64,000 nucleotides of DNA from Candidatus Zixiibacteriota bacterium (GTDB lineage: Bacteria > Desulfobacterota > Binatia > UBA9968). A program made the position numbers and the translations under genes. The stretch lies in assembly GCA_035574315.1 (NCBI GenBank), contig DATLYW010000048.1, positions 1-64,000 on the forward strand, in the 5' to 3' direction. Positions 1 through 64,000 of the stretch are shown here, one piece after another (position 1 is the stretch's first letter; every line of letters begins with the position of its first letter). Below the pieces are notes generated by a model. The model saw nothing but the letters and a program-made list of their open reading frames with translations, did not search any database and was not told where the DNA came from.

Positions 1-1335
1 TGCTGGAGCCAGGCCCGCGAGATTTACCAGGAGGGGTTGCATCTGCCGCCGGTGAAGTACGCATCGCGGTACCGGACGAGCCGGGATCTGGACGCGGTGA
101 TTGCGGCGAACAGCCGCACGCCGGAGCTGGTGGTGGGGGACCTGCGCGGTCAGGTGGGTGCGGCGCGTCTGGGGGAGAGGCGCTTCCAGGAGCTGATGGA
201 CCGCTACGGCAAGGAAACCGTCCTGACCTCGACGGCTCTGCTGGCGGACTATACCGAAAGCCGCGTCCGGCGGGCGATCGCTTCCTGGCCCGACGGCGAG
301 TCGGAGGGCGAAACTTTCGTCGACCACGACGGCATCGAGCTCTCCAAACCGATCAGGATCCATGTCCGCGCCGTCAAGTCCGGAGACAGGCTCCACTTCG
401 ACTTCAGCGGCTGCAGCGACCAGACTCAGGGGCCGGCGAACATCCGGCCGCCTCTCGTGCGCGCCGCCTGTGCCTACTGCCTCGTTGCCCTGGTCGACCC
501 TTTCCTGCCGATCAATCAGGGTCTGGCGAGGGTCGTCGAGGCCTCGTTTCGTCCGGGGAGCGTCCTCGACCCCCGGTTCCCCGCCGCGGTCAACACCTAC
601 ATGCCCACGGCGCTGGCAGCGGCCGAGGCGGTCCTCGAGGCTCTGGCGGCATTCGCTCCCGAGAAGCGGATCGCCGGCGGCTCCGGCAGCGCGGCGCTGG
701 TGCTCGGCGGGCGCGTCCCGGGGCGGGAACGGGCCTACGTCCACTACGAGATCTTCAGCGGTGGCACCGGAGCCCGCCGAGGCAAGGACGGGGTTTCGGC
801 CACCGCCTTCCACCTGAGCAACTGCAAGACCGCGCCGGTGGAAATCATCGAGTCGGAATTTCCTACGCGCGTCGAGCGCTTCGAGATCCTCCGCGACTCG
901 GGCGGCGCCGGCTGCTGGCGGGGGGGCCTGGGCTTCGTCCGAGAGTATCGCATCCTCGCCGAGGAAGCGCGCTTCTCGATGCGCACCGACAAGCACGCAA
1001 TTGCGCCCGGGGGCGCCGAAGGGGGACACCGCGGCGGGCTCGGTGCCTGCATCGTGAATCCGGGAACGGCGGAGGCCAGAATTCTACCTTCGCGGTTCGG
1101 CGACCAGCGGCTGCGGTATGGCGATCTGTTGAGGATCGAGAGGCCCGGAGGCGGCGGCCTGGGAGACCCGTTCCACCGGCCCGCCGAATTCGTGCTGGCG
1201 GACGTGCGCGAGGGATACGTGTCGCCGGAGTGCGCCCGGGAGCAGTACGGAGTCGCCGTATTTCTCCGAGACGGCGACCCGGTCCTGGACGAGGATGGCA
1301 CCCGGGCTCTCAGAGGAGAAAATCGAAAAAAATAG
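1..1335 (+). CDS. hyuB: Hydantoinase B/oxoprolinase subunit, 5'-truncated by window edge
   Basis: This is the C-terminal part of an N-methylhydantoinase B/5-oxoprolinase-type subunit. These enzymes hydrolyse cyclic amides such as hydantoins or 5-oxoproline with ATP, together with a HyuA partner. The frame is open to base 1, and the residues before the TTG at 37 (EIYQEGLHLPPVK) match the family's usual internal 'EIYQEG..IPPV' segment, so the real start lies outside the window. Other family marks are DFSGCSDQTQGPANI, the Gly-rich SGGTGARRGKDG stretch and the late GGLG..GDP block, with a normal C-terminus. The HyuA partner is expected upstream and is not visible. Substrate cannot be read from sequence. 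Confidence 0.85.
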   Translation, partial: CWSQAREIYQEGLHLPPVKYASRYRTSRDLDAVIAANSRTPELVVGDLRGQVGAARLGERRFQELMDRYGKETVLTSTALLADYTESRVRRAIASWPDGESEGETFVDHDGIELSKPIRIHVRAVKSGDRLHFDFSGCSDQTQGPANIRPPLVRAACAYCLVALVDPFLPINQGLARVVEASFRPGSVLDPRFPAAVNTYMPTALAAAEAVLEALAAFAPEKRIAGGSGSAALVLGGRVPGRERAYVHYEIFSGGTGARRGKDGVSATAFHLSNCKTAPVEIIESEFPTRVERFEILRDSGGAGCWRGGLGFVREYRILAEEARFSMRTDKHAIAPGGAEGGHRGGLGACIVNPGTAEARILPSRFGDQRLRYGDLLRIERPGGGGLGDPFHRPAEFVLADVREGYVSPECAREQYGVAVFLRDGDPVLDEDGTRALRGENRKK

Positions 1336-1364
1336 TGGAAATGGTTTTGCGCCTCTGCTATAAG
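1336..1364 (+). promoter_or_regulatory. Candidate sigma-70 promoter for the SWIB gene
   Basis: TGGAAA (1336-1341) is separated by 17 bases from TATAAG (1359-1364). It begins just after the upstream stop codon and lies about 35 bases before the SWIB start. The -10 matches 5 of 6 consensus bases and the -35 matches 4 of 6. Confidence 0.4.
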
Positions 1365-1399
1365 CACAGGCTAATAACGTCTCTTTCCAAGGAGGACAA

Positions 1400-1669
1400 A
1401 TGGCAACAGCGAAGAAGCGAAAACCGAACGCCGCATTTATGAGGCCGGTACAGCCCGACGCGGCTCTGAGCGCGGTCGTCGGCAGCAAACCGATTCCGCG
1501 CACGGAAGTCACGAAAAAGCTCTGGGCCTACATCAAGCGGAACGGCCTCCAGGACAAGAAGAAAAAGACGATGATCAACGCCGACGACAAGCTGAGACCG
1601 ATTTTCGGCGGGAAGAAATCGGTCACGATGTTCGAAATGACCAAGCTGGTCAGCAAGCACGTAAAGTAG
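1400..1669 (+). CDS. SWIB/MDM2 domain protein
   Basis: An 89-residue protein that is almost entirely one SWIB/MDM2 domain: the ALSAVVGSKPIPRTEVTKKLWAYIK core, then the NGLQDKKKKTMINADDKLRPIFGGKKSVTMFEM segment typical of the fold. The N-terminus is Lys-rich (MATAKKRKPNAAFM), as in DNA-associated small basic proteins. SWIB domains are best known from eukaryotic chromatin remodellers; stand-alone versions occur in Chlamydiae and several other bacteria, where the role is unclear. A strong Shine-Dalgarno AAGGAGGACAA sits directly before ATG 1400. It has its own candidate promoter and is followed by a hairpin, so it is probably monocistronic. Confidence 0.85.
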   Translation: MATAKKRKPNAAFMRPVQPDAALSAVVGSKPIPRTEVTKKLWAYIKRNGLQDKKKKTMINADDKLRPIFGGKKSVTMFEMTKLVSKHVK

Positions 1670-1701
1670 GTCACTTCTTCCCTATCTTCAGCTCTTGAAG
1701 G

Positions 1702-1734
1702 CGCCGGCAGGACGGGAGCCGAAGCCTGCCGGCG
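1702..1734. terminator. Hairpin between convergent SWIB and purF genes
   Basis: A perfect 10-bp inverted repeat (CGCCGGCAGG at 1702-1711, CCTGCCGGCG at 1725-1734) with a 13-base loop lies between the convergent stops at 1669 and 1813. The downstream plus-strand tail is only moderately T-rich, so it may act on both strands or partly as an mRNA-end stabiliser. Confidence 0.45.
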
Positions 1735-1812
1735 GATTGTCCTCGTTCTTGAAATCCCCGGGGGTTTTGGGTTTGAGTGTGCCCGCGCGCCAGGAATCCC
1801 GATGCGGCGGGC

Positions 1813-3237
1813 TCAACGATTCAAAGCGTCGAACAGGTGGAGCTGTCTGGTGTGACCCTCGTCCTCGAAGTGCACCGGATAGTTCCCTGAAAAGCAGGCG
1901 TCGCAGAAACCCTCGCGCCGGCCGCCGGCAAATGCGTACATCCCCTCCCGGCTGAGATAAGCCAGGGTATCGGCTTCGACGAAACGGCGGATCTCCTCCA
2001 CCGCGTTGGAGGACGCGATCAGCTCGCTGCGTGTCGGTGTGTCGATCCCGTAGTAGCACGGGCTCACGGTCGGCGGCGAGCTGATGCGCATGTGGACCTC
2101 TCTCGCGCCTGCATCCCGCAGCATGCGGACGATCTTCTGGCTGGTGGTGCCCCGTACGATCGAGTCGTCGACGACCACCACCCGCTTGCCCCGCAACACC
2201 TCCTTCTGCGCGTTCAGCTTGATCTTGACGCCGAAATGGCGGATCGATTGCTGGGGCTCGATGAAGGTTCGGCCGACGTAGTGATTGCGGATCAGCCCGA
2301 ACTCGAGCGGCAGCCCCGACTCCTCCGCGTAGCCGATGGCCGCCGGCACCCCGGAGTCGGGCACCGGCGTCACCAGGTCGGCATCCACGTGGGTCTCGCG
2401 CGCCAGCTGTCGCCCGAGCGCCTTGCGCACCTGGTAGACGTTCTGTCCGAAGAGATTACTGTCCGGCCGGGCGAAGTAGATGTACTCGAAGATGCACTTC
2501 GCCTGCGGGGCCGGCGGGAACGGCTTGAGGGACTCCATGCCCGTCGGGCCGAAGGTGAGGATCTCGCCCGGCTCCACCTCGCGCAGATACTCGGCGCCGA
2601 TCAGATCGAAGGCGCAGGTTTCCGAGGCGACGACGTATGCTCCGTGGTGCCTGGCGGGCGGAAACATCCCCAGCACCAGCGGACGGAATCCCATCGGGTC
2701 CCGCGCCGCGATCATCCGGTCCGGGGTGAGAAAGAGGAGCGAATAGGCTCCGCGCACGCGGCTGAGCGCCTCGATGATCCGTCCCATGAGCGTCGCTTCT
2801 TTCGAGGTGGCGATCAGGTGGATGATGACCTCGGTGTCCGTGGTCGACTGGAAAATGGAGCCGAACTGCTCCAGCTCCTCGCGCAGGACGGCGCCGTTGA
2901 CCAGATTGCCGTTGTGCGAGATGGCGATCGGGCCCTGCGAGTACTCGACCACGAACGGCTGCGCGTTCTTCAGATGGCTCTGTCCCTGGGTCGAATAGCG
3001 GTTGTGGCCGATCGCGCTCGCCCCTTCCAGGCGCTTGATGATCTCCTCGTTGAACGCGTCGGCCACAAGCCCCATCTGGCGGTGCGAGATGAGGATCTTG
3101 CCGTCGGAGGAAACGATGCCGCTCGACTCCTGGCCGCGGTGCTGAAGCGCGTAGAGGCCGAGGTAGACCATGTTGGCCGCCTCGGGATGGCCGTAAACGC
3201 CCATGACCGCGCATTCTTCGCGAAACTTATCGCGCAC
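1813..3237 (-). CDS. purF: Amidophosphoribosyltransferase
   Basis: Catalyses the first committed step of purine synthesis: PRPP plus glutamine to 5-phosphoribosylamine, in the cytosol. The 474 residues begin with an eight-residue propeptide followed by Cys9, the expected Ntn glutaminase nucleophile after processing. The N-terminal glutaminase half includes QHRGQESSG and GHNRYSTQG. The C-terminal phosphoribosyltransferase has the PRPP loop [13 protein letters not shown] at about 353-365. Cys248, Cys394, Cys445 and Cys448 fit the [4Fe-4S]-type Bacillus-like PurF. It is the last gene of the pur cluster, 32 bases after purL. Confidence 0.97.
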
Positions 3238-3269
3238 CGCTTTTCTTCCGAGCCTTCAAAGCGGCCCGC

Positions 3270-5483
3270 TCATTTGAGCCGGCCCGCCAGCCCGTTCGCC
3301 CAGACCGCCCGCAGCTCGTCCACCGGGAGCTGCAGCAGCGGCTGGATCGCCAGTCGCGCCCCGCCCACGACCCCGAGAACCTGCAGCGGCACGTTCAAGC
3401 GCGAAGCGATGTCCTGGAGCTGCGGGAGATCCCGCTCCTGCAGCGAGACGATGATCCGTGCCTGAGACTCGCTGAAAAGCAACGCGTCCCCGCGCATCAT
3501 CTCCCGCATGTCGATCCGCGCCCCCAGCGCCTTTCCCGGACCGGCGATGCAGCATTCCGCGAGCGCTACGGCCAACCCGCCGTCGGAAATGTCGTGCGCC
3601 GATCGAAGGATTCCTCTTTCGATCGCTTCCACGCAGCACTCGTGGACCGCGCGCTCGAACTTGAAATCGATCCACGGCGGAGTTCCCCGGGTCATACCGT
3701 GGGCGACCTTGAGGTATTCGCTGCCGCCGAGCTCCTCGCGGGTCCTCCCGAGCAGCACCACCGTGTCGCCCGCCCCCTTGAACCACGGCGTGACCGCCCG
3801 GGTCACCTCGGACAGAAGGCCGACCATGCCCACCGTGGGCGTTGGATAAATGGGGATTCCGTCGGTTTCATTATAGAAGCTAACGTTGCCGCTCACAACC
3901 GGGATGTCGAGCGCGATGCAGGCGTCGCGCATGCCGCGGATCACCTCCGCGAACTGCCACATCACGGCGGGGTTTTCCGGGCTGCCGAAGTTCAGACAGT
4001 CCGTGAGGCCGATGGGCCGCGCCCCCACGCAGGCGAGGTTGCGTGCCGCCTCGGCGACCGCGAGCGCTCCGCCGACGTACGGATCGAGAAAGCAGTAGCG
4101 GCCGTTGCCGTCGACCGTGAGCGCGATCCCTTTACGCGTTCCCTTGATGCGGATCACCGCGGCGTCGGCTCCCGGTGCGATCACGGTGTTGCTCCGCACG
4201 AAGTGGTCGTACTGCCGGTAGACCCACTCTTTCGAAGCCAGGTTAGGGGAGCCGAGAAGGAGCTTGAGCGTCGCTCCGAGGTCCCTGGGTTCCTCGATCG
4301 CCGCGAGGTCGAGCTGCTGGAGCTCGTCCTGGCCCTTGGGGCGCTGCGCCGGCCGCCGGTAGACGGGAGCGTCCCGGGTGAGCGCGCTCACGGGGATGCG
4401 CGCCACCTCGGTTCCGTTGAAGAAAGCGCGAAACAACTGGTCGTCGGTCACCGAGCCGATCACCACGGCGTCCAGGTCCCACTTGTCGAAGATCCGTTTG
4501 ACCTCGTCTTCGGTCCCCTTCTTCGCCACCAGCAGCATTCGCTCCTGGGACTCCGAGAGCAGGATCTCGTAGGGGGTCATCCCGGGCTCGCGCGTGGGAA
4601 CACGGCTGAGCTCGATCTCGATGCCGCTCCCACCCCGCGCCGCCATCTCCACCGAGGAACTGGTGAGCCCGGCGGCGCCCATGTCCTGAATGCCGACGAT
4701 GCAGTCGGTTTCCATCAGCTCGAGACAGGCTTCGAGCAGCAGCTTTTCGGTGAACGGATCGCCGACCTGGACCGTGGGCCGGCGCTGTTCCTTTTCCTCG
4801 GAAAAGGCCTCCGAAGCCATGGTTGCGCCGTGGATGCCGTCGCGGCCGGTCTTGGAACCGACGTAAATGACCGGGTTGCCCGAGCCCCTGGCTGTTCCGG
4901 TGAAGATCCGCCGCTTTTTCAAAATCCCCAGCGAGAAGGCGTTGACCAGGATGTTGGCGTTGTAGCACTCTTCGAAGTAGACCTCGCCCCCCACCGTCGG
5001 AACGCCGACGCAGTTGCCGTAGCCGCCGATTCCGGCGACGACGCCGGAGAGCAGGTAGCGCGTCCGCGGGTGATCGATGCTGCCGAACCGGAGCGAGTTC
5101 AGCGACGCGATCGGCCGCGCTCCCATGGTAAAGATGTCCCGCAAGATGCCGCCCACCCCGGTGGCCGCTCCCTGGTACGGCTCGATGAACGACGGGTGGT
5201 TATGGCTCTCCATCTTGAAGGCCACGGCGAGGCCGTCACCGATGTCGACGATTCCGGCGTTTTCGCCGGGTCCCTGCAGGACCTGGCGTCCGCTGGTCGG
5301 CAGCTCCTTGAGGTGGACCTTGGAGCTCTTGTAGCTGCAGTGCTCCGACCACATCACCGAGAAGACGCCGAGCTCCGTGTAGTTGGGCTCGCGGCCCAGC
5401 AGCTCGACGATCTTCGCGTATTCCTGGTCGGTGAGACCGTGACTCGCCGCCAGCTCCCGGGTGACCCTGGGCTCCCGCGTCAT
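3270..5483 (-). CDS. purL: Phosphoribosylformylglycinamidine synthase subunit PurL
   Basis: The ATP-dependent synthetase subunit converting FGAR to FGAM with ammonia from PurQ. At 737 residues it is the small PurL type that requires separate PurQ and PurS. The open frame runs further upstream, but the start is set at 5483: the peptide [22 protein letters not shown] is the normal N-terminus, and its ATG overlaps the purQ stop as ATGA. Typical PurL blocks are present, including [14 protein letters not shown] near residue 40, [39 protein letters not shown] and the late [16 protein letters not shown]. Confidence 0.96.
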
Positions 5484-6208
5484 GCCACCCCCGGCGCCCG
5501 GGCGTCCGCGGGGCTTCTGCGCGCGCAGGCGGCGGCGATGGATTCGAAGATCCTGCGCCCGTCCTCGCTGCCCAGGATGGGGTCGCAGGCGTCTTCCGGA
5601 TGAGGCATCAGGCCGAAGACGTTCCGGCCGGCATTGCAGATGCCCGCGATGTGGTCGATCGAGCCGTTGGGATTGGCCGCGGGAGTGGTCCTGCCCTTGG
5701 CATCGACATAGCGGAGCAGGACCTGGCGGTTCCGGTACAGGCTCTCGAGCGTGGCGGGATCGGCGTAGTAGCAGCCCTCGCCGTGCTTGACCGGCATCTT
5801 GAGAAGCTGCCCCGGCTGGGTCTCGCAGGTAAAAGGCGTGTCGTTCTCTTCCACCCGCACCCACACCTCCCGGCAGACGAACTGAAGCCCCGCGTTCCGG
5901 ATCAGGGCCCCGGGCAGGAGACCCGACTCGCAAAGGATCTGGAAACCGTTGCAGATGCCGAGCACCAGCCCGCCGCCTTCGGCGAATTTCACCACGCCGC
6001 GCATGATCGGCGAGAAGCGCGCCATGGCGCCGCAGCGCAGGTAGTCCCCGTAGGAGAACCCCCCGGGAAGCACCAGGCAGTCGAAATGGCCTGAAAGCTC
6101 GTCCTTGTGCCAGAGGAGCTTCACCTTCTGGCCGAGGTCGCGCTTCAGCGCGTCGAACACATCCTGCTCGTCACAGGAGCCCGGAAAAACAACGACCCCC
6201 CAACGCAT
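5480..6208 (-). CDS. purQ: Phosphoribosylformylglycinamidine synthase subunit PurQ (glutaminase)
   Basis: A 242-residue class I glutamine amidotransferase that supplies ammonia to PurL. The N-terminus [17 protein letters not shown] is typical. The nucleophile elbow is GICNGFQIL, with Cys at about residue 89, and the C-terminal catalytic His-Glu occurs in GLMPHPEDA. It overlaps purL by four bases and lies three bases after purS, so the subunits are probably translationally coupled for stoichiometric assembly. Confidence 0.96.
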
Positions 6209-6211
6209 CGC

Positions 6212-6490
6212 TCACTCCTGAATCTCGAAGCGGTAGTCCTCGATCACCGGGTTGGCCAGAAGCTGAGAGCACATCTCCCGCACGCTCGCCTCCGCGGCCT
6301 CGCGCGAAGCCGCCTGCAGGTCGATCTCCAGATACTTGCCCGTACGAACGCTCTGGACTCCGCCGTGGCCGAGCGCGTGCAGCGACCGCTCGATCGCCTT
6401 GCCCTGGGGATCCAGGACGCCCTCTTTCAGCGATACGAAAATCTTGACCCGCATCGTCCCAGCAGGCCGAGCCGCCTCTCCTTCTCTCAT
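6212..6490 (-). CDS. purS: Phosphoribosylformylglycinamidine synthase subunit PurS
   Basis: The small bridging subunit of the PurLQS complex. The body (MRVKIFVSLKEGVLDPQGKAIERSLHALG, then YLEIDL, ending NPVIEDYRFEIQE) is typical and about 80 residues long. The start at 6490 overlaps the purB stop as ATGA, which supports coupling. However, the conserved protein begins at an internal ATG at 6454, so the first 12 residues may be untranslated; neither start has a decisive ribosome site. Confidence 0.92.
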   Translation of the reverse strand: MREGEAARPAGTMRVKIFVSLKEGVLDPQGKAIERSLHALGHGGVQSVRTGKYLEIDLQAASREAAEASVREMCSQLLANPVIEDYRFEIQE

Positions 6491-7779
6491 TGAAACACCC
6501 TGCGGAAGATGAAATCAACGTGGGCCAGATCGCGCTCGAAGCCCCACAGCGCCTCGATCTCGCGCGGCGACAGATGGCGGCGGATCTCCGCGTCCCCGAG
6601 CAGCGATCGCTTGAGGTCACCTCCCTCCGCCCCGGCCTTGAGCGCATGGCGTTGAACCAGCCGGTAGGCGGCGTCGCGCGCCAGGCCCTTGTCCACCAGG
6701 GCCAGCAGGACGCGCTCGGAGAAGACCGCTCCGCCGCTCATCTCGAGGTTGCGGCGCATGTTCTCCGGATAGACACAGAGATTCTCGAGCACGTAGGTCA
6801 TCCGGCGCAGCATGAAATCCAGCAACGTGGTGGCGTCGGGGGCGATCACCCGCTCGACCGACGAATGGCTGATGTCGCGCTCGTGCCAGAGCGCGACGTT
6901 CTCCAGCGCCGCGGCAGCATATCCGCGCATCAGCCGCGCCAGGCCCGAAACGTTCTCCGAGAGGATGGGATTGCGCTTGTGCGGCATCGCGGACGAGCCT
7001 TTCTGCCCCGGGGTGAACGGCTCCTCGGCTTCCCGCACCTCCGTGCGCTGCAAGTGGCGGATCTCGACCGCGAACTTCTCCAGAGAGGCCGCGATCACCG
7101 CGAGCGTCGCGAAAAAAAAGGCGTGGCGGTCCCGCTGGATGATCTGGCTCGAGACCGGCGCGGGCTTGAGGCCGCTCTTCCGGCAGACGTAGGCTTCGAC
7201 CTTCGGGGAGATGTGGGCGAAGGTGCCGACCGCCCCTGAAATCTGTCCCACGCAGATGTCCTCCGCGGCCTTTTCCAGCCGGGCCCGGTTGCGCGCCATT
7301 TCCTGGTACCAGAGCGCGAGCTTGAGGCCGAAGGTGGTCGGCTCGGCGTGGATGCCGTGGGTGCGGCCGATCATCACCGTGCGCTTGTGCTTGAAAGCCT
7401 GGCGCCTGAGGACCGCCATCAGTCGATCGATGTCCTGCAGCAGCAGGGCCGAGGCTTCCTTGAACTGAATCGCCAGCGCCGTGTCCATGACGTCGGAGGA
7501 GGTCATCCCGACGTGCAGGAATCGGGCGTCGTCGCCGATCGACTCGGCCACGCAGCTGAGAAAGGCGATCACCTCGTGCTTGACCTCGCGTTCGATCTCG
7601 CGGATCCGCGCGACGTCGAAACGAGCCTTTTTCCTGATCCGGGCGACGGCTGCCTTGGGAACCCTGCCCTCGCGCGCGAGAGCCTCGGCCGCGAGGATCT
7701 CGACGTCGAGCCATTTCTGAAAGCCATTCTCCTCCGACCAGATGCGAGCCATCTCGGGGTGGGTGTAACGTGGAATCAT
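6487..7779 (-). CDS. purB: Adenylosuccinate lyase
   Basis: Cleaves SAICAR to AICAR and adenylosuccinate to AMP plus fumarate. The 430 residues begin MIPRYTHPEMARIWSEENGFQKWLDVE, the normal bacterial PurB N-terminus. The fumarase/aspartase-superfamily signature GSSAMPHKRNP occurs near residue 265, with MTSSDVMDTALA near 90 and the IGRTHGIHAEPTTFG histidine segment near 140. It is the first gene of the tightly overlapped pur group, 103 bases after dut. Confidence 0.97.
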   Translation of the reverse strand: MIPRYTHPEMARIWSEENGFQKWLDVEILAAEALAREGRVPKAAVARIRKKARFDVARIREIEREVKHEVIAFLSCVAESIGDDARFLHVGMTSSDVMDTALAIQFKEASALLLQDIDRLMAVLRRQAFKHKRTVMIGRTHGIHAEPTTFGLKLALWYQEMARNRARLEKAAEDICVGQISGAVGTFAHISPKVEAYVCRKSGLKPAPVSSQIIQRDRHAFFFATLAVIAASLEKFAVEIRHLQRTEVREAEEPFTPGQKGSSAMPHKRNPILSENVSGLARLMRGYAAAALENVALWHERDISHSSVERVIAPDATTLLDFMLRRMTYVLENLCVYPENMRRNLEMSGGAVFSERVLLALVDKGLARDAAYRLVQRHALKAGAEGGDLKRSLLGDAEIRRHLSPREIEALWGFERDLAHVDFIFRRVFQ

Positions 7780-7882
7780 TTCCTGAAGCGGCCCGGCGAC
7801 GGTTCAACACGCCGATGTTCGAGGCCCGCCCTGAAGCCGGCGGGGACGGCTCTGCTCGAATCTCCTGTGTTGAAGCCTTGAA

Positions 7883-8338
7883 CTACTTTTCGTCCGTGTG
7901 GCCGAATCCTCCTTCCTGCCTTCCGCTCGCCGGCAGCTCCTCTACCTCGTCCCATTCGGCCTTGCAAACCCGCTGCACGACCAGCTGCGCGATGCGCTGA
8001 CCTCCGCGGATAACCACCGGCTCGCGCCCCAGGTTGACGACCGCGATCTGGATCTCGCCGCGGTAGTCCGAATCGATCGTTCCGGGACTGTTGATGAGTG
8101 TGAGGCCCTGCCGGAAGGCGAGGCCGCTGCGCGGCCGAATCTGCGCCTCGAATCCGGGCGGCAGCGCGATGGCGATGCCGGTGGGAATCAGCACCCGCTC
8201 CATCGGCTCGACCCGCCGCTCCGAGTCGATGTCGGCTTGAAGGTCCATTCCGGCCGATCCCTCGGTGGCATAGCCCGGGAGGGGGAGCGCCGGGCTTCGC
8301 GGCCGCACCCGCTTGATCTGGATTCTTGTCCGCTCCAC
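7883..8338 (-). CDS. dut: Deoxyuridine 5'-triphosphate nucleotidohydrolase (dUTPase)
   Basis: Hydrolyses dUTP to dUMP and pyrophosphate, keeping uracil out of DNA and feeding dTMP synthesis. The 151 residues contain the trimeric dUTPase motifs in order: AGMDLQAD (I), RSGLAF (II), [11 protein letters not shown] with the uracil-stacking Tyr (III), RIAQLVV (IV) and a C-terminal GFGHTD (V). Motif V departs mildly from the usual GFGSTG. It sits 18 bases after the M16 peptidase gene on the same strand. Confidence 0.95.
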
Positions 8339-8356
8339 GCCCGCCGCCGGTCCGCG

Positions 8357-9619
8357 TCAATCCGCCGCTTCGAACGGCCCGACCTTGAAGCCGTCTTTCA
8401 AGTCGCCGAGAACCGAGATCGCCATGGCGTCCGGGCGAAACAGCCGGCTGGCCAGCTCGACGATCTCGTCGCGCGAAACCGCGCGAACGCCGGCGCAGAT
8501 CTCGTCGATGTCGATCGCCCTTCCGAAATAGATTTCGTTCCTCGCGATATGGCTCATCCAGGAATCGGTGGACTCGAGGCCGAGCAGCATGCTGCCGACG
8601 AGCTGGCCCTGCGTGCGCCGGATCTCCTCGTCCTTGATGTCGCCCGCCGCCAAGCTACGGATCTCCTTCAGGATCAGGTCGACGACCTCCTCGGCCCATT
8701 CGACGCTGGTTCCGGCGTATACTCCCAGATAGCCGACATCGTAGTACGACGAGGAGAAGGAATAGACGGAATACGCTTTGCCCCGCTTTTCGCGAATCTC
8801 CTGAAACAGCCGGGAGCTCATACCGCCGCCGAGGATAGCGTTGAGCACATAGCCGGCGTAGCGCTGCGGATCCGACTGGGCGAGCCCGGGGACCCCGAGG
8901 CACAGGTGAACCTGCTCCAGCGACTTGACGTGGCGGAACATCCCCGAGGAGGTCGTCGGGGACGTGACCCTCGCGGGCTCCCCGCCCCCCGCGGGTGCCT
9001 CGCCGAGCCGCTCCGCCATCGCCCCCACCAGCTCGTCGTGATTCACGCGCCCCGCGGCTGCCACGATCACGCGATCCGGGCGGTAACGCGACTTGAAGAA
9101 CCTCAGAAAGTCATCGCGGCTGAAACTGGAGACCGTCTCGGCGCGGCCGCAGATCGGGCGCCCCAGGGGATGATCCTGGAAAAAATCGGAGCTGAACAGA
9201 TCGTGAACGTAGTCGTCCGGAGTGTCCTCGATCTGTGAGATCTCCTGCAGGATCACGGACCGCTCGCGCTCGATTTCCTCGGCGTCGAAGGTCGAATGGA
9301 GAAAGATGTCGGTGAGCAGGTCGACGGCGAGCGGCAGGTGCTCGTCGAGCACCTTGGCGTAGTAGCAGGTGTGCTCCTTCGCGGTGAACGCGTTCAGCAC
9401 TCCGCCGACCGCGTCGATCTCCTCGGCGATCTGCGCCGCGGTTCGCTCCTCGGTCCCTTTGAACAGAAGGTGCTCGATGAAGTGCGAGATCCCGCTTTCG
9501 TCGGACGCCTCGTGGCGGGAGCCGTTCTCCACCCAGATTCCCAGGCTCACTGAACGGTGATTCGGCATCCGGTGGGAAACCACGCGGATGCCGTTGTCCA
9601 GCAGGGTCTTGGCGAACAT
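8357..9619 (-). CDS. M16 family zinc metallopeptidase (processing-peptidase-like)
   Basis: A 420-residue single-unit pitrilysin/M16B peptidase. The inverted zinc motif HFIEH occurs at residues 46-50, followed about 75 residues later by the Glu-rich ERSVILQEISQIEDTPDD stretch supplying the third ligand. The C-terminal half (GVPGLAQSDPQRYAGYVLNAILGGGMSSRLFQEIREKRG) is the typical second M16 domain with R/Y-type contacts. No signal peptide is visible, so it is probably cytosolic. The pnp-M16 gene order with 24-base spacing is widespread in bacteria, though the physiological substrate is generally unknown. Confidence 0.92.
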   Translation of the reverse strand: MFAKTLLDNGIRVVSHRMPNHRSVSLGIWVENGSRHEASDESGISHFIEHLLFKGTEERTAAQIAEEIDAVGGVLNAFTAKEHTCYYAKVLDEHLPLAVDLLTDIFLHSTFDAEEIERERSVILQEISQIEDTPDDYVHDLFSSDFFQDHPLGRPICGRAETVSSFSRDDFLRFFKSRYRPDRVIVAAAGRVNHDELVGAMAERLGEAPAGGGEPARVTSPTTSSGMFRHVKSLEQVHLCLGVPGLAQSDPQRYAGYVLNAILGGGMSSRLFQEIREKRGKAYSVYSFSSSYYDVGYLGVYAGTSVEWAEEVVDLILKEIRSLAAGDIKDEEIRRTQGQLVGSMLLGLESTDSWMSHIARNEIYFGRAIDIDEICAGVRAVSRDEIVELASRLFRPDAMAISVLGDLKDGFKVGPFEAAD

Positions 9620-9643
9620 GGAGCTCGGAGAGCGCGCTTCCCT

Positions 9644-11776
9644 CTAGTCGCGGGCGTCGTCGGAGGTCTGTCCCGAGCCGGACGGCGGCCTCTTGGAGGT
9701 TTCCAGGAGCGCTTCCTTGCGGCTGAGCCGGATCTTTCCCTGTTTGTCGATCTCCAGGACCTTCACCATGACCTCGTCCCCTTCCTTGAGGACGTCGGAA
9801 ACCCGCCGCACGCGCTCCGGCGCCAGCTGGGAGATGTGGACCAGGCCGTCGGTACCGGGGAGAATCTCGACGAACGCGCCGAAATCGACGATCTTTCTCA
9901 CCGTACCCTTGTAGATCTTTCCGACTTCGGCTTCGGCGGCGATCCGCTGCACCATTTCGACCGCCTTCCGGGCCGCCGCCTCGTCGCTGGAGGCGATCGT
10001 GACCGTGCCGTCGTCCTCGACGTCGATCTTGACGCCCGTCGCCTCGATGATGCCCCGAATCACCTTTCCGCCCGGACCGATGATCTCCCGGATCTTGTCG
10101 GGTTTGACCTTCAGGGTGGTGATCCGCGGCGCATGACCCGAGATGCTGGTGCGAGGCGCCGACAGCGTCCGGTTCATGATCTCGAGAATCGCCAGGCGTC
10201 CTTCGCGCGCCTGGTGCAGCGCCTGGCGCATGATCTCCCGGTTGACTCCGGAGATCTTGATGTCCATCTGGAGCGAGGTCACGCCCGCCGGCGTTCCCGC
10301 CACCTTGAAGTCCATGTCTCCGAGATGATCTTCGTCGCCCAGGATGTCTGAGAGAACGCGAACGTGCTCACCCTCCTTGATCAGCCCCATCGCGATGCCC
10401 GCCACTGGAGCCGCGACCGGCACGCCGGCGTCCATGAGCGAAAGCGAGCCGCCGCAGACGGTCGCCATCGACGTCGAGCCGTTCGACTCCAGCACCTCGG
10501 AGACGATGCGGATGGTGTAGGGGAAGGTGTTCTCGTCGGGAAGCACCGGAAGGAGCGCCCTTTCCGCCAAGTTACCGTGGCCGATCTCGCGCCGGCTCGG
10601 ACCCCGCAGGAACTTGACCTCGCCGACGCTGAAGGGCGGGAAGTTGTAATGCAGCATGAACTTCTTGTAGTGCTCGCCGATCAGGGCATCGATCTTCTGC
10701 TCGTCCGAGGCCGTTCCGAGCGTGGTCACCACCAGAGCCTGAGTCTCGCCGCGCGTAAACAGCGCCGAGCCGTGGGTGCGGGGCAGAACCTCTACCTCGC
10801 AGCTGATCGGCCTGATGTCCTTCAGGCCCCGGCCGTCGATTCGCCGCTCGTGAAAGACGATCAGGTTGCGAAAACAGCTGCGCTTGAGGTCCTCGAAGGC
10901 TCCCTTGATGTCCTTTTCCTTGTCCGGAAACTCCGCCAGCGCCTCGGCGGTCACCTCGCTCTTGATCTCGGCGATCCGCTTGTAGCGCTCGAGCTTCTCG
11001 GGAATCTCGATCGCCTCCTGCAGCTTCGCCTCGGCCAGCTCGCGTACCCTTTGCTCGACCGCAGGGTCGCGCACGGCGATGGGTACCTGGCGCTTGGGTT
11101 TCCCGACCTCGCGGCGCAGCTCCTCCTGAATGTCGATCAGCGGCTGGAGCGCCTGATGCCCCGTGAACAGGGCTTCCAGGATCTCGTCCTCGGGCACCAT
11201 CTTGGCGCCGCCCTCGACCATGACGATCGCGTCGCGGCTGCCCGAAATGAAAATGTCGGTGTCGCTTTCCTGGAGCTCGCTCTGGGTAGGGTTGATCACC
11301 CAGCGTCCTCCCACCCGTCCGACCCGCACCCCGGCGAGGGGACCGTTGAAGGGGATGTCGGAAACATGAAGAGCGACGGAGGCGCCGAGCATGGCGACGG
11401 TGTCCGGATCGTTTTCACGGTCGGCCGAGAGGACCGTCGCGATGATCTGCGTCTCGCATCGGATTCCCTCCGCGAAGAGCGGGCGGATCGACCGGTCGAT
11501 CAGGCGACAGGTCAGAATCTCCTTTTCCGACGGTCGCCCCTCCCGCTTGAAAAAGCCGCCGGGGATCTTGCCCGCGGCGAAGGTCTTTTCCTGGTAATCG
11601 ACGGTCAGCGGGAAGAAATCGACGTCGCCCCGCACCTCTTTCGCCGCCACCGCCGTCACCAGGACGACGGTCTCGCCGTAGCGGACGAGCGCGGCCCCGT
11701 CGGCTTGCTTGGCGAGCTTGCCGATTTCTATGGATAGGGGACGGCCGTAAAAATCCAGTTGCACGCTTTTAACCAT
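9644..11776 (-). CDS. pnp: Polyribonucleotide nucleotidyltransferase (PNPase)
   Basis: A 3'-5' phosphorolytic exoribonuclease of the RNA degradosome. The 710 residues show the standard order: RNase PH domain 1 ([36 protein letters not shown]), an alpha-helical linker, RNase PH domain 2 ([32 protein letters not shown]), a KH domain with IIGPGGKVI near residue 565, and a C-terminal S1 domain ([33 protein letters not shown]). It follows rpsO by 66 bases, the classical rpsO-pnp arrangement. A short inverted repeat, CCTCT/AGAGG, lies in the leader just before the start. Confidence 0.98.
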
Positions 11777-11842
11777 AAGAAGTCCTCTGAAACGAGAGGT
11801 GCTTTAACGGAGGAGATGACGGCGGGAACCGACGCGGAACAG

Positions 11843-12112
11843 CTATTTCCTGATTCCGAGCCGCTGGATCAGACTCTGGTATCTCGAGAAATCGTTTCTC
11901 TTGAGATAATCCAGCAGCCTCCTGCGCTGGCCTACCAGCTTCAGAAGGCCGCGACGGGAGTGGTGATCCTTGACATGCACCTTGAAGTGCTCGGTGAGGT
12001 AATCGATACGCTGACTCAGCAAAGCGACCTGCACTTCCGGAGAGCCCGTATCCGTCGGGTGAAGTCTGAACTGCTCGATCGTCGTCTGCGTGTCCCGTTG
12101 AGCAATTCCCAT
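11843..12112 (-). CDS. rpsO: 30S ribosomal protein S15
   Basis: An 89-residue small-subunit protein binding 16S rRNA at the central domain. The sequence [36 protein letters not shown], then [30 protein letters not shown], is typical S15. The frame extends upstream, but ATG 12112 is chosen because the family N-terminus begins there and GGAGAAAC precedes it. A good promoter lies 42-70 bases upstream, making this the likely first gene of the long rpsO-to-purF run. Confidence 0.97.
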
Positions 12113-12153
12113 GTTTCTCCGCTTTTTTCTCTCTTTCGTTTCTTTTTGCAAAA

Positions 12154-12182
12154 TTTTTACCACACACCCGGGAGTTTGTAAA
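12154..12182 (-). promoter_or_regulatory. Probable sigma-70 promoter for rpsO-pnp
   Basis: Read on the minus strand, TTTACA (12177-12182) is followed after exactly 17 bases by TAAAAA (12154-12159). The predicted transcript start is about 35 bases before the rpsO ATG. The AT-rich stretch stands out from its GC-rich surroundings. Confidence 0.55.
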
Positions 12183-12254
12183 GGCGCGGCATCCCGGGAC
12201 CCTTCGGCCCAGCCGCCGGGGCCCAAAAATAGGGATGCCGCCGACCCGGCAAAT

Positions 12255-12875
12255 ATGGTAAACTTTTTGCTCGTGAAACGGCTCGGAATCGCTCTTTTCC
12301 TCCTCGGGCTGGCTCCGGCGCCCTGGCGGGCCGCCGGAGCTGAGTTTTACCGCTGGGTGGACCGAAACGGGGTGGTTCATTTCACGGATAACCTGCACAG
12401 CATCCCGAAATCCCAGCGCGAGGGCGCGGCCCGCATCCCGGTACGCGAAAGCCCCAGGGCCGCCGAGCCGGAAAAGCCGGCTTCACCCGACAAGGCCTCG
12501 ATCCCTTTCGAAAAGCGAGGCGAGGTGGTCATCGTCGAGGCGACCCTGAACCGGAAGACCGCCGCAAGGTTTGTGGTCGATACGGGCGCAAGCTACACCT
12601 TCATTTCGGCGGCTACCGCCAAGGCCCTCGATCTCCAGGTCGACCCCGACGCCCGCACGGTGCCCTTCCAGACGGCCAACGGCGTGATCCAGGCGCCGCT
12701 CGCCCGGCTCGACTCGATCTCGGTGGGGGGGATGGAGGTCGAAAACCTGACCGCGGCGGTCCACGACGCCCTGCCCGGTTCCACGGCGGCCGGGCTCCTC
12801 GGCCTCAACTTCCTCAGCCGTTTCCGGCTGGACATCGACACCGAGAAAGGACTCCTCCACCTGGAGAAAAAATAA
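12255..12875 (+). CDS. Secreted retropepsin-like aspartic protease with DUF4124 domain
   Basis: The 206-residue protein has a signal peptide (hydrophobic [23 protein letters not shown]), then a DUF4124 segment ([16 protein letters not shown], about 30-50), a Pro/Ala-rich linker and a clan AA retropepsin-like domain. Its single catalytic motif is VVDTGAS (Asp about 109), and the second hydrophobic motif is [11 protein letters not shown]. One motif per chain implies dimerisation. The ATG at 12255 is the first that leaves an intact signal peptide; GTG 12273 (VKRLGIAL) is a plausible alternative because neither has a clear ribosome site. Expected location is periplasmic; the target is unknown. 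Confidence 0.82.
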
Positions 12876-12907
12876 GCCGGGCGGAGGCCGCCCGCCCGGC
12901 TCTTCTT
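12876..12907 (+). terminator. Rho-independent-like terminator after the aspartic protease gene
   Basis: Immediately after the stop codon, GCCGGGCGG (12876-12884) pairs with CCGCCCGGC (12892-12900) across a seven-base loop and is followed by TCTTCTT. It separates this gene from the convergent nrdJ gene. Confidence 0.6.
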
Positions 12908-12962
12908 GGCCAGCCGCTCGCAGGGCCCCACCGAAAACGGCGTCAAGCGGCGAGGCCAGCGA

Positions 12963-15746
12963 TCAGCTACACCCGCTCACCGCGCCGCAGTTCATGCACT
13001 TGTAGCAGGCGCCGCTGCGGATCATGATCGCGCCGCAGTCCGGGCAGGGCGGGGCGTCCTGCTGGTAGAGGCTGGTGATGCTGCTGATGCTCGCGACGGG
13101 CGCGCCGCCGCGCGGCGGCTGGGAAGCGAGCGCCATCCCCTTCTTCCCCGCGGCCGGCTCCTTGGCCGGAGCCTCTTCGGCGATCTCCTTCACGATCCCG
13201 ACCTCCCGCTGCGCGTCCCGGTCGAGGAACTTGGTCGCCATCCAGCGGAAGATGTAGTCCATGATCGACTTGGCGATCGGGATGTCCGGGTTCTTGGTGA
13301 ACCCGGACGGCTCGAAGCGCATGTGGCTGAACTTGTCGACCAGCACCCTGAGCGGCACCCCGTACTGGAGCGCCATGGAGATCGCGGTGGCGAACGAGTC
13401 CATCAGCCCGGAGATCGTCGACCCCTCCTTGGACATCGTGATGAAGATCTCGCCCGGCTGGCCGTCCTCGTACATCCCGGCGGTGATGTAGCCCTCGTGG
13501 CCGGCGATGTCGAACTTGTGCGTGATCGAGCGCCTTTCGTCGGGGAGCTTCCGGCGGAAAGGCCGGCTTTCCTTCGCCTCGGCCGCCGGCCGCTTTTCCT
13601 CCTTTTCCTTGTCCCTGGAGGTGTTGAGCGGCTGCGTGCGCTTGGAGCCGTCGCGATAGATCGCGACCGCCTTGAGCCCGAGCTTCCACGCCTCCATGTA
13701 GGCATTCATGATCTCCTCGACGGTGACGTCGTTGGGCATGTTGATCGTCTTGGAGATCGCCCCGGAGATAAACGGTTGCACCGCCCCCATCATCTTGATG
13801 TGGCCCATGTAATGGATCGAGCGGCTGCCGTTGGCCGGCTTGAAGGCGCAGTCGAACACCGGCAGGTCCTCGTCCTTGACGTGCGGCGCCCCTTCGATCG
13901 TCTCGTGCTCCTCGACGTACTCCATGATCTCCTGGATCTGCTTGACGTCGTACCCGAGGCGCTTGAGCGCGCGGGGCACGCTGTGGTTGACGATCTTCAG
14001 GAGCCCGCCGCCCACGAGCTTCTTGTACTTGATCAGCGCGATGTCGGGCTCCACCCCCGTGGTGTCGCAGTCCATCATGAAGGCGATGGTCCCGGTGGGA
14101 GCCAGAACGGAGATCTGCGAGTTTCTCACTCCGCATTTGTCCGCCGCGCTGCAGGTTTCGTCCCACGCCTCGCGCGCCGCGGACAGCAGCTCGAGAGGCA
14201 CGTGGGACGAGGAGAGCCTGTAGGCGTGCGCGCGGTGCTTGTTGAGCACCCGCAGCATCGGCTGGCGGTTGGTTTCGAATCCGGCGAACGGCCCGGTGGC
14301 CGCCGCGATGCGGGCGGACTGCAGATAGCCCTCGCCCGACATCAGCGCGGTGACCGCCGCGGCGTACTCCCGCCCCGCGTCCGAATCGTAGGGCAGGCCG
14401 AGCGACATGAGCAGCGCCCCGAGGTTGGCGTAACCCAGGCCCAGCTCCCGGAACGCGTGCGCGTTCGCCGCGATCTCCGGGGTCGGGTACGAGGCGTTGT
14501 CGACCAGGATGTCCTGGGCCAGGACCATGATGTCGACCGTGCGGCGGAACGACTCCGTGTCGAACCCGCCGTCGTCTCTGAGGAACTTCAGCAGGTTGAG
14601 CGACGCCAGGTTGCACGCGGAGTTGTCGAGATGCATGTACTCCGAGCACGGGTTGGAGGCGTTGATGCGACCCGAGTTGGCGCAGGTGTGCCACTCGTTG
14701 ATCGTGGTGTCGTACTGCATCCCGGGATCACCGCAGATGTACGTGCTCTCCGCGATCATCCGCAGCAGGTCACGGGCACGGTAGGTGTCGCAGACCTCGC
14801 CGGTGGTCACGTAGCGGGTCTTCCACTCCCGGTCCTCCTCCACCGCCCGCATGAACTCGTCGGTGACGCGCACGGAGTTGTTGGCATTCTGGAAAAACAC
14901 GCTGCCGTACGCCGGGCCGTCGAGGCTCGCGTCGTAGCCCGCTTCGATGAGCGCCCAGGCTTTTTTCTCCTCCTCGACCTTGCACTTGATGAACTCCTCG
15001 ATGTCCGGATGGTCGACGTTGAGCACGACCATCTTCGCCGCACGCCGCGTCTTGCCGCCGGACTTGATCACTCCCGCCGAGGCGTCCGCCGCCTTCATGA
15101 ACGAGACCGGGCCCGAGGCCGTGCCGCCCCCGGCCAGCTGCTCCTTGGAGGAGCGGATGCGCGACAGGTTGACGCCGGAGCCCGAGCCGCCTTTGAAGAT
15201 GATCCCTTCCTTGCGGTACCAGTCGAGGATCGACTCCATGGTATCGTCGACCGACAGGATGAAGCAGGCGGAGCACTGCGGCTTTTCCTCGATGCCGCAG
15301 TTGAACCACACCGGGCTGTTGAAGCACGCTTTCTGGTGCAGCAGGATGTGCGTCAGCTCGTCGGAAAAAACCCTGGCGTCGGTCTGACTCGCGAAGTAGC
15401 CGTCCTTCACGCCCCAGCGGGTGATGGTATCGACCACGCGGCTGATCATCTGGCGCACGCTGTGCTCGCGCTGCGGGCTCCCCAGCGGACCCCGAAAGTA
15501 CTTCGAGACGACCACCGTGGTCGCCATCTGCGACCACGATTTCGGGATCTCGACGTTGGACTGCTCGAAGACGACCTTGCCTTTCTCGTTGGTGATGGAG
15601 GCCGAGCGCAGCTCCCACTCCACTTCATCGTACGGATGGATCCCCTCGCGGGTGAAATAGCGCTTGAGGCTGAGCCCCGTTTTGGGAGCCCCCGATTGTC
15701 CCCGATCCGTAGCAAAATCAGTGGCTTGCGCAGTGGTGAACACCAT
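12963..15746 (-). CDS. nrdJ: Adenosylcobalamin-dependent (class II) ribonucleoside-diphosphate reductase
   Basis: Makes deoxyribonucleotides with a radical generated from coenzyme B12, so it works with or without oxygen. The 927 residues show the class II order: a FNSPVWFNCGI substrate-site cysteine, SCF-like CSACFILSVDDTMESI, FKGGSGSGVNLSRIR, the NPCSEYM active-site cysteine with CNLASLNL, and GTIAFMMDCDTTGVEPD. The C-terminus carries a zinc-ribbon-like tail with CPDCG and CYKCMNCG, typical of the long B12-dependent enzymes and thought to shuttle reducing equivalents. No convincing B12 riboswitch is seen upstream. Confidence 0.97.
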   Translation of the reverse strand: MVFTTAQATDFATDRGQSGAPKTGLSLKRYFTREGIHPYDEVEWELRSASITNEKGKVVFEQSNVEIPKSWSQMATTVVVSKYFRGPLGSPQREHSVRQMISRVVDTITRWGVKDGYFASQTDARVFSDELTHILLHQKACFNSPVWFNCGIEEKPQCSACFILSVDDTMESILDWYRKEGIIFKGGSGSGVNLSRIRSSKEQLAGGGTASGPVSFMKAADASAGVIKSGGKTRRAAKMVVLNVDHPDIEEFIKCKVEEEKKAWALIEAGYDASLDGPAYGSVFFQNANNSVRVTDEFMRAVEEDREWKTRYVTTGEVCDTYRARDLLRMIAESTYICGDPGMQYDTTINEWHTCANSGRINASNPCSEYMHLDNSACNLASLNLLKFLRDDGGFDTESFRRTVDIMVLAQDILVDNASYPTPEIAANAHAFRELGLGYANLGALLMSLGLPYDSDAGREYAAAVTALMSGEGYLQSARIAAATGPFAGFETNRQPMLRVLNKHRAHAYRLSSSHVPLELLSAAREAWDETCSAADKCGVRNSQISVLAPTGTIAFMMDCDTTGVEPDIALIKYKKLVGGGLLKIVNHSVPRALKRLGYDVKQIQEIMEYVEEHETIEGAPHVKDEDLPVFDCAFKPANGSRSIHYMGHIKMMGAVQPFISGAISKTINMPNDVTVEEIMNAYMEAWKLGLKAVAIYRDGSKRTQPLNTSRDKEKEEKRPAAEAKESRPFRRKLPDERRSITHKFDIAGHEGYITAGMYEDGQPGEIFITMSKEGSTISGLMDSFATAISMALQYGVPLRVLVDKFSHMRFEPSGFTKNPDIPIAKSIMDYIFRWMATKFLDRDAQREVGIVKEIAEEAPAKEPAAGKKGMALASQPPRGGAPVASISSITSLYQQDAPPCPDCGAIMIRSGACYKCMNCGAVSGCS

Positions 15747-15809
15747 GTCTTGGCCCCCCTCTTTTTCTACATATAGTATGAATCAATGGATATGCAACTA
15801 GATTTGGTA

Positions 15810-15838
15810 GTGGTAACGGCTTTGGAAATCTTTGTCAA
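15810..15838 (-). promoter_or_regulatory. Candidate nrdJ promoter
   Basis: On the minus strand a perfect TTGACA (15833-15838) is followed after 17 bases by a weak TACCAC (15810-15815), within an unusually AT-rich stretch upstream of nrdJ. A second AT-rich TATATG closer to the gene could also serve as a -10 element, so the exact promoter is uncertain. Confidence 0.35.
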
Positions 15839-15944
15839 GAAAAAATTTGCCCTTCGGGACGTCTTCGTTTTTTGGCGTCGAAATCGGGCGCCGGAGGGCC
15901 CAAAAACGTGGTGAGAGCCTGGCTTATTTGATAAGATCCGGGCC

Positions 15945-16421
15945 GTGGCGGACAAGGATTCTCAGCTCGAGCACGTGGGCGCGGTGCTGGAAAAATCCCT
16001 CAGGCGGCTCGATCTTTCCGCTCGACTCGAGGAGTACGGCGTCTGGCCGATCTGGAACGACACCGTCGGGCTCACCATCGCGCGCAACGCGCAGCCTGAA
16101 AAGATCCGCAACGGCACTCTTTTCGTCAAGGTTTCCAGCCCGGTCTGGATGCAGCAGCTCCAGTACATGAAGGAGATGATCGCCGAGAAGCTCAACCAGC
16201 GCCTCGGAGCGGAACTGGTGAAAAATATCTTTTTCGTCGTGGGCAAGATCGACGGCCCCGCCCAGGAACGAACCCCGAAAAATCCCCCGGCGCCTCCCGA
16301 GCCGCTGCAGGGCGAAGAGTTCCTGGACAAGATCGAGGACCCCGAGATCCGCCAGTCTTTCAAGAAGATCCTGGCCGGCCACGCGCGCCGGCGGCGAAAA
16401 GAACCGCCCGGCGGTTCCTAA
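15945..16421 (+). CDS. DUF721 (DciA-like) protein
   Basis: A 158-residue protein of the DUF721 family. Its N-terminal 90 residues (EHVGAVLEKSLRRLDLSARLEEYGVWPIWNDTVGLTIARNAQPEKIRNGTLFVKVSSPVWMQQL) carry the W..VG..IA..A.P..I..G.L.V.V.S..W.QEL family pattern. DciA members load or operate the replicative helicase DnaB in bacteria lacking DnaC, so a replication role is plausible. The C-terminal third is Pro/Lys-rich and probably disordered. The start is a GTG that gives the expected N-terminus. It converges with, and overlaps by four bases, the methyltransferase gene on the other strand. Confidence 0.85.
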   Translation: MADKDSQLEHVGAVLEKSLRRLDLSARLEEYGVWPIWNDTVGLTIARNAQPEKIRNGTLFVKVSSPVWMQQLQYMKEMIAEKLNQRLGAELVKNIFFVVGKIDGPAQERTPKNPPAPPEPLQGEEFLDKIEDPEIRQSFKKILAGHARRRRKEPPGGS

Positions 16422-17176
16422 CGCGCGTCCGTCGCCGGCGCTCCGATTCTGCTCCCCGCCAGCATCGCCGCGACCTCGGCCGTATAGTGTTTTTCCCGTT
16501 CGTAGACGTGGAGCGGCGGAAGTATCGCCGTCCCGCTCCTTCCTCCCTTGACTCCCTCGGCGAGGATCAGGGAGGCTTCGCTGGATCCGGACCGCGAGTA
16601 AACCAGCCTCACCCGTTTCGGCTCCAGACCGGCGGCGCGCATCCCGGCCAGCAGATCGACGCTGCGGGGCGCCGGATAGACCAGGGCCATCCGGCCGCCG
16701 TCCGGCAGCAGATACGCTCCCGCGCTCAAGAAATCGGCGAGGTTTCCGCAGGTTTCGTGCCGCGCGATCCGCTTCTCCTCGTCGGGGCTGACACGACCGC
16801 TGGTGGCTCTTCGATACGGCGGATTGGAGACCACCGCCGTGAAAGCGCCCGGGGGGAAGCGGCGCCGGACCTCGCGCACGTCGGCGCGAGTCATCTCGAC
16901 CCTGTCCGCGCACCCGTTCAACCTCACGTTGCGCCGCGCGCGCTCGACCATCCGCTCCTGTGTCTCGATTCCGGTGACGCGGATCTCCGGCTGGAGGTGG
17001 GCGAGCATCAGCGCGACCGCGCCGTTGCCGCTCCCGAGGTCGGCCACGCGGTCGGTTGCGCGAACCGTCGCGAAGTGAGCCAGCAGAACCGAGTCCAGGG
17101 AAAAGCGGTACCCCGATCGGCTCTGGTAAAGTTTGAGCCTGCCGTTAAAAATGGTATCCAGAGAATCGTCTCGCAT
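16418..17176 (-). CDS. tRNA1(Val) (adenine37-N6)-methyltransferase-like protein
   Basis: A 252-residue SAM-dependent class I methyltransferase resembling TrmN6/YfiC. The N-terminus (LKLYQSRSGYRFSLDSVLLAHFA) is the family's usual opening before the SAM motif VADLGSGNGAVALMLA (about 43-58). The N6-adenine catalytic motif NPPYRR follows near residue 118. A hydrophobic strand with PAPRSVDLLAGMRAAGLEPKRVRLVYS completes the Rossmann fold. RNA target is inferred from family resemblance; a different adenine substrate cannot be excluded. Confidence 0.8.
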   Translation of the reverse strand: MRDDSLDTIFNGRLKLYQSRSGYRFSLDSVLLAHFATVRATDRVADLGSGNGAVALMLAHLQPEIRVTGIETQERMVERARRNVRLNGCADRVEMTRADVREVRRRFPPGAFTAVVSNPPYRRATSGRVSPDEEKRIARHETCGNLADFLSAGAYLLPDGGRMALVYPAPRSVDLLAGMRAAGLEPKRVRLVYSRSGSSEASLILAEGVKGGRSGTAILPPLHVYEREKHYTAEVAAMLAGSRIGAPATDAR

Positions 17177-17394
17177 CGCTCGGCCCCTCCGCGCGTCGCT
17201 TGTTGCTTGAAAACGGAGGAGGTTTTCTATACAAACGTGAGCTTAAGTACCTGGATACTAGCAGAATGTTGGAACCTCTGCTTCCCGGCCGGGCGGAAAC
17301 CCGGCCGCGAGTCGCGCGATCGCGAATCGGACGAGCCGCAGGCCAGGCGCCATGGAGCAGATCGGGTGTTCCGCAGCCGGGTTTCGCATAACGC

Positions 17395-18165
17395 ATGATC
17401 GCCTTCTTCGGTCAAATCGGCCGTGCCACGATCCTGCAGCTCGCGGGCACCGGGAGGATGTTCCTGTTCCTGCTTTCCGCCTTCGCCTGGGCCTTTCGCC
17501 CGCCCCTGCGAATCCGCCTGATCCTGTATCACGTCAAGACCATCGGCGTTGATTCCCTGTCGGTGGTCGTTCTCTCCGGTATCTTCACCGGAATGGTCAT
17601 GGGGCTTCAGGGCTACTACAGCCTCAGAAAGTTCAACGCCGAGAGCTTCCTCGGCTCGGCGGTGGCGCTCGGGCTGCTGCGCGAGCTCGGTCCGGTCCTT
17701 TCCGCTTTCATGGTCACCGGCCGCACCGGCTCGGCGATGGCGGCCGAGCTGGGCAGCATGAAGGTGACCGAGCAGATCGACGCGCTCTATTCCATGGCGG
17801 TCAACCCGGTTCAGTACCTGGTTTCACCCCGGCTGATCGCGGGGTTGATCTCGATGCCGCTGCTGACGGCGATCTTCGACGTGGTGGGCATTTACGGCGC
17901 CTACGTCATCGGCGTCGGCCTGCTGGGGGTGAGCTCGGGCAGCTATTTTGCCGGGATGGAGAGCAGCGTGGTGTTCCACGACGTCTGGAGCGGACTGCTC
18001 AAATCGATCAGCTTCGGCCTGATCATCGCATGGGTCTGCTGCTACAAAGGCTTTCACGCGCCGCCGATGGCGACCGGCGTCGGCCAGGCGACGACGGAAT
18101 CGGTGGTTCTCTGCTTCGTCCTGATTCTCGTCTGGGACTACTTCATGACGTCGGTGATGCTCTGA
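17395..18165 (+). CDS. mlaE: MlaE-type phospholipid ABC transporter permease
   Basis: The inner-membrane permease of the Mla system, which moves phospholipids between inner and outer membranes. The 256 residues have an amphipathic N-terminus and about five hydrophobic segments, with the conserved GIFTGMVMGLQGYYSLRKFNAESFLGSAVALGLLRELGPVLSAFMVTGRTGSAMAAELGSMKVTEQIDAL core. It is first in a four-gene mlaE-F-D-C run and lies four bases before mlaF. The 218 bases upstream hold an AT-rich patch (17215-17265), probably shared promoter sequence with the divergent methyltransferase gene, but no clean consensus pair. Confidence 0.95.
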   Translation: MIAFFGQIGRATILQLAGTGRMFLFLLSAFAWAFRPPLRIRLILYHVKTIGVDSLSVVVLSGIFTGMVMGLQGYYSLRKFNAESFLGSAVALGLLRELGPVLSAFMVTGRTGSAMAAELGSMKVTEQIDALYSMAVNPVQYLVSPRLIAGLISMPLLTAIFDVVGIYGAYVIGVGLLGVSSGSYFAGMESSVVFHDVWSGLLKSISFGLIIAWVCCYKGFHAPPMATGVGQATTESVVLCFVLILVWDYFMTSVML

Positions 18166-18169
18166 TTGC

Positions 18170-18916
18170 ATGATCCAGGTGGTTGATTTACATAAGAGCT
18201 TCGGGCGACAGCGCGTTCTCAACGGAGTCAACCTCGAGCTGCAGACGGGCAAAATCACGACCATCATCGGCGGCAGCGGCTGCGGCAAGACCGTGCTGCT
18301 CAAGCACCTCAACGCCCTGCTGCTCCCCGACCGCGGAAGCGTGCTGGTCGACGGCGTCGACATCACCCGGCTCGGCCAGAGCGCGCTCAACAAGATCCGC
18401 CAGAAGTTCGGCGTGCTGTTCCAGGGAGCGGCTTTGCTCGATTCGATGACGATCTACGACAACGTGGCCTTTCCGCTGCGCGAGAAGACCCGGCTCACCG
18501 AAGAGCAGATCCGCCGCAAGGTCGAAGAGCGCCTCGACCAGGTCGGCTTGGCGGGCATGGGATACAAGTACCCGGCCGAGGTGAGCGGGGGCATGAAAAA
18601 AAGGGCCGGGTTGGCGCGCGCGCTCGTGATGGAGCCCGAGATCGTCCTGTTCGACGAGCCGACGACCGGGCTGGATCCGATGTTGGGCAAGAGCATTCAC
18701 GCGCTGATCCGCAAGATGCACGAGACTTTCCACTTCACAGGAGTCATCGTGAGTCACGACATCCCGGAAGTGTTCCGGATTTCCGATCGAGTGGCGATGC
18801 TGGCCAACGGGGTAATCGAGGAGGCGGCCGACACCGAAGCGTTCGTGGCGTCGCAAAATCCGGTGGTCCGCCAGTTCCTGCAAGGCGACGTGGAAGGGCC
18901 TCTCGCGGTCCTTTAG
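18170..18916 (+). CDS. mlaF: MlaF-type ABC transporter ATPase
   Basis: The ATPase that powers the Mla complex. The 248 residues carry Walker A GGSGCGKT (about 35-42), Q-loop QGAALLDS, signature VSGGMKKR, Walker B IVLFDEPTTGLDP and switch His in VIVSHD. The VSGGM(K/R)KR variant is characteristic of MlaF-like rather than importer ATPases. It starts four bases after mlaE and ends 11 bases before mlaD. Confidence 0.96.
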   Translation: MIQVVDLHKSFGRQRVLNGVNLELQTGKITTIIGGSGCGKTVLLKHLNALLLPDRGSVLVDGVDITRLGQSALNKIRQKFGVLFQGAALLDSMTIYDNVAFPLREKTRLTEEQIRRKVEERLDQVGLAGMGYKYPAEVSGGMKKRAGLARALVMEPEIVLFDEPTTGLDPMLGKSIHALIRKMHETFHFTGVIVSHDIPEVFRISDRVAMLANGVIEEAADTEAFVASQNPVVRQFLQGDVEGPLAVL

Positions 18917-18927
18917 GAGAGGAGCCA

Positions 18928-19413
18928 GTGAATCACACGCGCATTGAGATCATCGTCGGCGTTTTCGTCCTGCTCGGCGCCGTTTGTCTCGGGTACCTCG
19001 CGATCAAGCTCGGCAAGCTCGAAGTGCTCGGCAACGAGGGTTATACGGTCTATGCCGACTTCCCGAGCGTGGCGGGGCTAAAGAACGGCGACCCCGTGGA
19101 GATCGCGGGCGTCAAGGTCGGCAGGGTCGAGAGCATCCGGCTCGCCGACGACCAGGCTCGTCTCCAGCTGCGGATCGACGACGGCGTCAAGCTCCAGGAG
19201 GACGCGATCGCTTCCGTGCGCGCCCGCGGCCTGATCGGCGACAAGTTCGTTCTGATCACCCCCGGCGCATCGGACAAGATCATTCCTCCCGGCGGCCGGA
19301 TCCGGGAAACCGATTCGCCGCCCGACATCCCCGATCTGATCGGCAAGATCGTCGGGGGCGATCTCACTTCAAGGCCCGAGAAATCCGACAAGAAAAATGA
19401 TGTGCCGAATTAG
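18928..19413 (+). CDS. mlaD: MlaD-type MCE domain protein
   Basis: The membrane-anchored lipid-binding subunit of Mla. It has 161 residues with one N-terminal membrane helix (IEIIVGVFVLLGAVCLGYLAI, about 5-25) and a single MCE domain (YTVYADFPSVAGLKNGDPVEIAGVKVGRVESI). The usual hydrophobic pore-loop segment and a GGDL near the end follow. The start is GTG 18928 after AGGAGAGGAG. It is slightly shorter than E. coli MlaD (about 183), with a Lys/Asp-rich tail, and overlaps mlaC by 17 bases. Confidence 0.94.
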   Translation: MNHTRIEIIVGVFVLLGAVCLGYLAIKLGKLEVLGNEGYTVYADFPSVAGLKNGDPVEIAGVKVGRVESIRLADDQARLQLRIDDGVKLQEDAIASVRARGLIGDKFVLITPGASDKIIPPGGRIRETDSPPDIPDLIGKIVGGDLTSRPEKSDKKNDVPN

Positions 19414-20014
19414 CCTTTTCGTGTTCGTCATGGCGGCGGCGCTCGGCTTGTGGAGCCACGGCGCGACCGCCCGCGCGGGCGTGCCGACCGAGCAGATCAG
19501 GGCCACGGTCGACCGGGCGCTCCTGGTGTTGAAGGATCCGCGGTTCCGGGCGCCTTCCCGAACCAGCGAGCGCCGCGAGCAGCTGCGCCGGATCCTGTTC
19601 GCGCGCTTCGATTTCACGGAGATGGCCAGGCGCTCGCTCGGCGCGAACTGGCGCCGGCGCACGCCCCAAGAGCAGGAGGAGTTCGTCCGCCTGTTCACGG
19701 ACCTGCTCGAGCGAACCTACGCCGATACCATCGAGTCGTACACCGACGAGAAGATCCTCTACGTGGGTGAGCGCGTGGACGGCGGTTACGCCGACGTCAG
19801 CAGCAAGATCGTCACCGCCAAGGGCGAGGAGTTTTCGCTCAACTACAAGGCCCACCTGGTGGGCGGCGAGTGGAAGGTTTACGATATCGTGGTCGAGAAC
19901 GTCAGCCTGGTGAACAATTTCCGCTCGCAGTTCAATCGCGTGATCGCCAACGGCTCGTACGAGGAGCTGATTCGGCGGCTGAGGAGCAAGCAGGCCGATC
20001 TTACCAGGCGCTAG
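19397..20014 (+). CDS. mlaC: MlaC-type periplasmic phospholipid-binding protein
   Basis: The soluble shuttle that carries phospholipid across the periplasm between outer-membrane MlaA and inner-membrane MlaFED. It has 205 residues with a signal peptide (hydrophobic 5-25, ending ATARA) and the Tol-Tol-Ttg2/MlaC domain: RREQLRRILFARFDFTEMARRSLGANWRRRTPQEQEEFVRLFTDLLERTYADTI. Two adjacent ATG codons (19397, 19400) serve as start and overlap the mlaD end. No mlaA or mlaB (STAS) gene is present in the window. Confidence 0.93.
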   Translation: MMCRISLFVFVMAAALGLWSHGATARAGVPTEQIRATVDRALLVLKDPRFRAPSRTSERREQLRRILFARFDFTEMARRSLGANWRRRTPQEQEEFVRLFTDLLERTYADTIESYTDEKILYVGERVDGGYADVSSKIVTAKGEEFSLNYKAHLVGGEWKVYDIVVENVSLVNNFRSQFNRVIANGSYEELIRRLRSKQADLTRR

Positions 20015-20107
20015 CGTCCGGCGGCGGGACATCGCGCTTGCTGCCGCTTGACCGCGGGGGCCGCCGATATTCGGAAATCGTCGCGGAAGCGCCGAAAGGA
20101 GCCCACC

Positions 20108-21043
20108 ATGGCTGCATGGATCGACTGGCACTCCCATCACACCGCCCCGGAGGTGGCCGGACGTCTCGCCGAGCTGACGGGCCGGGAAGTGCGCGTGGAC
20201 GCCTGGGATTCCCCCGATTTTTCCCGCCGGGTTGTGGAAATGGACCAAGCCGGCATCGACCTTCAGCTCGTCTGCCAGGGAGCGGGACTGTACGCCGACC
20301 GGCTGCCCGCCGAGCAGGCGCTGGAAGTTACGCGACTCTCCAACCGGATTCTCGCCGACCGCATCGCACCCCATCGCGACCGTCTCATCGGCGTCGCCGC
20401 GCTGTCGCTGAAGAACGTCGCCGCCTCGGTCGCCGAGCTGGAGCAGGCCGCGGTGCTGGGCTTTCGCGCGGCGCTTTTCTACCCCACGGTCGACGGTGAG
20501 ATGGTGGTGGACCTGCCACTCCTGGAGCCGCTTTACGCCAAGCTCTCGGAGCTTCGCTGGCCGATCTTCCTCCACGGGGCCGGGCTGGCAAAGGATCCGA
20601 CGCTGGAGCGCCTCGAAGACGGCGGCGCGGGCGTCTCCTACGCCGTGCTCTCCGACGCCGAGGTGTCCGAATGCGTCGCCCGCATGATCGCCGCTGGCGT
20701 GTTCGACCGCCACCCGAACCTGCGCGTGGTCATCCGCAGCTCCGGAGGCGGGCTCCCGCTGTTGCTTCGCCGGTTTTTCTGGAAGCACAAGGGGCCAGGC
20801 GGAGAGCGCCGCTATCTGGACATCTTTCTCGACCATTTCCTTGTCGACACGGCCGGCTCGGACGCGAGAACTCTGGCGTTCCTGATCGACAAGCTGGGCG
20901 AGCAGCGGATCGTCTTCGGCTCGGACTATTGCGGCGGCCTGGGCCCCCTCCCCAAGGCGCTGGAGGGAGTCAACGCCCAGACCGATCCGGAGCGCGTGCG
21001 CCGCTTCACCGAGAAAAATTCCCGAGCGCTGCTGCGGCTCTGA
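20108..21043 (+). CDS. Amidohydrolase family 2 (ACMSD-like) protein
   Basis: A 311-residue TIM-barrel metal hydrolase or decarboxylase of the amidohydrolase_2 family. The N-terminal metal motif DWHSHH (6-11) stands in for the usual D-x-H-x-H. A FLHGAG segment offers a mid-barrel His, and the C-terminal VFGSDYCGG supplies the last Asp. The start is ATG 20108 with AAAGGAGCCCACC before it; the frame reaches 20048, but that extension lacks family character. Relatives include ACMSD and gamma-resorcylate decarboxylases; substrate is unknown. It lies eight bases before the FAD oxidase gene and is probably co-transcribed with it. Confidence 0.82.
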   Translation: MAAWIDWHSHHTAPEVAGRLAELTGREVRVDAWDSPDFSRRVVEMDQAGIDLQLVCQGAGLYADRLPAEQALEVTRLSNRILADRIAPHRDRLIGVAALSLKNVAASVAELEQAAVLGFRAALFYPTVDGEMVVDLPLLEPLYAKLSELRWPIFLHGAGLAKDPTLERLEDGGAGVSYAVLSDAEVSECVARMIAAGVFDRHPNLRVVIRSSGGGLPLLLRRFFWKHKGPGGERRYLDIFLDHFLVDTAGSDARTLAFLIDKLGEQRIVFGSDYCGGLGPLPKALEGVNAQTDPERVRRFTEKNSRALLRL

Positions 21044-21051
21044 AGCGCCCC

Positions 21052-22266
21052 ATGCCGGCACCCTGCGACGTGACGATCATCGGCGGCGGCATCATCGGGC
21101 TGGCTACCGCGCTCAAGCTCGTGGAATCCTACCCGCGGGCGAAGCTGATGATCCTCGAAAAGGAGCCGGCTCTGGCGCGCCACCAGACCGGTCACAACAG
21201 CGGGGTGATCCACTCCGGGCTCTACTACCGCCCGGGCTCCGTCAAGGCCCGGACCTGCGTGGCGGGGCGCAAGGCTTTGCTGCGATTCTGCGAGGAAAAC
21301 GGCGTTCGCTACGAGGTCTGTGGCAAGGTCGTGGTCGCCACCGACGAGTCGGAAATCCCCCGCCTCGAGGAGCTCCACCGGCGCGGCCTCGCCAACGGCC
21401 TTGTCGGGCTCGAGATGATCGGCCCGGAGAGACTGCGCGAGCTGGAGCCCCATGCTCGCGGCCTGAAAGCGCTCTACGTCCCCGAAACCGGCATCATCGA
21501 CTACACCGAGGTTGCGGAGGCCTACGCCCGGCGCCTGCGCTCCGCCGGCGCGGAAATCCGCACCGCGCACCGGCTGCTCGACGTCATCGAGAGCGGCGAC
21601 GGGCTCGTCCTGCAGACCAGCGGCGGCGACTACCGGACGCGCCACCTGGTCAACTGCGGCGGGCTTCACTCCGACGTGATCGCCGAAATGGGTCGCGGCG
21701 CACCGAAGCTGCGTCACCGCATCGTTCCGTTTCGCGGCGAGTACTACAAGATCGCGCCCGAAAGGAGCTTCCTGGTTCGAAACCTGATCTACCCGGTGCC
21801 CGATCCCGCCTTTCCGTTTCTCGGCGTCCACTTCACCCGCATGATCCGCGGCGGTGTAGAGGCGGGCCCGAACGCCGTTCTCGCCTTCTGCCGCGAGGGC
21901 TACCGGATGCGCGACGTCAGCGCGGCCGACCTCTGGCGCACCGCGTCGTTCGGCGGCTTCTGGGCGATGGCGCTCCGCTACTGGCGGACGGGCTGCGGCG
22001 AATTCTACCGCTCGCTCAGCAAGGCGGCCTTCGTCCGCGCGCTGCGCCGGCTGGTTCCCGAGATCGGCGACGCCGATCTCGTGGCCGGCGGCGCCGGCGT
22101 GCGCGCGCAGGCGGTCGCCGCCGACGGGGCTCTGGTGGACGACTTCGTGATCGAGCAGCGCCGCAACGCGATTCACGTCCTCAACGCCCCTTCCCCGGGA
22201 GCGACCGCCTCGCTCGCGATCGGCGAGACGATCGCGCGCATGGCCGGCGCGGCGTTCGCCCTCTGA
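21052..22266 (+). CDS. lhgO: L-2-hydroxyglutarate oxidase-like FAD-dependent oxidoreductase
   Basis: A 404-residue DAO-type flavoprotein matching LhgO, which oxidises L-2-hydroxyglutarate to 2-oxoglutarate and passes electrons to the membrane quinone pool. The N-terminal dinucleotide motif is VTIIGGGIIGLATALKL. The HNSGVIHSGLYYRPGSVKARTCVAGR block is highly characteristic of LhgO. The C-terminal segment (PSPGATASLAIGETIA) closes the FAD site. The frame extends far upstream only as an antisense-like shadow; ATG 21052 gives the family N-terminus. The neighbouring amidohydrolase and carbonic-anhydrase-like genes do not point to a known pathway. Confidence 0.88.
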   Translation: MPAPCDVTIIGGGIIGLATALKLVESYPRAKLMILEKEPALARHQTGHNSGVIHSGLYYRPGSVKARTCVAGRKALLRFCEENGVRYEVCGKVVVATDESEIPRLEELHRRGLANGLVGLEMIGPERLRELEPHARGLKALYVPETGIIDYTEVAEAYARRLRSAGAEIRTAHRLLDVIESGDGLVLQTSGGDYRTRHLVNCGGLHSDVIAEMGRGAPKLRHRIVPFRGEYYKIAPERSFLVRNLIYPVPDPAFPFLGVHFTRMIRGGVEAGPNAVLAFCREGYRMRDVSAADLWRTASFGGFWAMALRYWRTGCGEFYRSLSKAAFVRALRRLVPEIGDADLVAGGAGVRAQAVAADGALVDDFVIEQRRNAIHVLNAPSPGATASLAIGETIARMAGAAFAL

Positions 22267-22344
22267 CCGGGCGCGGGCAGCCTTGATTTGCGCCCGGCCA
22301 TCATCTAGCGTGATCGCACACCTTTTACGCGAGGAGCGCGCCGC

Positions 22345-22872
22345 ATGATCATCGAATACAAGGGCAAGCGACCGGTCATCTCCCCCAGCGCCTTCATCGC
22401 CCCCACGGCGGTTCTCATCGGAGACGTCCGGGTGGGCGACGAGGCGAGCATCTGGTGGGGAGCGGTTTTGCGGTCGGATCAGAACGCCAATCCGATCGTC
22501 GTCGGCGCGCGGACGAGCGTCCAGGACAACTGCGTCATCCATTCCGGCGAAGCGCCGACGATCATCGAGGAGGACTGCACGATCGGCCACGGCGCCATCA
22601 TGGAGGGACCGCTGATCAAGCGCGGCGCGATCATCGGCATGAACGCCACGCTGCTGGAGAATACCGAGATCGGCGAGGAGTCGCTGATCGCCGCCGGCAG
22701 CGTCGTCGTTCCCCACACCAAGATTCCGCCTCGCGTGCTGGCCGCCGGCAGCCCGGCCAAGGTCAAGAAAGAGCTCGGCGGCGAGGCGCTGCACTGGATC
22801 CGGATGGGCTCGTCGACTTACCTGCAGCTCTGCCGCAGCTATCGCTCCGGCGACTACAAGATCATCGGATGA
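22345..22872 (+). CDS. Gamma-carbonic-anhydrase-like hexapeptide protein
   Basis: A 175-residue left-handed beta-helix protein of the gamma-CA/YrdA/PaaY family, with repeated I/V-G-x-x hexapeptides from about 20 to 135 and a C-terminal helix. Arg43 and Asp45 (LRSDQN) match conserved residues. Of the three zinc-binding histidines, His66 (VIHSG) and His82 (IGHG) are present, but the third, five residues after His82, is Glu87 (IMEG rather than the usual LHG). Metal binding or activity may therefore differ. It overlaps the next gene by ATGA. Confidence 0.88.
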   Translation: MIIEYKGKRPVISPSAFIAPTAVLIGDVRVGDEASIWWGAVLRSDQNANPIVVGARTSVQDNCVIHSGEAPTIIEEDCTIGHGAIMEGPLIKRGAIIGMNATLLENTEIGEESLIAAGSVVVPHTKIPPRVLAAGSPAKVKKELGGEALHWIRMGSSTYLQLCRSYRSGDYKIIG

Positions 22873-23621
22873 GTTCGGCGCGGCCCGGAACGCGACGCGA
22901 CCCGAAGCGGAACATCCTGGTCCTGCAGCACGTCTCGCACGAGACGCTCGGGACCTTCGCGCCGTTGCTTTCGCGCCGCGGCTTTCGCGCCGACCGGGTG
23001 AACTTCGCCCGGCGCCCGGACGCGAGGCCGCGTCTCGACGGCCACCTGGCAGTGGTCGTGCTGGGCGGCCCGATGAGCGCCAACGACGCGAGCCGGCTTC
23101 CTCACATCGCCGTGGAGCTGGCCTTGATCGAGGAGGCGATGAAGCGCGGCGTCCCGCTGCTCGGCGTCTGCCTCGGATCGCAGCTGATCGCCAAGGCCCT
23201 GGGCGCAGCCGTCTATCCCAACCCCGAGAAGGAAATCGGCTGGTACGAGGTCGTGCCGGAGGCCGGCGCGCGGGGCGATCCGCTGTTCGGCGGCTGGGCC
23301 GGTCCACAGAAGGTCTTCCAGTGGCACGGCGAAACCTTCGATCTGCCGCCGGGCACCGTCCATCTGGCTTCGTCGTCCCTGTGCCGCAACCAGGCGTTTC
23401 GTTACGGGGCGTGCACCTACGGCCTGCAGTTCCACCTCGAAGTCGACGAGCCGATGATCCGGCGCTGGCTGCGGGTGCCTGAAAACGCCCGGGAGATCGC
23501 GGCGCTCCGGGGAAAGATCAGCGCCCGCGCGATCCTCGCCGAGACGCCCGCCCGGGCCGCGCGGCTGCGCCGCCTCGGGCGAGGCGTCTTCAGCGAGTTC
23601 CTCCGCCTGCTGCCCGATTGA
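22869..23621 (+). CDS. Class I glutamine amidotransferase (GMP synthase-like domain)
   Basis: A 250-residue stand-alone GATase1 domain. The nucleophile elbow LGVCLGSQLIA and the C-terminal LQFHLEVDE (His and Glu) complete the triad, and VVVLGGPMSANDASRLPHI is the usual oxyanion region. Such proteins are annotated as GMP synthase-like or gamma-glutamyl hydrolase-like; no synthetase domain is attached, so the acceptor is unknown. The start ATG overlaps the preceding stop (ATGA). An extended frame upstream to 22455 is a shadow of the gamma-CA gene. Confidence 0.85.
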   Translation: MSSARPGTRRDPKRNILVLQHVSHETLGTFAPLLSRRGFRADRVNFARRPDARPRLDGHLAVVVLGGPMSANDASRLPHIAVELALIEEAMKRGVPLLGVCLGSQLIAKALGAAVYPNPEKEIGWYEVVPEAGARGDPLFGGWAGPQKVFQWHGETFDLPPGTVHLASSSLCRNQAFRYGACTYGLQFHLEVDEPMIRRWLRVPENAREIAALRGKISARAILAETPARAARLRRLGRGVFSEFLRLLPD

Positions 23622-23710
23622 GCGGCGGCCGTTCCCGGCGAGGCGCTTTTTCAGGTTGAAAAAAACGCCGCCCTCGGCTACCCTCGCCCACGGTTTCAAG
23701 CAGCGCGTCC

Positions 23711-24145
23711 ATGGACTGGTGGCTGTGGATCCTCTTCGGTCTGCTCCTGCTCGGGGCGGAAATCGTCACGCCGGGCGGCTTTTACATCATCTTCTTCGGC
23801 GTCGGCGCGCTCGTCGTCGGGGCGCTGGCGGGCTTCGAAGCCGCCGGCCCGCTCTGGTTCCAGTTTCTCCTCTTCTCGGCCCTTTCGCTCTGCGCCCTGT
23901 GGCTGTTTCGCGGGAAGCTCGTCGAGATGGCCCGCGGTGAAAGCTGCGGCGACGTCGACACCCTGGTCGGGGAGACGGCCGTGGTCACCGAGGAAATCCC
24001 CCGCAACGGCGTGGGCAAGGCGGAGCTACGCGGAACCTCGTGGAGCGCGCGCAACGTGGGCGACGGGGCCCTCGCGCGCGGCGCGCGCTGCAGGGTCGAG
24101 CGCGTTGAAGGGCTTACCATCTTCGTGCGCGGAGAATCCCGTTAG
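23711..24145 (+). CDS. NfeD-like membrane protein
   Basis: A 144-residue NfeD/YbbK-type protein: two or three N-terminal membrane helices (WWLWILFGLLLLGAEIVTPGGFYIIFFGVGALVVGALAG, then FLLFSALSLCALWLF), followed by a cytosolic OB-fold domain (GDVDTLVGETAVVTEEI through VERVEGLTIFVR). NfeD proteins are routinely paired with an SPFH protein, exactly as here with the gene 13 bases downstream, and are thought to support membrane microdomains or SPFH turnover. Confidence 0.9.
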   Translation: MDWWLWILFGLLLLGAEIVTPGGFYIIFFGVGALVVGALAGFEAAGPLWFQFLLFSALSLCALWLFRGKLVEMARGESCGDVDTLVGETAVVTEEIPRNGVGKAELRGTSWSARNVGDGALARGARCRVERVEGLTIFVRGESR

Positions 24146-24158
24146 AACGGAGCGATCT

Positions 24159-25100
24159 ATGGGCGGAATGGTCGTCGTGGTCGTGCTGGCGGTTCTGATC
24201 GTCGTCGTCATTGCCAAGACCGCCGTCGTGGTGCCGCAGCAAAGCGCCTACGTCGTCGAACGGCTGGGAAAGTACAGCGGCACGCTGCAGGCGGGATTCC
24301 ACATCCTGATCCCTTTCCTGGACGTGGTGCGCTACAAGCACTCGCTCAAGGAGCAGGCGATCGACATTCCACCGCAGGTCTGCATCACCAAGGACAACGT
24401 CCAGGTCTCGGTCGACGGCGTCCTCTATCTCAAGGTGCTCAATCCGGAACGGGCCTCCTACGGCATCGCCGACTACACGTTCGGCATCTCGCAGCTCGCG
24501 CAGACCACCTTGCGCAGCGAGTTCGGCAAGATCGACCTGGATCGCACCTTCGAGGAACGGACCAACATCAACACCCAGGTCGTGAGCGAGCTCGACAAGG
24601 CTTCCGAGCCGTGGGGAATCAAGGTGATGCGCTACGAGATCAAGAACATCACGCCGCCGCAGGACGTGCTCGCGGCAATGGAAAAACAGATGCGCGCGGA
24701 GCGCGAGAAGCGCGCCCTGATCCTGACGTCGGAAGGCCAGCGCGACGCCGCCATCAACACCGCCGAGGGCGAAAAACAGCAGGTTATCAAGGCTTCCGAG
24801 GCGAAAAAACAGCAGCAGATCAACGAGGCCGAGGGTCAGGCCGCGGCGATTCTCGCCATCGCCGACGCCACCGCGGCCGGCATCCGCAAGGTCGCCGAGG
24901 CGATCCAGCAGCCGGGCGGACTGGAGGCGGTCCAGCTCAGGGTCGCGGAGAGCTACCTCGGGGAGTTCGGCAAGCTCGCGCAGGCGGGCAATACGCTGAT
25001 CCTTCCGGCCACCCTGAGCGACGTCGGATCGATGATCTCGCTCGCGATGAACGTCATTCGCCGACAGCCGCCGGCGCCCGACGGCGGCGCGGCGCGCTAG
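24159..25100 (+). CDS. SPFH domain (stomatin/paraslipin-like) membrane protein
   Basis: A 313-residue QmcA/paraslipin-type protein. It has an N-terminal membrane segment (MVVVVVLAVLIVVVIAKTAVVV), then the SPFH domain (VPQQSAYVVERLGKYSGTLQAGFHILIPFLDVVRYKHSLKEQAIDIPPQVCITKDNVQV) and a long Glu/Gln/Ala-rich coiled coil (about 180-265). ATG 24159 is preceded by a GGAG ribosome site. It is paired with NfeD and probably forms membrane microdomain scaffolds. The last 47 bases overlap, antisense, the end of mutM. Confidence 0.92.
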   Translation: MGGMVVVVVLAVLIVVVIAKTAVVVPQQSAYVVERLGKYSGTLQAGFHILIPFLDVVRYKHSLKEQAIDIPPQVCITKDNVQVSVDGVLYLKVLNPERASYGIADYTFGISQLAQTTLRSEFGKIDLDRTFEERTNINTQVVSELDKASEPWGIKVMRYEIKNITPPQDVLAAMEKQMRAEREKRALILTSEGQRDAAINTAEGEKQQVIKASEAKKQQQINEAEGQAAAILAIADATAAGIRKVAEAIQQPGGLEAVQLRVAESYLGEFGKLAQAGNTLILPATLSDVGSMISLAMNVIRRQPPAPDGGAAR

Positions 25101-25941
25101 CAGCCGACCGCGGACCCGTTCCCGCCTGGCAGGCCGGACAGTAAAAGGCGCTCCGGTTTCCCAGGACGACACGCCTGACGGGCGTGCCGCACATCCGGCA
25201 CGGCTCGCCTTGGCGGCCGTAGACCGCGAGACGGCTCTGGAACTCGCCGAAGCGATCGTCCGCATCGCGATAGTCGGAGAACGACGTCCCGCACCAGCGA
25301 ATCGCCTCCCTGAGAAGCTCCGGGATGGCGGCGGCCAGACGGCCGACCTCCGCGCGCGTCAGCCGGCGCGAGCGCGCCGTCGGCCGCACCCCGGCGCGGT
25401 AGAGCGCTTCGTTGGCGTAGATGTTGCCGATCCCCGCCACGATCCCCTGGTCGAGCAGGAGATCGCGTATACGACGGCTCGATTTTCTCGTGCAAGCGTA
25501 GAGATAACCGGCGCTGAATCGCCGGTCGAACGGGTCGGGCCCCAGCCGGCCGAGTTGCGCCACGCCCGGGAGCTCCGTCTTCTCCGCGACCAGCGAGAGG
25601 CCGAAGCGGCGCGGATCGTGATAGCGAAGCTCCGCGCCGTTGTCGAGGCGCGCCACGATATGATCGTGCTTTTGCCGAGGCAGGGCGGGATCGACGTAAA
25701 TCAGCTTGCCCGACATCCCCAGGTGAAAGAGCCAGACCCCGCCGTCCTCGAGGCGGATCAGCACGTACTTTGCCCGCCGCCCGACGTCGACGATCGCCCG
25801 CCCGCGGAGCCGCGAAGCGAGCCGGCCGTCGACCTCGACGCGCAGGCGGGGCTCCAGGACTTCGACTTGCTCGATCCTGCGGCCGCGAAGGCGCTTGCGC
25901 AGCCCGCGGCGGATCGTCTCGACCTCCGGCAGCTCGGGCAT
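25054..25941 (-). CDS. mutM: Formamidopyrimidine-DNA glycosylase
   Basis: A base-excision repair enzyme that removes 8-oxoguanine and FaPy lesions and nicks the abasic site. The 295 residues start M-PELPEVET, with Pro2/Glu3 as catalytic residues after Met removal. The helix-two-turn-helix segment follows (ARSRRLTRAEVGRLAAAI, near 190-210), and a C-terminal zinc finger occurs at CRMCGTPV...FYCPAC. An extra 20-residue Ala/Arg-rich tail extends past the finger into the convergent SPFH gene. It starts three bases after rsmA ends. Confidence 0.95.
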   Translation of the reverse strand: MPELPEVETIRRGLRKRLRGRRIEQVEVLEPRLRVEVDGRLASRLRGRAIVDVGRRAKYVLIRLEDGGVWLFHLGMSGKLIYVDPALPRQKHDHIVARLDNGAELRYHDPRRFGLSLVAEKTELPGVAQLGRLGPDPFDRRFSAGYLYACTRKSSRRIRDLLLDQGIVAGIGNIYANEALYRAGVRPTARSRRLTRAEVGRLAAAIPELLREAIRWCGTSFSDYRDADDRFGEFQSRLAVYGRQGEPCRMCGTPVRRVVLGNRSAFYCPACQAGTGPRSAASAPRRRRAPAAVGE

Positions 25942-25944
25942 GGT

Positions 25945-26802
25945 TCAGGCGCCCATCCGGCCGCTCGCCGCCAGCGCACGCGTAAGCCCGACGAACTCCT
26001 CGACGCTCAACGTCTCCGCGCGACGGCCGGGGTTGACGGCGGCCGCGCGCAGGACATCCTCGATCTCCGAACGGCCGATGCCGAGCCAGCGGGCGAGGTT
26101 GTTCGCAATCGTCTTGCGCCGCTCGGAGAAGCAGGCCCGCACCACCGCGCGGAACCGCTCGCTTTCCTCGGGCCGCAGCACCGGCCGGCGATGCGGCTCG
26201 ATGCTCAGAATCGCCGAGCGGACCTTGGGACGCGGGAAGAAGGCCTCGGGAGCCACCGGGATCCTCGCGGCGATGCGCAGGTACGCCTGGCACAGCACCG
26301 AAAGAGCCCCGTAGCGTTTCGTACCGGGCCCGCTGGCGATCCGGTCCGCGACTTCCTTCTGCAGCATGAGCACCAGCCGGGAAAAGCGCGCCCGGTGCTC
26401 GATGAGGCGGAACAGCACAGGGGTCGAGATGCTGTACGGAAGATTGCCGGCAACCTTCACCGGTCTCGGCGGCAGCAGATCGGCGAACGAAACTTTCAGA
26501 ATATCTCCCGCCACGATCTCCAGATCCGGCCGTGCTCCGATCTCGCTCGCCCGCAGCCGCCGGACGAGAAAGGGGTCCACCTCCACGGCCCAGACACGCG
26601 CCCCGCGCTCGAGCAGCCGGCGCGTGAGAAACCCGAGGCCCGGGCCGATCTCGAGAACCTCGTCGCCGGGCGCGAGATCGAGGAGCCGGACGATTGCGTC
26701 GATCACGTCGGCCCGGATCAGGAAGTTCTGCCCGAGGCGCTTTCGCGGCCTGAAGCCCGGCTCCCTTAGCGCCGCGCGGACCTCCTCGTAGAGCGTGGTC
26801 AT
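25945..26802 (-). CDS. rsmA: 16S rRNA (adenine1518/1519-N6)-dimethyltransferase
   Basis: Dimethylates two adjacent adenosines near the 3' end of 16S rRNA (KsgA). The 285 residues open with a short helix and RPRKRLGQNFLIRADVIDAIV, then the SAM motif VLEIGPGLGFLTRRLLERGARVWAVEVD and the catalytic NLPYSIS. The C-terminal helical domain contains FFPRPKVRSAILSIEP. The frame continues upstream to 26898, but the typical N-terminus begins at ATG 26802. It lies between tsaD and mutM with gaps of 43 and 3 bases. Confidence 0.96.
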   Translation of the reverse strand: MTTLYEEVRAALREPGFRPRKRLGQNFLIRADVIDAIVRLLDLAPGDEVLEIGPGLGFLTRRLLERGARVWAVEVDPFLVRRLRASEIGARPDLEIVAGDILKVSFADLLPPRPVKVAGNLPYSISTPVLFRLIEHRARFSRLVLMLQKEVADRIASGPGTKRYGALSVLCQAYLRIAARIPVAPEAFFPRPKVRSAILSIEPHRRPVLRPEESERFRAVVRACFSERRKTIANNLARWLGIGRSEIEDVLRAAAVNPGRRAETLSVEEFVGLTRALAASGRMGA

Positions 26803-26845
26803 CGGGGAATCGGTCCCGGGCCGGCCGTCTGGCGTTGCCGCGGGC

Positions 26846-27841
26846 CTACAGCGTGAGGTCGGCGTCGGCGTTGAGCCCGAGGTCGTCGCGCTCTCCACGC
26901 CTCAGCCGGTGGTATCCCGTCAGAGCGATCATGGCGGCGTTGTCGGTGCAAAACTTCGGCTCGGGAAAATAGGCGCGCAGCCCCTCCGCGGCCGCCCGCT
27001 CGCTCATCTTTTGCCTCAATCGGCTGTTGGCGGCTACCCCGCCCGCCAGTACGATCCGGGGGACACCGCTCGTTGCCGCCGCCTTGATGGTCGGGCCGAC
27101 CAACATGTCGACGACCGCCTCCTGGAAGCTGGCGGCAATGTCCGGAACGTGGTCGCGCCATCGCGCCTCGTGCTTTCTGAGATAATGCAGGACCGATGTC
27201 TTGACGCCGCTGAAGCTGAACTGGTACGTCCCATTTCGCACACGCGCCCGCGGGAAGCGAATCGCCTGAGGGTTCCCCTCCCGCGCGAGCCGGTCGATCA
27301 CGCGCCCGCCCGGATATCCCAGCCCCATCATCTTGGCGACCTTGTCGTAGGCTTCGCCCGCCGCATCGTCGACCGTGCCGCCCAGATGCTCGTACGCGCC
27401 GACGCCGTCGACCCGGTACAGCAGCGTGTGGCCGCCCGAAGCCAGGAGCGCGATGTAGGGGAACGGAACGTCCTGCTCGAGCTGGATCGCGAGCAGATGC
27501 GCCTCGAGGTGGTTCACGCCGACGTAAGGAATGCCAAGGCGGAATGCCATCGCCTTGACCATGCACAGACCGACGAGCAGCGAGCCGACCAGCCCCGGGC
27601 CGCGGGTGACCGCCAGGCCGTCGAGCTCTCCCGGCGCTACGGCGGCTCGGGCGAGCGCCGCTTCCACGATCGGGAGGATGTTCTCGACGTGGCGGCGCGA
27701 CGCCAGCTCCGGCACCACGCCGCCGTAAGGCCGATGGATCTCGTCCTGGGAGGAGACCAGGTTCGCCAGGATCACGCGCCCGTCGCGCAGCACCGCCGCC
27801 GCGGTATCGTCACACGAGGTTTCGACTCCCAGAACCAGCAT
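26846..27841 (-). CDS. tsaD: tRNA N6-adenosine threonylcarbamoyltransferase
   Basis: Transfers threonylcarbamoyl to A37 of ANN-decoding tRNAs (t6A), working with TsaB/TsaE. The 331 residues show MLVLGVETSCDDTAAAVL at the N-terminus, the iron-binding NHLEAH at about 110-115, the ATP-binding GGTVDDAAGEAYDKVAKMMGLGYPGG, and SGVKTSVLHYL. The C-terminal LAGGVAANSRLR and FCTDNAAMIA are also standard for TsaD. It follows the TPR lipoprotein gene by 13 bases. Confidence 0.97.
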   Translation of the reverse strand: MLVLGVETSCDDTAAAVLRDGRVILANLVSSQDEIHRPYGGVVPELASRRHVENILPIVEAALARAAVAPGELDGLAVTRGPGLVGSLLVGLCMVKAMAFRLGIPYVGVNHLEAHLLAIQLEQDVPFPYIALLASGGHTLLYRVDGVGAYEHLGGTVDDAAGEAYDKVAKMMGLGYPGGRVIDRLAREGNPQAIRFPRARVRNGTYQFSFSGVKTSVLHYLRKHEARWRDHVPDIAASFQEAVVDMLVGPTIKAAATSGVPRIVLAGGVAANSRLRQKMSERAAAEGLRAYFPEPKFCTDNAAMIALTGYHRLRRGERDDLGLNADADLTL

Positions 27842-27854
27842 GTCGGCGCGAGTC

Positions 27855-28616
27855 TCAACGGGAGTGCGATTGAGCCTCTCCCTTGAGCCGGGGGAGGGCT
27901 TCCGCCGCGGTACGGTTTCCTGAATTGAGTCGTAGCGCCTGCCCGTAGCTCTCGGCGGCTTTTTCGTTCATCCCCAGGGCGCGGTAGTTTTCGCCGCGAA
28001 GGGCGTGAACCTCGGCCAGCCAGAACGGCTCGCCGCTCAAGCGCGTTTCGGCGACGTCGAGGAAATTGAGCGATTCGTGGTAGCGGCCGAGCTGGTAATG
28101 CGCCTTGGCGAGAAAAAAGTAGCCGTAGGGATTGGTCGAATCGATGACGATCGTCCTCTCGAGACGAGCCAGCGCCCTGCCTGCGTCGCCGGCCTCGAGC
28201 AGCTTTCGCCCTTCTTCGGTCAGCCGCAGCGACGCGGCGCGCTGCGGCGGCGTCGCCGCAGTGATCTTGGCCAGCAGCGAGCTGTCGTCGGGCAGCGGCG
28301 GCGTCGAGGGCCCCGGCGTCGCGACCGGCGGCGCTGCGGGCTCCACCGAAGGCGCCTTCTTGGGAGGCTCGCCGGTCTTCAGATTCTGCTCGCGAATCCT
28401 GCTCTCCTGCGGCAGCGGCCTCCTCGCGATTTCCTGGGATTCCCTGGACGAAGGCGCCGGCGGAGGCGGGGTGCGCAGGCTCCCGCCCGGTGGAGGAAGC
28501 GGAGCGCGGTAGGCCGGACGCGGCGGCGCGCAGCCCAGGGCGACCGCGATCACCACCGCTGCCGCCGGCACCGGCTCGAGCGTTCTGGGTCCGAGCCAAA
28601 CCACAAAATCCCTCAC
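27855..28616 (-). CDS. TPR-containing lipoprotein coupled to PBP1b-type gene
   Basis: A 253-residue predicted lipoprotein not assignable to a named family. The start is GTG 28616, which overlaps the upstream penicillin-binding-protein stop as GTGA. The N-terminal hydrophobic run PVPAAAVVIAVALGC gives a lipobox with Cys29. A Pro/Ser-rich linker spans about 30-110, then about three tetratricopeptide-like repeats (GRKLLEAGDAGRALARLERTIVIDSTNPYGYFFLAKAHYQLGRYHESLNFLDVAE...ALRGENYRALGMNEKAAESYGQALRLN). The coupling suggests a role with the transglycosylase/transpeptidase, comparable in logic to Lpo activators, but that is inference. Confidence 0.78.
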   Translation of the reverse strand: MRDFVVWLGPRTLEPVPAAAVVIAVALGCAPPRPAYRAPLPPPGGSLRTPPPPAPSSRESQEIARRPLPQESRIREQNLKTGEPPKKAPSVEPAAPPVATPGPSTPPLPDDSSLLAKITAATPPQRAASLRLTEEGRKLLEAGDAGRALARLERTIVIDSTNPYGYFFLAKAHYQLGRYHESLNFLDVAETRLSGEPFWLAEVHALRGENYRALGMNEKAAESYGQALRLNSGNRTAAEALPRLKGEAQSHSR

Positions 28617-30931
28617 CACGCGTGCGATATCTGCAGCGAGTCCCCGGGGTGGAGCGGGCAGGTCGCTACCGGCTCCTCCCCCTCGAGAAACGCTTCCCGG
28701 ATCGTCGAGGGGCAGTTCGCAGTGGCGATCTGGCCGCTGATCGGATCGATGTCGACGAGCTTGACTCCCGGCGGCGGAACAAAATCCGTGACCGGCATTC
28801 CGGCGGTGGCGCGCTTCATGAACTCCGTCCAGATCGGCAGCGCCGCCTGGGCCCCTGAAAGTCCGAGCTTGCTCTGGTTGTCGAACCCGACCCAGACCAC
28901 GGCGAGCAGGTCGGGGGTGTAGCCGACGAACCAGGCGTCCTTGTAGTCGTTGGTGGTTCCCGTCTTGCCTGCGGCCGGCCGGTTGAACCCCCACCGACGC
29001 GCGAGCTCGCCGGTGCCGCGGTCGAGCACTCCCTTGAGAAGATGGTTCATGAGAAACGCGTGCTGCGGCGAGATGACCTTTTCCACGCGCACGTCGCGCT
29101 TTTCCAGGACCCGCCCCTCGGCGTCCATGACCTGCTTGACCGCCAGCGGCCGGGTGCGCACCCCGTTGTTGGCGAGGGTAGCAAACGCGACCGCCACCTC
29201 GAGCGGGCTCACCTCCGCGGCGCCCAGCGCCAGCGACGGCACCGAGGGAAGCGGGCTCTGGATTCCGAGCCGACGCGCCACGTCGCGGACACGCTGGATG
29301 CCGACGTCGCGCGCGATCCGCGCCGTGGCCGCGTTCAGCGATTTTTCCAGGCCGCGGCGGAACGTCACGGTGCCGAAGAATTCGTCGTTGTAGTTCCCTG
29401 GCTGCCACTCCTGGCCCTCGTAGCTCCAGGTGAAGGGCGCGTCCTCGACCTTGGTTACCGGCGTGAATCTCCGCCCCCCGTTGTCGCTCCCGTAGATCAA
29501 CGCCGCCAGGTAGACGAAAGGCTTGAAGATCGATCCGGGCTGGCGCTTCGCCTGCCACACCCGGTTGAACTGCGACTTCTGGTAGTTACGCCCGCCCACC
29601 ATCGCCTTGATCTCGCCGGTCTGGGGGCGGATCACGACCATCGCGCCTTCGAGATGGTCGTCTTCACCGCGGCGACGCAGGCTCGGATAGGTCTCCTCGA
29701 GCCGGCTCAGGCCTTCGGAGAGCGCCTTTTCCGCGAACCGCTGGAGCTGGAGGTCGAGGCTGGTAAAGATCCGCATTCCCTCCGCGGTGAGCGTCTCATT
29801 GGAATAGTTTTCGGCCAGCTCGCGGCGGAGGAAGTCGACGTAGAACGGAGCGTCGTTCGTGATCTTCACCAGTTCGCGCCGCGGCAGCCTCTCGCGCACG
29901 GCCGCCTCGTATTGCCGTCGCGTGATGATCTTGTCGTCGAGCATCTTGGCCAGCACGACATTGCGGCGCTTGGTGGCGACGTCGAGGCTCCGGTACGGCG
30001 ACAGCGCGTTGGGAGCGCGGATCAGGCCTGCGAGCAACGCCATCTCGCCGACGGTCAGGTCGGAAAGCGGCTTGGAAAAGTAGAACTGCGAGGCTTCCCA
30101 GACCCCGAAGATTCCCTGCGAGCCGCGCTGGCCCAGGTAGATCTCGTTCAAGTAGTTCTCGAGAATTTCGGCCTTCGAGTACTTCCGCTCCGCGATGAGC
30201 GCCATCAACGCTTCCTTGACCTTGCGCGACAGCGTGCGCTCGCTGCCGAGAAAAAAGTTTTTCATCAGCTGCTGCGTGAGCGTGCTCCCGCCCTGGACCA
30301 CCGCCCCGCTGCGTAAGTTGACCCACAGGGCGCGGAGAATGGAAACCGGATCGATGCCGTGGTGCTTGTAGAAACGCTCGTCCTCAACCGCGAGGATCGC
30401 CTTGACCAGGAGCGGCGGGACTTCGGAGAGCGATACGACGCGCCGCTCCTCCCAGATCCGGTCGTAAAGACCGGTGACCAGCTCAGGCTCCAGCTCGAGC
30501 GAGAACATCTCGTGATCGGCGGTGGCATTTTCGATGCGCGCCACCGTCCCTCCGTTCAGGAAGATACGAACGGGAAAGCCCCGGAAGGGCTCGGTCGGAT
30601 AGACGAAATCGTGCAGGTAGAGTTCCAGCACGCCTTTCGATTTCAGATAGCGATACTCTCCCTTACGGGTCGGCGTGCCTTGTGTCTCGCGGTAACCCAA
30701 CCGGCGCAGCTTTTCCCAGATCTCTTCCTGCCGCAAGTGCATGCCTACGTACAGCAGATAGGAATCGGAATAGATCTTGGAAGGAAAACGCCATTTCTGC
30801 CCTTCGAACTTGGCCTGGACGGTCTGTTCGAGGCGCTTGAGATACCAGCTTCCGAAGGCGATTCCGGCGCAGGTGACGACGAGCAGGCTCAGGAGGGCCG
30901 CGCTGACGAACCGCAGTTTGAATCTTTTCAA
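28613..30931 (-). CDS. Bifunctional penicillin-binding protein, PBP1b-like
   Basis: A class A PBP that polymerises and cross-links peptidoglycan. The 772 residues have one N-terminal membrane helix (about 8-30) and a UB2H-like region (EIWEKLRRLGYRETQ...KGEYRYL, 70-110), which favours PBP1b over PBP1a. The GT51 transglycosylase has catalytic Glu in EDERFY at about 184-189 and GGSTLTQQL. The transpeptidase has SIFK at 467-470, SLN near 531 and KTGT near 655. It is third in the DUF1844-htrA-PBP-TPR-tsaD-rsmA-mutM run and separated from htrA by a hairpin. Confidence 0.93.
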   Translation of the reverse strand: MKRFKLRFVSAALLSLLVVTCAGIAFGSWYLKRLEQTVQAKFEGQKWRFPSKIYSDSYLLYVGMHLRQEEIWEKLRRLGYRETQGTPTRKGEYRYLKSKGVLELYLHDFVYPTEPFRGFPVRIFLNGGTVARIENATADHEMFSLELEPELVTGLYDRIWEERRVVSLSEVPPLLVKAILAVEDERFYKHHGIDPVSILRALWVNLRSGAVVQGGSTLTQQLMKNFFLGSERTLSRKVKEALMALIAERKYSKAEILENYLNEIYLGQRGSQGIFGVWEASQFYFSKPLSDLTVGEMALLAGLIRAPNALSPYRSLDVATKRRNVVLAKMLDDKIITRRQYEAAVRERLPRRELVKITNDAPFYVDFLRRELAENYSNETLTAEGMRIFTSLDLQLQRFAEKALSEGLSRLEETYPSLRRRGEDDHLEGAMVVIRPQTGEIKAMVGGRNYQKSQFNRVWQAKRQPGSIFKPFVYLAALIYGSDNGGRRFTPVTKVEDAPFTWSYEGQEWQPGNYNDEFFGTVTFRRGLEKSLNAATARIARDVGIQRVRDVARRLGIQSPLPSVPSLALGAAEVSPLEVAVAFATLANNGVRTRPLAVKQVMDAEGRVLEKRDVRVEKVISPQHAFLMNHLLKGVLDRGTGELARRWGFNRPAAGKTGTTNDYKDAWFVGYTPDLLAVVWVGFDNQSKLGLSGAQAALPIWTEFMKRATAGMPVTDFVPPPGVKLVDIDPISGQIATANCPSTIREAFLEGEEPVATCPLHPGDSLQISHAW

Positions 30932-30979
30932 ACCCCAAACTCCGTGGAGTTCATTTTCTCACATCGGGCGCAGAAGACA

Positions 30980-31011
30980 ACGAAAACAGGCCGGCTGGAC
31001 GTTATCCAGCC
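30980..31011 (-). terminator. Hairpin between htrA and the PBP1b gene
   Basis: GGCTGGA (30993-30999) and TCCAGCC (31005-31011) form a perfect 7-bp stem with a five-base loop. On the minus strand it is followed after a short GC spacer by TGTTTTCGTTGT. It lies 28 bases past the htrA stop and may terminate or attenuate the transcript before the PBP gene. Confidence 0.45.
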
Positions 31012-31038
31012 CCCTGTCGAGTGCGCGGGTGCTGGAAA

Positions 31039-32523
31039 TCAGCGCTGCGGCTTGAGAGCCAGGAACAGGGTGCTCTCGCCGCGCCGGACCAGGAAGAGGA
31101 TCCCTTTTCCCTTGCGCGCGCCGGCGATCGCCTTCTTGTAGTCTTCGACGCTGCGTATGGGCTTGCGATCGATCTCGACAATCACGTCGCCGCGTCTGAG
31201 CCCGGCGTCGTCGGCCGCGCTGCCCGGCTCGACGGCGGTCACGACCACGCCGTCGGCTTTTTCCAGGCCCAGGCTCTCGGCGATCTGCGGCGTCACCCGC
31301 TGCACGGTGAGACCCAGCTCTCCCTTCTCCGCCGCCGAGGCGACCACCTCCTCGTCCTTCAGCTCGCCGATGGTGACGTTGAGCACCACCTCTTTCTTGT
31401 CGCGCAGGACCTTCATCCGGACCTTCTTGTCGACCGGAGTTCGCGCGACGATTATCGGCAGCTCGCCCGAATCCCTGATCTCGCGGCCGTCGAACTCGAT
31501 GATCACGTCTCCGACCTTCACGCCGGCCTTCTCCGCCGGACCGTCCTTGGAAACGTTGGCGACCAGGGCGCCACGCGCCTTTTCCAGCCCCAGGCTCTCC
31601 GCGATTTCCGGCGTCACCTTCTGGATCAAGACGCCGAGATAGCCGCGCGTCACCTTGCCCTTGCCGCGCAGCTGCGGCAGCAGCTCCTTCACCAGGTTGA
31701 TCGGAATGGCGAAGCCGATGCCGATGTTGGTCCCCGACCGGCTGAAGATCGCGGTGTTGATTCCGATCACCTCGCCGCGCCAGTTGATGAGCGGCCCTCC
31801 CGAGTTGCCGGGATTGATCGAAGCGTCGGTCTGTATGAAGTTGTCGTACGGCCCCTGCCCGATGTGGCGTCCCTTGGCGCTGACGATTCCGGACGTCACG
31901 GTGCTGTCGAGGCCGAAGGGGTTGCCGATCGCCATCACCCATTCGCCCACCTCAAGGCGGTCGGAGTCCCCCAGGCTGGCCACCGGGAGCTTGGTGTTGG
32001 CGTTGATCTTGATGATCGCGATGTCCGTCTTCGCGTCGCGGCCGATGACCTTCGCTTCGTACTCTTGCTCGTCCGCCAGCTTGACGACGATCTTCTGCGC
32101 GTTTTCGACGACGTGGTTGTTGGTCAGGATCGAGCCGTCGGCGTCGATGATGAAGCCGGAGCCCAGGCTTCTCTGCCGCTGAGGCCCGCGCGGAATCGGC
32201 CCGCCGAAGAACCGGCGCCAGAATTCGTTGAACGGGTCGTCTTCGCCGAACGGGCTGCCGAACTCCTGGCCCCGCCCTTCGCTCACTTGCATGGTCGAGA
32301 TGTTGACCACCACCGGGCGCAGCTTCTTCGAGAGCGCGACGAAATCGGGAAGCGGCGTTCCGCTACGGCTTTCCGCCGGAGCCGCTGCATCCCCGAGGTT
32401 CAGGGCTCGGCTCGGTACCATCCAATCGAAGCTGCCGCTGATGCCGAGGCCGACCAGCAGCGAGGTCACGGCGACAACGACCGCTGCTTTGGCGCTCACC
32501 TTGCCGTTCCAGATTCTGTCCAT
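31039..32523 (-). CDS. Do family periplasmic serine endoprotease (HtrA/DegP-like)
   Basis: An envelope quality-control protease and chaperone of 494 residues. The N-terminal signal/anchor segment is about 11-35. The trypsin-like domain has His137 (TNNHVV), Asp167 (KTDIAIIK) and Ser242 (GNSGGPL). Two C-terminal PDZ domains (about 270-370 and 385-490) each contain an AESLGLEKA segment, showing their internal duplication. It follows DUF1844 by 13 bases. Two PDZ domains fit DegP/DegQ rather than DegS. Confidence 0.95.
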   Translation of the reverse strand: MDRIWNGKVSAKAAVVVAVTSLLVGLGISGSFDWMVPSRALNLGDAAAPAESRSGTPLPDFVALSKKLRPVVVNISTMQVSEGRGQEFGSPFGEDDPFNEFWRRFFGGPIPRGPQRQRSLGSGFIIDADGSILTNNHVVENAQKIVVKLADEQEYEAKVIGRDAKTDIAIIKINANTKLPVASLGDSDRLEVGEWVMAIGNPFGLDSTVTSGIVSAKGRHIGQGPYDNFIQTDASINPGNSGGPLINWRGEVIGINTAIFSRSGTNIGIGFAIPINLVKELLPQLRGKGKVTRGYLGVLIQKVTPEIAESLGLEKARGALVANVSKDGPAEKAGVKVGDVIIEFDGREIRDSGELPIIVARTPVDKKVRMKVLRDKKEVVLNVTIGELKDEEVVASAAEKGELGLTVQRVTPQIAESLGLEKADGVVVTAVEPGSAADDAGLRRGDVIVEIDRKPIRSVEDYKKAIAGARKGKGILFLVRRGESTLFLALKPQR

Positions 32524-32536
32524 TCCCTTTAGGCTC

Positions 32537-32968
32537 CTATTTTCTCTTGACCGCCTCCACGTACTTCATCCGGAGGTCGTAAAGGACGTCCTCGAGCAGC
32601 CGTTCCTCTCCATCGCTCAGATTTCCCCGCGTCTTGTCGCGCAGCATGCCGAGAATGTCGATCATCTGCTTGGCCATGGAAATGTCCGTCTCGACCTTTC
32701 CGTCGAGCGGATTGGGGATCTCCCCCAGATGCATGAGGGCTTGAGTACTCAGGCTGATGACGAAAGCGGAGAAGTTGATTTCTGCAAACGGCTCGCCCCG
32801 CGGCTGTGCGGGACGGCCGGTGCCCGACTTACTCTCGGCGGTTTCCGAGGCCGAAGAGCTGTCCGTGTCTCCCGTACCTTCGCGAGGCTCTCCGGTCTCG
32901 GAAAACCGCCGCCGGTCCTGAACGACGAACCCGCGACCCTCTCGTTTTTCTCCCCCTTCCGCCATCAC
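32537..32968 (-). CDS. DUF1844 domain protein
   Basis: A 143-residue protein whose C-terminal 80 residues match DUF1844 (INFSAFVISLSTQALMHLGEIPNPLDGKVETDISMAKQMIDILGMLRDKTRGNLSDGEERLLEDVLYDLRMKYVEAVK). The N-terminal 55 residues are Arg/Ser/Glu-rich and probably disordered. DUF1844 proteins are common in Deltaproteobacteria, Planctomycetes and Verrucomicrobia, with no established function. It is first in the htrA/PBP1b gene run and starts 16 bases downstream of the terminator closing the previous transcript. Confidence 0.9.
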   Translation of the reverse strand: MMAEGGEKREGRGFVVQDRRRFSETGEPREGTGDTDSSSASETAESKSGTGRPAQPRGEPFAEINFSAFVISLSTQALMHLGEIPNPLDGKVETDISMAKQMIDILGMLRDKTRGNLSDGEERLLEDVLYDLRMKYVEAVKRK

Positions 32969-32983
32969 TGTTTCCCTAGAGAG

Positions 32984-33027
32984 AAAAAAAGCCCGGAAAC
33001 GTGCTCCGCGTGCGCGGGTTTCCAGGC
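32984..33027 (-). terminator. Rho-independent terminator after the GT9 gene
   Basis: A 10-bp stem with one mismatch (32991-33000 paired with 33018-33027) is followed on the minus strand by a run of seven T (32984-32990). It lies 39 bases past the glycosyltransferase stop and just before DUF1844. Confidence 0.7.
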
Positions 33028-33065
33028 GGTGTTCGGCTCGATCTGCAAAAAATCAGACCCTGGAG

Positions 33066-34175
33066 TCAAACCGTGCGGCGTCTCTCCTCTCGCGGTTCCC
33101 TTTCCAGCGACCGCGGCGCTTCGGATTCAACTCTAATGCGCCACCCCCCCCTTGTCAAGGTAGCCATTTCAAGCAACTTTTCGAGCTTCTCGATGACCTC
33201 GCCGGGTTGCAGCGCCGTCAGACACTCCCGCTGAGCACAGCTCTTCATCGCCGCGCGGGAGCACGGTGAGCAGTCTACCCCCCGGGAGACGATCGTGACG
33301 CGCACGCCTCGCGGCGCCCATCGCCCGGGGCTCGATGGCCCGAAGAGGGCCACGGTCTCGACACCGGCCGCCGCGGCCAGGTGGGTCACCCCGCTGTCGT
33401 TGCCGACGTAGAGGTCGCAGCGGCTGAGCAGCGCGGCAAGCTGCTTGAGATCCAGACCGCGAACCGGCAGCATCGCGCCGTCGAGCTCGCGCGCAAGCCC
33501 CCGCTCCTCTTCCGCCGGACCGAAGACGACGAGTGCCCTGCCACCCGTTCGCCGCCTCCACCAGCGCCCGACGGCTCGGAAAAATTCGGCGGGCCAGTTT
33601 TTCTCTGCCGCGCCGCTTCCGGGAGCGAGCGCCAGCAGCGGGAGACCGCGGCACCCGTGCCGCTCGAGGAAGGAGTCGCTCCACTCTATGGCCGCCGCGC
33701 TCAGACGGATCCGCGGCCGCGCCCGCGGATCGGGCGGCGCGCCGCAACACGCCAGGTAGTGATCGATCTGATGCGTCCGGCCGCAAGCGGGCTCCGGCGG
33801 AAACACGCCCGTCCCGCGGGCGGCGCGCGCCAGCTCGGCGGCGAAGCCAGGCGCGTGAAAGCCCAGCCAAGAGTAAACCGCGGCGTATTCCTCGAAGAAC
33901 CGCCGGACGGCCGGTTCTTCCGCGGCTCCGGGCGCGAACAGGCGCCGGACCTCGTAACGCTCGAGCGAACCTGTGTGAACCTCCGGCGGCGCGAGCGCGG
34001 CGAGATCGCTTCGCGCCAGGAGCAGGTCGACCGCCGATCTCCCGGCCAGCCATTCGAGGGCCGGAAGAAAGCAAAGGAAGTCACCGAGCGCTCCCGGAAA
34101 CAGGACCAGCGATCGATCGCGTGCCGGTGTCACGGCTCCTGCACCCTCCCGGGCCGCATCGCGGCGCCGTTTCAT
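33066..34175 (-). CDS. Glycosyltransferase family 9 (heptosyltransferase-like)
   Basis: A 369-residue GT-B enzyme resembling ADP-heptose:LPS heptosyltransferases, which build the inner core of lipopolysaccharide. Typical blocks are SLVLFPGALGDFLCFLPALEWL near the N-terminus, LALAPGSGAAEKNWPAEFF in the middle and YVGNDSGVTHLAAAAGVETVALFGPSSPGRWAP near residue 290, followed by CSPC and CAQRECL. ATG 34175 has GGAG six bases upstream; an ATG two codons earlier abuts that site and is less likely. The acceptor sugar is uncertain. It diverges from cysK, with 75 bases between starts. Confidence 0.87.
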   Translation of the reverse strand: MKRRRDAAREGAGAVTPARDRSLVLFPGALGDFLCFLPALEWLAGRSAVDLLLARSDLAALAPPEVHTGSLERYEVRRLFAPGAAEEPAVRRFFEEYAAVYSWLGFHAPGFAAELARAARGTGVFPPEPACGRTHQIDHYLACCGAPPDPRARPRIRLSAAAIEWSDSFLERHGCRGLPLLALAPGSGAAEKNWPAEFFRAVGRWWRRRTGGRALVVFGPAEEERGLARELDGAMLPVRGLDLKQLAALLSRCDLYVGNDSGVTHLAAAAGVETVALFGPSSPGRWAPRGVRVTIVSRGVDCSPCSRAAMKSCAQRECLTALQPGEVIEKLEKLLEMATLTRGGWRIRVESEAPRSLEREPREERRRTV

Positions 34176-34250
34176 TGACATCTCCAGCTCGACAATATAG
34201 CATGTCTTCCGATTCGCATCCGCTTTCTCCTCGGAAAGACGAAGAAAAAA

Positions 34251-35204
34251 GTGGCTGGCTCCAACGGTACCCGCTCCGTTCTCGATCTCATCGGTTCGAC
34301 CCCCGTCGTCAGGCTGCGGTCGCTTCCCGGCCCCAACGATGCCGAAGTGTGGGCCAAGCTCGAGTATTTCAATCCGGGCGGCTCGGTCAAAGACCGTATC
34401 TGCCTGAACATGATCGAGACCGCGGAGCGTCAGGGCAAGCTGAAGCCCGGGGCAACGATCATCGAGCCGACCAGCGGCAACACCGGCATCGGGCTTGCGC
34501 TGGTGGCGGCGGTCAAAGGATACCGCTTGATCCTGACGATGCCCGACACGATGAGCGAGGAGCGCCGCAGCCTGCTCGCCGCCTACGGCGCCCGGCTGGT
34601 GCTGACTCCGGACACCAAAGGAATGGGCGGCGCGATTCACAAGGCCGAAGAGCTGCTCCAGGAGCACAGCGACTATTTCATGCCCCAGCAATTCAACAAC
34701 CCGGCCAATCCGGAGATGCACCGTCGCACCACGGCGGTCGAGCTGCTCAGGCAGTTCAAGCGCATCGACGCCTTTGTGGCCGGGGTCGGCACCGGCGGAA
34801 CCATCACCGGTGTCGGCGAAGTGCTGAAGGAGAAAATGAAGGACGTCCGGATCTGCGCCGTCGAGCCGGCCGCGTCCCCGGTCATCTCGGGCGGTGAGCC
34901 CGGCTATCACAAAATCCAGGGCATCGGCGCCGGCTTCATCCCGGCGGTCCTGAATCGCCAGATCCTCGACGAGGTGATCACGGTGACCGACGCGGACGCC
35001 GCCGCTTATTCGCGCCGGCTGGCGGCCGAGGAAGGGCTGTTGGTGGGAATCTCCTCGGGCGCCGCGTGCTGCGCCGCTCTGAAGGTCGCCCGGACGCTCG
35101 GGAAAGGCCACGTGGTGGTGACGATCTTCGCCGACAAGGGCGAGCATTACCTGAGCACCGACCTCTTCGGAGAGCGCCGATGGACGCAAAGTACGAACGG
35201 CTGA
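34251..35204 (+). CDS. cysK: Cysteine synthase (O-acetylserine sulfhydrylase)
   Basis: A PLP enzyme making cysteine from O-acetylserine and sulfide. The 317 residues contain the PLP-lysine motif [10 protein letters not shown], the substrate loop [23 protein letters not shown] and the phosphate-binding [15 protein letters not shown]. The C-terminal GISSGAA supplies the pyridine-N serine. The start is GTG 34251 with only a weak ribosome site. It overlaps larE by 25 bases, linking cysteine supply to a sulfur-transfer enzyme. Confidence 0.94.
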
Positions 35205-35992
35205 GCGCCATTCTCGAAGCGACGGGCGGCGCGCTCGTCGCTTTCTCCGGCGGGGTCGACTCCACCTTCCTGCTGAAGGCTGCGTACCGGGCGCTGGGAG
35301 AACGGGCCGTCGCCCTCACAGCCGCTTCACCCGCCGTTCCCCCGGGCGAGCTGGAGGCTGCAAGCGCCTTTGCCGCCGCTCTGGGCTGCCGCCACGTCGT
35401 GGTGGAATCGCACGAGCTCGGTAATCCGGATTACGCGAAGAATCCCTCCAACCGCTGTTTTTTCTGCAAGGACGAGCTCTATCGGCTCTGCCGCGCGGAG
35501 GCGGAGCGGCTCGGTCTCGGCGTTGTGATCGACGGCACCAATCTCGACGACCTCAAGGACCACCGGCCGGGGCTGCAGGCGGCGCATCAGTGGAGGGTGC
35601 GCCATCCGCTCGTGGAGGCGGCGATGACCAAGGAGGACATCCGGCGCTATAGCCGTGCGCTCGGGCTCCCGACGTGGGACAAGCCTTCGAGCCCCTGCCT
35701 GTCATCGCGGTTCCCCTACGGCACGGAGATCAATCTCGAGCGGCTGCGAAGGGTGGCGGCCTGCGAGCTGTTCCTGAAAGAGCTCCGCTTCCGCGAATTC
35801 CGCGTCCGCTACCACGGGGATCTCGCGCGAATCGAGGTGGCCCAGGACGAGATCGAGCGGCTGTTCGAGAAGCGCACGCGCGACGCCGTCGTCGAGCGAT
35901 TCAAGGCGCTGGGGTTCAAGTACGTGAGCCTCGACCTCCAGGGCTATCGCTCCGGGAGCCTGAACGAGGTTCTGAGCCGTCCCACGCCTTAG
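35180..35992 (+). CDS. larE: ATP-dependent sacrificial sulfur transferase LarE
   Basis: A 270-residue PP-loop protein. In lactate racemase maturation, LarE adenylates the LarB product and donates sulfur from its own cysteine to make the nickel-pincer cofactor. The PP-loop SGGVDST is at 23-29, and the sulfur-donor Cys173 lies in PCLSSR, equivalent to Lactobacillus LarE Cys176. [10 protein letters not shown] (about 91-100) is also typical. No larB, larC or larA is nearby, as is common for stand-alone larE genes, so the target is open. The last 77 bases overlap ispD antisense. Confidence 0.92.
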
Positions 35993-36680
35993 GGCCAGGC
36001 CCGAGAAGAGCCTCGGCCACCGCCAGATCTTCGGGAAGCGTGATTTTGATATTCGACCGGTCGCCTTCAATGACGACCACGGGTTCTCCCATCCGTTCTA
36101 CCAGTACCGCGTCGTCGGTTCCCTGAAAGTCCTCGCTTAGGGCACGTCGGTGCCCCTCGAGGATCAGGCTGTACCGAAAAGCCTGCGGCGTCTGAACCTC
36201 CCGGAGCGCGTCGCGCTCCAGCGTCGACTGCACGCGGCCGTCCGGCGTCACGACCTTGATGGTGTCCCGGGCGGGAACCCCGGGAACGGCGGCGCCGTGG
36301 CGGTACGCCGCTTCGGCGCAGGCGTCGACCAGCGCCGGCGGGACCAGCGGCCGCGCGCCGTCGTGGATCAGGACGATGTCGCGGTCCGGGGGGATCCGTT
36401 CGAGGCCGCGCCGCACCGATTCCTGGCGTGTGCTGCCGCCTTCGGCCAGTGTCCAGCTCCGGCCCCCGATCGCTGGATCGGCCTGGAGCAACGCCCGGCA
36501 ACGCTCGATCCGCCCGGGAGCCACGACGACGACCACATCGGCGACGGTTCTCGCCGCGAAGATGCGGTCCAGCGTCCGCAGGAGAATCGGACGACCCGCC
36601 AGCAGCACGTAGGGCTTCGGCTCGCCGCAGCGCATGCGGCGGCCTTCGCCGGCGGCGACTACGATCGCGCTGGCGCGCAC
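35916..36680 (-). CDS. ispD: 2-C-methyl-D-erythritol 4-phosphate cytidylyltransferase
   Basis: The third enzyme of the MEP isoprenoid pathway, joining CTP and MEP. The 254 residues start RASAIVVAAGEGRRM with the nucleotidyl loop, then KPYVLLAGRPIL, GGSTRQESVRRGL, VLIHDGARPLV and DTIK, and QTPQAF. The frame allows a TTG at 36698, but that lies inside the carD terminator tail. GTG 36680, preceded by GGGGA at good spacing, is preferred. A Gly/Ser/Arg-rich tail reaches into the convergent larE gene. Confidence 0.93.
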   Translation of the reverse strand: MRASAIVVAAGEGRRMRCGEPKPYVLLAGRPILLRTLDRIFAARTVADVVVVVAPGRIERCRALLQADPAIGGRSWTLAEGGSTRQESVRRGLERIPPDRDIVLIHDGARPLVPPALVDACAEAAYRHGAAVPGVPARDTIKVVTPDGRVQSTLERDALREVQTPQAFRYSLILEGHRRALSEDFQGTDDAVLVERMGEPVVVIEGDRSNIKITLPEDLAVAEALLGPGPKAWDGSEPRSGSRSDSPGGRGSRT

Positions 36681-36690
36681 GGTGGTCCCC

Positions 36691-36726
36691 AGAAACAAAA
36701 GAGCCGAGAGTGCAGGCTCTCGGCTC
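36691..36726 (-). terminator. Rho-independent terminator after carD
   Basis: A perfect 10-bp stem, GAGCCGAGAG (36701-36710) and CTCTCGGCTC (36717-36726), has a six-base loop. On the minus strand it is followed directly by TTTTGTTTCT. It lies between the carD stop and ispD, whose start codon is just past the tail. Confidence 0.85.
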
Positions 36727-36752
36727 GAAAAAACAGCATGGCGGCAAGAAGG

Positions 36753-37235
36753 TCAGTGGGTGAAGATATGGCGAAGCTCCTCGAGAATCTTTTCTTCCGA
36801 GTGGGCGCGGGCGATCGAAAGCTCCTTGACCAGCAGGTTCTGGGCCGTATCGAGCATCTTCCTTTCGCCGAAGGAAAGCTCTTTATCGCCCTTGAGCACG
36901 AAGAGGTCGCGCAGCACTTTGGCGATTTCGAGGATCGAACCGGTTTTGATCTTTTCGGTGTATTCGCGATAGCGGCGATTCCAGGTCTGCTGGTCGGTGC
37001 CGACTTTCTTTTCCCTGAGGACCTTGTAGACCTTCGATACCATGGCCCGATTGATGACCTTCCGCAGGCCTACTGACTGGACGTTGTCGACGGGAATCAT
37101 GATCTTCATGTCGGTTTCGAGGATCCGCAGCATGTAAAACTTCTTCTCGGTCCCCGAAATGACGTGCGTGCGGATGGCCTCGATTTCGCCGACGCCATGG
37201 GCGGGATAAACAACCTTCTCGCCAACCTTGAACAT
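36753..37235 (-). CDS. CarD family transcriptional regulator
   Basis: A 160-residue RNA-polymerase-binding regulator of the CarD/CdnL group, which stabilises open promoter complexes, often at rRNA promoters. The N-terminal RNAP-interaction domain is MFKVGEKVVYPAHGVGEIEAI through IMIPVDNVQSVGLRKVI. The C-terminal DNA-binding helical domain has TWNRRYREYTEKIKTGSILEIAKVLRDLFVLKGDKELSFGERKMLDTAQNLLVKEL. ATG 37235 has a strong AGGAGG site; the frame runs upstream without family character. CarD next to IspD is common in Deltaproteobacteria. Confidence 0.95.
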   Translation of the reverse strand: MFKVGEKVVYPAHGVGEIEAIRTHVISGTEKKFYMLRILETDMKIMIPVDNVQSVGLRKVINRAMVSKVYKVLREKKVGTDQQTWNRRYREYTEKIKTGSILEIAKVLRDLFVLKGDKELSFGERKMLDTAQNLLVKELSIARAHSEEKILEELRHIFTH

Positions 37236-37575
37236 AAAAACCTCCTCGTGAGCGAACGCCTGTGCGCTTGATTCGGATTTCGGGGACAACGGAAACCGAC
37301 AGGTTGGATCGGCAGCAGTGCCGAATGGATGGGATGGAACGCCCGCGGACCGCCGTGCGATAACTGGATACGCCTCGTTGCCATTCGGTTGTTCATCCCG
37401 CCGGAAGCAGGCTCCAAGAAAACAGCGCTCAGCTGACTCGGACCGCGGGCTCTTAATCGAAATTTAATATACACCAGGGCCAGTCGCGGCGTCAAGCGCA
37501 GCCGAATTGTAAACCCAGAAGTTTCAACGATTTAGGGGGGAAATGTCGGAAAGCTCTGAGAGAGCCCTGCGCCGT
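37236..37575 (-). other. carD upstream region with structured leader, no gene
   Basis: These 340 bases hold no supported gene. They contain a candidate promoter (37466-37495) and a roughly 225-base untranslated leader. Two inverted repeats are interleaved: CCGAATGG (37321-37328) with CCATTCGG (37381-37388), and an 11-base pair with one mismatch (37341-37351 with 37440-37450). The order allows a pseudoknot or mutually exclusive folds. Confidence 0.5.
37466..37495 (-). promoter_or_regulatory. Candidate carD promoter
   Basis: On the minus strand TTGACG (37490-37495) is followed after 18 bases by TATATT (37466-37471) in an AT-rich patch. The predicted leader before carD is about 225 bases. Confidence 0.55.
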
Positions 37576-38079
37576 CTAGCGTCGCAGCACGAGAGCCATC
37601 GTCAGCGCGTCCTCGCCGTTGTCGGCGTAGTAAGCGCGCCTGACCCCGGTTATGCGAAAGCCGAGTGACTCGTAAAGCCTTTGCGCCGCGGTATTTGAAC
37701 GTCGAACTTCAAGTGTTACTCGAGACGACCCCCGACCGCGGGCCTGGCCGATGACCTGCTGCAGCAGTCGCCGCCCGATGCCGCGGCGCCGGTAAGCGGT
37801 GTGAACCGCGAGGTTGTGTACGTCGACCTCGTCGGGCAGCAGCCAGAAAATCACGTAGCCGACGATCCTTTCACCGGCGACCGCCAGCAGAGCGCGCGCA
37901 CAGGGCGCCTGGATCTCTTCGATGAAGAAGCGTTCGCTCCAGGGAGACGCGAACGAGGTCCGCTCGATCTTCATGACCTCGTCCAGGTCGGCGAGGCTCA
38001 TCTCGCGAAAGGCGATCGCTTCGAGGCCCGCAGGCAAGTCACAGGAAGCGCGCTTTTCCTGCGCCTTGAAAGCTTTCAT
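37576..38079 (-). CDS. rimI: Ribosomal protein S18-alanine N-acetyltransferase (RimI-like)
   Basis: A 167-residue GNAT acetyltransferase. Family marks are the N-terminal FREMSLADLDEVMKIERTSFASPWSERFFIEEI, the acetyl-CoA loop YRRRGIGRRLLQQVI (about 95-110), and RRSNTAAQRLYESLGFRITGVRRAYYADNGEDALTMAL at the end. It sits 21 bases after the ferredoxin-fusion gene and is probably co-transcribed with it. The usual tsaB neighbour is absent. Other GNAT substrates cannot be excluded, but the match to the RimI pattern is strong. Confidence 0.9.
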   Translation of the reverse strand: MKAFKAQEKRASCDLPAGLEAIAFREMSLADLDEVMKIERTSFASPWSERFFIEEIQAPCARALLAVAGERIVGYVIFWLLPDEVDVHNLAVHTAYRRRGIGRRLLQQVIGQARGRGSSRVTLEVRRSNTAAQRLYESLGFRITGVRRAYYADNGEDALTMALVLRR

Positions 38080-38100
38080 CGAGGCATTCCGCGGTCGCGG

Positions 38101-39483
38101 TCAATGCTGGCGCGCCGCGCGCGCGGCGCTTTCTTCTTTCACCAGATAAACCTCGAGCAACTTATTGCCGGCGCGGTGAACGAAACCGGTGACCTTCTCC
38201 CGGAGCGGGATGACGGTGGTGAACTCGGGCGGGAACGCTCCGATGCTGGATGAGATCCTGCGGATGCGCTCGTCCGGACACTTGCCGCGCACGATGAACT
38301 GCCCGTTTTGCAGCGCCAGATCGTAGTCGTAATCGGGCATCTCTTTTGGCAGGTCGGCCTGCGCGGGAAGGCCGAGGTCCGGCACGGCGCGCGGAAATTC
38401 CAGCCTCAGGAGATAAGCGCCGCCGCGGTCCTCGAGGGTATAGACGTTGCCGTAGCGCCGCTCGCGCTCGAGCTTCTCGACGAATCCCCGCGAATAAAAG
38501 CCGTCCACCGGAACGGGCACTTCCCTGACAACCCCGGTTTGGCGCTTGAGGAGCGGTTGCAGCAGGACAGCCAGCCCGGTCCCGTACCACGCGGGCCGAA
38601 GGGTCATCTCTTCCGCCGGCTTCGCGTAAAAAAAGCCGTCGCGCAATCGCCAGACGCCCTCCAGGGCGCCGAGGATGATGCCGACCAACACGAAAATATT
38701 GATCTCCTGGCTGAAGAGGATCTGCGGTCCGTTGGTCAGCGCCGCGATCGCCATCGCGATCACCGGATAGAGAATCACGTTATGCAGGACGTTCAGCCCC
38801 GTGCTTCCCGCCGCGCTGAAGACGATTGGATTGCCGACGGCATCCTCGAGCTGCTTCTTTATCGGATGCGGCAGCGCGCCGAGCAGCGGCTGGGCGGCGA
38901 AGAGCACGAGCGCGCGCCAGCCGCGCGACAGGGGAGCTGCGGTGCGATACCGGCTGGAGACCTCTTCGAAGCTCGCCGGCAGCTCGTTCGGAAAGGTTTT
39001 CTTGGGTCTGGCTTCCTTGCCGGGGGGCGGAGCTGCGGGGGCCGGTTTCGGCGGAGGAGACGCGGCGGGTGCAGCGTCGGGCCCCGCCGGCTTTGCCGCC
39101 GCAGGCTTGGCCTCCGCGGCCGGAGCCGCGGCGACCTGCGGGGCTGGCGCCGCAGCAGCGGCCTGGGCAGCGGGCTTGGGCGCGGCGGCCCCTCCGCCCT
39201 TGCGGAAGCGAGAGGGGAAATTCTCGCCGAAGTCGATGTCCTTGTGGAGTGCGCGGGCACGCGCGATCAAGACCTCTTCGCTCTCGATGTTGTTCGGGTC
39301 CGTGATGCAGCAGTCGACGGGACAGACCGCCGCGCACGCCTCGTAGTCGTGAAAGCCCACGCATTCGGTGCAGAGTTGAGGATCGATCTTGTAGATATTC
39401 TCACCCTGGCTGATCGCATTGTTCGGGCACTCGGGCTCGCACGCGCCGCAGTTGATGCAATCGCTGGTGATGATGGTTGCCAT
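38101..39483 (-). CDS. Two-cluster ferredoxin fused to membrane and Hsp20-like domains
   Basis: A 460-residue protein of composite architecture. Residues 1-60 are a YfhL-type ferredoxin with two [4Fe-4S] clusters (Cys9, 12, 15, 19 and Cys38, 41, 50, 54, plus adjacent Cys58-59). Residues 97-160 are an Ala/Pro-rich linker. Hydrophobic segments at about 232-250 (LHNVILYPVIAMAIAAL) and 261-280 (INIFVLVGIILGALEGV) look membrane-embedded. The C-terminal 330-445 is beta-rich and resembles alpha-crystallin/Hsp20 proteins (YLLRLEFPRAVP; LQNGQFIVRG). Function is unknown; membrane electron transfer or cluster-linked stress response is possible. rimI follows. Confidence 0.8.
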   Translation of the reverse strand: MATIITSDCINCGACEPECPNNAISQGENIYKIDPQLCTECVGFHDYEACAAVCPVDCCITDPNNIESEEVLIARARALHKDIDFGENFPSRFRKGGGAAAPKPAAQAAAAAPAPQVAAAPAAEAKPAAAKPAGPDAAPAASPPPKPAPAAPPPGKEARPKKTFPNELPASFEEVSSRYRTAAPLSRGWRALVLFAAQPLLGALPHPIKKQLEDAVGNPIVFSAAGSTGLNVLHNVILYPVIAMAIAALTNGPQILFSQEINIFVLVGIILGALEGVWRLRDGFFYAKPAEEMTLRPAWYGTGLAVLLQPLLKRQTGVVREVPVPVDGFYSRGFVEKLERERRYGNVYTLEDRGGAYLLRLEFPRAVPDLGLPAQADLPKEMPDYDYDLALQNGQFIVRGKCPDERIRRISSSIGAFPPEFTTVIPLREKVTGFVHRAGNKLLEVYLVKEESAARAARQH

Positions 39484-39494
39484 GGTGGATTTTG

Positions 39495-39523
39495 TAATTA
39501 CTGGTTTCGCGCTAGGTTGTCAA
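39495..39523 (-). promoter_or_regulatory. Promoter for the ferredoxin-fusion gene, near-leaderless
   Basis: A perfect TTGACA (39518-39523, minus strand) is followed after 17 bases by TAATTA (39495-39500). The predicted start of transcription is only about 5-7 bases before ATG 39483, and no Shine-Dalgarno is visible, so a leaderless mRNA is possible. Confidence 0.5.
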
Positions 39524-39576
39524 TAAACCAGTAGATCTTGCAACTGTCGAAGGGATCGTGTTAGCTAGCAGAGAGG

Positions 39577-39652
39577 GGCGGCGTACCCAAGTGGTTAAGG
39601 GAGAGGTCTGCAAAACCTCGATGCAGCGGTTCGAATCCGCTCGCCGCCTCCA
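39577..39652 (+). tRNA. tRNA-Cys (GCA)
   Basis: A full cloverleaf can be drawn. The acceptor is GGCGGCG (39577-39583) with CGCCGCC (39642-39648); the D stem is CCC/GGG. The anticodon stem GAGGT/ACCTC encloses loop CTGCAAA, with anticodon GCA. The T stem AGCGG/CCGCT encloses TTCGAAT. The discriminator base is T, the known identity base for tRNA-Cys, and CCA is encoded. A weak promoter-like TTGCAA-17-TTAGCT lies at 39538-39566. Confidence 0.95.
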
Positions 39653-39868
39653 GACTTACCGGCACGGCGAGCGACCGTTACCCGCTCCGAGCTGTGCGGG
39701 GCCTTCTGGTTGATCGCTTTCGCTGTGCGAGCGCGTCTTCGACCTGGGGGCAGGCCCGCGTTTGCCAGGCTTTTCAGCCGCTCCGCCGCTCTTCGAACCG
39801 CCGCGAGCGCCCGATCTCGATCCGCCGATCGAACGCCCGCAGTGGACACTAGCGTGGCGGCGCTTCGC

Positions 39869-40900
39869 TTACCTAGCGAATCTCAGCTTGTTCGGGCCTC
39901 CCGAGAACGCGTGCCTCACCTGGGCGTTGTCGAACACAGCCACCCCGAAAGCGTAATCTTTGCTTAGATCGTCGAACTGGACGTCATAGCGGCTTCCGGT
40001 CTTGAGCTTGCGGGAAAATTCCAGCGTCCAGACTCCGCGGCTCCACATCGCCCGTGCCGCGATGTCGCCCCGGTCGCCTTCCAGGGGCGCGATCACGATG
40101 CCCGCGACCTCCTGCCCCGGCTTGTATTTGCCGCTGTCGAGGGGCTCTTTCTCCCGATCGAGGATCCAGTAAGGCGGAGCCGGCTTGTTGCCTTTGGCCC
40201 CGAACTTCGGTCCCTTCCGGTCGTCCGCAACGTTGTCCGTGTACCCGCCGCCGGTCTTGGGATCGCTTTTTCTGCCCGCCTCCGGCGCTTTCTCTTTGTC
40301 GTAACGCGTGCTGTCGAGATACTGATCGTCGATCTGTCCGACGGGCCCTGTGCGTACCCGCTTCCAGTGCCAGATATCCGCCATCTCGCCGGGATTGGCG
40401 GTGTACTTGTTCCCGTAGGCCTTGCCTGCCTCGCCTGCGTGGCAGACGACCATGCAGCCCGCGGCCTCGAAGCCGGCGACGTTGATGTTCCATATCATCG
40501 CGAGCTTGTCTTCGTAGTAGCGGTTGTTGTCGCCGCCCTTGTCGTTCGGGTCCTTCAGCTTGAGCCACGAGCCATCGGCTTGCTTGACCCACGGAGACCG
40601 CCGCACGCTGTCGGTCGGATCGCGCCAGCGCGCGAGGAAGAAAACGTTGCTGTCGGTCTACAGAGCCTTAAGAGCGACTTCCGTGGCGCCTTTGTGGAGA
40701 TTGGCGCCGCCGGCGACCGGAATGGTGATCTCGCGGGCTTTTTTCCAGATCGCGTCCACTTTGCCGTCGAGCACCGGGGCCGTATCGGTTTTGACGGCGA
40801 TCAGAAGCCCGCTCTCTTCCGCGGTTTGACCCGGTCCGATCCATGCCCCGGCCGCGGCGAAAATCAAGAACGCTCCTGCCCAAAGACCGATCTTCTTCAT
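39869..40900 (-). pseudogene. Ethylbenzene-dehydrogenase-like haem-binding protein interrupted by in-frame TAG
   Basis: One reading frame of 344 codons is broken by a single TAG at 40658-40660 (codon 81). Upstream are a signal peptide (MKKIGLWAGAFLIFAAAGAWIGPGQTA) and the start of the domain (VLDGKVDAIWKKAREITI). Downstream the same frame continues TDSNVFFLARWRDPTDSVRRSPWVKQ, the normal EB_dh-family continuation. A CX3CH haem-type motif (CMVVCH, about 149-154) is followed by ANPGEMADIWHWK. Relatives are periplasmic haem b/c-binding subunits. The TAG may be a real nonsense mutation, a sequencing error or a readthrough site. A GGAGGACGTC site precedes ATG 40900. Confidence 0.75.
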
Positions 40901-40945
40901 GACGTCCTCCAGCGGCGCCGCGGGCCTGCGGGAGCTCTGCCGCGC

Positions 40946-41236
40946 TCAGGCTTCTCCCGACTCCCATCGCCGGCGCCACAGTTCGAGCCTGCACCCTGAA
41001 CGGATCGCGGCGCAGCAAGCGTCGCGGCTCAACGCGTAGATGGCGGCCTCGACCCGGTTGCGCAGGCCGAGCTTGCGAAAGATGTTCTCGATGTGGCGCT
41101 TGACTGTCGCGGGGCTGATCCCTAGAACCGATGCGATCTCCTTGTTGGTGCGCGACAGAGACAAGAGCTCCAGAACCCTCTCCTCGGCGGCCGTGAGCAC
41201 CATCGATCGTTTGCTCTCCGCCGTCTGTCGATTCAT
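40946..41236 (-). CDS. Small LuxR/GerE-type HTH protein
   Basis: A 96-residue protein consisting essentially of a LuxR-type helix-turn-helix: LTAAEERVLELLSLSRTNKEIASVLGISPATVKRHIENIFRKLGLRNRVEAAIYAL. No receiver or sensor domain is attached. ATG 41236 lies five bases after the preceding cupredoxin-like gene; the longer upstream frame is a shadow of that gene. It lies within a periplasmic redox gene run, so it may regulate that operon, perhaps through an unlinked signal input. Confidence 0.87.
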   Translation of the reverse strand: MNRQTAESKRSMVLTAAEERVLELLSLSRTNKEIASVLGISPATVKRHIENIFRKLGLRNRVEAAIYALSRDACCAAIRSGCRLELWRRRWESGEA

Positions 41237-41241
41237 CGCTT

Positions 41242-41862
41242 TCACGGCTTCTTCAGATCGATGTCCCGCGTGATCACGTCGCTGCTGCGCCGCACCTCGA
41301 TCGTTTCGCTGCGAACGCCGAGATCCGGATGCCAGACCTCCAGGCGGGCTTTCCCCACGGGAACGCCTTCGATTCGAAAAAGGCCCCGCTCGTCCACCGC
41401 CGAGAAGTAAGGATGCGGCTTGACCACCACGAAGCCTTCCATATTGGGGTGAGCGTTGCACAGGATGCGCGCGATACCGGGCTTCTCGAAGGTCGTGCCG
41501 CGAGTCTTCCCCGGCGGATAGAGGCCGAGGTCGAAGTCCTTCGCGCCGCCCCTGGAGTAGACGTTGTGGAACGTGTTGTCGTTGTTCGGGAAGTCGACCG
41601 CGGTCCCGACCAGCACCGGCAGCACGCGCGGGATGAACTTCATGTTGCGCTGATCCATCACCGCCTTGCCGGGCTTGACGCCCGCGAGGCTTGCCGCGAT
41701 TTTTTCGCTCGCCACGCCTTCCACCGAAACCACCACGTCGCGCGCCGGCCTTCCGCCGACGGTGATCGTCCCCTTGATGGTAGCCGAGCGCGCCGGAGCC
41801 GCAGGCGCCGCAAGGAACACGGCCAGCAGCGCGAGCCTCGCCGTCTTCACGAAGGAGTTCAT
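41242..41862 (-). CDS. Periplasmic cupredoxin-like protein (second copy)
   Basis: A 206-residue exported protein with signal peptide (RLALLAVFLAAPAAPARSA), a plastocyanin-like core and a carboxypeptidase-regulatory-like C-terminal sandwich (GLFRIEGVPVGKARLEVWHPDLGVRSETI). Candidate type 1 copper ligands are the His of TFHNVYS and the Cys, His and Met of CNAHPNMEG. It overlaps the upstream paralogue by ATGA. Such proteins are often labelled methylamine-utilisation or plastocyanin-like; an electron-carrier role is inferred from the ligand set and from its haem-protein neighbour. Confidence 0.83.
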   Translation of the reverse strand: MNSFVKTARLALLAVFLAAPAAPARSATIKGTITVGGRPARDVVVSVEGVASEKIAASLAGVKPGKAVMDQRNMKFIPRVLPVLVGTAVDFPNNDNTFHNVYSRGGAKDFDLGLYPPGKTRGTTFEKPGIARILCNAHPNMEGFVVVKPHPYFSAVDERGLFRIEGVPVGKARLEVWHPDLGVRSETIEVRRSSDVITRDIDLKKP

Positions 41863-42599
41863 TTTTTGGCCCCCGTTCCCGGTGTGTAGAAGAAGTCGAC
41901 GCTGTGCGAGGCTCCCGCCTTGACCTCCACCTGTTTCTCCAGCGTCCCCAGGGTCTCGTGCCAGACCTTGAGCTTGTAGCTGCCTGTTGGAACTTCGTTG
42001 ATCATGAACTCGCCGTAGATGTCGGTGGTCGCCTGGTAGGGATGCTCGGCGACCGAGATGTAGGCCGACATCCAGGGATGGACCTCGCAAAGGATCCTGA
42101 CCAGACCGGCGTGGACAAGAGGCTTTCGGCTCACGCGCCCCGGGTACAGTCCGACGTTGAACTGAGGCTGCCCATCGGGGAAGAACGCGTGGGCGGTATG
42201 CAGGATGGGATCGGAGTTCTTAAACAGGACGAACTGCCCGACGCTGGCGGTCTGGACATGAGGCACGAAGCGGCACCGCACGTTGTCGAGCTCGTGGACG
42301 GTCTCCTTTTCCACGGTCTTGCCGCGCGTCACGCCCTCCAGCATCACCACCGCATAACGCAGGCCCTGGCCGGGGCCGACGATCAGGGTTTCGTTGGGAA
42401 CGTTCTTGCAGATCTCCTTGTACTTGGTGATCTTGAGCGGCGGCAGCTTCGGCACCGCTCCGCGAAACTTCACGGTGCCGCGAATCGTCCCGCCGTTGAC
42501 CACGGTGATCTCCTCGTAGGCGCCGAGTGCCGGAGGGGCCACGAGAGCAAACAACGCGAGCAACGACAGGACCGGCATCTTCGCGGTTTTGTTCGACAT
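41859..42599 (-). CDS. Periplasmic cupredoxin-like protein (first copy)
   Basis: A 246-residue exported protein with signal peptide (VLSLLALFALVAPPALGA), a plastocyanin-like domain and a C-terminal carboxypeptidase-regulatory-like fold (GEFMINEVPTGSYKLKVWHETLGTLEKQVEV). Candidate copper ligands are His in HTAHAFF and Cys/His/Met in CEVHPWMSAYI. It is similar in layout to the next gene, so the two are probably paralogues. ATG 42599 is used; a second ATG at 42578 would still give a signal peptide and would suit the sigma-54 element better. Confidence 0.83.
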   Translation of the reverse strand: MSNKTAKMPVLSLLALFALVAPPALGAYEEITVVNGGTIRGTVKFRGAVPKLPPLKITKYKEICKNVPNETLIVGPGQGLRYAVVMLEGVTRGKTVEKETVHELDNVRCRFVPHVQTASVGQFVLFKNSDPILHTAHAFFPDGQPQFNVGLYPGRVSRKPLVHAGLVRILCEVHPWMSAYISVAEHPYQATTDIYGEFMINEVPTGSYKLKVWHETLGTLEKQVEVKAGASHSVDFFYTPGTGAKK

Positions 42600-43039
42600 G
42601 GTGCCCTGTCGCAGCAGCAACGCCCATGCCACGAACCAAAGTGAAATTCCACTTGTTTTTTCGAAGCCGCCGCGTCGGTTTCGCAACTCTGCAAAAAACC
42701 GCGCCGCACAGATCGCACCGGTAGGAATTGCCGCGCGAGCGGCGTTCGATGCAAGAAGCAGATGCTTCGGCGCCGGTCTTGCTCGCAGCTTCGCTCAGTA
42801 AGACGTCGAACCGCTCTGCGCGCGGCTCACGGGAAAGCGCAGCGGTTGAATGGCTTGAACGGTTTGGACCCTTGCCTGAGCGCGGAAATAGTAGTGAGCT
42901 CACCGGCCCTTGCGAAGCTGTCGCTCTGCGCAGAGGAAGCGAGCGCAAGATCCAGGTGCGGGAGCGCTTCCTGGCACAGCGCGCTCCCGCGGAATCTTAC
43001 ACAGGTTTCGCAGTGCCGCCGGGGAGCGCCTGGTAAAGC
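42600..43039. other. Intergenic region upstream of redox operon, no gene
   Basis: These 440 bases between the first cupredoxin-like gene and the FmdB gene carry no supported coding region. They hold a sigma-54-type element at 42616-42631, a locally AT-richer stretch, and two TTGAA(C/T) repeat units at 42846-42860. Confidence 0.5.
42616..42631 (-). promoter_or_regulatory. Sigma-54 (-24/-12) promoter element
   Basis: On the minus strand TGGCATGGGCGTTGCT matches the sigma-54 consensus TGGCAYG-N4-TTGCW at every defined position. It lies directly upstream of the cupredoxin-like/LuxR/haem operon. The predicted transcript start (near 42605) leaves only about six bases before ATG 42599, so either a downstream start (42578) is used or the match is accidental. 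Confidence 0.5.
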
Positions 43040-43213
43040 TCAGCTCTTCTTTGAGGTCTGGACCATGAAGGGAGCGATCTGTTGCTTTACCTGCGAGCTC
43101 CCGCAGCTTGAGCACCTGATGCCTTCTTTCTTGGCTCGTTCGAGTTCCGCGAACGAATAAGTCAGCTGAAAGATCTTTTCGCACTTCTGGCAACGAAACT
43201 CGTAAGTTGGCAT
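43040..43213 (-). CDS. FmdB-type zinc ribbon protein
   Basis: A 57-residue FmdB/CxxC-CxxC regulatory-protein-like zinc ribbon: MPTYEFRCQKCEKIFQL, then GIRCSSCGSSQVKQQIAPF. The four cysteines form the ribbon. ATG 43213 follows AGGAGAGGG. Proteins of this type are common, and their function beyond metal binding is not settled. It lies 186 bases downstream of the probable selenoprotein gene on the same strand. Confidence 0.9.
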   Translation of the reverse strand: MPTYEFRCQKCEKIFQLTYSFAELERAKKEGIRCSSCGSSQVKQQIAPFMVQTSKKS

Positions 43214-43399
43214 GGCTGCCCTCTCCTGATGGATGAGAAAAACAACGAGCATCTCCCCGGCGGTTCCGCGCCGAGCGTAGCGCCCGGACCGACGGGTAGC
43301 AGAACAGCGAAAATTTAATTTCAGCCAAAACAGAGTCAAGCAACCAAGGCGGCGTGAAGGCGATAGCGTCGGTGCTCAGGGCTTGCAAAGGCCGGGAAA

Positions 43400-43960
43400 T
43401 CACAAGCTCCCGCCGCGCTCGAATCGCGACGCGACTTGGTCGAAGGCCTCCAGTATCCGGCGGGCGGGTGGGCGATCGGCCGGTTCGCGGCTTCGGTGGG
43501 CGAAGAGAACGTTTCCGGCCCGATCGAGGAGAAAGTCACCACCGCCTTGGAAGACGTCCTCGCTGCGCTCGAATCGGGGCAACTCCGCTTCCCGCCATCG
43601 CCGCCAGTAAAAGCCGAGCGTCGCCGGCGCGAGAAGCCTGAACCAGGAAAACCTCTTCAGCCCGAAGGCTCGATAGGCGTCTCGGCCCGGGTCCGAAAGC
43701 AGGCGGAACGGCCACTGCTGCTGCTCCCGGTAGTCGGCCAGCCGTGAGGGCGGGGCGAAGGAGACGACGACGACAGTAATCCCGCGCCGGTCGAACTCCT
43801 CCTTGAGATCGCGCACCTCCCCGAGGTGCTCCCGGCACGGAAGTCAGGCAAGATGTCTGAGAAAAATCAGGAGCAGGTAATCGCTAAAGCACTCGCTGAG
43901 CGAAACGGAACGGCCGCCCGGATCGATTAGCCTGAGTCGATCGAGATCGACCGATTGCAT
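43400..43960 (-). CDS. Probable selenoprotein, SelL-related thioredoxin-fold redox protein (in-frame TGA = Sec39)
   Basis: A 186-residue peroxiredoxin-like (AhpC-TSA_2) protein read through one in-frame TGA at 43844-43846. Before it is DPGGRSVSLSECFSDYLLLIFLRHLA; after it, LPCREHLGEVRDLKEEFDRRGITVVVVSFAPP, in the same frame. This places TGA at the first position of a redox CxxC-type motif (U-L-P-C), where Cys homologues read FLRHxxCxxCR. A 7-bp hairpin 15 bases after the TGA fits a bacterial SECIS. The rest (LLSDPGRDAYRAFGL, then FQGGGDFLLDRAGNVLFAHRS) completes the fold. ATG 43960 lacks a clear ribosome site. selA/B/C/D are not in the window. Confidence 0.82.
43813..43829 (-). promoter_or_regulatory. 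Candidate bacterial SECIS hairpin
   Basis: Read on the minus strand, GCACCTC (43829-43823) pairs perfectly with GAGGTGC (43819-43813) around a GGG loop. The stem begins 15 bases and the loop 22 bases after the in-frame TGA, within the spacing expected of SelB-binding bacterial SECIS elements, which also need a G at the start of the apical loop. Confidence 0.65.
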
Positions 43961-44040
43961 GAAGACCGCAACGGCGCAGGAGCGGCAGGAAAGACAGAGT
44001 GCGTCGGCCTGGCTGCCGGCCCGGGGCAAGGCAAATCACT

Positions 44041-44065
44041 TCTCCGCGCGCAACGCGCGCGGAGA
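44041..44065. terminator. Strong hairpin between RRM gene and selenoprotein gene
   Basis: An 11-bp perfect inverted repeat (44041-44051 with 44055-44065) has a three-base AAC loop. On the minus strand it lies 119 bases past the RRM gene stop and 81 bases before the selenoprotein start. It lacks a good T-tract in that direction, so it may act as a weak terminator or mRNA stabiliser. Confidence 0.4.
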
Positions 44066-44183
44066 AAGCGGTTTTTGCCGGCACCCGGACGACGGCCGGG
44101 CCGAAACTAGAGTTGCGTGGCGACGGTGCGGTGACGCCCGTCGCCGGTCGGAAGCGGCCACCACCGCCCCCGACCGAAAACAG

Positions 44184-44495
44184 CTACCAGCGGTTCCGAC
44201 CGCCGCGCCGATCGCCGCCCCGGTCGCCTCCGAACCCGGAGCGCTTTTCGAGCGGACGAGCTTCGTTGACCGTCAGGCTCCTCCCCTCCAGATCGCTCCC
44301 GTTGAGCGCCTGGATCGCCCGTTGAGCCTCCTCGGCCGTGCTCATCTCGACGAAGCCGAAGCCTCGGGATCGGCCGGTGAACTTGTCGGTGATCACCCTT
44401 GCGGACTCCACGGTGCCGTGCGCCGAGAAAATTTCCTGCAGCTGCGCGTCCGTCGTCGAATACGGAAGGCCGCCGACGTAGATTTTAGTACCCAT
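44184..44495 (-). CDS. RRM-type RNA-binding protein
   Basis: A 103-residue glycine-rich RNA-binding protein. One RRM spans about 3-80, with RNP2 IYVGGL and RNP1 RGFGFVEM, followed by a short Gly/Arg tail (GFGGDRGGDRRGGRNRW). Such proteins in cyanobacteria and proteobacteria are often cold-induced RNA chaperones. ATG 44495 follows AGGAGGAG. It has its own long upstream region and probably forms a single-gene transcript. Confidence 0.95.
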   Translation of the reverse strand: MGTKIYVGGLPYSTTDAQLQEIFSAHGTVESARVITDKFTGRSRGFGFVEMSTAEEAQRAIQALNGSDLEGRSLTVNEARPLEKRSGFGGDRGGDRRGGRNRW

Positions 44496-44830
44496 GTTCT
44501 CCTCCTGTGAGGGAAAAACCGTTAGTGTCTTTGACCCTGTGAACCAGATCCCGCCTTGAGCAGAACATGGAATACAAACACGCTCTGGTCGGATAATGCG
44601 CGTAGGAGCGAATCGCAAGGAAAGACGGACAAGCCTTCAACTCCGCCAATATTCAACCGTTCAGAAGGCTCCATACTGAATGGCAATCGAAGCTTACTTG
44701 TTTTCCCCGCCGATTACAAGGGATAACCGCAGGCGCGCTGGACCCCCCGCTATTGCACCCGCAGGGCCTTTTATATTAAGGGTGCGGTTGGCCTGAAGCC
44801 AATGGCCACTAACACTAAGGAGGATGACTC
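44496..44830. other. Divergent intergenic region, no gene
   Basis: These 335 bases separate the divergent RRM and dienelactone hydrolase genes. The stretch is AT-richer than its surroundings and must hold both promoters. TTTTATATTAA (44770-44780) upstream of the hydrolase gene is a -10 candidate without a well-spaced -35. TTCAAC repeat-like units occur at 44636 and 44653. Confidence 0.45.
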
Positions 44831-45589
44831 ATGTACCAGACCAATATGTACGAGGGCATGCTGGCCGAAACCGTGACGATGCAAGGCCACAATGGCGACA
44901 TCATCAACGCCTACATGGCCCGGCCCCTGGGCAGCGGCCCTTTCCCCGGTATGGTGCTCATCCACCACGCCCCGGGCTGGGACGAATGGTACCGCGAGTG
45001 CACGAGGAGGTTCGCGCACCACGGCTATGTCGCCATCTCTCCCAACCTTTATTTCCGGGAAGGCCACGGGACCCCGGAGGACGTGGGCGCCAAGGTGCGG
45101 GCGGCCGGGGGAGTCCCCGACGACCAGGTGCTCGGCGATCTCGCCGGGGCCCAGCGCCTGCTTCGCTCGTTGCCGTACGTGAGCTCGAAGGTAGGAATCT
45201 TCGGCACGTGCTCGGGCGGCCGCCACGGCTTTCTCGCCGCCTGCCGGCTCAAGGGCTTCGACGCCCTGGTGGAGTGCTGGGGCGGGCGCGTGGTGATGTC
45301 AAAGGAGGAGCTCACACCCAAGCAGCCCGTCGCACCCATCGACTATACCAGGGATCTCTCCTGTCCCATGATCGGCTTGTTCGGAAACGAGGACAAATCG
45401 CCTTCGCCCGAGCAGGTGAACCAGCACGAGGCCGAGCTCAAGCGGCACGGCAAAAGCTACGAGTTTCATCGCTATGACGGCGCCGGCCACGGCTTTTTCT
45501 ACTACGACCGGCCCGCTTACCGGCAGGAGCAGGCCGTCGACGGCTGGAAGAAGGTTTTTGCGTTTCTGGAAAAACACCTGCGAGGCTAA
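44831..45589 (+). CDS. Dienelactone hydrolase family protein
   Basis: A 252-residue alpha/beta hydrolase of the dienelactone hydrolase family, which opens lactones such as dienelactone in aromatic or chloroaromatic breakdown. The nucleophile motif GTCSGG places Cys127 where DLH uses a cysteine (G-x-C-x-G-G). Asp188 (GNEDKSPSP) and His220 (GAGHGFFYYD) complete the triad. ATG 44831 follows AAGGAGGATGACTC. It precedes a DUF6295 gene by ten bases. Substrate is unknown, and no ring-cleavage enzyme is nearby. Confidence 0.9.
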   Translation: MYQTNMYEGMLAETVTMQGHNGDIINAYMARPLGSGPFPGMVLIHHAPGWDEWYRECTRRFAHHGYVAISPNLYFREGHGTPEDVGAKVRAAGGVPDDQVLGDLAGAQRLLRSLPYVSSKVGIFGTCSGGRHGFLAACRLKGFDALVECWGGRVVMSKEELTPKQPVAPIDYTRDLSCPMIGLFGNEDKSPSPEQVNQHEAELKRHGKSYEFHRYDGAGHGFFYYDRPAYRQEQAVDGWKKVFAFLEKHLRG

Positions 45590-45599
45590 AGGAGCCACC

Positions 45600-45890
45600 A
45601 TGTGCACCATGATCGTTCATCAGGCCAAGATCGACGGGCGCGGCAAGGGACCCGGCGGCTGGTTCAAGGTCCGCGAAGCCAACGTGTCCTATGACCACCC
45701 GTACGACATGCCCCTCGAGCACGCGGTCAACATCGACTTCGTCGACGAGGCCGCGGGGCCGGCCGCTCGCGTCGCCGTGGAGCTGAGCGTCGAGGCGGCC
45801 CGGAGCCTCGTCAAGACCATCGAAGCGGTCCTGGCCCAGGCCGAGGCCCGCGGCGTCCTGGAGGATTCTCCCGCCGGCGGGAGGCGCTAG
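45600..45890 (+). CDS. DUF6295 family protein
   Basis: A 96-residue protein beginning MCTMIVHQAKIDGRGKGPGGWFKVREANVSYDHPYDMPLEHAVNIDFV. This pattern of conserved Cys2, the GxGxGPxGW core, YDHP and EHAxxIDF is that of DUF6295, found near dienelactone hydrolase-like genes and without known function. The conserved Cys and two His could bind metal. AAAGGAGCCACC precedes ATG 45600. It is probably co-transcribed with the hydrolase gene ten bases upstream. Confidence 0.82.
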   Translation: MCTMIVHQAKIDGRGKGPGGWFKVREANVSYDHPYDMPLEHAVNIDFVDEAAGPAARVAVELSVEAARSLVKTIEAVLAQAEARGVLEDSPAGGRR

Positions 45891-46063
45891 AAGGCTGGCC
45901 CAACGAAACTCGACCGCCGGCGGCGCCGTGATTTCACCGTGCCGCCGCGGTCGCCTTCCCGCGCGGTTGCGCCTGAAGACCGGATCACCTGGAGACACCC
46001 GAGAAAATCCGGCCCTGGTCGTCCCTTCTTTACCGCGACTACCGGCTGATATGGAGCGCGAGC

Positions 46064-47212
46064 GTGCTCGCCGCGCTCTCGGTCCAGGTGCGCGGCATCG
46101 CGGGGGTCTACCAGGTCTACGAGCTTTCGGGCTCGGCCTTCCAGCTCGGCGTCACCTCGTTTCTCCAGGCACTGCCGTTCGTGCTGTTCGGGCTGTTTGC
46201 CGGCGTGATAGCGGACAGCTTCGACAGAAAAAAGCTCCTGCTCCTGAGCTTCCTGCTGCAGGTCGTCCCCGGCCTGCTCCTTGCCCTGCTCACGCTCTCG
46301 GGCACGGTCCGGGTCTGGCACATTTACACCCTGGGCTTCATCGGCGCCGCCGTGGAGGTCTTCAGCTGGCCGGCCCGCGCGGCCATGGTGCCGCGCCTGG
46401 TGCCGCCCCCGGTGCTGATGAATGCGGTGGCGATCAACACCATGATCATCCAGACGAGCTTTCTCGCCGGTCCGGCGATCGGAGGTTTCCTGATCGACCG
46501 CAGCGGTCTCGTTGCAACCTATCTCATCGGCGCGATGGCCTTCGTCCCCGCTGCGCTCGCCATCCTGCTCGTCCGCACGCCGGGAGCGCCTGAAGGCGGG
46601 CGCCGGGCGATCGGTCTTCGCAGCCTCTGGGAAGGCGTGGAGTTCATCTGGATTCAGCGGATCGTCCTCTCGCTTTTCCTGCTCGATTTCGGCGTGACGC
46701 TGGTGGGCTTCTATCGCCCCCTGCTGCCGGTCCTGGCGGCCGACCTTTTCCGCGTGGGCGCCACGGGACTCGGCATCCTGTACGCGGCGCCCTCCATCGG
46801 CTCGCTCCTCGGCTCGATGGCGGTCCTGGCGGCTGGCGACGCTCGCAGAAAGGGCGTGCTCGTGATCGTCGCTGCGCTCTGCTTCGCCGGCGGCCTCGCG
46901 CTGCTCGGCGTCTCGCGCTGGTTCTGGCTTTCGGCCGCCGCGGCCGTCCTGCTGGGCTTTACCGATTCGATCAGCGTGGCCGTCCGCCGCACCGTGGTGC
47001 AGCTGCTGGCGCCCGACGCGATGCTCGGCCGCGCCTCGGGGCTGATGGTCGTCTTTGCCCAGGCGACCAACGGCCTCGGAGCGCTGCTCGCCGGCGCGGC
47101 GGCGCAGGCGATCGGTGCCCCGACCGCTCTCCTCGCCGGCAGCGCGGCGTGCGTCGTCATCGTTTTCGGGATCAGCCGCGCGATTCCGCAGCTGTGGGCC
47201 TATCGCTCGTGA
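46064..47212 (+). CDS. MFS transporter (EntS-like)
   Basis: A 382-residue major facilitator superfamily exporter with about 12 hydrophobic segments, resembling enterobactin-exporter/DUF894-type transporters (SGSAFQLGVTSFLQALPFVLFGLFAGVIADSFDRKKLLLLSFLLQ). Protein-like sequence continues upstream in the same frame (PWSSLLYRDYRLIWSAS) as far as a stop just before 45977, but contains no ATG, GTG or TTG before GTG 46064. The true start may therefore be a rare codon such as CTG 45989. Transported substrate is unknown. It converges on the substrate-binding protein gene with 11 bases between stops. Confidence 0.85.
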   Translation: MLAALSVQVRGIAGVYQVYELSGSAFQLGVTSFLQALPFVLFGLFAGVIADSFDRKKLLLLSFLLQVVPGLLLALLTLSGTVRVWHIYTLGFIGAAVEVFSWPARAAMVPRLVPPPVLMNAVAINTMIIQTSFLAGPAIGGFLIDRSGLVATYLIGAMAFVPAALAILLVRTPGAPEGGRRAIGLRSLWEGVEFIWIQRIVLSLFLLDFGVTLVGFYRPLLPVLAADLFRVGATGLGILYAAPSIGSLLGSMAVLAAGDARRKGVLVIVAALCFAGGLALLGVSRWFWLSAAAAVLLGFTDSISVAVRRTVVQLLAPDAMLGRASGLMVVFAQATNGLGALLAGAAAQAIGAPTALLAGSAACVVIVFGISRAIPQLWAYRS

Positions 47213-47223
47213 TAGGAAGGAAG

Positions 47224-48222
47224 TCAGTAGAGACGGCGAAAGAAGCCGCTTTCCTCGAGCCGATTGCAGAAGGACATGTCGGCGACCTCCTCCGGCTTCA
47301 CTTGCGAGGCTTTCGGATTGAGCCCGTGCTGGCTCATGAGCTTGAGCACCGAGGCAACACCCCGCAGGGTCGGGCACGGCTTCTTCGGCAGCTCGCCAAC
47401 CAGTGTCTGGTAGGCCTTCTCCACGCGCTCGGGTTTGTCGAGACGCAGGTTGCGGGCCAGGCTCTTGAGCACAATCTCCTTGTTGGCGGGCTTGTGGATG
47501 AAGGCGACCCCTTCCACCGTCGCCTTGACCAGACCGTCGATCAGTTGCGGGTTGGACCGGATCAACGAGCGCGAGACCACGAGCCCCGAGGACTGGAACG
47601 GAATTTTTTCCTTCCCCGTATCGACCAGCACGCGGTAGCCCTCGCTGATCACCACCTGGCCGAACTCAGGGGAAAGGCTGGTGGCTTCCACACTTCCCGC
47701 GCGTAAAGCCCCCAGCCGTTCCGGCACTCCGCCGATGCCCAGCAGCACGATATTGTCGCGGCGTGGGTTGAGCCCCAGGTAATCCAGCGCCACATAGGTC
47801 GCGAGCGAAGCGGAGCCCGACGGCGTTCCGATCGCGACCTTCTTTCCCTTGAGATCCTCGCCGCTCTTGACGGCCGGCCGCGCGATGAAGAGATAGTCGA
47901 GCGTGTTCTGCAGCCCGAGGATCATCACCAGATCTCCGCCGGCGGTGACGGTGTTGGTGACGTGCGTGGCGCCGACGAGCCCTACCGGCACCTGGCCGGC
48001 GAGCATCGCCTGGGTGGCGCGCCCCGCAATGATGAAGACCAGATCGACGTCCGCGCCGTACTTCTTGTAAAAGCCTTGCTCCTTTGCGATCCAGAGCGGT
48101 GCGACGTTGGCGCTGATCGCGCCGTGCGCCAGAAGAATCTTTCCCGACCCTTCCGCCGCAGCCGCCGCGCCGGTGGCCAACAGGAAGCCGCACAAGCCCA
48201 AAACCAGCCCGATAACCCTCAT
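47224..48222 (-). CDS. NMT1/THI5-type ABC transporter substrate-binding protein (A)
   Basis: A 332-residue periplasmic binding protein. Signal peptide VIGLVLGLCGFLLATGAAAAAEG; then two Rossmann-like lobes with HGAISANVAPLWIAKEQGFYKKYGADVDLVFI, LKGKKVAIGTPSGSASLATYVALDYLGL and the DTGKEKIPFQSSGLVVSRSLI hinge segment, all typical of the NMT1/THI5 or SsuA/TauA-like group. No permease or ATPase gene is nearby. It is third in a minus-strand SBP-VOC-SBP run. ATG 48222 gives the signal peptide; the longer frame is not supported. Confidence 0.88.
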   Translation of the reverse strand: MRVIGLVLGLCGFLLATGAAAAAEGSGKILLAHGAISANVAPLWIAKEQGFYKKYGADVDLVFIIAGRATQAMLAGQVPVGLVGATHVTNTVTAGGDLVMILGLQNTLDYLFIARPAVKSGEDLKGKKVAIGTPSGSASLATYVALDYLGLNPRRDNIVLLGIGGVPERLGALRAGSVEATSLSPEFGQVVISEGYRVLVDTGKEKIPFQSSGLVVSRSLIRSNPQLIDGLVKATVEGVAFIHKPANKEIVLKSLARNLRLDKPERVEKAYQTLVGELPKKPCPTLRGVASVLKLMSQHGLNPKASQVKPEEVADMSFCNRLEESGFFRRLY

Positions 48223-48265
48223 CGATTTCACCTCGACTCCTGAAAAATCCCCCTGGTCCGATCCG

Positions 48266-48631
48266 CTAGGCCTTCCAGCCGTGGACCGAAACGTCCACCA
48301 GCGTTCCGACCGGATCGTGCACACCCATCTCGGCGAACCGCCCGTCACGCGGTTTGGGGGAGGCCTCCCTTTGCGCTCCGCAGGCGGCCGCCGTCTTGAG
48401 CGTCGCCTCCATATCCTCGACCTGGAAGCCGAAGTGGTCGATCCCCTCGCGCTCGCCCCGCGCTGGCAGAATCGCCATGTTGATGTAGCCGTCGGTGAGA
48501 TAGATCGCCCGCTTGCCGTCGCTGCGCACGGGGCCGCGCCACGCTTCGGTCATGCCGAACGTCTTCTTGTAGAAGTCGGCGGTCTTTTCCTGGTCCTCCG
48601 CCTTGATTGCAATATGTCTGATCTTCGCCAT
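48266..48631 (-). CDS. VOC family (glyoxalase-like) protein
   Basis: A 121-residue vicinal-oxygen-chelate protein: IRHIAIKAEDQEKTADFYKKTFGMTEAW opens the first beta-alpha-beta module, and IDHFGFQVEDMEATLKTAAACG the second, ending DPVGTLVDVSVHGW. His6 and His89 or nearby residues may bind metal; the last Glu ligand position is less clear. It lies 14 bases after one binding-protein gene and 43 before another, so it is probably part of that transcript. Activity could be lyase, dioxygenase or resistance-type. Confidence 0.85.
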   Translation of the reverse strand: MAKIRHIAIKAEDQEKTADFYKKTFGMTEAWRGPVRSDGKRAIYLTDGYINMAILPARGEREGIDHFGFQVEDMEATLKTAAACGAQREASPKPRDGRFAEMGVHDPVGTLVDVSVHGWKA

Positions 48632-48645
48632 CGTTCCCCTCCCTG

Positions 48646-49617
48646 TCACCTTGAAAGCTTCTCGACGAATCCGCTTTTCTTGATCCCGTCCAGAAAACTT
48701 GTATCGACGAAATAGCCCGGCGGCCGGCCTTTCGCCCCGACCTGCTCCAGCTCGGCCCGCAGCGCCTCCTCGTCGGGATAGGGTAGCGGCTTGAGCCCCG
48801 CGGCGACGTCGTCCACCCACGCCCCGAGATGCTCGTCCTCGAGGCCGCGCATGTACTTTTTCAGGATCCCCACGGTGCCCTCCCGGTTGGTCCTGAAATA
48901 GTGGATCGCCTCGACGTAGGCCTGAACGACGCGCAGCACCGCAGCTCGATCCGTCCTGATCTTGCGCTCCGTGGTGGTGAGCGGCCCGTCGAGGCCCTTG
49001 AAGCCCAGCTCGCGCGCGCTCGCGCCCTCCAGCGGCCGCGCGAGACCGCGGAAAACGAGCAGCATGCCCGAGTCGCCCAGCACCCCGACCTCGATCTTTC
49101 CCGCCTCCAGAGCCTGGGCCACGCCGGGAGTCCCGCCCATCTGCAGGATGCTGGCGTCGGTTTCCCTTAATCCGACCTTCTTGAGCGCCCGTCGCAGGAA
49201 GGTGTCTCCCGCCGAGCCGTACTGGGTCACGCCGACGATCTTGCCTTTGATTTCGGCGAGGCTTCGCAGCGACGAGTCGCGCCGGACGAAGACCCGCTGC
49301 GACGAATAGCTGGACGGCGACGCCAGCATGACGACGTCGGCCCCTTTTTCCCGCGCTCTCACGATCGCCGCCGTTCCCGCGACGATGTAGTCGAGATCGC
49401 CGGCAATCAGCGCCTGAACCGTGCGCGGCGTTCCCGGGATCAGGACCACGTCCGCGCTGAAGCCGTACTTCGCGAATAACCCCGCGTCGCGAGCGACCCA
49501 GAGAAGCCCCTGCCCTGGATTGATCGCGACGTGGGCGAAGGTGAGCTTTTCGGCCGCGGCTGCGCCGCGGCCCAGGAAATGGAGCGCCAGAAACGCGACC
49601 AGGATCGACTTCCCCAT
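48646..49617 (-). CDS. NMT1/THI5-type ABC transporter substrate-binding protein (B)
   Basis: A 323-residue binding protein with signal peptide SILVAFLALHFLGRGAAAA and the family blocks KLTFAHVAINPGQGLLWVARDAGLFAKYGFSADVVLIPGTPRTVQALIAGDLDYI, VGVTQYGSAGDTFLRRALKKVGL and LTTTERKIRTDRAAVLRVVQAYVEAIHYFR. It is the first gene of the minus-strand SBP-VOC-SBP group and diverges from another binding-protein gene with 149 bases between starts. No membrane components are present. Confidence 0.88.
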   Translation of the reverse strand: MGKSILVAFLALHFLGRGAAAAEKLTFAHVAINPGQGLLWVARDAGLFAKYGFSADVVLIPGTPRTVQALIAGDLDYIVAGTAAIVRAREKGADVVMLASPSSYSSQRVFVRRDSSLRSLAEIKGKIVGVTQYGSAGDTFLRRALKKVGLRETDASILQMGGTPGVAQALEAGKIEVGVLGDSGMLLVFRGLARPLEGASARELGFKGLDGPLTTTERKIRTDRAAVLRVVQAYVEAIHYFRTNREGTVGILKKYMRGLEDEHLGAWVDDVAAGLKPLPYPDEEALRAELEQVGAKGRPPGYFVDTSFLDGIKKSGFVEKLSR

Positions 49618-49766
49618 AAGCGCCCCACCTTTACTTCCACGCCGGCTCCAAGTCAATGGACTGGCCCCGTCGTTCGATGTCCCGCGTCTGCGTGCGGCGT
49701 CCAGCGCTTTGCCGATCTGCATCCGCTGCCAACCCAGCCGCTGGACAGCGGCGACCAAACCGGGAT

Positions 49767-50750
49767 ATGCGTATCACGATGCTTCGAGTGCTTTCCTTCC
49801 TTCTCGCGGCATTCCTGGTCAGCGCACCCGCTGTCTGCCACGGTGCCGGGGAGCTCCGGCGAATCCTTTACGGGACCAGCGCCTCGCCTTCGCACCTTCC
49901 CGTCTGGGTCGCCAAGGACGCGGGCTACTTCGCCCGCCGCGGGCTCCAGGTCGAGCCGGTTCAGATCCGCGGCGGCTCGCTGATCACGCTGGCGATCGTC
50001 ACCAACAACCTTCAGTTCTCCGGCGTCGGCGCCGAGTCCGTGGTGGCCGCCCGGGCGGCCGGCGCCGATGTGGTGTTGCTCGCCTGCCCCGTGAACGCCG
50101 ACCCCGTTTATCTGATCGCCCGCCCGGAATTCAGGTCACCCGCCGAACTCAGAGGCCAGGCGACCGCCGTCACCCGCTACGGCTCCACCACTCATTTCTA
50201 CCTGCGCGCCGCGCTCAAGCACATCGGGCTCAATCCGGACAGGGACATGATCGTGCTCCAGCTCGGCGCGGGACCGGAAATGGTCGCGGCGCTCGAGGCC
50301 GGGCGGATCGCCGCCGCAGCCCTCACGGCGCGCTACGCCATCCCCTTCCTCGAGCGCAACTGGCCCGTATTCGTCGACCTCAGCAAGACCGATCTCGTCT
50401 ATCCCTCTTCCTGCGTGACCAGCAGCCGGACCTTCATTCGCGCGGAGCCGCGGGTCACGGAGAGCTTTCTCAAGGCTTACGTGGCCGGCATCCGCCTGAT
50501 CAAGAAGGACCACCGCTTCGCCGAGGCATCGCTCGCCAGGTGGCTGCGCGAGAAGGACCAGACGATCGTCAAGAAATCGGTCGAGGCCTACGCTTCCCTG
50601 TTCAAGACCGCACCGTTCGTGCCTGATCGGGGAATCGAGAACGTCGTCAAGGATCTGATGCTCTACCGGCCGGAGCTCAGGGAGTACGTCGGCTGGCCCG
50701 AGCCGTTCCGCGAGCACGGGCCGCTCGAACGGGCCCTGAGCGGACGCTAG
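49767..50750 (+). CDS. NMT1/THI5-type ABC transporter substrate-binding protein (C)
   Basis: A 327-residue binding protein with signal peptide VLSFLLAAFLVSAPAVCHGAG and blocks RRILYGTSASPSHLPVWVAKDAGYFARRGLQVEPVQIRGGSLITLAIVTNNLQFSGV, AELRGQATAVTRYGSTTHFYLRAALKHIGLNPD and VTSSRTFIRAEPRVTESFLKAYVAGIRLIKKD. ATG 49767 is chosen; ATG 49779 is also possible, and ribosome sites are weak. It is divergent from protein B and followed after 72 bases by a VOC gene, mirroring the SBP-VOC arrangement on the other side. Confidence 0.88.
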   Translation: MRITMLRVLSFLLAAFLVSAPAVCHGAGELRRILYGTSASPSHLPVWVAKDAGYFARRGLQVEPVQIRGGSLITLAIVTNNLQFSGVGAESVVAARAAGADVVLLACPVNADPVYLIARPEFRSPAELRGQATAVTRYGSTTHFYLRAALKHIGLNPDRDMIVLQLGAGPEMVAALEAGRIAAAALTARYAIPFLERNWPVFVDLSKTDLVYPSSCVTSSRTFIRAEPRVTESFLKAYVAGIRLIKKDHRFAEASLARWLREKDQTIVKKSVEAYASLFKTAPFVPDRGIENVVKDLMLYRPELREYVGWPEPFREHGPLERALSGR

Positions 50751-50822
50751 CGGTGAACCACGCGACGGCCCGTCTCATGGTCCAGTCGTCCAAGAGTTCG
50801 ACCGACTCAAAAGGAGGAAATC

Positions 50823-51194
50823 ATGGGTTTCAAGATCAACCACCTGCACCTCAAATCTCCGGATACCCGCCGGACCGCGGACTGGTACGTCGAGAACGTC
50901 GGCGCCAGGATCGTCTCGGAGCGCAAGGAGCCCAACGGCGAGACGAGCTACCGGCTCGACCTCCACGGTATTCCGGTGCGCGTGACGGGCTTTCTTCCCG
51001 AGCAGAAGCTTGAACAGCACTACGGCCTCGAGCACGTGGCGATCGACGCCGACAACTTCGCCGAAGAGGTCGCCCGGATCAAGGCGCGCGGCGTGAAGAT
51101 TCTCGAGGAGCGCGTTCTCGCCGACGGCCGCCACGTCTGCTTTTTCGAGGGCCCCGAAGGCGTGCGGCTGGAGTTTCTGGAAGTAAAAGGGTGA
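50823..51194 (+). CDS. VOC family (glyoxalase-like) protein
   Basis: A 123-residue VOC protein: INHLHLKSPDTRRTADWYVENVGARIVSERK, then LEHVAIDADNFAEEVARIKARGVKI and FFEGPEGVRLEFLEV. His7 or His9, His72 and the Glu of RLEFLE fit the metal triad of glyoxalase/dioxygenase-like members. A strong AAAGGAGGAAATC ribosome site precedes the ATG. It lies 72 bases after binding protein C. Confidence 0.87.
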   Translation: MGFKINHLHLKSPDTRRTADWYVENVGARIVSERKEPNGETSYRLDLHGIPVRVTGFLPEQKLEQHYGLEHVAIDADNFAEEVARIKARGVKILEERVLADGRHVCFFEGPEGVRLEFLEVKG

Positions 51195-51343
51195 TGGTTT
51201 CCCGTTCCGTCCGTCTCTTCGCGCAGACCCGGCGGCTCCGCTCGCCGGTCTTTCGCGGCTTGAACGGCGCATCGGTGTCCGGTCAGCCGTTGCGCGGCCC
51301 GCTTGAACGGCCTCGATGTCCGTGATTAAGGCAGCCGAACTCC

Positions 51344-52204
51344 ATGTCGCCGCAACTCCTCGCCTGGCTCACCGCGCTTTCCTTCGCCGCCTCCAACGTC
51401 TCGGTTCGTAGGGGGTTCGCTCACTCGACGCCGCTCACCGCGACGTTCGTCTCGCTCCTCGTCCACACGGTCGTCCTCTGGACGGTGCTGCTCACGACGA
51501 CCGGAATTCCCGAGCCCAACTGGACGGCGCTGGCGGCGATCGGGCTCACCGGCCTGATCCAGCCGGCGATGCGCCACTGCCACTACACGGGGATCCACAA
51601 AATCGGCACCGGCCGCGCGGTGACGCTCCGCAACACCTATCCGATTTTCACGGTCGCCGTCGGCATCCTCGTCCTCGGCGAGCCTGCAACCGCGGCCGGC
51701 CTGATCGGCACGGCCCTCATCATCGTCGGCGTCGTGCTCACGTCGTGGCGCATCGACCAACACCTCCCCGCCTTCCGCTGGAGCTACCTGCTTTATCCCT
51801 TCGCGACGGTCCTCCTCACCGCCCTGGTGCACCCGCTTCGCCGTTTCGCCCTGACGCAGTCACACGAGCCGCTCTTCTTCACGGCCGTAATCGGGCCGAT
51901 CTCGCTCCTCGCCTTCGGCGTCTACTACGCGCTGCCGATCTGCGGCGAAAAGCTCGTGTGGGACCGCCGCGCCGTCAAGCCGATCCTTCTCTCCGGAGCC
52001 TTCGAGACCCTCGCCGTGCTCCTCATGCTGTTCGCCTTCTCCCGCGGACCGGTGGTCGTCGTCTCGCCGATCACTGCGACCGCGCCGATCTGGACGGTCA
52101 TCCTGGCCGCGATCTTCCTGCGCGAGTTCGAGCACGTTACCCCCGCGAGCGTGCTCGGCACGATCTGCGTCGTCGCCGGCGTCATCGCCGTCTCCCTGGC
52201 CTAA
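51344..52204 (+). CDS. EamA/DMT superfamily transporter
   Basis: A 286-residue membrane protein with ten predicted hydrophobic helices arranged as two EamA repeats (MSPQLLAWLTALSFAASNVSVRRGFAHSTPLTATFVSLLVHTVVLWTVLL and, in the second half, FETLAVLLMLFAFSRGPVVVVSPITATAPIWTVILAAIFLREFEHVTPASVLGTICVVAGVIAVSL). These transporters usually export amino acids or small metabolites; the substrate is unknown. The 149 bases upstream hold two TTGAACGG repeat units. Confidence 0.9.
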   Translation: MSPQLLAWLTALSFAASNVSVRRGFAHSTPLTATFVSLLVHTVVLWTVLLTTTGIPEPNWTALAAIGLTGLIQPAMRHCHYTGIHKIGTGRAVTLRNTYPIFTVAVGILVLGEPATAAGLIGTALIIVGVVLTSWRIDQHLPAFRWSYLLYPFATVLLTALVHPLRRFALTQSHEPLFFTAVIGPISLLAFGVYYALPICGEKLVWDRRAVKPILLSGAFETLAVLLMLFAFSRGPVVVVSPITATAPIWTVILAAIFLREFEHVTPASVLGTICVVAGVIAVSLA

Positions 52205-52475
52205 AAACAGCTCGAAAGGAATTCACGAACCACCGGCGTTCGGCCGGTCGGGGGTCTCCCGAGTAAAGAAAGGAGGGACCGGATGAACCGAAGAGCCACC
52301 GCTCCGTGAGGAGCAGGCGATCGCACGTTTCCGGCAGTCCTTTCCGCCCCTCGAGCCCCTTGCGCCCCCGACTGTCCTCGTGTCGCCGCTCTCGGAGACC
52401 TCACGATGCGGGAAGGTTCTATCCTGCCCCGCGGCGGCTACCGCAAGCTGCTCCCACTGCGATTCGTGCCCGCCT

Positions 52476-54422
52476 TCAATCCATGCCCGGTTTGCGCTCG
52501 GCCCCCCCGATGCGCTGTCCGCTCGTCTCGCCCCAGTCGACCTCCACCAGCTTTTGAGGTCGTAACGCCCCTAGCCGCTTCAGGTTCGGGCAATCGCTCC
52601 GGTGAATCGAAATGCCGCCTCCTTGCGCTGTGACGTATCCGCCGACGGCGTCTCCCGGGGCGGGCGTGCAACACCCGGCGATCTTCGTCAAAACGTTGCT
52701 CGCGCCCTGCACTCGCAGGCCGAGGCGCAAGGGGGGCAAGGCTGCCGGCGCGCTCGGCGCGGGCGGCGGAACCTGAACGCCGAGCGCGTGGCCGAGCCGC
52801 GCGGAACCGATATCGCCGCGGCCGATGGCTGCCAGCAAGTCTTCAGGGCGACGCATTCCGAAGCGTTTGGCGAGTTCGGCGATGTTGATCTCCGGAAGGC
52901 CCAGTCGCCGGTGCTCGCGGTCCAGCACCGCCCGGCCCTGGGCCACATGTGCCTCATGATCCTGCTGCTTGAACCAGCGCCGGACCTTGGCACGCGCGGA
53001 GGCGGTTTTCAGATACCCGAGGTTGGGGTTCAGCCAGTCGCGGCTGGGACGGCCTTCCCGCGCCGTCAGGATCTCGACCTGCTGGCCGCTGGCGAGGGAC
53101 ATCGTGAGCGGGACCATAGCCCCGTCGACCTTCGCGCCGCGGCATCTGTGCCCGACCTGGGTGTGAATCGCGTAGGCGAAGTCGAGCGGCGTGGCGCCAG
53201 CGGGGAGATCCACGATATGGCCCTGCGGCGTGAGCACGTAGATCCGGTCGTGGAAAGCCGCCTGCTTGAAGCGGTCGATAAGGTCGACGCCGCGGGATGC
53301 GCTCTCCCCGGCCTTCAGGAAGTCGCGGGACCAGGCGATGCGCCTTTGCAGACCTTCTTTGTACTGCCAGTGGGCCGCCACTCCCAGATCGGCGTAGCGG
53401 TGCATGGCGAAGGTCCGGATTTGCACCTCTATCGTGACTCCCTCCGGCCCAATGACCGCCGAGTGCAGGGACTGATAGCCGTTGGGTTTGGGTTTGGCGA
53501 TGTAGTCGTCGAACTCATCGAGGATGGGCTCCCACAGCCCGTGCACGACGCCCAGCGCCGCGTAACAGTCGCTCACCTCGTCGACCAGGATCCGAAAACC
53601 GAGGACATCGAAGACGTCCCCGATCTCGATCCCTTTTTGCCGCATCTTGTTCCAGACGCCATAAACGTGTTTGGGGCGCCCGCTGATTTCGGCCCTGATC
53701 CCGGCGCGCTGCAGCTCTTCGCTCAGGCGCGAAACCACCCGGGCGATGTAGCGCGCGCGATCCGCGTGCCTTCGGTCGAGGCCATCGGAGACGCGCTGAT
53801 AGGCTTCCGGCTCGAGGTATCGAAAAGCGAGGTCTTCGAGCTCCTGCTTGAGCTGCCAGACGCCCAAGCGGTTGGCGAGCGGCGCGAAAACCTCGAAGGT
53901 TTCTCGAGCGAGGGTGCGCCGTGTCTCGGCCGGGGCGTTCTCCGCCGCGCGCAGAGCGCAAAGCTGGTGCGCCAGGCTCGCGAGCACCACCCGCGGGTCC
54001 TCCGCGATCGTCAAAAGCATCTGCCGCAGGCGATTCGCCTGCAAAGCCTCGGTCGCCGTCTTGCGCAGATCTTTGAGATTGGCGATCCGAAGAGCGCCTC
54101 GCGTAAGGCTGGCGGCTTGTGCGCCCGCCCACTTCTCTATCGCCTCTGCACCGACCGCACCCCGTTCGAGCAACGGCAATAGCAAGGCGGCCGCGCAGGT
54201 ATCGGCGTCCATGCCGAGTTTACCCAGGAGCTCGCCGGCTTGTGCGCCCTGATCCGCAGGCTCCCGGAGTCGTTCGTCCTCGGAAACCCTGGCGGCCACC
54301 AGCATACGGGCGCGTTCCAGGCTGCTCGCACCGGCTCCCGGAACGGGACCCTGGCCCGCCTCGACGGGCGCTTCCGAGCGAGGCAGCTCCTTTCCCGGCA
54401 ATGTGATGCGGTCGGAATTCAT
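52476..54422 (-). CDS. relA: RelA-type (p)ppGpp synthetase lacking the C-terminal ACT domain
   Basis: A 648-residue stringent-response enzyme. The N-terminal hydrolase domain lacks the HD motif (AAALLLPLLERGAV instead), and the synthetase carries the EFDDYIA (EXDD) signature of monofunctional RelA, after GRPKHVYGVWNKM and before PKPNGYQSLHSAVIGPEG. Then come TGS (IYVLTPQGHIVDLPAGATPLDFAYAIHTQVGHRCRGAKVDG), the helical domain and a zinc-finger/RIS segment (GCCTPAPGDAVGGYVTAQGGGISIHRSDCPN). The protein ends 20 residues after VEVDWG, where homologues continue into an ACT/RRM domain. A separate ACT gene lies 276 bases upstream on the same strand. Confidence 0.93.
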   Translation of the reverse strand: MNSDRITLPGKELPRSEAPVEAGQGPVPGAGASSLERARMLVAARVSEDERLREPADQGAQAGELLGKLGMDADTCAAALLLPLLERGAVGAEAIEKWAGAQAASLTRGALRIANLKDLRKTATEALQANRLRQMLLTIAEDPRVVLASLAHQLCALRAAENAPAETRRTLARETFEVFAPLANRLGVWQLKQELEDLAFRYLEPEAYQRVSDGLDRRHADRARYIARVVSRLSEELQRAGIRAEISGRPKHVYGVWNKMRQKGIEIGDVFDVLGFRILVDEVSDCYAALGVVHGLWEPILDEFDDYIAKPKPNGYQSLHSAVIGPEGVTIEVQIRTFAMHRYADLGVAAHWQYKEGLQRRIAWSRDFLKAGESASRGVDLIDRFKQAAFHDRIYVLTPQGHIVDLPAGATPLDFAYAIHTQVGHRCRGAKVDGAMVPLTMSLASGQQVEILTAREGRPSRDWLNPNLGYLKTASARAKVRRWFKQQDHEAHVAQGRAVLDREHRRLGLPEINIAELAKRFGMRRPEDLLAAIGRGDIGSARLGHALGVQVPPPAPSAPAALPPLRLGLRVQGASNVLTKIAGCCTPAPGDAVGGYVTAQGGGISIHRSDCPNLKRLGALRPQKLVEVDWGETSGQRIGGAERKPGMD

Positions 54423-54698
54423 CGCCTACGACCCGCCGAAAGCCGCACCGGCCTCAGTCTCCCTGGTTGCTTCAGTCTCGCAGTTTCGGCTCCGCAACGT
54501 CTACACTTACAAATTAGCAGGCGGCTGGCCGAGCGCCAATAACAGCCGAGGCTGCTCGGCTGCGGGTCGAAGGTTTCAAAGGCTCAAGGCGAAGAACGGA
54601 CGAACAAAACCGGGGCCCCCCGGTGGGTGCGAGAGCCGACGCGGCGGAGAAACGGGACAAAGGACGGCGCTTCGCGAACGAGGGAGGCGCCGGGCCGT

Positions 54699-55142
54699 TC
54701 AACGGGCTTTTTTCTTGCCTGCGGCCGCCTTGCGAACGATCGCGGCGCATTTGGCGGCGTCCGCGTCGGATTCGAAGCCGAAAACCGCTGAAAATTTTCG
54801 GCCCACGACCTGCGCGACGAGAAAATCGATGTTGACGCCCGCATCGGCGATCGATTGAGCCGTCTGGTACCCGAGCCCCGGCCTGTTGTCGCCCTCGACG
54901 AGCAATGCTGGAATGGCGGAGGCCGCGAACCCCGCTTCCCGTGCCGCGGCCACGGCCTTCTTCCCGGCAACCGGATAGAGCTCGATGGCGGCTCTGGATT
55001 CCTCGCGGGGAAAGCGATAAGCCATTACCACGTGGATGTCCGTTCCCGCGTGGGCTAGAGGCGCCAGGGCGTTGGCGAGAATACCCGGCTTGTTCTCTAC
55101 CTCTTTGCGCCACAGCACGATCTTTTTCACGGTGACTGCCAT
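54699..55142 (-). CDS. ACT domain protein
   Basis: A 147-residue protein with two ACT-like modules: VENKPGILANALAPLAHAGTDIHVVMAYRFP (about 16-45) and GDNRPGLGYQTAQSIADAGVNIDFLVAQVVGRKFSAVFGF (about 83-122), then a Lys/Ala-rich tail. ACT domains usually bind amino acids and regulate enzymes in trans or in cis. No catalytic domain is attached. GGGAGGAACTCGGC precedes ATG 55142. It lies upstream of relA, which lacks its own ACT domain. Confidence 0.85.
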   Translation of the reverse strand: MAVTVKKIVLWRKEVENKPGILANALAPLAHAGTDIHVVMAYRFPREESRAAIELYPVAGKKAVAAAREAGFAASAIPALLVEGDNRPGLGYQTAQSIADAGVNIDFLVAQVVGRKFSAVFGFESDADAAKCAAIVRKAAAGKKKAR

Positions 55143-55253
55143 GCCGAGTTCCTCCCTTCGTTTGGCTCGATTTTATTGCGGACCGGCCATCCCCGCAACC
55201 GTGGCTTTCGATCATGGGTCGTGAGAGAACGATGGTATTAAGGAGGAGCGAAA

Positions 55254-55523
55254 ATGGCTAATGATACGGGGGAAGTACCGCTTGGCCGCGTGACTCACTA
55301 CTATTCCCACCTCAACGTCGGCATCATCGAGCTCACCGACGGCGACCTCAATGTCGGCGACACGATCCACATCAAGGGCAAGCATACCGACTTCAAGCAG
55401 ACGGTCGATTCCATGCAGATCGAGCATCAGAACGTCACCCATGCCGACAAAGGAAAAACCGTGGGAATCGCGGTGCGGGAGAAGGTAAGAGAGCACGACC
55501 GGGTGTTCAAGGCCGGTGGCTAG
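55254..55523 (+). CDS. Translation elongation factor-like protein (EF-Tu domain II fold)
   Basis: An 89-residue beta-barrel protein resembling domain II of translational GTPases: LGRVTHYYSHLNVGIIELTDGDLNVGDTIHIKGKHTDFKQTVDSMQIEHQNVTHADKGKTVGIAVREKVREHDRVFKA. No GTPase domain is attached. Similar small proteins are widespread and unstudied. AAGGAGGAGCG precedes ATG 55254. It converges with the downstream MFS gene. Confidence 0.9.
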   Translation: MANDTGEVPLGRVTHYYSHLNVGIIELTDGDLNVGDTIHIKGKHTDFKQTVDSMQIEHQNVTHADKGKTVGIAVREKVREHDRVFKAGG

Positions 55524-55617
55524 ACCGACCGGTGACCGGGAACCGAGAACCGCGACGGACAAAGGCTGCGCCAGGTAGTGATGACAGAAGGTCGTTCAAA
55601 TTTGGCGCAATGATTTT

Positions 55618-56886
55618 TCACAGGGGCTTCGCTGCCAGGCCGGTGGCTTTGCGCCAGGCAGGGTCCAGGCTCGCAAAAAGCAGTCCCGCCAACACGTAGA
55701 CACCGACCAGCGACCACAGGAGCGGCTCGTAGCTCTGCCAGCGATCGAAGACCGCGCCGGAGATCACGGGGCCGAGCACGCTCCCCCAGGTGTAGAAGAG
55801 GGTCATGTAGCCGCGGATCTTCGCGTAGTGCTTCCTGCCGAAGAGATCGCCGACCACCGCCCAGCCGAGCGGAAAGGTGCTCTCAACGGCGGCAAAGAAG
55901 ACCGTGAAGAGGACCAGGACCCAGAGCGAGCCGCTGAAGATGGGAAGGAGCATGGCGGCGCCGCCCACGAACAGGATCGAGGCCGTGAGGCGCGGCTTGT
56001 CGCTTCGATCGGCGGCCCAGCCGAACACGAGCGTCGAGGCCATCCCCAAAAACGCGTAGGTGCTGAGCAGGAAAGCGGCTTGCTGCTCGCTCAGCCCTTT
56101 CCAGACCATCAGCGGCACGAAGTGAACGCCGATCGCGTGGTAGCAGGCGTTGCGGATGCCGGCCGCCATGACCGATCCCCAGAACGGGAACGACCGCAAC
56201 GCCTCGCCCACCGTGACCTCGACTTCCGCTGCCGGCGGCGCCTCGCTCCTGCCCGCTGTCGCGACCGGCGATTCGCCTCCGTCGGGCCGCAGCCCGACGC
56301 TCTCGGGCGAGCGGCGGATGGTGAGAGCCAGCGGAACGCCGACCGCGAGAAAGAGGAGGCCCGCCGCGGCGGCGCCCCAGCGCCAGCCCCAGGCCTGGAC
56401 GGCGGCGCTCAAGAGCGGCGCGATCAGGACGCCGCCGAGCCCGAAGGAGGCGCTGCTCACGGTGATCGCGCGGGCACGGTAGCGGATGAACCACGTGTTG
56501 ATCAGCACCATCGGGGCGTGCATGAAGCCGCCCGCGTGCGCCAGCGAGATCACGCCGAGATAGACGATCAAAAAGCCGGCGTAGCTCTCGACCTGCGAGA
56601 GCAGAAGATAGCCCAAGCCCATGAGCAGTGCCGCAGCCAGCATCACAGGCTTGGGGCCATAGCGGTCCAGCAGGTGGCCGACGACCGGCCCTTCGATCGC
56701 GCCCTCGGCTCTGGCGAGGGAAAAAGCGAGCGACGTCGAGGTGCGATTGAGGTTCAGATCCTGACTGAGCGGGAGGAAAAAGACGGTAAAGCCAAAGCTG
56801 TGGAGCCCGGCGCCGAGCACTCGCAGCGCACACGAAGCGGCCACCATCCACCAGCCGTAGAAGATTCGGGTTGTTTTTTCCGGCAA
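55618..56886 (-). CDS. MFS transporter (OFA/monocarboxylate-like)
   Basis: A 422-residue 12-helix transporter. Family features are FYGWWMVAASCALRVLGAGLHSFGFTVFFLPLSQDLNLNRTSTSLAFSLARAEGAIEGPVVGHLLDRYGPKPVMLAAALLMGLGYLLLSQV and, in the second half, FGWAADRSDKPRL. The GHLLDRYGPK loop is the MFS inter-helix 2-3 motif. This group includes oxalate/formate and monocarboxylate carriers; substrate is not determinable. It is followed upstream by 152 bases containing TTGAAC units and then the iron-type binding-protein gene. Confidence 0.9.
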   Translation of the reverse strand: MPEKTTRIFYGWWMVAASCALRVLGAGLHSFGFTVFFLPLSQDLNLNRTSTSLAFSLARAEGAIEGPVVGHLLDRYGPKPVMLAAALLMGLGYLLLSQVESYAGFLIVYLGVISLAHAGGFMHAPMVLINTWFIRYRARAITVSSASFGLGGVLIAPLLSAAVQAWGWRWGAAAAGLLFLAVGVPLALTIRRSPESVGLRPDGGESPVATAGRSEAPPAAEVEVTVGEALRSFPFWGSVMAAGIRNACYHAIGVHFVPLMVWKGLSEQQAAFLLSTYAFLGMASTLVFGWAADRSDKPRLTASILFVGGAAMLLPIFSGSLWVLVLFTVFFAAVESTFPLGWAVVGDLFGRKHYAKIRGYMTLFYTWGSVLGPVISGAVFDRWQSYEPLLWSLVGVYVLAGLLFASLDPAWRKATGLAAKPL

Positions 56887-57038
56887 ACGCGCGGTCCTGG
56901 CACAGGAAATATAAATTCAAAATCCATTAACATAAGCCGCGCCCTTTAACCACTGCCCTCCCGCCGTCTCAAGCTCGGCGTCCAGCGTTCTCCTCTCCCA
57001 TTTACATTCATCTGGACGGCTTGAACGGTTCGAACCTC

Positions 57039-58046
57039 CTACTTGAACATCTCCCTTAGCTTCCGGCCCCAGCTCTCCAGCTCCGCCTTCGCGGGAAGGG
57101 ACATGACCACGATCTGATCGTCCCTCACGTCCTTCTTGAAGCGATGCTCGACCTCGGGATGGAAAACGTACTCGCCGAGATCGCCGAAGACCTTCTGCGC
57201 CTCGGGCCCGAGGAAAAAGTCCGCAAACAGGCGCGCGGCGTTGGGATGCGGCGCCTGGCGGTTGATCGCGACGTAGCTCACCGAGGCGAGATAACGGTCC
57301 ATGCGCACGTACTCGATCGGCCCGGGGAACTGGTACTTGTCCTTGATGTAGCCGATCGCCACCTGCACCTCTCCCGCCGTCAGCGGCTGAATGGTGTCGG
57401 AGAGGCTGCGGCCGAGGCGCGGTTCCTGCTTTGCCCACCCTTCCACCACGCTCACCCATTTCGGCCCGAGGAGCTTCTCGAGATTGAGCACGAACTGCAG
57501 CGTGGTCACATGGATGCCCGGGTTGGCCATGCCGAATTTTCCCTTCCACTTCGGCTCCGCCAGATCCTCCCAGCGCCTGGGCGCCTCGGCGGGCTTGAGC
57601 AGCCGGTTGTTGTAGTTGAGGCCGTAGGGCAGCACGCGCCATGGCGTCATCCTGCGTTCGGCGGTGCGGAACTGCTTCGGGAAGCTCTTCGCCGCGGGCG
57701 GCTCGAAATCCGCGAACAGGTTCCGTTCGTTGAGCGCCGTCACCACGACCTCGTTGCCCAGCGTCACGTCGAAGCCCGGCCTCCCCGCCCGCGCCTCGGC
57801 GAGGCTGCGGTTGATCAGCTCGGTGGCGTCGCCCCGCCAGTGGCGGAGCTTGATTCCGTACCGCTTTTCGAACAGATCGCCGATCGCCTTGGACGCATTG
57901 ATGGTGATTGCCCCGTAGAACATCACCTCGCCTTCCTTCTTCGCCGCCTCGACCGTCGCCGGCGAGATCTGTGCCGGCGCCGCCGCGGGAAGGAGCGCGC
58001 ACCAGAACACGGCTGCCGCAACCCATTTCTTCTTGTCCGTCGTCAT
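57039..58046 (-). CDS. Extracellular solute-binding protein (AfuA/FbpA-like)
   Basis: A 335-residue periplasmic binding protein of the group that includes ferric and spermidine/putrescine binders. Signal peptide WVAAAVFWCALLPAAAPAQ; then VEAAKKEGEVMFYGAITINASKAIGDLFEKRYGIKLRHWRG, LPYGLNYNNRLLKPAEAPRRWEDLAEPKWKGKFGMANPG and NRQAPHPNAARLFADFFLGPEAQKVFGDLGEYVFHPEVEH. The YN(N/T)..L and P..W.DL..P.WKGK patterns are diagnostic. ATG 58046 follows CGGAGGAGAAG. No permease or ATPase gene is adjacent, and ligand identity is open. Confidence 0.9.
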   Translation of the reverse strand: MTTDKKKWVAAAVFWCALLPAAAPAQISPATVEAAKKEGEVMFYGAITINASKAIGDLFEKRYGIKLRHWRGDATELINRSLAEARAGRPGFDVTLGNEVVVTALNERNLFADFEPPAAKSFPKQFRTAERRMTPWRVLPYGLNYNNRLLKPAEAPRRWEDLAEPKWKGKFGMANPGIHVTTLQFVLNLEKLLGPKWVSVVEGWAKQEPRLGRSLSDTIQPLTAGEVQVAIGYIKDKYQFPGPIEYVRMDRYLASVSYVAINRQAPHPNAARLFADFFLGPEAQKVFGDLGEYVFHPEVEHRFKKDVRDDQIVVMSLPAKAELESWGRKLREMFK

Positions 58047-58177
58047 CTTCTCCTCCGTAGTGCAATCCAGAAACCTAGCGCCGTCGGGAGCGACAGTCAA
58101 AAGCTCGCGCTTCCTTGACACCGTTTCCGAAGTGAGTCAACTCTGAGAGATCTTTTGCCGCGAGCCGCGCCCCAGCA

Positions 58178-59731
58178 GTGAGTACCACGCGAGCAATCCC
58201 GGAAGAACCCACGCCACGCCGCACAATCGCCGTGGCCGGCGTCATGCTGGTCATCTTCCTTTTCGCCATCGACGCCACCATCGTCAGCACGTCGATGCCC
58301 ACCATCGTGGCCCGGCTCGGCGGTCTGGAGCTGTACGGCTGGGTCTTCTCCATCTACATGCTTACCTCGGCTCTGAGTACTCCGGTCTTCGGCAAGCTCG
58401 CCGATCTGTTCAGCCGGCGGCGGTTGATGCTCGCTGGCATCGCGGTTTTCGTCGTCGGGTCCACCCTCTGCGGCATGGCCTGGAGCATGAAAGCTCTGGT
58501 CGTGTTCCGGGCGATCCAGGGTCTCGGCGGCGGCGCCATCTACGCCCTCTCGTTCATCATCGCGGGCGTGCTCTATCCGCCCGATCGCCGCGCCCGGGTT
58601 CAGGGCGTGATCAGCGGCATCTGGGGCGTCTCTTCCGTCCTCGGGCCGCTGGCGGGCGGCCTGATCGTCGAGCACGCGAGCTGGCGCTGGGTCTTTTTCG
58701 TCAACCTGCCGATCGCCGCGCTTTCGGTCGCGTTGATCGCGACCGGTCTGCGGGAAGCCGAAGCGGAGCATCGCGTGCCGAAGCTCGACCTCGCCGGCAC
58801 GGCGGCGCTCCTGGCCGCGCTGATGCTCATGTTCTACGCGCTTTCCCACGGAGCCCACAACCGCCGTCCGCTCAATCCCGAGGTGCTGTCGCTGCTCGGG
58901 CTCTCGGCGGTGTTCCTGACCGCCTTCTATCTCATCGAGAGGCGCGCCGAGGAGCCGGTGATTCCGCTCGACCTTTTTCCGATCCCTCTCTACCGCGTGT
59001 CGTCGGCCGTGGCCGCGCTGGCGGCAATGGGCGTGTTCGGGGCGATCAGTTATCTCCCGCTCTATCTGCAGGGAGTGACGGGCCTCGCCGCGTCGCGCGC
59101 CGGCGCCGTGCTCCTGGTCTTGAGCCTCGGCTGGACGGTCGGAAGCCTGATCGCCGACCCTGTGATCAGACGGGGCGGCTATCGCTTCGCCGCCGCGGCG
59201 GGAATGGCATCCATGGCGCTCGGCTATTCCGTCTTCGTCTTCGCCGCGAGCGCAGGCGGCGTGCCAGCCGTGGTCGCCGGCGGCTGCCTGATCGGCGTCG
59301 GCATGGGTATGGCCAACCTCACGAGCCTGGTTGCCGCCCAGAGCGCGGTGCCCATGCGGCGGATCGGCGTGGCGACCTCGACGATCATGCTGTTCCGGAC
59401 CTTCGGTGGTGCCTTTTGCATCAGCCTCATGGGCACCGTCCTGCTCGACCGGATGCAGCACGGGCTGCAGATGCTCGATGGCGCCTCCGATCTCCCCGGC
59501 TCCCTGCGCGGGCGGATCGCCGACCCGCAGTACCTGCTCGAACCCGCGGCGCGCGCCACGATCCCCGCTTCGCTCCTGCCGAAGCTCACCTCGCTTCTCG
59601 CCGACGCGTTGTGGTACGCGTTCCTCGTCGGTCTCCTCCTGATGATCGCCGGGCTGGCGGCGAGCCTGTGCATGCAATCTCGAGCGCCGCACGGCCCGAC
59701 CGGAAGGGACTCCGGGCGCGCAATCGTTTGA
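58178..59731 (+). CDS. DHA2-type multidrug MFS transporter (EmrB/QacA-like)
   Basis: A 517-residue exporter with 14 predicted helices, as expected for DHA2. The N-terminal LFAIDATIVSTSMPTIVARLGGLELYGWVFSIYMLTSALSTPVFGKLADLFSRRRLMLAGI and FRAIQGLGGGAIYALSFIIAGVLYPPDRRARVQGVISGIWGVSSVLGPLAGGLI carry motif 1 (D(A/S)TIV), motif A and motif C. The start is GTG 58178. Drug or metabolite specificity is unknown. It diverges from the solute-binding protein gene. Confidence 0.92.
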   Translation: MSTTRAIPEEPTPRRTIAVAGVMLVIFLFAIDATIVSTSMPTIVARLGGLELYGWVFSIYMLTSALSTPVFGKLADLFSRRRLMLAGIAVFVVGSTLCGMAWSMKALVVFRAIQGLGGGAIYALSFIIAGVLYPPDRRARVQGVISGIWGVSSVLGPLAGGLIVEHASWRWVFFVNLPIAALSVALIATGLREAEAEHRVPKLDLAGTAALLAALMLMFYALSHGAHNRRPLNPEVLSLLGLSAVFLTAFYLIERRAEEPVIPLDLFPIPLYRVSSAVAALAAMGVFGAISYLPLYLQGVTGLAASRAGAVLLVLSLGWTVGSLIADPVIRRGGYRFAAAAGMASMALGYSVFVFAASAGGVPAVVAGGCLIGVGMGMANLTSLVAAQSAVPMRRIGVATSTIMLFRTFGGAFCISLMGTVLLDRMQHGLQMLDGASDLPGSLRGRIADPQYLLEPAARATIPASLLPKLTSLLADALWYAFLVGLLLMIAGLAASLCMQSRAPHGPTGRDSGRAIV

Positions 59732-59786
59732 CAGCCGCGGCCTGCTCCCGCTACACATTCAAATAGCACTTCCACTTCTCAGGAAA

Positions 59787-61025
59787 ATGAACGAGCATCG
59801 GTCTTCGGCCGCTCCCGTAGCCGTCGGGGTTTCCGCTTTCGAGGCGACCGAGCAGCAAAAGCGCCTCGCGCTGAGCTTCATCAGCGCCTGCCACACCCTC
59901 AATCATCTCCAGTACAGCATCACGTCGGTTGTCTATCCCGTCGTGATGAGAGAGCTGGGATTCGGCCTGCTCCAGCTTGGCATGATCTCCGCCGTTTCGA
60001 GCTTCGTCGGTCAGGGGCTTCAGGTCGTCTACGGCTTCTTCGCCGGGATGTTCAGGCGGACGGCGATACTCGGCGCGGGCAACGTGCTCGTGGGCTGCAC
60101 CTCAATGATGCAGTCGCTGGTCACGAGCTATCCTCAGCTGCTCGTCGCGCGGGCGGTCATCGACGCGGGCTCCAGCCCTCAGCACCCGCTGGGGTCGAGC
60201 ATCCTGTCGCGTTACTTCCCGAAAGCGCGCGGCTGGGCGCTCACGTTTCACCACTCCGCGGGCAATCTCGGCTCTTTCATCGGCCCGGCGCTGGCCTCCC
60301 TGGCCCTCCTTTACCTCGGGTGGCGGACGACCTTCGTGGTTTTCGGGATGCTGAGCCTTGTCGCGGGCCTGGCGCTTTTTTTCCTCCAGGAGCAAGGCCC
60401 GGTCCTGGACGAGACCCGGAGCCGCAGGGGCAGGCTCAAAGCGAATTTCAGGGCCTACGCGATCTGCCTGAGAAACCGCAAGATCCTGCTGACGTCGATG
60501 GTGCTGATGGTGGGCGCGGCCGGGCGCGGCACGGGAATCAACGCCACCTATCTCGTGCCGTTCTTCATGGACCGCTTCGACGTCAGCGCCTCCACGGGTG
60601 GCCTGCTGTTGACGTTGATGCAGGGCGCGGGGCTGGTCGGCCCGCTGGGGATCGCATGGTTTTCGGACCGCACGGGAAAGCGCGCCCTCGTCACCCAGGC
60701 GACGCTTCTCGCCTCGGCTCTCATGACCGTCGCTCTGGTGCAGCACTCGACCCTGGGCCCCCTTTTCTATCTCAATCTGGTTCTCTACGGCGCGGTGGTC
60801 CAGGCGCGCGGCTCCCTCACGCAGACGATGATCGGCGATTTCGCCACACCCGAGCTGACCGACGCCGCCTTTTCCATCTATTATTTCGTCGGCTTCATCT
60901 CGGGACCCATCTGGACGCTGATCGCGGGCTACGTCATGGAGCACTACGGCTTCGCCCCTGCGTTCTACGTCGCCGCGTCGACTTACATTGCCGGCATGTT
61001 CCTGCTGTTCTTCGTGCGTGAATGA
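59787..61025 (+). CDS. MFS transporter
   Basis: A 412-residue 12-helix major facilitator protein: LSFISACHTLNHLQYSITSVVYPVVMRELGFGLLQLGMISAVSSFVGQGLQVVYGFFAGMFRRTAILGAGNVLVG, with a central loop rich in Arg, and a second half opening MVLMVGAAGRGTGINATYLVPFFMDRFDVSASTGGLLLTLMQGAGLVGPLGIAWFSDRTGKRALV. The ACHTLNHLQYSI opening resembles fosmidomycin-resistance-like and related families, but the assignment is uncertain. It follows the DHA2 gene by 55 bases. Confidence 0.88.
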   Translation: MNEHRSSAAPVAVGVSAFEATEQQKRLALSFISACHTLNHLQYSITSVVYPVVMRELGFGLLQLGMISAVSSFVGQGLQVVYGFFAGMFRRTAILGAGNVLVGCTSMMQSLVTSYPQLLVARAVIDAGSSPQHPLGSSILSRYFPKARGWALTFHHSAGNLGSFIGPALASLALLYLGWRTTFVVFGMLSLVAGLALFFLQEQGPVLDETRSRRGRLKANFRAYAICLRNRKILLTSMVLMVGAAGRGTGINATYLVPFFMDRFDVSASTGGLLLTLMQGAGLVGPLGIAWFSDRTGKRALVTQATLLASALMTVALVQHSTLGPLFYLNLVLYGAVVQARGSLTQTMIGDFATPELTDAAFSIYYFVGFISGPIWTLIAGYVMEHYGFAPAFYVAASTYIAGMFLLFFVRE

Positions 61026-61043
61026 GCCGAGCCAACCGGACGG

Positions 61044-61069
61044 GCACGGGAGGAGATTGCTTCCCGTGC
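61044..61069 (+). terminator. Terminator hairpin between convergent MFS and TAXI genes
   Basis: GCACGGGA (61044-61051) pairs perfectly with TCCCGTGC (61062-61069) around a ten-base loop, 18 bases past the MFS stop. A CTTTTT run follows 15 bases later on the plus strand. Confidence 0.45.
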
Positions 61070-61088
61070 TCTTCCGGGCGAAATCTTT

Positions 61089-62078
61089 TTAGAGGTAGCC
61101 CTTCTCCCGGTAGTACCGCTCGGCCCCCGGATGGAGCGGGATGTCGAGCGGGCCGGAATCCGTGTCGGTGCAAAGGGACCGCATCGGCGGCGGCGCCGGC
61201 GCGTCGTAGGGGATTTCCTCCCGGATCCGCTCCAGGACCGCCGCGATACGGTAGGCCAGCTCCTCCGGGAATTTTTCGTGCACGACGATCGGCCAGCCGC
61301 TGAAATCCACCGCCGTGACCGGCCCCTCGATGCCTGCGACCCGACCGCCGTCGACCCGCGCCCGTTTGAAGCCGTAGCGCTCGAGCTTCCGCAGCGCCTT
61401 TTCGGAAAACGAGAGAAAGACCATTCCGTGCTGGACCGCGACGTCGCCCCAGGAGTCCATCCCCTCGTCGATGACCAGGTGGACGTCACCCGACACGATC
61501 CCCTCGCGCCGTCGGGGATTGCTCGGCCGGACCACCTCGTCGATCGTGCCGCCCCAATCGATGAAATCCCGGCGCGAGATGCCGTGCGCCTTCAGCATCG
61601 CCCGGATCGCGAAATCCACGCAGTCGTTCACCGCGATCGAGACGCTCATCTTCGGCCGCATGGCGATCAGCTCCTCCATCGTCCGGACGCCGAGCTTCGG
61701 CGACGCGGCGACGACGAGTCGGTCCCAGGACGGAAAGACCGCGAGCGCACGCAGCGGATACGCGCGGCGAAACGGCCCCTTGCCGCGCACCGCCATCGAG
61801 GCGATGACCGAGGGGTTGAGCCAGACGAGGTCGAGCTTGCCGGTCCCGACCAGCTTCGCTCCGCGCACGCCGCTGCACCATGCCGGGCTCACGCCGATGG
61901 TGAAGGGATAGGGCGGCCCGGGATCAGCCTTGCCGCCGGGAAGCTCCACCGCCAGTCTCACCGCGCTGGTGAGCATCGTGGGAACGTCTTCGTACAGACC
62001 CGCCAGGATTCTCGTCGCGATGCGCGCCCGCATCAGGCTCGCGCTCATCGGTTTCACGCTCCGGTCGTCGTAAACCAC
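61089..62078 (-). CDS. TAXI/NMT1-like solute-binding protein without signal peptide
   Basis: A 329-residue protein of the TAXI TRAP-transporter solute-binding type. It has TIGVSPAWCSGVRGAKLVGTGKLDLVWLNPSVIASMAVRGKGPF, then LGVRTMEELIAMRPKMSVSIAV, EGMDSWGDVAVQHGMVFLSFSEKALRKLERYGFKRARVDGGRV, and a C-terminus with PLDIPLHPGAERYYREKGYL, typical of TAXI proteins. The N-terminus (MVYDDRSVKPMSASLMRARIATRILAGLYE) lacks a hydrophobic signal, unlike normal family members, so it may be cytosolic or use an unusual export route. No TRAP membrane genes are nearby. Confidence 0.83.
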   Translation of the reverse strand: MVYDDRSVKPMSASLMRARIATRILAGLYEDVPTMLTSAVRLAVELPGGKADPGPPYPFTIGVSPAWCSGVRGAKLVGTGKLDLVWLNPSVIASMAVRGKGPFRRAYPLRALAVFPSWDRLVVAASPKLGVRTMEELIAMRPKMSVSIAVNDCVDFAIRAMLKAHGISRRDFIDWGGTIDEVVRPSNPRRREGIVSGDVHLVIDEGMDSWGDVAVQHGMVFLSFSEKALRKLERYGFKRARVDGGRVAGIEGPVTAVDFSGWPIVVHEKFPEELAYRIAAVLERIREEIPYDAPAPPPMRSLCTDTDSGPLDIPLHPGAERYYREKGYL

Positions 62079-62426
62079 TACCGCCTCCTCGCTGGAAAGA
62101 TTTCGCTCGAACCAGAGCTAATCCCAAGTCGCGGGAGTGTCAACGCCCGCTGCTATTGCGCTCGAGCGCGGCAACAGCTCTTCAAGGGTCCACCCGTTCA
62201 AAATTCGAGAAACCCGGGCGAGACCGGTTTGGCACACCCCGAAGGAGACGAAGAAGAGCGCTTCGAATCGTCCTTGAAGCGTTGAATTCTGGAACCTTTG
62301 AACCGCCCCGAGCGCGCCGGACGGATTGAACGGAGCGAAGCGGCTGGCTGGTTTGAACCGTTTGAACGATTCCTATATGGAACAATTGAACTTCGGAATC
62401 TTTGAACCGCCCCCTGCGGAGGTCCC
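62079..62426. other. Divergent intergenic region filled with TTGAAC repeats
   Basis: These 348 bases separate the divergent TAXI and MetE-like genes and hold no supported gene. The half near the MetE-like gene is occupied by a cluster of short TTGAAC-type repeats (62181-62407). A GGAGGTCCC ribosome site for the MetE-like gene follows directly. Confidence 0.6.
62181..62407. repeat. Cluster of degenerate TTGAAC/TTCAA short repeats
   Basis: Exact TTGAAC occurs at 62298, 62326, 62353, 62362, 62386 and 62402, usually followed by C or G pairs (TTGAACCG, TTGAACGG). Variants TTCAAG, GTTCAA, TTCGAA, TTGAAG, TTGAAT and GGAACC fill the upstream half. Spacing is irregular (9-33 bases). Single or paired units also occur in other intergenic gaps at 42846-42860, 51260-51265, 51303-51308 and 57021-57035. 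Origin and role are unknown. Confidence 0.65.
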
Positions 62427-63437
62427 ATGCAGATCCCGGCAGTCGCCACCACCACGATCGGCAGCTTCCCGCGACCGGCGTGGCTCGCTTCGAGCGAGCG
62501 CACCCAGGTGCGGTTTCGGCTCGACGGAGCCGCGCTGCGGGAGGCGCAGGACGACGCCACTCGCCTGATCCTCCACACTCAGGAAGAAATCGGCCTCGAT
62601 CTCCTGACGGACGGCGAGCAGCGCCGCACGGGCTTCATCCACCACGTGCTTGCCGCGTGGGACGGGATCGACCTCGTTCATCAGGGCATCAAAGCCATCT
62701 ATCGCCGGCGCGAGCAGAACCGCATGGTCCCGCGGGTCGTCGGGAAGATCGAGCGCCGGCGCGCGGCGGTCGTCGAAGATCTCCGCTTCGCCAAGGCGCA
62801 CACCCGAAAGCCGATCAAGATGGCGGTCCCCGGGCCGATGACCGTGATCGACAGCACGCTCGACGAGACCTACGGCGACGAGGAAAAGATGGCGCTGGAC
62901 GTCGCCGCCGCGCTCAACGCCGAGCTGCTCGAGCTGGAGGCGGCCGGGTGTGACGTGCTGCAGATCGACGAGCCCGCGATGACGCGTTACCACGAAAAGG
63001 TCTTCGCCTACGGCTCCCGGGCGCTGGACCGCTGCCTCGAAGGCGTGCGTGCGCCCACCGTCGTTCACCTTTGCTACGGCTACCCCGGCGGCGGCGGCCG
63101 CCAGCACCAGTACGAATATCCCGAGCTGCTCGCCGAGCTGATGAAGACACGGATCGGGGGATTCGCCGTGGAGTTCGCCCGAAGCGGCTACGATCCAGCG
63201 GTTCTCGGCGCCTGCCGGGGGCGCACCATTCTGTTCGGCTGCGTCGATCCAGGCGATTCCCCGGTGCCGCCGGTGCCGTCCGTCGCCGAGCGGGTGCGCG
63301 TCGCGCTGAAATATGTCGAGCCTTCGCGCCTGCTGCTCGCCCCCGACTGCGGTTTGATGACGATCAGCCGTGAGCTCGCCGAAGCGAAAGCACGCTTCCT
63401 CGTCGAGGTCGCGCGCGAGGTGCGGCGGGCGCTGTGA
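62427..63437 (+). CDS. Cobalamin-independent methionine synthase-like (MetE C-terminal domain) protein
   Basis: A 336-residue UROD/MetE-like TIM barrel: ATTTIGSFPRPAWL, LHTQEEIGLDLLTDGEQRRTGFI, KMAVPGPMTVIDST, LEAAGCDVLQIDEPAM, VVHLCYGYPGGGG and LLLAPDCGLMTISRELAEAK. The His and Cys of VHLCYG and the late Cys of PDCGLM are the catalytic zinc ligands of MetE, so methyl transfer to a thiol is plausible. It corresponds only to the C-terminal half of MetE, and the methyl donor is unknown. ATG 62427 follows GGAGGTCCC. Confidence 0.88.
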   Translation: MQIPAVATTTIGSFPRPAWLASSERTQVRFRLDGAALREAQDDATRLILHTQEEIGLDLLTDGEQRRTGFIHHVLAAWDGIDLVHQGIKAIYRRREQNRMVPRVVGKIERRRAAVVEDLRFAKAHTRKPIKMAVPGPMTVIDSTLDETYGDEEKMALDVAAALNAELLELEAAGCDVLQIDEPAMTRYHEKVFAYGSRALDRCLEGVRAPTVVHLCYGYPGGGGRQHQYEYPELLAELMKTRIGGFAVEFARSGYDPAVLGACRGRTILFGCVDPGDSPVPPVPSVAERVRVALKYVEPSRLLLAPDCGLMTISRELAEAKARFLVEVAREVRRAL

Positions 63438-63459
63438 AAGCCCTCCGGGAAGACCGATC

Positions 63460-63735
63460 GTGACGCCCCCGAGCCCGGCGCGGCAAAGCAGACGCCGGCG
63501 ACCGCGCAAGCCGCCTCCCTGTCCGGAGTGCGGTTCCGAGACGGTCGTGCCGGTGATCCACGGCGTCCCTGGCGCGGCGCAGCGCCGCGCGGTGGAACGC
63601 AACGAGGCGGTCCTCGCCGACCGCGAGGAGTGGGAAGGGATGACGGAATGGTACTGCCGCGCCTGCGGCTGCGACTGGAGAGGAGGGTGGCGCCGCTACA
63701 AGAAGCGGGCGGACGGCGAGTCCCTTCCTTCATGA
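63460..63735 (+). CDS. Small zinc-ribbon protein
   Basis: A 91-residue protein with a basic N-terminus and two cysteine pairs, CPECG (about 20-24) and CRACGCDW (about 69-76), forming a probable zinc ribbon. The linking segment ETVVPVIHGVPGAAQRRAVERNEAVLADREEWEGMTEWY is typical of small ribbon proteins in related genomes. It starts with GTG 63460, 22 bases after the MetE-like gene, and is probably co-transcribed. Function is unknown. Confidence 0.65.
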   Translation: MTPPSPARQSRRRRPRKPPPCPECGSETVVPVIHGVPGAAQRRAVERNEAVLADREEWEGMTEWYCRACGCDWRGGWRRYKKRADGESLPS

Positions 63736-63781
63736 CCTGCGTGGTCGATCCCCACGGCACCGCTCACACACGAAAGCGGCC

Positions 63782-64000
63782 TTATTTCGCCGGGGCCTCG
63801 CAGGTGATTCCCGCGCCCGCGTCCTCTACCAGCGCCGTGGCGCAACGGTAGACCTGCCCTTCCGGAGTTCTGACGATCGCTCCCACGCCGCCGAGATCGG
63901 TGACGGTATAAGGGCCGACCTGCGCTGGCGGGCTCGAAAAGCCGCCGCCCGAAGCCGCAAAGCGATCCAGCGCGATGTGAACCAGCCCGATGGCCGCGAT
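63782..64000 (-). CDS. Hypothetical protein, C-terminal part, truncated by window edge
   Basis: A frame open to the window edge and ending with TAA at 63782-63784 encodes at least 72 residues: IAAIGLVHIALDRFAASGGGFSSP, then VGPYTVTDLGGVGAIVRTPEGQVYRCATALVEDAGAGITCEAPAK. The residues GQVYRC and TCEAP could form a disulfide, so it may be exported. The N-terminus is outside the window and no family is recognised. Confidence 0.5.
   Translation of the reverse strand: MAAIGLVHIALDRFAASGGGFSSPPAQVGPYTVTDLGGVGAIVRTPEGQVYRCATALVEDAGAGITCEAPAK

Follow-up and report, generated by a model that had tools for sequence, protein, structure and literature searches.

A predicted SelL-related selenoprotein gene with a U-L-P-C motif and a candidate SECIS hairpin in a Binatia genome

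The locus and its encoded protein

The window, by which we mean the whole stretch of 64,000 nucleotides analysed here, carries on its minus strand an open reading frame that runs from ATG 43960-43958 to a terminal TGA at 43402-43400 and whose sole internal in-frame stop is the TGA at 43846-43844. The features discussed below are as follows.

43400..43960, minus strand: predicted selenoprotein gene for a SelL-related, peroxiredoxin-like redox protein, 186 codons plus stop (translation, NF040769, Pfam, AlphaFold)
43844..43846, minus strand: in-frame TGA, predicted selenocysteine 39, the opening residue of U-L-P-C (TGA in 80 of 80 relatives; selA, selB, selC and selD in the genome)
43835..43837, minus strand: TGC, Cys42, the Cys of UxxC and its second redox residue, resolving or partner (sequence; alignment column)
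43813..43829, minus strand: candidate bacterial SECIS hairpin GCACCUC-GGG-GAGGUGC, 17 nt with a 7-bp stem and a 3-nt loop, -10.1 kcal/mol
44184..44510, minus strand: upstream neighbour, an RRM RNA-binding protein (Pfam RRM_1, 6e-25), present also beside relatives L084 and L086

On the minus strand from 43960 to 43400 the gene reads ATG CAA TCG ... CTT GCC TGA CTT CCG TGC CGG ... AGC TTG TGA, and with TGA taken as selenocysteine (Sec, U) it yields a 186-residue thioredoxin-fold protein containing the peptide ...LLLIFLRHLAULPCREHLGEV..., with the motif FLRHLAULPCREHL. The sequence-only reading had described two same-phase segments split by this TGA, which holds, although its coordinates let them overlap by one base and the upstream segment really ends at 43847. 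Apart from TGA 43846-43844 there is no further stop or frameshift, and the protein is conserved on both sides of it. Inspection of the sequence upstream of ATG 43960 revealed no clear Shine-Dalgarno element. With the standard code, automatic gene calling would yield a 38-residue fragment, or a start after the active site, and lose the catalytic residue in either case, whereas a correct annotation would give the lineage one more redox selenoenzyme.

Over residues 11-172 the joined protein matches the NCBIfam family NF040769, 'SelL-related redox protein', with 164.3 bits (E 2e-48) against a curated whole-protein cut-off of 120 bits, which strongly supports the SelL-related assignment proposed from the sequence alone. 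Pfam AhpC-TSA_2 (PF13911, 2e-18) and AhpC-TSA (PF00578, 9e-16) also match, the latter spanning the TGA. An AlphaFold model built on 30 sequences of the window protein and its relatives has a mean pLDDT of 91.8; in it the first active-site helix, residues 40-51, starts directly after Sec39. In the 30-protein alignment the Cys42 column is invariant. By sequence, the closest solved structure is that of the human CxxC thioredoxin-fold enzyme prostamide/prostaglandin F synthase (7e-7), which is also the best fold match in the PDB (E 3.5e-11, TM 0.71-0.80); PrxQ/BCP peroxiredoxins are among the best fold matches as well.

Between 44184 and 45887 lie genes for a small MCTMIVHQAKI protein, a dienelactone-hydrolase-like protein and the RRM RNA-binding protein, in that order, and then comes the selenoprotein gene. 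The same order is found on the metagenome-assembled contigs L084 and L086, the two nearest relatives examined; the RRM neighbour is syntenic but stands outside the mechanism proposed below. Among the other TGA-interrupted frames of the window with Sec-like motifs, none appeared by eye to form a coherent family on both sides of the stop; 35919-37463, for example, resembles a CarD-like gene with an IspD-like gene after it.

Conservation of the in-frame TGA and the Sec-decoding machinery

A single-protein scan of the named genome collection returned no relatives, but a query built from the alignment, with patterns that left out the Sec residue, retrieved 80. All 80 have TGA at the aligned position, which is far beyond chance. 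They come from Planctomycetota, Acidobacteriota, Thermodesulfobacteriota/Deltaproteobacteria, Chloroflexota, Myxococcota, Pseudomonadota, Hydrogenedentota and Bacteroidota, mostly as metagenome-assembled genomes (MAGs). In a tree of the 81 proteins the closest companions of the window protein are three Deltaproteobacteria MAGs (100/95), with Gemmataceae joining next (99/90). A sample of 297 genomes of the same phylum contributed four relatives at 34-39% identity, each with HRHLGULPC and TGA, and among the six matches to NF040769 above its cut-off in this phylum, five have TGA at the site and one has Cys. G087, a borderline member of the family, has no in-frame stop and reads GCPIC at the site, and distant GCP(I/V/L)C proteins such as L023, L025 and L030 likewise carry Cys in place of Sec. 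Across these homologues the in-frame TGA aligns to Sec or to Cys, and the alignment of relatives strongly bears out the earlier suggestion that U occupies the position of the first Cys of a redox motif. Sec seems nearly fixed in the family (80 of 80 sampled), which makes it suitable for the study of Sec retention as well as of SECIS evolution under a conserved protein sequence.

The genome that contains the window (4.26 Mb in 53 contigs, 98.6% complete) was searched family by family for the Sec-decoding machinery. Profile searches identified selA (596.6 bits, cut-off 268), selB (399.5 bits, cut-off 242), with its SelB winged-helix domains confirmed, and selD (384.6 bits, cut-off 125), which are neighbours at C33:71937-76376. 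The tRNA-Sec at C33:54730 scores 77 bits against a gathering threshold of 47, and a second program, ARAGORN, calls it tRNA-SeC with anticodon TCA. The genome therefore holds selA, selB, selC and selD together; the sequence-only reading had taken a lack of selB or tRNA-Sec as telling against it, and both are present. One gene of the cluster has a TGA of its own:

C33:71937-72863 (L048), minus strand: selD with an in-frame TGA (VKAAGUAAKLGP), adjoining selB and selA

This TGA falls at what we take to be the position where selenophosphate synthetases have their catalytic Sec or Cys, and selD is probably itself a selenoprotein. Most of the sampled phylum, 273 of the 297 genomes, scores over the tRNA-Sec cut-off, too large a share to allow a correlation of tRNA-Sec presence or absence with the U-form; E-value alone fails to split Sec-users from non-users because ordinary tRNAs match below the cut-off. 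The window's genome encodes another predicted AhpC/TSA-type selenoprotein, with the motif RGYWUPKC, at C37:94733-95038 on the minus strand (L051, TGA at L051:1437-1435).

The SECIS hairpin and its form in different subclades

The bacterial SECIS model, as given in PMC13188914, has an apical loop of 3-9 nt with G within the first two positions, an upper stem of 4-16 bp, 16-37 nt between UGA and loop, and a minimum free energy of -7.5 kcal/mol or lower. The window hairpin satisfies every one of these, with a GGG loop, a 7-bp stem, a 21-nt spacer between UGA and the start of the loop, and -10.1 kcal/mol. Taken by itself it is weak, and the comparative evidence carries the case: hairpins that meet the model follow 10% of all TGA trinucleotides of the window at -7.5 kcal/mol or below and 4.4% at -10. 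Short segments of the window fold no better than their shuffles (z -0.3 to -0.9), and an Rfam search at the site gave sub-threshold noise and no known RNA family. Comparative tests were made because single-sequence folding of such short segments is not significant alone.

Averaged over the 81 sequences, the folding energy of 39-nt segments reaches -13.0 to -13.5 kcal/mol at the TGA against a profile mean of -9.3, the strongest minimum in the profile, and regains the background by +24 nt. In 72 relatives the hairpin has an AGUU loop; 98.8% of its cells are paired and 105 are double-changed, compared with 33 in shuffles, and no slid version exceeds 66% paired. The hairpin was also assessed in an 8-bp version. 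The loop and its closing pairs, CAG TTG C, are all but invariant in this alignment, even though CAA and other Leu codons would be synonymous. The paired and double-changed cells amount to strong compensatory covariation in the hairpin across the relatives. In the subclade of the window (nine sequences) the inner 6-bp stem is paired in 9/9; of the stem codons, CTC, GAG and GTG never vary and CAC is kept in 8/9, the exception, CAU, retaining a U-G pair, whereas the Gly codon of the loop varies between GGG, GGC and GGT. Synonymous positions in this subclade are frozen in the stem and free in the loop.

The two forms of the hairpin divide the family. The window and L084-L091 have a hairpin of 6-7 bp whose GGN loop follows a 21-nt spacer, whereas nearly all other relatives (L092-L163) have the AGUU loop and a 25-nt spacer, which leaves the GGN loop 4 nt nearer to the UGA. 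The selenoprotein gene on C37 has a GC-AGUU-GC hairpin of 5 bp that lies 16 nt after its TGA and, at -6.5 kcal/mol, falls short of the -7.5 model limit. We give about even odds to the reading that the SECIS was rebuilt within this one selenoprotein family, with AGUU at 25 nt elsewhere, GGN at 21 nt in the window subclade, and the AGUU type kept at the C37 gene. The direction of change, from AGUU to GGN, is suggested because AGUU also occurs in the Bellilinea sister group. With GGN in the window gene and an apparent AGUU at C37 in one genome, its SelB would therefore have to read both. If true, this would be a natural case in which the SECIS turns over and the Sec residue remains unchanged; the difference is a modest novelty, of which we found no published description in the available parts of the literature.

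A model for Sec insertion and its relation to known systems

We propose a model for the gene that most reasonably fits these observations, in which UGA 43846-43844 is almost certainly decoded as Sec through SelB and the hairpin to give a functional thioredoxin-fold redox protein. As the ribosome arrives at this UGA, SelB carrying Sec-tRNA(Sec) would bind the hairpin at 43829-43813 just downstream, and selenocysteine would be inserted in place of termination, as the comparative evidence and the presence of the machinery indicate. The product would be a 186-residue protein of the AhpC/TSA_2 (PRXL2/SelL-like) branch, in which Sec39, located where the first active-site helix begins, is paired with Cys42. 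The Sec39 selenolate may then attack a disulfide or a peroxide, Cys42 may resolve the intermediate through a Sec-Cys selenenylsulfide, and a cellular thiol system would reduce the enzyme again. The protein is thus a putative thiol:disulfide oxidoreductase or peroxide-reducing enzyme, with the direction of its reaction suggested by fold and motif.

The same frame could in principle be a pseudogene or a sequencing error, in which a TGC or TGT Cys codon was mutated or misread as TGA; nonsense pseudogenes typically show just such a lone in-frame stop, and G087 is a borderline family member in the phylum with GCPIC and no stop. We consider this very improbable, as the recurrence of TGA in 80 of 80 relatives from independent genomes, together with a covarying hairpin, argues decisively against it, and the otherwise intact frame, the conservation of both flanks and the constraint that the RNA hairpin places on silent sites at the TGA point the same way. 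Less probable still, to the point of being negligible, is that UGA specifies tryptophan or another standard residue throughout the genome, as in a code-4-like system, or is passed by leaky readthrough. The frame is open under any such code, but the matches to selA and selB (443 and 579 profile positions) in this genome run without an in-frame TGA, the selenoprotein gene itself ends in TGA, and the internal TGA takes the place of the catalytic Cys and has a SECIS downstream, in a genome with a tRNA-Sec of anticodon TCA. The reading of this UGA as selenocysteine, first made from the sequence, is strongly supported by the machinery, the conserved TGA and the covarying hairpin.

Accepting Sec at position 39, the enzyme might still be a peroxidase rather than a thiol:disulfide oxidoreductase, either with Cys42 peroxidatic and Sec39 as its partner or with Sec39 attacking peroxide, and PrxQ/BCP and AhpE structures among the best fold matches and an AhpC-TSA match that spans the site favour this. 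We regard a peroxidase as a serious but less probable possibility, since the best relative by both sequence and fold is the PRXL2-type prostamide/prostaglandin F synthase with its CxxC pair, and Sec-containing peroxiredoxins have the motif TxxU, while PMC13188914 lists UxxC under 'Prx-like thiol:disulfide oxidoreductase'.

Cys44 and Cys47 of PRXL2B, the human prostamide/prostaglandin F synthase (PDB 9us9/9usa), align with U39 and C42 of the window protein, and a PDB entry of a C44S/C47S mutant names this Cys pair; PRXL2B differs in having Cys for Sec, about 20% identity and a eukaryotic lipid substrate. From NF040769 there is no difference at the level of the family, within which the window protein is divergent (nearest fetched relatives at most 55% identity). 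The gene had been put forward as undescribed, which does not stand: NF040769 covers the protein, and Prx-like UxxC/UxxU selenoproteins are tabulated in PMC13188914 and were on record by 2006 at the latest, with PMC1794560 naming Geobacter, Syntrophus and Desulfotalea among their sources. Compared by description in the two papers, they have in common with the window protein the Pfam match (PF00578) and the UxxC motif, and the relatives fetched here include Geobacter, Syntrophus and Desulfocapsa. The gene is a further member of an already catalogued family.

Selenoprotein L (SelL/SELENOL) of aquatic animals has a related Prx-like fold, with Sec at the first position of its motif. SelL has two Sec residues (UxxU), whereas the window protein has one, in U39-L-P-C42 with TGC as the second codon, and UxxC differs also from the TxxU of canonical Sec-Prx; by its motif we class the window protein as SelL-related and not as SelL proper. 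A Planctomycetaceae relative (L123:2085-2132) reads ULPU, with two TGA codons three apart in the UxxU arrangement of SelL. More distant proteins of the same phylum as the window (L024, L026-L029, L035) have RHFGU(M/I/V/L)F with TGA, and most of this group lack a Cys at +3, reading FAR or FAK, and thus have Sec without a CxxC-type partner.
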